Virus record (IMG/VR): IMGVR_UViG_3300007735_000469
Coordinates: 1 to 21,528 of that record
DNA: 21,528 nucleotides
Reading direction: 5' to 3' (one strand)
From: a virus
A program made the position numbers and the translations under genes. Within the stretch, counting starts at the first letter, position 1; each line of letters begins with the position of its first letter. The notes below the pieces were generated by a model, which saw only the letters and a list, made by a program, of their open reading frames with translations, ran no database searches and was not told the DNA's origin. Below are positions 1 through 21,528 of the stretch, piece after piece.

Positions 1-36
1 GGGGGCTAATTCCGCTACTTGCTCTATCTCTGACAT
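1..36 (-). CDS. Start of a truncated phage gene running off the left edge
   Basis: An ATG on the minus strand at 36 opens a frame that stays open for 12 codons to the window edge (MSEIEQVAELAP). A good ribosome binding site (AGGA about 7 bases before the ATG) precedes it. It lies 43 bases after the stop of the preceding leftward gene, so it continues the structural operon. Too little is visible to assign a function. It is real if the frame stays open in the adjacent sequence. Confidence 0.5.
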   Translation of the reverse strand, partial: MSEIEQVAELAP

Positions 37-79
37 TTTTGAATCCTAAGATTCCCTGGTCATTGGGCCAGTACAAACA

Positions 80-424
80 TTATAGTCCTTGTCCAGGAGT
101 GATGTAAAGAGTCGTGGACGATGCCGCTGTTGCGGTAAAAAATGAGGTTGGCGGGAAGTTAAACACTTCCACAGCGCCAGGAACTAACGGAATTCCATTG
201 CCGGTTGCAGTAACCGCCGCCGCATTGGTGACTGCAATTGCAGCCGTTGCACCAACACCTAAAAAGGCCACCACAGTTCCAGCATTGATTACTCGGTACT
301 GGTTGGTAGGCGGCGTGACTGCCGTAAAAGTCGGCAGAATCTGCGCGGCTGTTGGGGCGCTTGAATTAGCGGTAACCACAACGGTCGGGCCGTTCGGAAA
401 AAATGCGGATTGTTCGTTAGCCAT
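80..424 (-). CDS. Small phage protein of unknown function, probably structural
   Basis: A 114-residue protein starting MANEQSAFFPNG. The upstream in-frame ATG at 466 is less likely, because the ATG at 424 has AAGGA about 7 bases before it and sits one base after the stop of the preceding 27-residue gene. The protein is rich in Ala, Thr, Val and Pro, with alternating hydrophobic and small polar residues and almost no charge, as in a small beta-rich virion protein. A turn-rich segment PGAVEVFNFPPTSFF and a C-terminal PGQGL suggest beta strands joined by loops. No signal peptide or membrane segment is seen. Its position after the tailspike fits a head decoration or tail accessory role, but that is inference from context only. 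Confidence 0.7.
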   Translation of the reverse strand: MANEQSAFFPNGPTVVVTANSSAPTAAQILPTFTAVTPPTNQYRVINAGTVVAFLGVGATAAIAVTNAAAVTATGNGIPLVPGAVEVFNFPPTSFFTATAASSTTLYITPGQGL

Positions 425-425
425 G

Positions 426-509
426 TCAGATTCCTTGTGCAGCTTGTGCTGCTTTGTAAGCTGCAATTACTTTAATCAAGTCAATAGCAGTGATTTTTTG
501 TACAAACAT
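426..509 (-). CDS. 27-residue microprotein upstream of the small structural gene
   Basis: A short frame starting MFVQKITAIDLIKVIAA and ending in TGA one base before the ATG of the next gene. A strong ribosome binding site (GGAG, five bases before ATG) supports translation. The peptide looks like one amphipathic helix: charged residues are confined to the first half and the second half is Ala/Gln-rich. It fills the gap between the tailspike and the 114-residue protein and would be translationally coupled to the latter. No family is recognised. It could be a true microprotein or a leader that sets translation of the next gene. Confidence 0.5.
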   Translation of the reverse strand: MFVQKITAIDLIKVIAAYKAAQAAQGI

Positions 510-540
510 TTTATCTCCAATCAAGATCAACAAAAAATAA

Positions 541-2325
541 TTAAACAGGATCAAGCGCAACAAACGGATTGCCCGTTGTTGAACTTAGTTCAAAAGAACC
601 CATTGCACTTGCCCCGTTGTAATTTGTAGCTGACACTGCAATAAAAGCACCAGCAGACGTTCCATTAACCAATGAAACAGTAAGCACAGACGCAGTGTTC
701 TGTGTTCTTTCAGCCACCATGTTAGCGACTGCTGTTTGCAACGTCCAAGTACCACTTCCGTTCAAAAACGCTGTAAGAGATTTAATGCCGTAAGTTTCAC
801 TTTTGACTGCTGGATCAGTTTCGGCCTGATCGCTAGTCAAATAGTATTTCAATGTAAACATCATGCTGTTACCGCTAATTGGGTACAACTTAAAAATGTT
901 TTGCGATGAAGTTAAACTTCCAGACTTTGAATTGCTTTCCGTTTGCGTGGTGCGTCCAGTTACATAACCCGCCGTATTAATTTGCGTTTCAACAAATCGT
1001 TTGGAAATGTTATATGCTTGCAAACCTCCAGAAGGACTAGATGCAATATTGGAGTAAAGATAGGTGTGCTGGTCGGTGTTGTTTGTGCCTGATGTATACG
1101 ATACAGCTTGGCAGTTGTTAAACAATACGCGGCCTACAGAACCGTTATCGGTGTAGATATTATGTTCAGTAGATACAGAACTAAAAACAGCAACTCCAAG
1201 TGCAGACATTGCAAAAGACATCGCGTTATTACCTCCCAGCGCCACGTATGGCCCAATTTCATATCCCGTCATCAAGTCTGGAGTTCCTGACGTAGAAAAC
1301 GCTCCCGCTTCCCAATTAACGTGATTAACAGCCGTTCCAGTGTTGTCTGAAAAACCAGTCAGCGCGAGGCCATACAAACGGTGTCCTCGGCCAGTTGTGT
1401 CAGCCGTTCCACCACCGTCTGAAAATTTTGCAAATCCAAGGCTGTTACCCCAAGGAGATGCAGACGGGTTTTTCCAGTTTACGTTGATGCGGATGTCACT
1501 ATGAATAGCGGCTGTTGAATCGCCCCATTCAATCGACAATCTGGGTGCAGCAGACTGATTTGATGTACTGTCTACATCTGTCCAGTCAACATCAACATTC
1601 TGGCATCCATATCCATTGTAGGCTTTGATGAGCGCAGTCGATTGAATGTTTTTAGTGTACAGCCTAAACTTGTTATGCTGCACACCATAGATAAAAAACG
1701 ATCTGCCGCAATTTTCTTCCTCAAGAATCAAATCAACGTTGTTACCCGAAAATGTGCCAACATAAGGGTAATAAACACCATACGCTTTGATCGTTCCAGT
1801 GATGCCGGAAAATTGATACGATGCTGGATCGGTGTAAAGTTTGAAAGCGTTGATTCCTTCAAAACCGCCAATCAAATTTAAGTTGACATTCAGCAGGCTA
1901 CCGCCCTGCGTCAATCGCACAACTTTTAGTCCACGCAAACTTAATGTTGTTGGCGATAAAGTAATAGCCTGCTGAGACACCACGTTTGCAGACAAGTTAA
2001 TTTTGCTGCAAGTTACAAAGTTAAAAAGAATAGATGCTTGTGTTCCTGTGTATGTGGTGGTGTCCGTAATCTTGCACATTGAAAAATCAATGTTGATGTT
2101 GTTGCAAGACGTAAGGGTTATCAGTGTGCTGCCAATGGGTGCAGCAATCGCATAGTTTTTGCCTTGACCGCCAGTTATTTGACCGCCACCCAACGCTTGC
2201 AAAGCAGCAAAAGCAGCTACAAACGCTGCCGTATCGTCTGTAACCCCATTGCCAACAGCGCCATAGTCGGCAACATTAACCGGCGCTGCCTCAATCATTG
2301 AGTAGGAAACTTTGGTCAGAGACAT
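541..2325 (-). CDS. Tailspike-like protein with pectate-lyase-3 N-terminal fold
   Basis: A 594-residue protein. Residues of about 14-60 carry the hallmark start of phage tailspikes with a right-handed beta-helix (pectate_lyase_3 / glycosyl hydrolase 28-like): VNVADYGAVGNGVTDDTAAF followed by a Gly-rich turn. The middle is a long run of short beta strands with many Asn, Ser and Thr, as expected of a parallel beta-helix. The last 120 or so residues look like a compact beta-rich trimerisation or receptor-binding domain. Such proteins bind, and often cleave, the surface polysaccharide of the host; the specific substrate and catalytic residues cannot be read here. The ATG at 2325 has AGG about 8 bases upstream. 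It follows the S74 fibre gene with a gap of about 55 bases, so the phage probably carries at least two receptor-binding proteins. Confidence 0.85.
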   Translation of the reverse strand: MSLTKVSYSMIEAAPVNVADYGAVGNGVTDDTAAFVAAFAALQALGGGQITGGQGKNYAIAAPIGSTLITLTSCNNINIDFSMCKITDTTTYTGTQASILFNFVTCSKINLSANVVSQQAITLSPTTLSLRGLKVVRLTQGGSLLNVNLNLIGGFEGINAFKLYTDPASYQFSGITGTIKAYGVYYPYVGTFSGNNVDLILEEENCGRSFFIYGVQHNKFRLYTKNIQSTALIKAYNGYGCQNVDVDWTDVDSTSNQSAAPRLSIEWGDSTAAIHSDIRINVNWKNPSASPWGNSLGFAKFSDGGGTADTTGRGHRLYGLALTGFSDNTGTAVNHVNWEAGAFSTSGTPDLMTGYEIGPYVALGGNNAMSFAMSALGVAVFSSVSTEHNIYTDNGSVGRVLFNNCQAVSYTSGTNNTDQHTYLYSNIASSPSGGLQAYNISKRFVETQINTAGYVTGRTTQTESNSKSGSLTSSQNIFKLYPISGNSMMFTLKYYLTSDQAETDPAVKSETYGIKSLTAFLNGSGTWTLQTAVANMVAERTQNTASVLTVSLVNGTSAGAFIAVSATNYNGASAMGSFELSSTTGNPFVALDPV

Positions 2326-2380
2326 GATACAAACCTACCAGATGTTTGGCGATCAAGTTGAGAAATTGCCCAAGTGGTTT

Positions 2381-3757
2381 TCATTGTGCCTCCAGTGCTG
2401 TGATACGGGCGGTGAGGGTTTCAATTGTCGCAAGTGCTTTTTGCAAAGACATAACAGTTATCGCCAAGACAGAACGGTCATAGTAACCCCACGGTTTTGT
2501 AACAGTCGTTTCACTTCCGTCTTTGTTTTTTGTAGTAATTGGTTCTGGGGTTGGTGCTGCTTCTGGGCCAATGGCGGCATTTACGTTTTGTGCGTAGAAG
2601 CCCAATTGCCTGTCAGCACCGAATGTTTCTTTTTTCTCATCGTTGTAGTACCAATATCCCGGCTCCAGCTTTTTAAGCATTGCATCTGGGTCGGTTGGAA
2701 CCCCATCTTTAATTTTCCAAGTTTCATCAGAAACTGAAGATATGACACCAGCGGCTGAGAATGTTGCTGCGCCAGCGCCGTAGGCTGACATAGTAACGAT
2801 GCCGCTAGAATCAATTTGCATACGATTTGTGCCGCCTACATTGCCTGAGCTTCCTGTATAAAAATATATGTTTGATTCGTGCGTCATGTACAAACCGGCT
2901 GCGTCTGTTGACAAAGAGCCACGCAGATTTCCTGATTGGGCAAATTGAATACCGGCATAGTTTCCGTTTCCATCCAACCGCAGCGAACCGTTAGCAGTTG
3001 AGGAATCAGTGCGATAAATGACCGCTTGCTGGGTAGGGCTCGAAGAAGTTCCAACAAGCAATTTGCCGCTTCCAGCAATTACATCTCCTGTGAGATTTAT
3101 TGAACCTGCAACATCTAACTTTTGTGCTGGACTTATTGTGCCAACACCAACACGGCTATTTGTTGCGTCTGTATAGAACAAATTTGCATCTGTATCGCCT
3201 TCAATACGCACGTTAAAAATAGCACCGATCTCGTTAATCACAAGATTGGTTGTGCCAATAATCATTTTCTCAGTCAATGCGCCAGCAGTTGCAGTCTCGA
3301 AATGAAGCTGGCCCTGTTCAGCGGTTGACGTTGGGCTAAGAATAGATGCGTGAATTAAACCGTAGGCTTGCTTGTTGCCTGCTGAATCTTCACCATTGAA
3401 CTCAATCTCGCCAAGTGTGTCAGATGCCGCTGGGCTGGCTGAATCTCGATAGAGATCAAGCAATGGGGCCGCTGCTGCGCCAGCATCTGTTGAAGTCAAG
3501 GTTACATTGGCAAAGTTGCCATCAGAACCACCCTCAACTCGTTGCCAGACTGCACCGTTATAGACTATCCAATCACCTAGACCAAAGAAAAGTTGGACAC
3601 CACCAAAAGTCTGTGTTCCAGCAGTGCTGACCACATAGTAGTCACCCTTTGCACCTGTGCCATCAGCCAAAGTTGGAGTATTGGTCGAGGCATCCCATGT
3701 GCCTTTGTAGTTCAACGCACCGATGGCGTTGGTGATGGACGAGACGGCTTTTAACAT
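2381..3757 (-). CDS. Tail fibre with C-terminal peptidase S74 intramolecular chaperone
   Basis: A 458-residue protein. Residues 17-77 form the module YKGTWDAS...GDYYVVS...GDWIVYNGAVWQRVEG that is common near the N-terminus of phage fibre proteins. The middle (80-340) is Ser/Thr/Gly-rich and repetitive, with recurring DSSG and GVGT turns, consistent with a fibrous beta shaft. The C-terminus (about 341-458) matches the endosialidase-type intramolecular chaperone: SDETWK at 343-348 holds the Ser and Lys expected for autocleavage, and LGFYAQ at 385-390 and a terminal heptad-like helix (VMSLQKALATIETLTARI) follow. In this family the chaperone trimerises the fibre and then cuts itself off before the Ser. 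The ATG at 3757 has GAGG overlapping the upstream stop, so translation is coupled to the preceding gene. Confidence 0.88.
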   Translation of the reverse strand: MLKAVSSITNAIGALNYKGTWDASTNTPTLADGTGAKGDYYVVSTAGTQTFGGVQLFFGLGDWIVYNGAVWQRVEGGSDGNFANVTLTSTDAGAAAAPLLDLYRDSASPAASDTLGEIEFNGEDSAGNKQAYGLIHASILSPTSTAEQGQLHFETATAGALTEKMIIGTTNLVINEIGAIFNVRIEGDTDANLFYTDATNSRVGVGTISPAQKLDVAGSINLTGDVIAGSGKLLVGTSSSPTQQAVIYRTDSSTANGSLRLDGNGNYAGIQFAQSGNLRGSLSTDAAGLYMTHESNIYFYTGSSGNVGGTNRMQIDSSGIVTMSAYGAGAATFSAAGVISSVSDETWKIKDGVPTDPDAMLKKLEPGYWYYNDEKKETFGADRQLGFYAQNVNAAIGPEAAPTPEPITTKNKDGSETTVTKPWGYYDRSVLAITVMSLQKALATIETLTARITALEAQ

Positions 3758-3766
3758 AGCGATTCC

Positions 3767-4234
3767 TCAGTTGTAAACAACTTCAATAATGGATGTGTAA
3801 GGCGGCGCTTCAGTAAAAGTTACCGTGCCGCTGGTGACAACGTAAGTGTTGCGGTTTTGGTAGACGCCGTTGATGTAAATGGCAGCTACGTTATCAGCAG
3901 AGAAAAACGCAGTCTGTGAACCAGTGCCAACATAATCTAGCACAGTGACGCCAAGGCCAATTACTCGAATGTTGTCAACCGTCCAGATCAACACGCCTGC
4001 GCTGGTATACAGAGCCAGTTTGTAACTAGACCCGCCAAGCCAAACATTCGCCTCGCCACGGCTGTCCAAAATGATGGGGTTAGTGTTGGCACTGACGCCA
4101 GTGCTGTCGGTGTAGGTAGCTAGTGGCGTGGTTGTACCAGCAGCGTAGGTGTACAACTGCCCACCAGCCAACGGTGCGCCGTTGGCGTCAAAGAATTGCA
4201 GTTTGGGCGGGGGAGATAGTGATGTGGTAGCCAT
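3767..4234 (-). CDS. Short tail protein, adaptor- or head-binding-like
   Basis: A 155-residue protein. Residues 1-90 contain the widespread phage tail motif LQFFDANGAPLAGGQLYTYAAGTTTPLATYTDSTG... followed by NPIILDSRGEANVWL, which is usually found at the N-terminus of fibre or spike proteins, where it attaches the fibre to the tail. Here it is not fused to a long fibre; residues 95-155 are a second small beta-rich unit (YVGTGSQTAFF...AIYINGVYQNRNTY...TFTEAPP) resembling segments that recur in tail proteins. It could be a stand-alone adaptor on which the two downstream receptor-binding proteins dock. That role is inference. The start at 4234 follows the portal stop by one base and has AAGG about 8 bases upstream. 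Confidence 0.78.
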   Translation of the reverse strand: MATTSLSPPPKLQFFDANGAPLAGGQLYTYAAGTTTPLATYTDSTGVSANTNPIILDSRGEANVWLGGSSYKLALYTSAGVLIWTVDNIRVIGLGVTVLDYVGTGSQTAFFSADNVAAIYINGVYQNRNTYVVTSGTVTFTEAPPYTSIIEVVYN

Positions 4235-4235
4235 A

Positions 4236-6407
4236 TTACATACCTTGGTTTGGTGGCGTCATCATTTGGCCCATCTGGTCTTGCGGCTCCATCGGCATTG
4301 AACTCATCAGATCACCGCTGGTAATCATGCCTTGCACAGTGCCCAAGACAATTTCTTGTATCTGGTCAGGCGTCATGGCAGCAGCCATTGCGGTCATGCG
4401 TTTGGTTTCTACATCGTAGGCTTTGACCTCCGAGTCAAACCGCTTAATTTCCAACTGTTGCGCTTCCATTGACTGCTGGACGTTTTGCAGCATATCTTGC
4501 ATCTGCTGCATTTCCTGCCCCATTGCCTGCATTTGCATATTGGCGGCTTGCAAGGCTGGGTCTTCATCGTCGCTCAAGAGTTTGGGGTCAATGGTCTTAG
4601 CCAAGCGTTTAGCCAACTCATCTGCCCCAGGCCAGTCCATTGCTTTGACAAACAAGTCGCCTGCGATTTGCATGAGCGCAGGGTTGCCTTGCAGCAGCTG
4701 GGCCATTTCTTCCCGTGTCTCTTGGCGTCTGGTGCTGTAGCTTGGGCCGGTGGTCACTACCACATCGTACTTGCCAACATTGGGATTGTAGATTTTGTCA
4801 ATCTCAATGCCTTGTTGGTCAACGATCTTCTTGACCGGCATCTCTTGCGATGGGTCAATTTTCGCCATGTTTGTCTCGCCGTCCTCGCCAATGATTCTGG
4901 CAATGCGTTGGGTGTCGTAGATTTTGGGGATCATGTCCACCAGTTGCCGGGTGACGTAGCGTATGGCACGGGCCAGGTTGTCAACATAGTGGTAAGTACC
5001 AACGTCACCCTCACGCTGACGGGCTAGGATAGCCTTGCCGCTGCGCTCGTTACCGCCCATGCCCAGACTGGCGTTGTACTGCCCAGTTGCAGCCTTAATA
5101 TCTTCAGATGCCCCCGATTTGGCTTGCAAAAGGCCAGTAGAGGCCATCGGGGGCTGTGCGCGTTGGGGCAGTGGCAGGGTAGCGCCAGCACCATCAGTCA
5201 CATCTGGGTTAACCTCAAGGTAGGGCCAGTTGGTGGTGTTGGCAGTCTTCCACTGGGTTTCGTACCCTTCAAACTGCCCACCGTAGCCAATAAACGGAGC
5301 CTTGGGCGCTAGGGCCAGCATCTCGGCTTCTTGGCTTACCCAATAGTTGTACATCCGCTGGGCGTCCTTGGCGTTTCGCACCAAACCGGATACATATATC
5401 TGCCCGTTGACCTCAAACTCATTGCCAACCACCCGCACGATGGGGATGTATTTACCCGCCCAGTCTTTCTTGTCCAGCACCTCGTAGCCGTTGGTCTTAA
5501 CCCAGCAAATCTTCTCCCGCTGCGAAATCCGAGTCTTCAGCGGCTTGCCGTAGAGCATCTTGAGTTGCTTGTCATCAATCGAGTTGTTAAACGCCGTGAT
5601 GTTGTTGGGGTAGAGGTTGAGTGTCTCGGCTTTGTACTCCCGATAGAAGTACTCCGCAATTCGCACTGTGTCATCCCGCAGCCATTGCTGTAGGTCTTGG
5701 TCGCCCAAGCCCAGAGACTGCAAACTACTGATAGGCGCAGCGTCTGGGTACAGGCGCTCGTACTCGTCCTTGGGCACATCGTCCGTGACAAAGCACCACC
5801 GTGCATCCGCACCGCATGGGTCTTGGATAGCGGGATCCATGTACACCGAGAATGAGTTGCGAATTCGACCAATCTTCAACTCTTGGTCAAAGCTGTTCTC
5901 GTCGCAGTACTCGGTCAGTACACGGATGTAGCCTTCGCCGTAGGTGACCTGGTTCTCACAGGCAGTTGCGTAGGCAATGTCAGCGTCACTTATATACTCT
6001 ATGTGCCGCACTATGCCGTTGAATATCTCTGCCATCTCAGGGTCAGCAACGTCATCCGCAGGTATCACTTTGCCGCTGGGCTTGTTGTACCGCTGGTCGT
6101 TGGTGACTTGTCGAACGTGCTGCGGCAGCTTGTTAATAGTCAGGCAGGGACGGGCGTTAATGGTTTGCCCCTGGACAGCCCCGCGAGTCGCCAGTACATC
6201 AGCAGGCCATTGCCACTGGTTGTCTGGACTACCCGCCATAAACCGCAGGTCGTCCAGTTCATTGTTGCGCGAGTCGCTGAAGGCATCTATTGCCATCGTC
6301 ATGCGCGAACGCATGGTGGACAGCATATCGCCATACTCTTTGTCGTCGCCGCCCCCACCAACATCGGCAACCTTGCCAACCTTGTTAATGCCGGTGTAGT
6401 CAGCCAT
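4236..6407 (-). CDS. Portal protein, P22-like
   Basis: A 723-residue protein, close to the 725 residues of P22 gp1. The N-terminal half has the features of the P22-like portal family: an early helix with LDDLRFMAGSPDNQW, then RPCLTINKLPQHVRQVTNDQR, YGEGYIRV and a VYMDP segment. The central part contains IYVSGLVRNAKDAQRMYNYW and SGKAILARQREGD, which are typical of this family. The C-terminal 110 residues are Gln/Met-rich and helical, with a likely coiled coil at about 613-670, matching the crown or barrel region of P22 portals. The portal forms the dodecameric ring through which terminase packages DNA and to which the tail attaches. The ATG overlaps the upstream TAA (TAATG) and lacks a strong ribosome binding site of its own, so it is probably translated by coupling. 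Confidence 0.92.
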   Translation of the reverse strand: MADYTGINKVGKVADVGGGGDDKEYGDMLSTMRSRMTMAIDAFSDSRNNELDDLRFMAGSPDNQWQWPADVLATRGAVQGQTINARPCLTINKLPQHVRQVTNDQRYNKPSGKVIPADDVADPEMAEIFNGIVRHIEYISDADIAYATACENQVTYGEGYIRVLTEYCDENSFDQELKIGRIRNSFSVYMDPAIQDPCGADARWCFVTDDVPKDEYERLYPDAAPISSLQSLGLGDQDLQQWLRDDTVRIAEYFYREYKAETLNLYPNNITAFNNSIDDKQLKMLYGKPLKTRISQREKICWVKTNGYEVLDKKDWAGKYIPIVRVVGNEFEVNGQIYVSGLVRNAKDAQRMYNYWVSQEAEMLALAPKAPFIGYGGQFEGYETQWKTANTTNWPYLEVNPDVTDGAGATLPLPQRAQPPMASTGLLQAKSGASEDIKAATGQYNASLGMGGNERSGKAILARQREGDVGTYHYVDNLARAIRYVTRQLVDMIPKIYDTQRIARIIGEDGETNMAKIDPSQEMPVKKIVDQQGIEIDKIYNPNVGKYDVVVTTGPSYSTRRQETREEMAQLLQGNPALMQIAGDLFVKAMDWPGADELAKRLAKTIDPKLLSDDEDPALQAANMQMQAMGQEMQQMQDMLQNVQQSMEAQQLEIKRFDSEVKAYDVETKRMTAMAAAMTPDQIQEIVLGTVQGMITSGDLMSSMPMEPQDQMGQMMTPPNQGM

Positions 6408-6541
6408 TACTTTGCTTTCTTAGCTGCGTTTTTGACCGCATAACTTATCGCCACGGCCTGTTTCACCGGCTTTCCAGCCTTGACCTCGGTCTTGATATTG
6501 GCCTTGAACGCCGCAGGCGTGGGTGACTTTTTGAGTGGCAT
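6407..6541 (-). CDS. 44-residue basic phage protein
   Basis: A small gene starting MPLKKSPTPAAFKANIKTEV and ending KNAAKKAK. About a quarter of the residues are lysine. The pattern of a short MPLKKS start, an AFKANIKTEVKAGKPVKQAVAI core and a Lys-rich tail is one I recognise from small proteins near portal genes of many proteobacterial phages, but its function is not known. Both ends overlap the neighbours by the sequence TAATG, so it is translationally coupled on both sides. Binding to DNA or to the packaging complex is plausible from charge and position, but that is speculation. Confidence 0.78.
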   Translation of the reverse strand: MPLKKSPTPAAFKANIKTEVKAGKPVKQAVAISYAVKNAAKKAK

Positions 6542-6693
6542 TACTTCTTCTTCGCTGTTTTAGCTGAATTTATAAAGTCTTGCTTGCTAGGCGCTGCCTT
6601 GCTGCCAACTTTGTTCATTTTCTCGCCAGAGCCAGCCTTGATGCGGGCTTGTTTGGCGTTGATTGCAGCGTATAGACCTGGTTTGGTAGCCAT
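6541..6693 (-). CDS. 50-residue basic phage protein (MATKPGLYA-type)
   Basis: The protein starts MATKPGLYAAINAKQARIKA and ends in a Lys-rich tail. The longer in-frame reading from 6891 is rejected because the ATG at 6693 has GAGG about 8 bases upstream and overlaps the preceding stop (TAATG). The start MATKPGLYA-INAK followed by KAGSGEKM is a recurring small protein placed between terminase and portal in many phages; I know of no assigned function. The segment SKQDFINSAKTAKKK is helical and basic. Its neighbours on both sides are also small and basic, so these may act together near packaging or capsid assembly. Confidence 0.8.
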   Translation of the reverse strand: MATKPGLYAAINAKQARIKAGSGEKMNKVGSKAAPSKQDFINSAKTAKKK

Positions 6694-6845
6694 TATTTCT
6701 TCCTCGCCATGCCTTTGTGAACGCCAGATTCCATTTTCTTTTCCATAGCGGCATAGGCTTGTTTGCTTGGAGCCATTTTCTTTTCGGCAGATTCCATCTT
6801 TTTGGATTCGCCTTTGCCAAACGGGTTCATTTTCTTTGTAGCCAT
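6693..6845 (-). CDS. 50-residue Lys/Met-rich phage protein
   Basis: The frame opens at 6845 with MATKKMNPFGKGESKKMESA and ends HKGMARKK before TAA at 6693. The start has GGAA about 9 bases upstream and lies just beyond the preceding stop; its own stop overlaps the next ATG (TAATG). The protein contains an internal repeat: KKMESAEKKMAPS and EKKMESG share the pattern (E)KKM-S. It is almost entirely helix-forming with many Lys, Met and Glu. I recognise this only as a type of small protein seen near phage portal genes. Its function is unknown. Confidence 0.72.
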   Translation of the reverse strand: MATKKMNPFGKGESKKMESAEKKMAPSKQAYAAMEKKMESGVHKGMARKK

Positions 6846-6847
6846 GA

Positions 6848-7102
6848 TTAGCACTTCCATCGTTTAAGGGCTGCTTTGGCTCGTTCGCCATCCTTGGCGT
6901 TAGCCGCTACTGCACCCATCCTTGCACAAAATGAGTCTTTCCTGCCCTGGTCTGCCTTGGTCTTTGGGTTTGGCGCAGGAGCCTTCAAGTTAGAGCCAGT
7001 GGCTGCATTGTATACAGCACGACCCTTGGCAGTCAAACCAGCGCCCTTGGACACAGGCAGCTTCTCGCCACGCCCAACTGATAAAGATACACTTTTTTTC
7101 AT
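6848..7102 (-). CDS. DUF6321-like small basic protein
   Basis: An 84-residue protein with the pattern LPVSKGAGLTAKGRAVYNAA followed by TGSNLKAPAPNPKTK and DSFCARMGAVAAN, ending in LKRWKC. The phrases GAGLTAKGR, NLKAPAPNPKT and DSFCARM are those I associate with the DUF6321 family of phage proteins next to the large terminase; the function is not established. The two Cys residues (in SFCARM and at the C-terminus) are notable in such a small basic protein. It begins directly after the large terminase stop, so the genes form one operon. Confidence 0.75.
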   Translation of the reverse strand: MKKSVSLSVGRGEKLPVSKGAGLTAKGRAVYNAATGSNLKAPAPNPKTKADQGRKDSFCARMGAVAANAKDGERAKAALKRWKC

Positions 7103-8626
7103 TCAACTACCCATCCAACCTGTAGATACCGCCATAGGCTCAGAGTACCTGCGAGGGGCTGCCTCCCTGTACTCCCGATGCGCCACAGGGAACGCAAACG
7201 TCACACATATCGCATCCGCAGCGTCTGGACTGGCTAAACCCCGTGCTTTCATCTCTTTCTTGCTCTCCAAGAAGATCGTACCCCGTGAGTCAGGCTTCAT
7301 CAAGGGCGAGATCAGGTCTGTCTTTAAGAACCTATCCTGCGGAATACTAGCAGATTTGAGCCAGTCCTTCATGTCCCCCCACATCTGCGCCCTCATATTA
7401 CCGTACATGATTGGGTTTTTGGCCTTATTTCCAAAGTTTACACCCTTTATCTTGTACCGCTGCTCCTTGAGCCTGTCCACAATCCCCGCCCCCAGCCCAC
7501 CCTCATCTATTACCACCATTGCAGGCTTGTACTCCTCCATCGCCTCAATGATATGCCCCACCACCGTCATCGTATCGTCTCCCCGATACTTCTTCACAGC
7601 CACAATATCCCGGCCTTGACGTATAGCGATGACCGTAGCATCAGCCCCAAACCGCGCAGGGTCTACCCCAATGATGATGGGCGCACTCGCATCCTTGTAC
7701 TTCGGCCTTTTCATCGCTTCATCCACCACATCACTCGGTATAAACTGGTCATCCCCCGCCCGTGGAAACTCACCATACACCTCAACGTGCGCCTGAGCAC
7801 TGTCCGGCCCATATTCCGCAATAATTCGCTCGTAAACTTGTTTGTCCGTCCCCTCCACCGTCCTAGCATCCACCACCTTACTCACCCAAAAGTCCCGCTT
7901 TGAGTGAAATGTCTCATAAAAGTACCCCGTATTGCGCCGTGGGTTGGAAAACGCCAGCCAAAAGCGATTTGGCGTGTTTTCTGTGAAAAATCCACCCGTC
8001 ACCGCCCAGATGCTGTCGTCAATACCGCTTGCCTCATCAAAAATCACCAGCACACCATCAAAATTATGCACACCAGCATAAGCATCAGGATTTTCCGCTG
8101 ACCACAGCCGCCCCTCCACGCCCCAATACCTCGTACCCTTCTTCAAATCCCGCTCCACCAGCTCAGTCAACCACTTTGCAGGCGTCACCCGAGTGGCACT
8201 AACCTCAAACCAGTGACTGTTAATAGACATCGCCAGCCATTTGGTAATCTCAGCCCAGGTAATACTGCGTAGTTGGTTCTCTGAGTTGGCACTAATGATG
8301 GTCGTGCTGCCAATCCTAGTAGACAGCATCCATATCGTCAGCCATGACACCAATGCCGATTTACCAATACCTCGCCCAGAAGATACTGCTTCTTGGAGTA
8401 CTGAAAAGTTAACCTCGCCTTTATTCTTTGCAATATGCGCGGTAATGTCATTCAACACATCACGCTGCCATTTTCTTGGGCCAGAGAAATGCTCCAGCGG
8501 CGTACCCTTTTGACCCCAAGGGTAGCAATACATTACAAACGCCAGTGGATTATCTTTAAGGCTAGGCGACCAAAGCCTTGCCATTAACTCTTGCTCGTCC
8601 TCAGGTTTGTAGATAGTTGATTGCAT
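7103..8626 (-). CDS. terL: Terminase large subunit
   Basis: A 507-residue protein taken from the ATG at 8626 (MQSTIYKPEDEQELMARLW). The frame extends 21 codons further upstream but only from a TTG inside the small-subunit gene. The N-terminal ATPase has Walker A SSGRGIGKS (82-90), Walker B VLVIFDEAS (192-200, acidic D197/E198) and the coupling segment AFSNPRRNTG (225-234). The C-terminal RNase H-like nuclease has IIIGVDPARFG (D322), MVVIDEGG (D374) and SPDAADA (D468/D471), giving the metal-binding acidic set. The enzyme drives headful or cos packaging through the portal and cuts the concatemer. It overlaps the small subunit by 26 bases; the ribosome binding site is weak (GGG), so coupling is likely. 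Confidence 0.93.
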   Translation of the reverse strand: MQSTIYKPEDEQELMARLWSPSLKDNPLAFVMYCYPWGQKGTPLEHFSGPRKWQRDVLNDITAHIAKNKGEVNFSVLQEAVSSGRGIGKSALVSWLTIWMLSTRIGSTTIISANSENQLRSITWAEITKWLAMSINSHWFEVSATRVTPAKWLTELVERDLKKGTRYWGVEGRLWSAENPDAYAGVHNFDGVLVIFDEASGIDDSIWAVTGGFFTENTPNRFWLAFSNPRRNTGYFYETFHSKRDFWVSKVVDARTVEGTDKQVYERIIAEYGPDSAQAHVEVYGEFPRAGDDQFIPSDVVDEAMKRPKYKDASAPIIIGVDPARFGADATVIAIRQGRDIVAVKKYRGDDTMTVVGHIIEAMEEYKPAMVVIDEGGLGAGIVDRLKEQRYKIKGVNFGNKAKNPIMYGNMRAQMWGDMKDWLKSASIPQDRFLKTDLISPLMKPDSRGTIFLESKKEMKARGLASPDAADAICVTFAFPVAHREYREAAPRRYSEPMAVSTGWMGS

Positions 8627-8999
8627 CAATAACCCGTAGTTCAGCATCTTGCAACGCTTGCGTGATGCTGATGCGTTGGTCAACCTCAACAGTTATGGCT
8701 TGTTTGGCTACCCAACCATGCTGATGCTTGAGTATCTCTAGCGCCGCCTTAGCGTCGCCGTTGCGCGCTGCGTTGTGCAGTATGTCTGCTAATTCACGCT
8801 CGCCGTCTGCTTTGCCCTTCATAGCAGCCATCTCAACTACCGGGTCAAAGTTGCACAGCGCCAGGTACTCTTTGGGCAGCATACCGGCTGCAAGCGCCAG
8901 TGTCTCGCCGCGTAACCCTAGCCGTGCGGCTTCGTAGACGGCGGCTAACCGTGACTCTGTAGCCTTTAGCTCTCTAATTGATAGCGGGAATGACACCAT
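8601..8999 (-). CDS. terS: Terminase small subunit (probable)
   Basis: A 132-residue mostly helical protein. Residues of about 18-50 (YEAARLGLRGETLALAAGML...) look like a helix-turn-helix of the kind that binds the packaging site. Residues 60-95 (KADGERELADILHNAARNGDAKAALEILKHQHGW) are typical of the central helical part of small terminases. The identification rests on this pattern and on the 26-base overlap with the large terminase. The ATG at 8999 has no usable ribosome binding site: only ACGGGC separates it from a TATAAA box, so the transcript may be leaderless. No better in-frame start exists before residue 40. It is the first gene of the leftward packaging operon. Confidence 0.82.
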   Translation of the reverse strand: MVSFPLSIRELKATESRLAAVYEAARLGLRGETLALAAGMLPKEYLALCNFDPVVEMAAMKGKADGERELADILHNAARNGDAKAALEILKHQHGWVAKQAITVEVDQRISITQALQDAELRVIDAINYLQT

Positions 9000-9005
9000 G
9001 CCCGT

Positions 9006-9014
9006 TTTATACCA
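9006..9014 (-). promoter_or_regulatory. Extended -10 promoter for the packaging operon, placed for a leaderless transcript
   Basis: Read on the minus strand the sequence is TGGTATAAAACGGGC followed by the ATG of the small terminase. TGGTATAAA is a good extended -10 element (TGn plus TATAAA). The -35 region 17 bases upstream (GCAAAC) is poor, as is common with extended -10 promoters. Six bases separate the -10 from the ATG, so transcription would start at or next to the start codon. Confidence 0.55.
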
Positions 9015-9088
9015 TAAAAATAAAAATTGTTTGCGGACGCTCCGTAGCTGTGGCCCTAACCGCTCGGCCCTGCCCCCCTGGTCTCAGC

Positions 9089-9138
9089 GCCGGGCCGCGC
9101 GGCCGCCGGGCCGCGCTGGCCGCCGGGCCGCGCTGGCC
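9089..9138. repeat. 17-bp GC-rich tandem repeat, three copies
   Basis: The unit GCCGGGCCGCGCTGGCC occurs perfectly at 9105-9121 and 9122-9138. A third copy at 9089-9104 has lost one base. The unit is itself nearly palindromic around GGCC/GCGC, so each copy can fold. It lies in non-coding DNA; frames read across it are repeat artefacts. Confidence 0.9.
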
Positions 9139-9146
9139 GCGCAGCA

Positions 9147-9173
9147 TGTAGTCAATGTAGGCAATGTAGTCAT
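9147..9173 (+). repeat. 9-bp iteron array A (three tandem copies)
   Basis: Three head-to-tail 9-mers: TGTAGTCAA, TGTAGGCAA and TGTAGTCAT. A 27-bp block containing this array (9148-9174) is repeated perfectly at 9247-9273. Short tandem arrays of this kind are typical binding sites for an initiator or regulator protein. Confidence 0.85.
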
Positions 9174-9194
9174 CGTGTTCTAGTTGCTGGCCGC

Positions 9195-9241
9195 GCCATG
9201 CGGCCATGCGGCCATGCGGCCATGCGGCCATGCGGCCATGG
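9195..9241. repeat. 8-bp tandem repeat GCCATGCG, five copies plus a partial
   Basis: GCCATGCG is repeated perfectly at 9195, 9203, 9211, 9219 and 9227, followed by GCCATGG. The array is bounded by the inverted pair GCGCCATG (9193-9200) and CATGGCGC (9237-9244). It lies exactly between the two iteron arrays. An 8-bp unit in non-coding DNA is prone to slippage, so copy number may vary among relatives. Confidence 0.9.
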
Positions 9242-9245
9242 CGCG

Positions 9246-9272
9246 CGTAGTCAATGTAGGCAATGTAGTCAT
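9246..9272 (+). repeat. 9-bp iteron array B, second copy of array A
   Basis: The three 9-mers here are CGTAGTCAA, TGTAGGCAA and TGTAGTCAT. They are identical to array A except for the first base, with the same spacing and the same orientation, 99 bp downstream. An inverted single element, GCCTACA, follows at 9281-9287. Confidence 0.85.
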
Positions 9273-9334
9273 CTTTTTTGGCCTACAAAATCCGCGCTGG
9301 AAACGTGATCGGCGCGCTCCCAGGTTAACTTATG

Positions 9335-9350
9335 CTGTATATATATACAG
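9335..9350. promoter_or_regulatory. LexA-type (SOS box) palindrome
   Basis: CTGTATATATATACAG is a perfect 16-bp palindrome and matches the core of the Escherichia coli LexA consensus (CTGT, eight AT-alternating bases, ACAG). It sits in the most AT-rich part of the intergenic region, about 33 bases before a ribosome binding site and a 15-codon frame, and upstream of the whole rightward operon. LexA binding is inferred from the match. A phage-encoded repressor or a purely structural AT-rich element are alternatives. Confidence 0.65.
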
Positions 9351-9382
9351 TATATATCTCTCACCTAATTAAGAGGAAAACT

Positions 9383-9430
9383 ATGACTACATTAACTACA
9401 AACACCATAATCCCCTCTGTGCGAGCGTAG
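9383..9430 (+). CDS. Possible 15-codon leader peptide downstream of the LexA-type box
   Basis: ATG at 9383 is preceded by AGAGGA at a good distance and encodes MTTLTTNTIIPSVRA before TAG. The start region overlaps two copies of the ACTACA motif. The peptide is too short for homology arguments and the start may simply be fortuitous. If translated it would be the first product of the rightward transcript, perhaps acting as a leader. The 150 bases between it and the next gene contain no convincing longer frame. Confidence 0.3.
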   Translation: MTTLTTNTIIPSVRA

Positions 9431-9451
9431 TCAACCACGCCCGAAACCATG

Positions 9452-9479
9452 GACTACAAACAAGCCTACATTGACTACA
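9452..9479 (-). repeat. Inverted iterons
   Basis: GACTACA at 9452-9458, GCCTACATT at 9464-9472 and GACTACA at 9473-9479 are the reverse complement of the 9-bp iterons, in the same order and with the same 9-bp step for the last pair. Further single elements occur at 9385-9391 (GACTACA, inverted) and 9425-9433 (CGTAGTCAA, direct). The iterons thus flank the LexA-type palindrome in opposite orientations. Confidence 0.75.
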
Positions 9480-9512
9480 ACGTACTAAGGGTAAACACCT
9501 AGAAAATAATTG

Positions 9513-9563
9513 TTGACGTGTTACGAACTATGTTACGCTACACGCACTGTCTAATTCGGACAG
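9513..9563 (+). promoter_or_regulatory. Probable control region before the DUF7227-like gene
   Basis: This stretch has a -35-like TTGACG (9513-9518), a direct repeat of TGTTACG (9519-9525 and 9531-9537, 12-bp step) and an inverted repeat CTGTC...GACAG (9547-9563). No convincing -10 box stands at the right distance, so the promoter is only a suggestion. The repeats look like protein-binding sites. The inverted repeat has CTGT and ACAG spaced by nine bases, one more than a standard LexA box. Confidence 0.35.
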
Positions 9564-9584
9564 CAAACAGTAAAGGACACTATC

Positions 9585-10244
9585 ATGCAAGTACATTTGA
9601 CAATCAAGTCAGCGAACGCGAAAACCGGCCCGATCCCGGTTAGCACCACCACCAGCGCATCATGCCCGCCGGGCTGCGCTATGCGCGCTGAGTGCTACGC
9701 GGCCAGTGGCCCTCTGGCCCTACACTGGCGCGCTGTTAGCGCTGGCCAGCGCGGCACGGACTGGCCGACGTTTACCAAATCAATAGCGGCGCTACCGCCC
9801 GGCCAATTGTGGCGCCACAATCAAGCTGGCGACCTGCCACAGCGCGACGGCACTATCGACGCCGCCGCGCTCGGCCAGCTGGTGGCCGCGAATACCGGGC
9901 GGCGCGGGTTTACTTATTCGCACCACCGCGACACGGCCAGCATCAATTGGATTCGCCATGCCAATGCATGGGGGTTTACAGTTAACCTAAGCGCCAATGA
10001 CCTAAACGACGCCGACGCGCTGGCCGACCACGCCGCCGGGCCGGTGGTGGTGGTGTTGCCGTCAACCACCACGGCCAACACCACCACGCCAGCCGGCCGG
10101 CCCGTTATCGTTTGTCCGGCGACTCAGCGCGCCGACGTATCGTGCGCCACTTGCCAGCTGTGCCAGCGTCAGCGCGCGGCCATTGTCGGGTTCCCGGCTC
10201 ACGGCTCACGCCACCGGGTTATCAACCTGCGGCTCGCGGCCTAA
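9585..10244 (+). CDS. DUF7227-like cysteine-rich phage protein
   Basis: A 219-residue protein. The segments NAKTGPIPVSTTTSASCPPGC, GPLALHWR, LPPGQLWRHNQAGDLP, RRGFTYSHH, FTVNLSAN, VVVVLP and ATQRADVSCATCQLCQ are those of a conserved phage family I know as DUF7227, related to the Gp88 type; no biochemical function is established. Seven cysteines fall in two groups, C27/C31/C37 at the N-terminus and C177/C187/C190/C193 near the C-terminus. This suggests a zinc or iron-sulphur site joining both ends of a beta/alpha fold. The ATG has AAAGGA seven bases upstream. It is the first substantial gene of the rightward operon, which suggests early expression. The DNA is very GC-rich compared with the structural genes. 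Confidence 0.8.
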   Translation: MQVHLTIKSANAKTGPIPVSTTTSASCPPGCAMRAECYAASGPLALHWRAVSAGQRGTDWPTFTKSIAALPPGQLWRHNQAGDLPQRDGTIDAAALGQLVAANTGRRGFTYSHHRDTASINWIRHANAWGFTVNLSANDLNDADALADHAAGPVVVVLPSTTTANTTTPAGRPVIVCPATQRADVSCATCQLCQRQRAAIVGFPAHGSRHRVINLRLAA

Positions 10245-10253
10245 TGCTCAACT

Positions 10254-10278
10254 GTATGCGGCCGCGCTGGCCGCATAC
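10254..10278 (+). other. Intercistronic hairpin (10-bp stem, 5-nt loop)
   Basis: GTATGCGGCC and GGCCGCATAC are perfect inverted repeats separated by GCGCT. The hairpin follows the DUF7227-like stop by 9 bases and has no T-run, so it is not a classical terminator. It may protect the upstream message from 3' exonucleases or mark a processing site. Confidence 0.7.
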
Positions 10279-10312
10279 GGGCGCGCATTGACGCCGACAC
10301 TTGGGGAAAATT

Positions 10313-10552
10313 ATGCTTTATCTTAACTGTGTAGTTGTTGATTCTGTTGATTTTAGCGGCCTATCTTATTATCTTGAACCGGGCAAGACATTAGACCGCA
10401 CCGACTACGCCGACTATCTGGCCGATCATGGTTATGCTGGACCGGTCGATCCCGCATCGATCGCCGCGGTCAACGCCGCCGCCGCCGCGCTCGCGCCGGA
10501 TCAATTTTTGTTGGTGTCAGAATTTATTAACATAGAGGATCAATATGATTAA
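10313..10552 (+). CDS. Small acidic protein of unknown function
   Basis: A 79-residue protein starting MLYLNCVVVDSVDFSGLSYY. The ATG at 10313 has GGGGA about 6 bases upstream, which favours it over the TTG at 10301. It is acidic, with a Tyr/Asp-rich segment (DRTDYADYLADHGY) and an Ala-rich helix (AAVNAAAAAL). No family is recognised. It ends inside the start of the next gene (8-base overlap), so the two are coupled. Its place in a run of small early-type genes suggests a host-directed or regulatory role, which is inference. Confidence 0.68.
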   Translation: MLYLNCVVVDSVDFSGLSYYLEPGKTLDRTDYADYLADHGYAGPVDPASIAAVNAAAAALAPDQFLLVSEFINIEDQYD

Positions 10553-10748
10553 ATTTTCCAAAACCGACAAACCCGTTGCAGCTGGGCGTCAAATTGACTT
10601 TGACGACGTATTGAAGCTACTAAAAAGGGCGCAGGCCCTAGGTCTAAATTTTGGCATTGGCACTGCGTATATTCGCCGCAGCTACATTGACGAACAGACC
10701 GCGCTGAATGCGGAAATCGACGCACTATTAGGGGATTCAAATGATTAA
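10545..10748 (+). CDS. Small protein of unknown function
   Basis: A 67-residue protein (MIKFSKTDKPVAAGRQIDFD...) with AGAGGA about 6 bases before the ATG. Most of it is predicted by eye to be helical: DDVLKLLKRAQALG, then a Tyr/Arg-rich turn and QTALNAEIDALLG. It overlaps both neighbours by 8 bases and is clearly part of the same transcript. No homologous family is recognised. Confidence 0.66.
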   Translation: MIKFSKTDKPVAAGRQIDFDDVLKLLKRAQALGLNFGIGTAYIRRSYIDEQTALNAEIDALLGDSND

Positions 10749-11028
10749 AACAATGCAAGCCCGGTATGCTGGGCGCGACGCAATCACCGGCGCCCGTATT
10801 CGCCCCGGCGATCAAATTCAATACGATACGGCCACGCGCCGGGCCTGGCTGGCCGAACCCGGCGACATGGGCGACATGGCCGGCGACCAGCAAGACGTGA
10901 TCGACCACCCAAGCCGGTATAACCCGGCATGGGTGTCTCACGTCTGGACATCCGGCGGGAGAGAGTACTACCGGAATAAACAGGGCCGGTGCGAAGACGC
11001 GCCATGCTGCGGGTGCTGCACAGCATGA
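10741..11028 (+). CDS. Small Cys-rich protein with MQARYAGR...TGARI.PGD.I.YD motif
   Basis: A 95-residue protein with AGGGGA about 5 bases before the ATG. The N-terminus (MQARYAGRDAITGARIRPGDQIQYD) resembles a small beta domain seen in phage and bacterial proteins, where the residue after GR is often Cys; here it is Asp. The C-terminus ends in a cluster of five cysteines (CEDAPCCGCC), preceded by REYYRNKQGR. Such a cluster could bind zinc. No function is known. It overlaps the previous gene by 8 bases and the next by 4. Confidence 0.68.
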   Translation: MIKTMQARYAGRDAITGARIRPGDQIQYDTATRRAWLAEPGDMGDMAGDQQDVIDHPSRYNPAWVSHVWTSGGREYYRNKQGRCEDAPCCGCCTA

Positions 11029-11120
11029 TGGCCCGGCTTGCGGCGGCGGCGCTGTTTATCCTCATGCTCGCCTGGATGGTCGCGGGGGCGCTGGCCTACT
11101 TCGACGTGCTAGTTGCGTGA
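11025..11120 (+). CDS. 31-residue single-span membrane microprotein
   Basis: ATG at 11025 overlaps the stop of the previous gene (ATGA). The peptide starts MMARLAAAALFILMLAWMVA and then has an acidic turn. It has one clear transmembrane segment of about 20 residues. Alternative starts are the ATG at 11004, which adds MLRVLHS, and the ATG at 11028. The ribosome binding site is weak, so expression would depend on coupling. Small membrane proteins of this kind may be holin-like or may target the host envelope, but nothing in the sequence decides this. Confidence 0.5.
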   Translation: MMARLAAAALFILMLAWMVAGALAYFDVLVA

Positions 11121-11126
11121 TGGACT

Positions 11127-11151
11127 GTCAGGCGCCCGGGCGGCGCCTGAC
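11127..11151 (+). other. Intercistronic hairpin (10-bp stem, 5-nt loop)
   Basis: GTCAGGCGCC and GGCGCCTGAC are perfect inverted repeats around CGGGC. The geometry is the same as the hairpin at 10254-10278 although the sequence differs. There is no T-run. It follows the membrane microprotein by 6 bases. Confidence 0.7.
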
Positions 11152-11184
11152 GGGCACTCATGCCAATAACTCAGAAAGTACATT

Positions 11185-11511
11185 ATGAAGACCATCACAC
11201 TAGGCCGCGCCCGGTACACAGTGCGCGACGACCGCGACACTTTCCTCAGTGACGTTTTAAAATTGACCGGCAAGCATAAGCCGGTCAGGCCCAAGGGCGG
11301 CTGCGGCCGCCTATACCCGGCCGACGGCGCCAGCCTGAGCACGGCGGCTTATGTCGCCCGGTACTACGCGCTCAACAGCACCCGGCACAACTTTAAGGGC
11401 GGCGCGGCGCCCTATGGCGATGCCAACCTGGTGGGTTTCTACGACTCGCTTAGCGACCGCCTGAGCGTGCCACAGGGCGAAGATAGCATGGAGGTCTGCC
11501 ATGAGGACTGA
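11185..11511 (+). CDS. Small phage protein of unknown function
   Basis: A 108-residue protein (MKTITLGRARYTVRDDRDTF...). It is rich in Gly, Arg and Tyr, with a central segment GGCGRLYPADGASLSTAAYVARYYALNS that may be a small alpha/beta unit. The ribosome binding site is weak (AGAAAG). It follows the second intercistronic hairpin by 33 bases and overlaps the next gene by 11 bases. No family is recognised. The high GC content matches its neighbours. Confidence 0.65.
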   Translation: MKTITLGRARYTVRDDRDTFLSDVLKLTGKHKPVRPKGGCGRLYPADGASLSTAAYVARYYALNSTRHNFKGGAAPYGDANLVGFYDSLSDRLSVPQGEDSMEVCHED

Positions 11512-11677
11512 GTTTCACAACCCCGAATTTCAGATCACGTCTGAGGCCATGCAACTGCCCGATGGCCGTTGGCGCGTCCTGTTGCGCGACGACGACTCCG
11601 GCCAGATGGTCGGCCCGGCCCGGCTGTTTGTCGCCGAGGCCGACGCCCTGGCGTATGCGGAGCGGTTATGCGCCTGA
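11501..11677 (+). CDS. 58-residue protein of unknown function
   Basis: A gene starting MRTEFHNPEFQITSEAMQLP and ending AYAERLCA. A strong ribosome binding site (GGAGG, six bases before ATG) and overlaps with both neighbours support it. The pattern QLPDGRWRVLLRDDDSGQMVGPARLFVAEADAL reads as a small beta-sheet followed by one helix. No family is recognised. It belongs to the early-type rightward operon. Confidence 0.66.
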   Translation: MRTEFHNPEFQITSEAMQLPDGRWRVLLRDDDSGQMVGPARLFVAEADALAYAERLCA

Positions 11678-11886
11678 CCAACCCCAAGACCATGCAGGAA
11701 CTGATGGCCGACGGCTGGACGCGCGACCAAGTGTACGGCGCTGTCAAGCGCGGCGAACTCGTCAACCTAAACCGGCTGGACGCCTGGGGGCGCATCCGGC
11801 GGGGGCCGGGCTTGTTCGACCGGCCAGCCGGGCCGGGCGTTGACTTTGCGGCCCTGACCGACGCCTGGGGGCGCCCATGCTCCTGA
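11668..11886 (+). CDS. Small protein with a helix-turn-helix-like region
   Basis: A 72-residue protein taken from the ATG at 11668 (MRLTNPKTMQELMADGWTRD), which has GGAG about 6 bases upstream and overlaps the preceding stop. Residues 8-35 (TMQELMADGWTRDQVYGAVKRGELVNL) resemble a short winged helix or helix-turn-helix. The rest is Gly/Arg/Pro-rich (WGRIRRGPGLFDRPAGPG). DNA binding is plausible but unproven. The longer reading from 11569 is rejected because its start lies inside the previous gene without a binding site. Confidence 0.62.
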   Translation: MRLTNPKTMQELMADGWTRDQVYGAVKRGELVNLNRLDAWGRIRRGPGLFDRPAGPGVDFAALTDAWGRPCS

Positions 11887-11933
11887 TGGCCGCGCTGCTC
11901 GCCGCCCTAATGGCGGTACTCCTCAACCTCTAA
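11877..11933 (+). CDS. Possible 18-residue hydrophobic peptide
   Basis: ATG at 11877 overlaps the end of the previous gene and encodes MLLMAALLAALMAVLLNL before TAA, three bases before the terminator hairpin. A GGGGG run lies about 6 bases upstream. The peptide is entirely hydrophobic and could span a membrane. At this length it could be chance in GC-rich DNA, but its exact fit between the last stop and the terminator favours translation. Confidence 0.35.
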   Translation: MLLMAALLAALMAVLLNL

Positions 11934-12058
11934 TCAAGCCCCGCGAGGGGCTTTTTCTCATCGTCTAACATCTCGTCTAGCATGAGGTCGTCGATAGCCT
12001 CGTCCAGACCGCAGGTGCAGGGGCCGCCCTCATGGACGGCGCAGGTTTCGGTGTGCAT
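11930..12058 (-). CDS. 42-residue acidic Cys/His protein at the end of the replication operon
   Basis: The frame starts MHTETCAVHEGGPCTCGLDE at 12058 and ends PLAGLD before TAG at 11930. AAGGA lies about 9 bases upstream, just beyond the primase-helicase stop. The N-terminus has Cys and His in the order C6, H9, C14, C16, which could coordinate one zinc. The remainder is very acidic (DDLMLDEMLDDE). Its last codons run through the hairpin that terminates the opposing rightward operon, so the DNA there serves both a coding and a termination role. Function unknown; a DNA mimic or small adaptor are possibilities. Confidence 0.6.
   Translation of the reverse strand: MHTETCAVHEGGPCTCGLDEAIDDLMLDEMLDDEKKPLAGLD
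11936..11956 (+). terminator. Intrinsic terminator of the rightward early-type operon
   Basis: AAGCCCC pairs perfectly with GGGGCTT around a GCGA tetraloop, and the stem runs into five T residues (11952-11956). It stands directly after the last rightward frame and where the converging leftward operon ends. Confidence 0.85.
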
Positions 12059-12070
12059 AGAGTTTTCCTT

Positions 12071-14347
12071 TCAGGCTACAGTTCGGCGCATATCGGACTT
12101 CGATAGCCCGGCCACGTCCGGCGCCACGAAGATATGCTTTTTGGACGGGAACTCGCGGGAGGTCAGGCGCCCCATGTCGAGCCAACCGGCCTCACGCAAG
12201 GCGTGGAACAGGGCGGCCTGGACAATCTTAACCCCGGGCGCTGCGGCGCCTGACCCCTGCACCCGGTCGCACACGACGTGAAACGGCGAGCCGATGACGC
12301 CAGCCGCGAACGGGCCACGGCGCTCGCGCATCATCTCGACCAGCACCGACTCGGCGGTGCTCATGCCGGCCTCGACCATGATGGACTTAGCCTCGGTCAT
12401 CGGCGGCGGCGCCGACGGGTTGAAAGCGGATACGTCACGGGCCATCAGCCACGCCGCCACGCCAGCGAAGCCGCCCCGGTGGTGATACCAGTTCCAAAGG
12501 GCCACGGCCTCGGCCTCCGGGAGGCGCCCGGCCTCGGCCCAGATGACGAACCATCGGCGGTCGTCCGAGGGCAACGATATCGCCACGCGCTCATTACTGA
12601 AGGCGACCACCAGCACTCGGTTGAGGGCCATGTACGGATGCAGACCCTTTCTGTTGATGGGCAAGTATTCGGGCGGGGCGGCGATGACGGGCTTGAGGTG
12701 GTTCTCGAGGGCGCGGCGGTCCTTGGCCTCGGCCTGGCGCAGCTCGGCGATTTCCATGACCTCGCACTCAAGGCCGTAGCCCCACTGCGACGTCAGGTCG
12801 TCGTTTTTGACGATAGAACAATTGATCTTAGCGGGGCCACCAACGGCCCAGAAGAACGGGGCCAGCAGGGTGTCCTTGCCGGAGCCGGGCTTGCCGCCCA
12901 GCAGCACGGCGTGGTTGATCTTGTGGCTGGGGTACTGCACCTTGTGCGCCAGCACGTTCAGGAGATGCTCGCGCTCGAACTCGACCGGAACCATGCGCTC
13001 AGCGTGACGCAGCCACTGGCTCACGTCACAGGCCACGGGCGCCGGGCGAGCGTCGCGCCAGCGGTTGCCGTAAACTAGGCCATCCTTGGCGACCAGCACC
13101 GACTCGCCAGCGGCGTAGGTGATGCCGACCAGAGCCTTGGCGCCAGAGTCCCGCCGGTTCTCGTCAAAGCAGACACTGGCCTCGACCCTCCGGGCCGACT
13201 TGCCGGTTGAGTGAATGGAGATGCACTTGATGTGACGAAACAGGGCGTTGAAGGTGTTGCGCGACAACTCGCGCCTGTCCTGCATATCAAAGAACGCCTC
13301 GTCGTCCTGGAGGTACGCAAAGCGGGAATACCAACCCGACTTCTCAACGCGGCCCAACTCCTTGCGCTCGACCTCGGCGATGACTTGTGCAGCCGCATCG
13401 GGATACTCAGGGCTGGGCTTGAGCTTGGCAAGGGCCAACTCAAGATGCGAGGCCATCAGGTCGTCACGCAGGCCGGGGGCGTGACGGGGGCCATTGTTCT
13501 CGGCGACCCACGCCAGAAACGAGTTGCTGTCCAAATCGACACAATGGCCGTGCATACAGCAGAACGCCCTGTTCAGGGGCATATAACGGCCCTCGGGGTT
13601 GCCGTCGGTATGCTCGCTTGAATTAGGACAGACGACCCCGGCCCAGCCCTCGGCGTTCGGGCGACTGAGCAGCAGCCCCTGACCCGAGAGCCAGAGCAGC
13701 ACATCGTCGGCGCCATCGTCAGACATCCGAATCGGGCGGGGGCCGGAGGACTCGGCCGGGCCGGGCACGACCTCAAGGGCGGCGCAGATGTCGGCCAGTG
13801 TGAACTCGCGGCCTGGGTGGAACTCAACCAACGCAGACGCAAATTGGCCCTTGTCGGGCTTGAGGTTGACCGACCCCGGCAGTCGGAAATTGCGAACCGG
13901 GTTGCAGGCGCCGGGGTCGGTGTAGCCAGCAGCGGCGATAGCCTTGATGGCGGCGGCGAACTCGCCCTTAGGCGGCTGTTCGCTGAAGACGTAGCCCCAC
14001 TGATAGTTGCCAACACTAGTCTCCATGACCCAAGTCGGCGGCAGCGGCGGGGTCTTGCTCTTGGAACCAATGTCATCCAGCACCATCACGGCGCAGTACT
14101 CACAATTGGCTGACGACGCCGACACCCGCCCGTCTTGGAAGCGGTCTACGATGAAGCTGGCGGTGTTGCCGTACCAAGCCTCGCCAGCCCGGACGCCGTG
14201 CGAGGGCAGGTAGGCAGGCCATGTGGCCTTGATTGCGCCATCGGCGTGGTACTGCGCCTCGCCGCCACGCATCTGTGGTTTCTGGCGCACAAACAGCATT
14301 GTTTCGCCCTCGGGCGCAAGCGCCGTGATAAACTCTAAAAATTGCAC
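12071..14347 (-). CDS. Primase-helicase (AEP-like primase plus SF3-type helicase)
   Basis: A 758-residue protein with a GTG start, supported by a perfect AAAGGAGG five bases upstream. The N-terminal third looks like a primase-polymerase domain: VMVLDDIGSK (D91/D92), WVMETSVGNYQWGYVF (106-121) and VRNFRLPGSVNLKP (151-164). Residues 240-269 hold Cys and His (C240, H246, C263, C264, H266, H268, C269), probably a zinc ribbon. The C-terminal helicase has Walker A LLGGKPGSGKDTL (482-494), an acidic VMEIAEL (530-536) and a VVAFSNE sensor (580-586) followed by DDRRWFVIW, as in superfamily 3 / DUF5906 proteins. It would unwind and prime phage DNA for the neighbouring polymerase. Confidence 0.85.
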   Translation of the reverse strand: MQFLEFITALAPEGETMLFVRQKPQMRGGEAQYHADGAIKATWPAYLPSHGVRAGEAWYGNTASFIVDRFQDGRVSASSANCEYCAVMVLDDIGSKSKTPPLPPTWVMETSVGNYQWGYVFSEQPPKGEFAAAIKAIAAAGYTDPGACNPVRNFRLPGSVNLKPDKGQFASALVEFHPGREFTLADICAALEVVPGPAESSGPRPIRMSDDGADDVLLWLSGQGLLLSRPNAEGWAGVVCPNSSEHTDGNPEGRYMPLNRAFCCMHGHCVDLDSNSFLAWVAENNGPRHAPGLRDDLMASHLELALAKLKPSPEYPDAAAQVIAEVERKELGRVEKSGWYSRFAYLQDDEAFFDMQDRRELSRNTFNALFRHIKCISIHSTGKSARRVEASVCFDENRRDSGAKALVGITYAAGESVLVAKDGLVYGNRWRDARPAPVACDVSQWLRHAERMVPVEFEREHLLNVLAHKVQYPSHKINHAVLLGGKPGSGKDTLLAPFFWAVGGPAKINCSIVKNDDLTSQWGYGLECEVMEIAELRQAEAKDRRALENHLKPVIAAPPEYLPINRKGLHPYMALNRVLVVAFSNERVAISLPSDDRRWFVIWAEAGRLPEAEAVALWNWYHHRGGFAGVAAWLMARDVSAFNPSAPPPMTEAKSIMVEAGMSTAESVLVEMMRERRGPFAAGVIGSPFHVVCDRVQGSGAAAPGVKIVQAALFHALREAGWLDMGRLTSREFPSKKHIFVAPDVAGLSKSDMRRTVA

Positions 14348-14361
14348 GTTGCCTCCTTTTG

Positions 14362-14388
14362 CGCCGCCCCTGACCGGGCGGCGTTTTT
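14362..14388 (+). terminator. Rightward-facing terminator-like hairpin between polymerase and primase genes
   Basis: CGCCGCCC (14362-14369) pairs with GGGCGGCG (14376-14383) and is followed on the plus strand by TTTTT. No rightward gene ends here. In the leftward message the same hairpin lies just upstream of the primase ribosome binding site, with the A-run before it. It may stop antisense transcription, or may act in the leftward RNA as a spacer or processing structure. Confidence 0.6.
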
Positions 14389-16282
14389 ATTTGCCGTATT
14401 TTTCCATCGTCTTGATGCCACAGTCCAGCGGCAGGCCGGTGGCCCATGCTGGCGGCGTAGTCATCACCCTACGCACTTCATCCTCACTGCCGCCCTCGAC
14501 GACAACTTCATCGTGGACGTGCAGAACTACACTATCAAGCTGCCGTAGGGCGTAGCGCAGCAGGTCGTTAGCGACAGCCTGCGTGACATTCTCACAGGCC
14601 AAGCCCTTCCAGAGTCGGGCGCGGGGCCACTCGGTGGCGTCCTGCGCGGGTTTCCAAGCTGCTTTGGCGTAGCTGATGCCGTCGTCCTCCAGCCGGGCGA
14701 AGGGGTAGCAAAGCACCCGGCCCGAGGGCAAAGAATACCAGAGATGCAGGCCGTCAAACAGGTAGGAAACCCTACCAGCGGTGAACTCCTGACCCCTGTT
14801 TCGCATGGCCCTGGTGTACTGCTGCTCTAGTTGCGTCCAGAAGCCAACAGCCCACTGGTTATTCCGGCGCCAAGCGTCCACCATGCGCTTGGAATCGGCC
14901 TCGGACAGGCGCACACTGTAGATTCTGGCCATCGACGCGAAAGCGCCCACGCCACCTGCGAACCCGCAGGCCAGCTCCTGCACCTTGCCGATCTGGCGCT
15001 GGGCCGACTCGCCGTCGCGGTCGTACTCGGCCTTGATGTCGGCGTAGCTGCGGTTGAACGTGCCGGATGCGTTGACAATGTACGGGTCAAGGCCCGACTC
15101 GAAAATGTCTAACTTGGCCTGGCCCGTCCCTGACAGCCAAGGGTTAACCCTAGCCTCAATCGAAGACCAGTCTGCCACCACTAACTGCTGGCCTTTGGCC
15201 GGTATCAGTGCAGGCCGTAGCATCCCCCGGAGGACATCGGTAACTCGTTTGCCAAACCTGGGGACGATGGCGTGACCCCGGCACATTGCAGCCCTAACAT
15301 CATCAGGACTTTTCGCGCATTTGCGTGTGAAATTGTGAACCTGCGCCCCGTAGCTACTTGCACGACCTGTAGCTGACCCTCCGGCAAAGACGAAGGCGCC
15401 TCGGACGCGGCTGTCCTCAACGTCGGCAAGTTGGGCGAGTCGGCTGAACTTGGCGACTGACGACGCCCACAGGTCGTCGGCGCACTGGATGATTTCTTGG
15501 ACATCGGGGGGTACTCCTTCACAATTTAGTAGGTTGGCTCTCACGGTCTTGTCGATGCTGACCTTATCGTCCTTGGTCATCAGGGCGCGAGCCTCGGGGC
15601 CGACTCTGTCCCAGACCCATTGGCGCATCTTAGGCGACCGCACCGAGGCCAGCTCACCCTTGGACACCTCCTTGACGATCTCGGCGATCTCAGTGGCCTC
15701 TGTGGCGGCGTAGGCCACCGCTGCGCGGCAGAGCGGCACATCGACTAGGACGCCCCGGTCGTTGATGCGCTCGTTGACGTGATAATCGGTTAGTTCCTCC
15801 TCGGACAGGGGCCGCATAGCCTGACTGATGGCCCTCATGGCCCGAACATCCTGTTCGCAATACTGGATCATCTCGGCGGTCAACTCAGCCGACTCTTGGA
15901 AAGGCGGGACGCACATCTTGCGGATAAGCGCAGCGCCCCGGTGGTCCTTCTTCATGCTGGCGCCCATGAACCGGCCCACGTCCTCCAGCGACCCTGGCGC
16001 ACAGTTGGCACGGGCCTGCGCGGCGGTGCAGTAAAACTGCTCCAGCGGGATGTTGACCTGCAAGACGTACCATAGGATGAGCCGCTCAAAGGCGGCGTTG
16101 TGCGCCATGATGCGGTGGCCGGTCAGGTCGGGCAATGGGCCTGTCGTCCACGTCTGCACCTCGCCGTCATCAACGGCGTAGGACATACACAGCACCTCGG
16201 TGCTAGGGTCTTGCGCGTAGTTGTAGACGCCTGCTAACTTAAGGTCGCAGGTGGAACGTGTTTCGAAATCAAGCCAGATCAT
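14387..16282 (-). CDS. DNA polymerase family A with 3'-5' exonuclease
   Basis: A 631-residue protein from the ATG at 16282 (MIWLDFETRS); an ATG ten codons upstream at 16312 is possible but has no ribosome binding site. The exonuclease has motif I D5-F-E7, motif II HNAAFE (61-66, with Glu where Asp is usual) and motif III YCEQD (141-145). The polymerase has motif A VVADWSSIEARV (D371), a motif B region RQIGKVQELACGFAGG (429-444) and motif C HVHDEVVVE (588-596). It lacks a 5'-3' exonuclease domain, as is normal for phage enzymes. It is the replicative polymerase and lies between the conserved unknown protein and the primase-helicase in one leftward operon. Confidence 0.93.
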   Translation of the reverse strand: MIWLDFETRSTCDLKLAGVYNYAQDPSTEVLCMSYAVDDGEVQTWTTGPLPDLTGHRIMAHNAAFERLILWYVLQVNIPLEQFYCTAAQARANCAPGSLEDVGRFMGASMKKDHRGAALIRKMCVPPFQESAELTAEMIQYCEQDVRAMRAISQAMRPLSEEELTDYHVNERINDRGVLVDVPLCRAAVAYAATEATEIAEIVKEVSKGELASVRSPKMRQWVWDRVGPEARALMTKDDKVSIDKTVRANLLNCEGVPPDVQEIIQCADDLWASSVAKFSRLAQLADVEDSRVRGAFVFAGGSATGRASSYGAQVHNFTRKCAKSPDDVRAAMCRGHAIVPRFGKRVTDVLRGMLRPALIPAKGQQLVVADWSSIEARVNPWLSGTGQAKLDIFESGLDPYIVNASGTFNRSYADIKAEYDRDGESAQRQIGKVQELACGFAGGVGAFASMARIYSVRLSEADSKRMVDAWRRNNQWAVGFWTQLEQQYTRAMRNRGQEFTAGRVSYLFDGLHLWYSLPSGRVLCYPFARLEDDGISYAKAAWKPAQDATEWPRARLWKGLACENVTQAVANDLLRYALRQLDSVVLHVHDEVVVEGGSEDEVRRVMTTPPAWATGLPLDCGIKTMEKYGK

Positions 16283-16323
16283 TTTCCAATGCCCACTCTT
16301 GCGAATGGGCATCAGAAAACGGC

Positions 16324-16947
16324 TTACGCTGCCGCTACGCGACGACGGCGACCAGCAGGTGCTGCCACCTCTGGCTCACCTTCCATGCTAATCCACTCGA
16401 CAATCTCAAACACTGGCGTGTAAATCTTGCCGTAGGACTTGTGCTGGTAGTGATCCTTCTTCAAGGTCACCACAGCCACAGGCTTGGTTTGGTCTTTTTC
16501 GACCTGCTCGGCCAGCGCAGCGGCAATGGTCTGCACTGCGCGTTTGCCGCCCACCGAAGTGGTGGTAAACCTCGCTTCCATGCCCTTGTCATCACCGGTC
16601 AGGCACTTGAGGCTCATGCCGATCTGCTGCTCCCAGCCCTTCTTGGCGCCGGGCGGCGCATCGTCGATCTCGGGCAGCGGCTGGCTCACCGCAACCATCT
16701 TCTCGCCAAGCACCTCGCCGTCGCCCCAGGCGATAAAGCCGTGGACGAAAGAGAAGGGGTTGACGGCCCAGGTCGAGTCGTCCTCAACCTCGGTCTGGTC
16801 TGCACCGAAGACCCAGTGGCCGGTCTTGTCCATCTTGAGGATGACAACACCGACCGGGCCTGCGCTGGCACTGATGCTCTTGAGAGCATTGGAGAGAGTA
16901 CTAATGGCTGGCAGACCAGCCTTGGAGAACACTGAAAGATTAGACAT
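16324..16947 (-). CDS. Conserved phage replication-module protein, possibly ssDNA-binding
   Basis: A 207-residue protein with an AAGG ribosome binding site. The middle segment GHWVFGADQTEVEDDSTWAVNPFSFVHGFIAWGDGEVLGE is a pattern I recognise from proteins lying between the DUF2800-type gene and the polymerase in proteobacterial podophages. The latter half has KGMEARFTTTSVGGKRAVQTIAAAL and a basic Ala/Arg tail (AGRRRRVAAA). It looks beta-rich with an alpha helix. The neighbours suggest that it coats single-stranded DNA or works with the nuclease, but no OB-fold signature can be confirmed by eye. Function therefore remains inferred from position. Confidence 0.75.
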   Translation of the reverse strand: MSNLSVFSKAGLPAISTLSNALKSISASAGPVGVVILKMDKTGHWVFGADQTEVEDDSTWAVNPFSFVHGFIAWGDGEVLGEKMVAVSQPLPEIDDAPPGAKKGWEQQIGMSLKCLTGDDKGMEARFTTTSVGGKRAVQTIAAALAEQVEKDQTKPVAVVTLKKDHYQHKSYGKIYTPVFEIVEWISMEGEPEVAAPAGRRRRVAAA

Positions 16948-16956
16948 AATTTACCT

Positions 16957-18081
16957 TTAGCTTAGTTTAGAAAGACGGGCAAGTTGTTTGCCCAACAAAA
17001 GCACCTCGGGGCGCGGGTCATCCGCGCTTGCCAAAGTGTTACCCGAAGAGACGGCAACAACCACATCCACCGGCAGGGCGATCTTGCGCTTTTTGAGCGC
17101 CTTCTCAACCTTGGCCGGGGACATGATGGATGTTTCCATCACCTCAGATTCCTCTAGGCCCAACGCAAACAGGGCGACTTTAGCCTTGTCCTCGTCAGTC
17201 CATTGTCTGATTGCCCTTTTGGCAACCAGTTTATATTCTGGCAGTTTAGCACCGCTCTCCATCATCGACAGGGCCAACTCCCGCAGGCTGGTGATCCATG
17301 TCTCCAGCAGGTCGGCGTTTTTTAGATAGACACTAATTTTTCCCGCATCTAAATTGTCCAGCGTGGTCGCTAACGCCCGGTCGGCAGCGCCGGTCATCTG
17401 GGGGCAGATGGGTTTGGCGGTGCAGAACCTGCAGTGGTCGCCCACCACCAGTTGCGCGTCAGGCAGCGCCGACTGCTTGACGGCCTGCACTAGGTCACGC
17501 TCGAACGCCCGAATACGCTCAGGTGTGGTCACCCAGCGCCGCACAACTGGCGGCTGCACGATGACGCACTCGACCTCGGTCGCACCCTCAAACGCCCACG
17601 ACGACTCCGGCGTCCGCATTGCGGCAGCGGCGTAGAACATAAGCTGGGCGTTCTCCTCGGCATCCACGATCACGCCGTCGCCGAACTTCCAGTCCAGCAC
17701 GATGGCCCGGTTGCCGATGCGGCCAATCAGGTCGGTGCTGCCGAACACGCCCGGCAGCAGCTCGCCGAAACCGACACGGGTTTCGGTGTTGAAGTTCATC
17801 TGCTCCAGTGGGTCGATCTCGTCGAGCAGCGCCAGCGCAGACTTCAGCTTCTCGCAGTGGTCGTCGTCTAGGGTGACGCCGTTGAAGGTCTTGCCCAGCA
17901 GGCTGTAGGCGCTGGCGTCGCCGTCGTTCACCAGCCGGTCAACGGCAGAGTGCAGGGCCGTGCCCTCGGCCATGTACTTGTTCTCTGCCTGCGGCGGCAT
18001 CTTGGCGACAAGCGCCACGCTGCCGGGGCAGGCCATCACACGCTTGGCGGTCGAACCGCCAACGATCTTACTGTGTTGCAT
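16957..18081 (-). CDS. DUF2800 protein, PD-(D/E)XK exonuclease-like with Fe-S cysteines
   Basis: A 374-residue protein. The nuclease core is visible as GTALH with the preceding Glu (E39, H44), FGSTDLIG (D117), IVLDWKFG (D130, K132) and NAQLMFYA (Q146), the order found in Cas4/AddB/RecB-like nucleases. One early Cys (C18 in MACPGS) and three late ones in CRFCTAKPIC (C217, C220, C226) fit the four-cysteine iron-sulphur cluster of that family. It is likely a DNA exonuclease for recombination or end processing. AGGA lies about 6 bases before the ATG, and a promoter stands upstream. It is the first gene of the leftward replication operon. The C-terminal 140 residues are helical and less familiar. 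Confidence 0.85.
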   Translation of the reverse strand: MQHSKIVGGSTAKRVMACPGSVALVAKMPPQAENKYMAEGTALHSAVDRLVNDGDASAYSLLGKTFNGVTLDDDHCEKLKSALALLDEIDPLEQMNFNTETRVGFGELLPGVFGSTDLIGRIGNRAIVLDWKFGDGVIVDAEENAQLMFYAAAAMRTPESSWAFEGATEVECVIVQPPVVRRWVTTPERIRAFERDLVQAVKQSALPDAQLVVGDHCRFCTAKPICPQMTGAADRALATTLDNLDAGKISVYLKNADLLETWITSLRELALSMMESGAKLPEYKLVAKRAIRQWTDEDKAKVALFALGLEESEVMETSIMSPAKVEKALKKRKIALPVDVVVAVSSGNTLASADDPRPEVLLLGKQLARLSKLS

Positions 18082-18107
18082 TACTGTCCTTTAGTTGATG
18101 AGCGGCC

Positions 18108-18137
18108 AGTGTACCACACAAAAATAAATTTGTGCAA
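18108..18137 (-). promoter_or_regulatory. Promoter for the leftward replication operon
   Basis: On the minus strand TTGCAC (18137-18132) and TACACT (18113-18108) are separated by 18 bases, and TGG directly before TACACT makes an extended -10. It points at the DUF2800 gene, whose ATG is about 27 bases downstream. The same -10 sequence recurs in the rightward promoter at 18453-18481. Confidence 0.5.
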
Positions 18138-18165
18138 ATCTTTTTTTCTGTGCTAAAGTCTGGCT

Positions 18166-18435
18166 ATGGAAAAGCACATTGAAGCATACCTGGTCAAGCG
18201 CGTCAAGGCGCTGGGCGGCACAGCCTACAAGTGGCGCGGCCACGGCGGCGCAGCCGACCGCATCGTGGTGCTGCCAGACGGCGTGGTGTGGTTCGTGGAA
18301 GTCAAGACCCTCGGCGGTCGGCTGTCCGCGCTCCAGAAAGTCTTCGCCGCCGACATGGCGCGGCTGGGGCAGAGGTACTGTGTATTGTGGACAAAGGAGC
18401 AGGTTGATGCGTGGGTTGACAAAACATTAGGGTAA
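18166..18435 (+). CDS. VRR-NUC domain nuclease
   Basis: An 89-residue protein consisting only of a VRR-NUC domain, the usual size for stand-alone phage versions. The catalytic pattern is visible: E6 in the first helix, GAADRIVVLPDG (D31), WFVEVKTLGG (E45 and K47) and LSALQKVF (Q57). The family belongs to the PD-(D/E)XK superfamily and includes Holliday-junction-resolving and structure-specific nucleases. It stands at the head of the rightward block, divergent from the DUF2800 gene, with only a weak ribosome binding site. Together with the SNF2 helicase downstream it probably processes branched DNA during replication or before packaging. Confidence 0.92.
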   Translation: MEKHIEAYLVKRVKALGGTAYKWRGHGGAADRIVVLPDGVVWFVEVKTLGGRLSALQKVFAADMARLGQRYCVLWTKEQVDAWVDKTLG

Positions 18436-18452
18436 ACCCCTATAAAAAAAGC

Positions 18453-18481
18453 TTGACAACAGTAATAAAATGTGTTACACT
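18453..18481 (+). promoter_or_regulatory. Sigma-70-type promoter before the small GTG-start gene
   Basis: A perfect -35 (TTGACA, 18453-18458) and TACACT (18476-18481) are separated by exactly 17 bases. This is the best classical promoter in the window. It drives the 68-residue gene and the SNF2 helicase operon. Confidence 0.75.
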
Positions 18482-18484
18482 GTA

Positions 18485-18512
18485 TTTACACCATCAAAAG
18501 TGACGGTGTAAA
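18485..18512 (+). promoter_or_regulatory. Palindromic operator or 5'-UTR hairpin overlapping the transcription start
   Basis: TTTACACCATCA and TGACGGTGTAAA form 12-bp arms with one mismatch around AAAG. The element begins 4 bases after the -10 box, so it covers the expected transcription start. In DNA it could be a repressor operator; in RNA a hairpin just upstream of the ribosome binding site (AAGGA at 18518-18522). Confidence 0.65.
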
Positions 18513-18529
18513 AACTAAAGGAAATTAAA

Positions 18530-18736
18530 GTGAAATACAAACTTGACAAAAACCGCGACGTAGACACTGACGAGCCGGGCAGTTTCATTCTTAACCTGCC
18601 CAGGGGCTGGCGTTTTGACGAAACCAGTTCACCAAACGACAGGTCGCATGTGCGCGGGTACGACTCCATGCGCGAACTGCGCGATGATGTAAAGCACAAC
18701 ATTATCCCTTGCGATTGCGACGGATGCTTACGTTAA
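18530..18736 (+). CDS. 68-residue protein of unknown function
   Basis: A GTG-start gene (MKYKLDKNRDVDTDEPGSF...) with AAGGA about 7 bases upstream. It is Asp/Arg-rich, contains LPRGWRFDETSSPNDRSHVRGYDSM and ends in a cysteine cluster (IPCDCDGCLR) that may bind metal. It has its own strong promoter and palindrome, unlike its neighbours. It overlaps the helicase start by 13 bases, so the two are coupled. No family is recognised; a regulator or accessory to the helicase is possible. Confidence 0.7.
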   Translation: MKYKLDKNRDVDTDEPGSFILNLPRGWRFDETSSPNDRSHVRGYDSMRELRDDVKHNIIPCDCDGCLR

Positions 18737-20028
18737 GACCCTACCAAGAACAGGCAGTTGACTTCCTGTATGAGAACGACCGGGCCATGATCTTGGCGCC
18801 GGTCGGCGCAGGCAAGACCGCCATCGCCTTGTCGGCTATGGACGAACTTATCAGCAAATGTCTTGTGGGCCGGTTCCTGGTGGTGGCGCCGCTGCGGGTG
18901 GCCGTCAGCGTTTGGCCGACCGAGGCCCGGCTGTGGGCCGAGTACCGCGAAGTGTCGGTGGCGGTCGGAACGCCCAAGCAGCGGCTGGCTGCGATTGAGG
19001 GGTCAGACGCCCAGATCGTGGTGACCAACTACGACAACCTGCAATGGCTGGCCGATCATTGGAGCAGATGGTGGGGCTTTGACGCCGTCGTGTTCGACGA
19101 ACTGACCCGGCTGAAGAACCCTAGCGGCGCTAGGTTCAAGGCGTTCAACAAGGTCATTACCGAGGTGCGTACCCGTTGGGGCTTGACAGGTTCGTTCACC
19201 AGCAACGGCCTAGAGGACGTGTTCGGCCAGTGCAAGATCGTGGACCAGGCGCTGCTGGGCCGCAGCAAGGGCGCGTTCCAGCAACAGTACTTCTACTTGG
19301 TCAGCAAAGAATACAACCAGTGGGCGCCGCGCCCAGGCGCGCTGGAGCAGGTCATGGAGCGCATCAAACCAGCCACGTTTGTGCTGGAGCCGGGCGAGTA
19401 CAAGGACAAGCTGCCCCCGCTGCACACTGTGCCGGTGCAGTTCGACATGGTCAATCGCCAGCCCTACGACCAGATGAAGAAGGAGTTTGTGGCCCAGTTC
19501 CCCGACGCCCAGGCTGTGGCCGTCAACGCTGGCGTGGTCACGGCCAAGCTGCAACAGATGGCGTCCGGGTTCGTGTACGGCAACTCGACCGTCTGGTTCG
19601 ACACGTCCAAGTTCGACGCCCTAGACGACCTGCTAACCGAGAACCAACACGCCAACACCATCGTCGCCTACACCTACCGGGAGGAGCTGGCCGAACTCAA
19701 GCGTCGCTACCCGCAGGCTGTGACGCTGGACGAGCCAGACGCTATCGAACGCTGGAACGCTGGCAAGGTCGAGCTGCTGCTGGCCCACCCTAAGTCGGCT
19801 GGCCACGGCCTTAACCTGCAACACGGCGGCAGCAAGATCGTCTTTCTATCGCTGCCCTGGTCGCTGGAACTGTACGAACAGACCATTGGGCGCCTACACC
19901 GCAGCGGCCAACGGCACGACGTGTGGTGCTACGTCATGGTGGCGAACAAGACTGTAGACGAAAAGATATGGGCGGCGCTCCATGACAAACGCGCCATTTC
20001 TGACATTGCACTGGAGGCACTAAAGTGA
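18724..20028 (+). CDS. SNF2-type superfamily 2 DNA helicase/translocase
   Basis: A 434-residue protein from the ATG at 18724 (MLTLRPYQEQAVDFLYE); a TTG five codons upstream is less likely. Motifs in order are the Q-like LRPYQ (4-8), I APVGAGKT (25-32), Ia VVAPLRV (53-59), II FDELTRLKN (124-132), III GLTGSFTSN (153-161), V SAGHGLNLQ (358-366) and VI QTIGRLHRSGQ (386-396). The DELT box and the GRLHRSGQ motif place it with phage SNF2-like helicases. It is compact, with no accessory domains. It probably remodels DNA or protein-DNA complexes in replication or recombination beside the VRR-NUC nuclease. It is translated by coupling to the preceding gene. Confidence 0.92.
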   Translation: MLTLRPYQEQAVDFLYENDRAMILAPVGAGKTAIALSAMDELISKCLVGRFLVVAPLRVAVSVWPTEARLWAEYREVSVAVGTPKQRLAAIEGSDAQIVVTNYDNLQWLADHWSRWWGFDAVVFDELTRLKNPSGARFKAFNKVITEVRTRWGLTGSFTSNGLEDVFGQCKIVDQALLGRSKGAFQQQYFYLVSKEYNQWAPRPGALEQVMERIKPATFVLEPGEYKDKLPPLHTVPVQFDMVNRQPYDQMKKEFVAQFPDAQAVAVNAGVVTAKLQQMASGFVYGNSTVWFDTSKFDALDDLLTENQHANTIVAYTYREELAELKRRYPQAVTLDEPDAIERWNAGKVELLLAHPKSAGHGLNLQHGGSKIVFLSLPWSLELYEQTIGRLHRSGQRHDVWCYVMVANKTVDEKIWAALHDKRAISDIALEALK

Positions 20029-20189
20029 ATAGACTCACACAACTCAAGGCAAGACTGAGGGCAGCGCAGGCTGAACTTGCCATCCGCACTCGGACGCACA
20101 ACAGCGCGTCACGGGCCTACAACAAGGTGGTGGCTCACATCACCGAACTGGAGAAGAGAATTGAAGACTTGGAGAAAATTCCATCTTGA
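20025..20189 (+). CDS. 54-residue coiled-coil protein
   Basis: A GTG start at 20025 overlaps the helicase stop (GTGA) and has GGAGG about 7 bases upstream. The protein begins MNRLTQLKARLRAAQAELAI and ends EKRIEDLEKIPS. Heptad spacing of Leu/Ile through both ends suggests a short coiled coil or helical hairpin. Similar short Leu/Arg/Glu-rich proteins are common in phages and have no known role. Translation is coupled to the helicase. Confidence 0.62.
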   Translation: MNRLTQLKARLRAAQAELAIRTRTHNSASRAYNKVVAHITELEKRIEDLEKIPS

Positions 20190-20214
20190 AGCAAACGAGT
20201 ACAGCGAGGAACAA

Positions 20215-20349
20215 TTGCTGTCCATGCTTGAAGAAGAGAAGCTGGTGCATAAGCGCGTGAAGATGCTGGAGCGCATCCACCAACGCTATTGCACCCTACG
20301 CACCAACCGAGAACGGCTGGAAATCTTAAAGTTTGGGAAACAGCCATGA
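20215..20349 (+). CDS. Small helical protein of unknown function (start uncertain)
   Basis: The frame ends at 20349 in an ATGA overlap with the next gene. The best start is the TTG at 20215, with GAGGA about 5 bases upstream, giving 44 residues; the ATG at 20224 (41 residues) is an alternative. The protein (LLSMLEEEKLVHKRVKMLE...) is almost wholly helical with many Glu, Lys and Arg. No family is recognised. The frame is open much further upstream but lies over the previous gene there. Confidence 0.42.
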   Translation: MLSMLEEEKLVHKRVKMLERIHQRYCTLRTNRERLEILKFGKQP

Positions 20350-20555
20350 ACTGGGTGGCAGCGGGGTTGATTGCCCTAGTCATGTCCACGGCCTATTTGC
20401 TGGACGGGCCAGATGAGCATGATGCTAGGGTGGACACCGTGGAGGAGCGCATCCAAAAGATGTGCGGTGAAAACGCAGCTTGGAAGATGTTGGACGATAA
20501 CAGCATCCAGTGTTTTACTCATAGAGGACTCAAGACTCGGAAAGTGACGCTATGA
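20346..20555 (+). CDS. Small membrane-anchored phage protein
   Basis: A 69-residue protein from the ATG at 20346, which overlaps the previous stop (ATGA) and has GGGA about 8 bases upstream. Residues 1-18 (MNWVAAGLIALVMSTAYL) are a transmembrane segment or uncleaved signal anchor. It is followed by DGPDEHDARVDTVEERIQKMCGENAAW and a C-terminal QCFTHRGLKTRK, with two Cys that could pair. I recognise the layout LDGPDEH...MCGENA as a recurrent small protein of proteobacterial phages and prophages, without a known function. The absence of a Cys at a lipobox argues against a lipoprotein. Confidence 0.7.
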   Translation: MNWVAAGLIALVMSTAYLLDGPDEHDARVDTVEERIQKMCGENAAWKMLDDNSIQCFTHRGLKTRKVTL

Positions 20556-20674
20556 ATGACGATGACGATTACAAACTCGCAAGCCTGATGTATGGCATCG
20601 GGATCACCTTGCTGGTGCTGTTTGCCCTAGTCGGCATTGCTGGCCTGGCAGGATTCTTGTGGGGGATGGCATGA
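20552..20674 (+). CDS. 40-residue single-span membrane protein
   Basis: A small gene beginning at the ATGA overlap with the previous stop. The peptide has an acidic start (MNDDDDYKLASLMYGIG) and then one strongly hydrophobic segment (ITLLVLFALVGIAGLAGFLW). The acidic N-terminus before the membrane segment suggests that the N-terminus may face outward. It stops four bases after the next gene starts. Its function is unknown; a holin-like or membrane-signalling role cannot be told apart. Confidence 0.62.
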   Translation: MNDDDDYKLASLMYGIGITLLVLFALVGIAGLAGFLWGMA

Positions 20675-20913
20675 ATACTGAAGAAGACGAATTCCGAAGA
20701 ATTGAGGCAGAGGCCAAGCGCCGAGCAGCGAGGGACGAGGACGATGACACACAAACCTACACGAGTGAGAGTGCAGATGCGTATTCTTACCGCTGCGGGT
20801 ACGAGGCGGGTGCTGCCGCCGAGCGTGAGGCGTGTGCAAAGGTAGCAGATAGATGGCCCGACTACGATGTACAGGGATTGGCAGGAGCCATCCGAGCAAG
20901 GGGACAAGCATGA
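20671..20913 (+). CDS. 80-residue acidic protein of unknown function
   Basis: The start is the ATG at 20671, overlapping the previous stop, with GGGGGA about 4-6 bases upstream; a GTG four codons earlier is less likely. The N-terminal half is a charged helix (MNTEEDEFRRIEAEAKRRAA) followed by an Asp-rich stretch. The C-terminal half, YRCGYEAGAAAEREACAKVADRW, matches a module found in many small phage proteins (AAxxEREACAKVAD), whose role is unknown. It is coupled to both neighbours. Confidence 0.72.
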   Translation: MNTEEDEFRRIEAEAKRRAARDEDDDTQTYTSESADAYSYRCGYEAGAAAEREACAKVADRWPDYDVQGLAGAIRARGQA

Positions 20914-21218
20914 CTAAAGACGAAGCATTAAAGATGGCGGCTGAGGCGTTGGAGCGAAGTGTTGCAACTTGCTTTGACCAATATTCACATCAGCAGTTAA
21001 TGAGCCATCCAAACCATTTCATCAATCAAGCCATTACCGCCATCAAAGAGGCCTTGGCACAGCCAGAGCAGCAAGCCAAGCCACCCGTTAACCAGTTCAA
21101 CCAAGGTATTGAAGCCTGCATGAGTCGGCTGTACGAGATGCACCGCATAACGACAGGTAGGCACAACTTTTACGTACACGCAGCATTAGAGCTTGCAAAA
21201 CTAAAGGAATTAACATGA
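20910..21218 (+). CDS. 102-residue protein with small phage helical repeat
   Basis: ATG at 20910 overlaps the previous stop and has AGGGGA about 6 bases upstream. Residues 1-52 (MTKDEALKMAAEALE...NQAITAIKEALAQPEQ) have the KMAAEALE...AITAIKEAL pattern found repeatedly in small phage proteins. The second half (IEACMSRLYEMHRITTGRHNFYVHAALELAKL) is a separate helical part. No enzymatic motif is seen. It ends in an ATGA overlap with the next gene. Confidence 0.7.
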   Translation: MTKDEALKMAAEALERSVATCFDQYSHQQLMSHPNHFINQAITAIKEALAQPEQQAKPPVNQFNQGIEACMSRLYEMHRITTGRHNFYVHAALELAKLKELT

Positions 21219-21466
21219 ATATCAAATCACAAACCATGCGTATGGTGCTAAACGCAATGAGCAGTGTTGAGCAAGACTGGCAACGCAGCGGCAAACCCAA
21301 GGACGAGATGATTAACCCAGACGCTCCTGTCGTCATCCAGTGCGGGGATTACTGCTACGAGATTGCAAGCGTTGGCGGAGACGGAGAGATTGACGGCTTT
21401 GTCATCATGCTCAAGCCCAATCCTGTGGGTGAGTGGCGCGGTATGGAGTACATCAAGTATGACTGA
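21215..21466 (+). CDS. 83-residue protein of unknown function
   Basis: ATG at 21215 overlaps the previous stop and has AAAGGA about 7 bases upstream. The first half is helical (MRMVLNAMSSVEQDWQRSG); the second is beta-like (APVVIQCGDYCYEIASVGGDGEIDGFVIML) with two Cys close together. It belongs to the same coupled chain. No family is recognised. Confidence 0.66.
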   Translation: MNIKSQTMRMVLNAMSSVEQDWQRSGKPKDEMINPDAPVVIQCGDYCYEIASVGGDGEIDGFVIMLKPNPVGEWRGMEYIKYD

Positions 21467-21528
21467 CTTAAGACAAGCCGCGCAGCAGGCTCTGGAGGCG
21501 TTGGCAAGCTATAGTATTGGAGAACGTC
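21459..21528 (+). CDS. Start of a further small phage gene, cut by the right edge
   Basis: ATG at 21459 overlaps the end of the previous gene by 8 bases and stays open to the edge. It encodes MTDLRQAAQQALEALASYSI and then GER. The pattern LRQAAQQALEAL is the same kind of helix seen in the 102-residue gene two places upstream, so this may be a related helical module. The ribosome binding site (GGAG) is about 11 bases away. Only 23 codons are visible. Confidence 0.55.
   Translation, partial: MTDLRQAAQQALEALASYSIGER

Follow-up and report, generated by a model that had tools for sequence, protein, structure and literature searches.

Among described replication origins, the nearest known layout is that of the SaPI/PICI satellites. 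As they are presented in PMC7581432 (citing Ubeda 2007) and PMC6092414, the presumed melting site is AT-rich and stands between two sets of short iterons, and the initiator is a helicase, sometimes fused to a primase, whose C-terminal domain recognises the iterons, which differ between elements. Such a layout is said to be without parallel among the other known bacterial replicons. Single proteins of related architecture are known from other elements. The alpha protein of phage P4 joins a TOPRIM-type primase, an SF3-type helicase and a winged-helix domain, the latter binding the origin repeats, and ORF904 of plasmid pRN1 joins an archaeo-eukaryotic-type primase, an SF3 helicase and a C-terminal winged helix, acting at a stem-loop origin without iterons (PMC4234260). 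The primase-polymerase of phage NrS-1 is associated with two copies of an 8-nt polymerase recognition sequence, and no origin binding by a winged helix is reported in the passages of PMC7102993 consulted.

In this study, we analyzed the entire virus record IMGVR_UViG_3300007735_000469 of IMG/VR (21,528 bp, hereafter the window). It encodes a large terminase, a portal, tail proteins, a DNA polymerase, an exonuclease and a primase-helicase, and is thus a tailed phage rather than a satellite. An earlier note, made from its sequence alone, had pointed to repeats at 9147-9479 as a candidate replication origin or regulatory switch. Comparison with relatives makes it highly probable that this region is the replication origin of the phage, bound by its own primase-helicase via the C-terminal winged helix, the wing tip (residues 727-734) reading the bases. 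Like the PICI/SaPI origins, it has two iteron sets around an AT-rich site, iterons varying between elements, and a putative C-terminal recognition domain, whose binding is here deduced from covariation. It would work like a PICI-type origin without being one, since it does not directly follow the 3' end of the initiator gene, as in PICI/SaPI, but lies about 2.6 kb away with other genes between, and since its carrier has its own structural genes. It also differs by its 9-bp tandem units, and by the LexA-type dyad found in many relatives.

Iteron arrays of the window and of related phages

With at most one mismatch in the first eight bases, 13 copies of the 9-mer were found in the 333 bp of the region, 7 direct and 6 inverted, arranged as two direct triplets, two inverted pairs with a 9-bp step and three singles (Table 1). 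An AT-rich stretch containing the dyad separates the direct triplets from the inverted pairs. Most of this had been seen in the earlier note, with some inaccuracies. The two three-copy arrays lie where it placed them but are not identical (26 of 27 bases match, the difference being in the first copy of the second array); the inverted copies with a 9-bp step at the right end are there, as are three of the additional single copies, but the copy placed at 9385 belongs to an overlooked inverted pair. Similarly, the AT-rich element does lie between the arrays but is only the third, not the most, AT-rich 60-bp stretch of the window. The position between divergent transcription units holds true, the small terminase-like gene (TerS) being on the minus strand and the DUF7227 gene on the plus strand. 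Exact matches to TGTAGKCAW number 7 in the 21.5-kb window, for 0.43 expected (none of 100 shuffles reached 7), and all of them fall in the array region, with no exact iteron copy elsewhere in the window. The exact 26-mer of the array was found in no other viral contig in the contig search. GC skew showed no sharp change at the array region, and hence no origin mark.

Table 1. Position of the features of the putative origin region and of the genes discussed in the text (window coordinates).
Feature	Position	Strand	Remarks
Small terminase-like gene (TerS)	8601-8999	-	Left flank of the arrays; unrelated in close relatives L082-L084
Direct iteron array 1 (TGTAGTCAA TGTAGGCAA TGTAGTCAT)	9147-9173	+	3 copies, 9-bp step
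GC-rich 8-bp tandem repeat (GCGGCCAT)	9190-9240		Spacer between direct arrays
Direct iteron array 2 (first copy CGTAGTCAA)	9246-9272	+	3 copies
Single inverted iteron (TGTAGGCCA)	9279-9287	-	1 mismatch
AT-rich element	9325-9384		Presumed unwinding element; 25% GC over 60 bp
LexA-type dyad (CTGTATATATATACAG)	9335-9350		Within AT-rich element
Inverted iteron pair	9383-9400 (9383-9391 and 9392-9400)	-	9-bp step; in relatives, kept at ~40-45 bp to the right of the dyad
Single direct iteron (CGTAGTCAA)	9426-9434	+	
Single inverted iteron (TGTAGTCCA)	9450-9458	-	
Inverted iteron pair	9462-9479 (9462-9470 and 9471-9479)	-	9-bp step
DUF7227 gene	9585-10244	+	Right flank of the arrays; undetected in 26/34 close relatives
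Primase-helicase	12071-14347	-	RepB-type primase N-terminal domain (weak match), DUF5906 helicase domain, C-terminal winged helix; proposed initiator
C-terminal winged-helix domain (residues 664-757)	12077-12358	-	AlphaFold2 models; proposed iteron-binding domain
Codons 727-752	12092-12169	-	Sole primase part with perfectly separating columns; replaced as a block between sister phages
Wing codons 727-734 (RLTSREFP)	12146-12169	-	Proposed specificity determinant

About 400 loci of related phages were gathered via searches with TerL, DUF7227 and the primase. An automatic search for units downstream of the primase returned one in 269 of 330 loci and none in the other 61; the choice of unit fails in some loci, and the tests below use the 188 loci with distinct primases and usable units. 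In these related freshwater phages, layout and 9-bp step are the same and the repeat sequence is replaced by lineage: the TerS-DUF7227 intergenic region recurrently contains arrays of 2-3 copies, with units such as TGTGTGTCA, TGTGGACAA and TTTGGGTCA in place of the TGTAGTCAA of the window. Direct copies are mostly on the left and inverted copies mostly on the right of the AT minimum in 142 of the 188 relatives (the reverse order is found in 9), and an AT-rich minimum is kept between the two. Neighbouring copies are spaced by 9 bp in 375 cases, by 8 bp in 19 and by 10 bp in 14, and the distance from array to primase is ~2-4 kb. Conservation of the step and of both orientations, proposed in the earlier note as a check, is therefore observed. 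Loss of arrays or spacing next to retained flanking genes, which it had named as evidence against its proposal, is not seen in most relatives, where the repeat sequence changes and the spacing stays.

The same layout is present in a named GenBank phage, MW202483.1 (L411, 9990-10210), with TGTTGGTAG units at a 9-bp step and inverted ACTACCAA copies across an AT-rich stretch; its primase, annotated as virulence associated protein E, is 50% identical to that of the window. In the named phage record DSL-LC05, no 9-bp array was detected by the scan used. Several other repeats accompany the iterons. GC-rich tandem-repeat spacers of unit GCGGCCAT flank the direct arrays of the window (9084-9142 in addition to the spacer of Table 1), and the spacer unit is lineage-specific, being GCGCACCAGGTA, AGCCGGTC or GGCAGG in relatives (L129, L148, L152, L153 and L157). 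Five relatives (L126, L129, L085, L158, L091) have a second array near the start of TerS, at the left end of the intergenic region (TGTGGGTCA TGTGGGCAA TGTGGGC), distinct from their main array, whose unit is TGTGGACAA. A motif, AAGTTAGTG, recurs next to the iterons, in several copies and both orientations, in the intergenic regions of L088, L099, L110, L134, L149 and L160, and that of L109 contains tandem TTGTCAAA units with an 8-bp step instead of 9 bp (at 123-143 and 388-407 of that region).

Joint switching of iteron type and primase wing

The DUF5906 domain of the primase-helicase matches its Pfam family above the cut-off, which assigns this domain to the helicases of the SF3-type primase-helicase initiators (NrS-1, SaPI PriRep, D5 group), and the N-terminal part of the protein matches RepB_primase weakly (20.4 bits, for a cut-off of 24.3), unlike P4 alpha with its TOPRIM-type primase. 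In AlphaFold2 models, the domain that follows the helicase contains helices 664-674, 689-699 and 710-720, strands 723-728 and 737-741, and a last helix. This order of helices and strands, at a pLDDT of 92, predicts a winged-helix fold, in which residues 727-734 would form the wing tip. The longer model gave fold matches with NrS-1 primase-polymerase (E 1e-13), with SaPI PriRep1 bound to DNA (E 6e-7) and with poxvirus D5-group helicases; as the profile match of the helicase part to NrS-1 also has an E of 8e-12, NrS-1 (PDB 6k9c) is its nearest solved relative, followed by SaPI PriRep1 with DNA. The presumed combination of domains also recalls P4 alpha and pRN1 ORF904, with iterons being the main feature here in contrast to pRN1, and iteron arrays instead of the two recognition copies of NrS-1. 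The isolated winged-helix model had no significant match in the PDB (best E 0.056, with a winged-helix replication terminator), and no sequence match or significant fold match to P4 was found for this domain.

Judged by sequence comparison, the iteron type follows one protein, the primase-helicase. In a whole and partial distance-matrix test, correlations were obtained for helicase windows and TerS as well, and the winged helix did not stand out. Clade structure made this test non-discriminating, as units differ between the clades of the family, and we thus turned to a contrast within one clade and to matched pairs. The within-clade set consists of 34 primases, mostly 86-93% identical to that of the window, from 8 phages with TGTAGTCA and 26 with TGTGTG(T/C)CA iterons. 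Among the 758 columns, 10 separate the two types perfectly, and all are within residues 727-752 (727, 728, 729, 734, 744, 745, 746, 748, 750 and 752). On a tree of primase residues 1-680, well-supported branches impose at least 4 switches of iteron type, and a single type change was not obtained in any bootstrap tree. On this tree the window is sister to L303, which has the other iteron type. The DNA identity of the two genes is 0.78-0.96 per block over codons 1-720 and drops to 0.64 in the final 38 (721-758). In this part, the closest match to each sister comes from a phage that shares its iteron type, indicating that the end of the primase gene was replaced as a block.

Next, the contrast was extended to the 188 loci, by comparing pairs 75-98.5% identical over residues 1-680 with the same or different units, matched by identity. 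Column 729 scored highest (0.75), followed by 732 and 734, for region means of -0.01 to 0.03 over residues 1-722. All 35 loci with TGTGGA/TGTGGT iterons have K729 together with D/E734, and among 12 phylogenetically independent pairs for this signature, about 8 were concordant and none opposite (median p 0.008). Even phages less than 70% identical had the same unit in 58 of 135 pairs when sharing residues 729, 732 and 734, versus 1044 of 9489, and eight control residue triplets elsewhere gave 0-7% of unit sharing. Wing and iteron do not correspond one-to-one: the K729 wing of L111 goes with TTTGGGTCA, L146 combines TGTGGG units with a wing resembling that of the TGTTGGC group, and both A and G are found at the sixth iteron base of K-type phages. 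As the helix preceding the wing is nearly invariant across iteron types, specificity appears to be carried by the wing rather than by this helix. Recognition of iterons by the C-terminal domain, as in PICI/SaPI, is suggested here by covariation. Among the candidate binders listed in the earlier note, the primase-helicase is thus the one whose C-terminal winged helix covaries tightly with repeat type, from which we infer binding.

Probable functional coupling and rival readings

The array and the 3' end of the primase gene face each other ~2.6 kb apart, and one recombination tract could carry both. Recombination is clearly how these pieces move. Coupling of the arrays and primase end through function is nevertheless the better reading of the sequence data than linkage, given the genes lying around or between them: the DUF7227 gene is undetected in most close relatives, g11185 is present in 32 of 34 without any type-separating column, and TerS differs. 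No perfectly separating column was found in g11501, g11562 or g10741, and the one found in g11535 concerns a gene present in only 3 of 8 and 15 of 26 phages of the two types. Gene g11982 does separate the types, owing to its overlap with the primase end on the opposite strand.

The same comparisons bear on what binds the repeats. A packaging site (pac/cos) bound by the small terminase would account for arrays adjacent to terS and for the correlation of TerS distances with iteron distances, and a terminase ring might accept 9-bp sites arranged head to tail. The iteron type tracks the primase wing and not other genes, however, and phages L082-L084, with a TerS-like gene unrelated to that of the window, have unchanged TGTAGTCA arrays in the same layout. 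The repeat type thus does not follow the small terminase, which argues against this protein, another of the binders listed in the earlier note, and we regard a packaging site as very improbable. Just as improbable is a genetic switch without origin function, in which the repeats would be a multi-site operator for a phage repressor; the divergent genes on both sides and the mixture of direct and inverted sites are what such a switch would show, but no small regulator follows iteron type among the testable genes between array and primase, the only gene tracking it being the primase, with its antisense g11982. As for the repeats being copies of a short coding start (ATGACTACATT...), with 9 bp standing for three codons, the inverted pair of the window can be read as the beginning of a 15-codon frame that has a plausible ribosome site. 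In relatives with other units (L117), frame and ATG are absent while the layout persists, so that this idea was rejected, and we give it practically no credence.

Proposed initiation and the LexA-type dyad

An origin bound by the primase-helicase is the reading that we retain, because iteron type follows the primase wing and neither the intervening genes nor TerS. The origin proposal of the earlier note is strengthened by the conserved layout with lineage-specific repeats in the 188 relatives and by the covariation of repeat type with the winged helix. The repeats are very probably, on this comparative ground, docking sites for the phage's own replication starter protein. By analogy with the SaPI/PICI and P4 systems, initiator subunits would bind the 9-bp iterons through the winged helix, the wing tip reading their base sequence. 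Helicase rings facing each other could then be loaded on either side of the AT-rich element, by the direct sites to its left and the inverted sites to its right; the element would melt, and the primase-helicase or the phage polymerase would prime synthesis at the replication forks.

The LexA-type palindrome that had been noticed in the AT-rich part is an exact dyad, and the only CTGT-N8-ACAG of the window. This pattern matches the LexA consensus of E. coli. Among the 188 relatives, exact dyads occur 55 times in 109 kb of array regions and 17 times in 907 kb outside, a 27-fold enrichment, and control orders of the arm letters occur 0-7 times inside array regions. The arms are constant and the middle 8 bases vary; the usual position is directly before the AT-rich stretch, followed by the inverted pair. 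This would fit a working LexA operator by which the SOS state of the host controls either the origin or a promoter within it, alongside the initiator arrays. Against it, exact dyads were counted in just 55 of the 188 relatives, L083 has none at its AT-rich element, the dyads of L083 and L277 being elsewhere, and no consensus-matching promoter overlaps the dyad in the window. We therefore hold a LexA operator to be plausible, though short of probable, and a regulatory role of the dyad alongside origin function to be possible. A literature search of partial coverage did not reveal any publication describing LexA sites within the iteron origins of phages of this kind.

A satellite-type layout is thus found within a large family of tailed phages, where, as far as sequences tell, the repeats and a small loop of the initiator change together in ~190 members. 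These would provide dozens of natural matched initiator-origin pairs differing at a handful of wing residues. With such pairs, it becomes possible to test how DNA is read by the wing of a winged helix, and how specificity can change jointly in an initiator and in over 10 distant sites, origin and starter protein staying matched. A broader proposal, which we put forward tentatively, is that satellite-type origins are maintained in a large family of free-living phages, with recognition in the wing tip and not in the recognition helix, and that these phages change specificity by swapping a cassette of at most ~38 codons plus the whole distant iteron set; such swapping may create replication-incompatibility groups, and an embedded LexA operator would, in many of them, tie replication start to the host SOS state.

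Other dyads were seen nearby. In L083 (~3.9-4.7 kb), L082 and L084, where the unrelated TerS-like gene occupies the equivalent place, a CTGTACATCCATACAG dyad lies on its far side, between this gene and TerL, and L277 has a similar dyad between TerS and TerL. Finally, at the place equivalent to 9512-9560 of the window, relatives have, upstream of the rightward genes, TTGACA and then TGTAAGG-N5-CCTTACA, a promoter-like element with an overlapping dyad, which is degenerate in the window.
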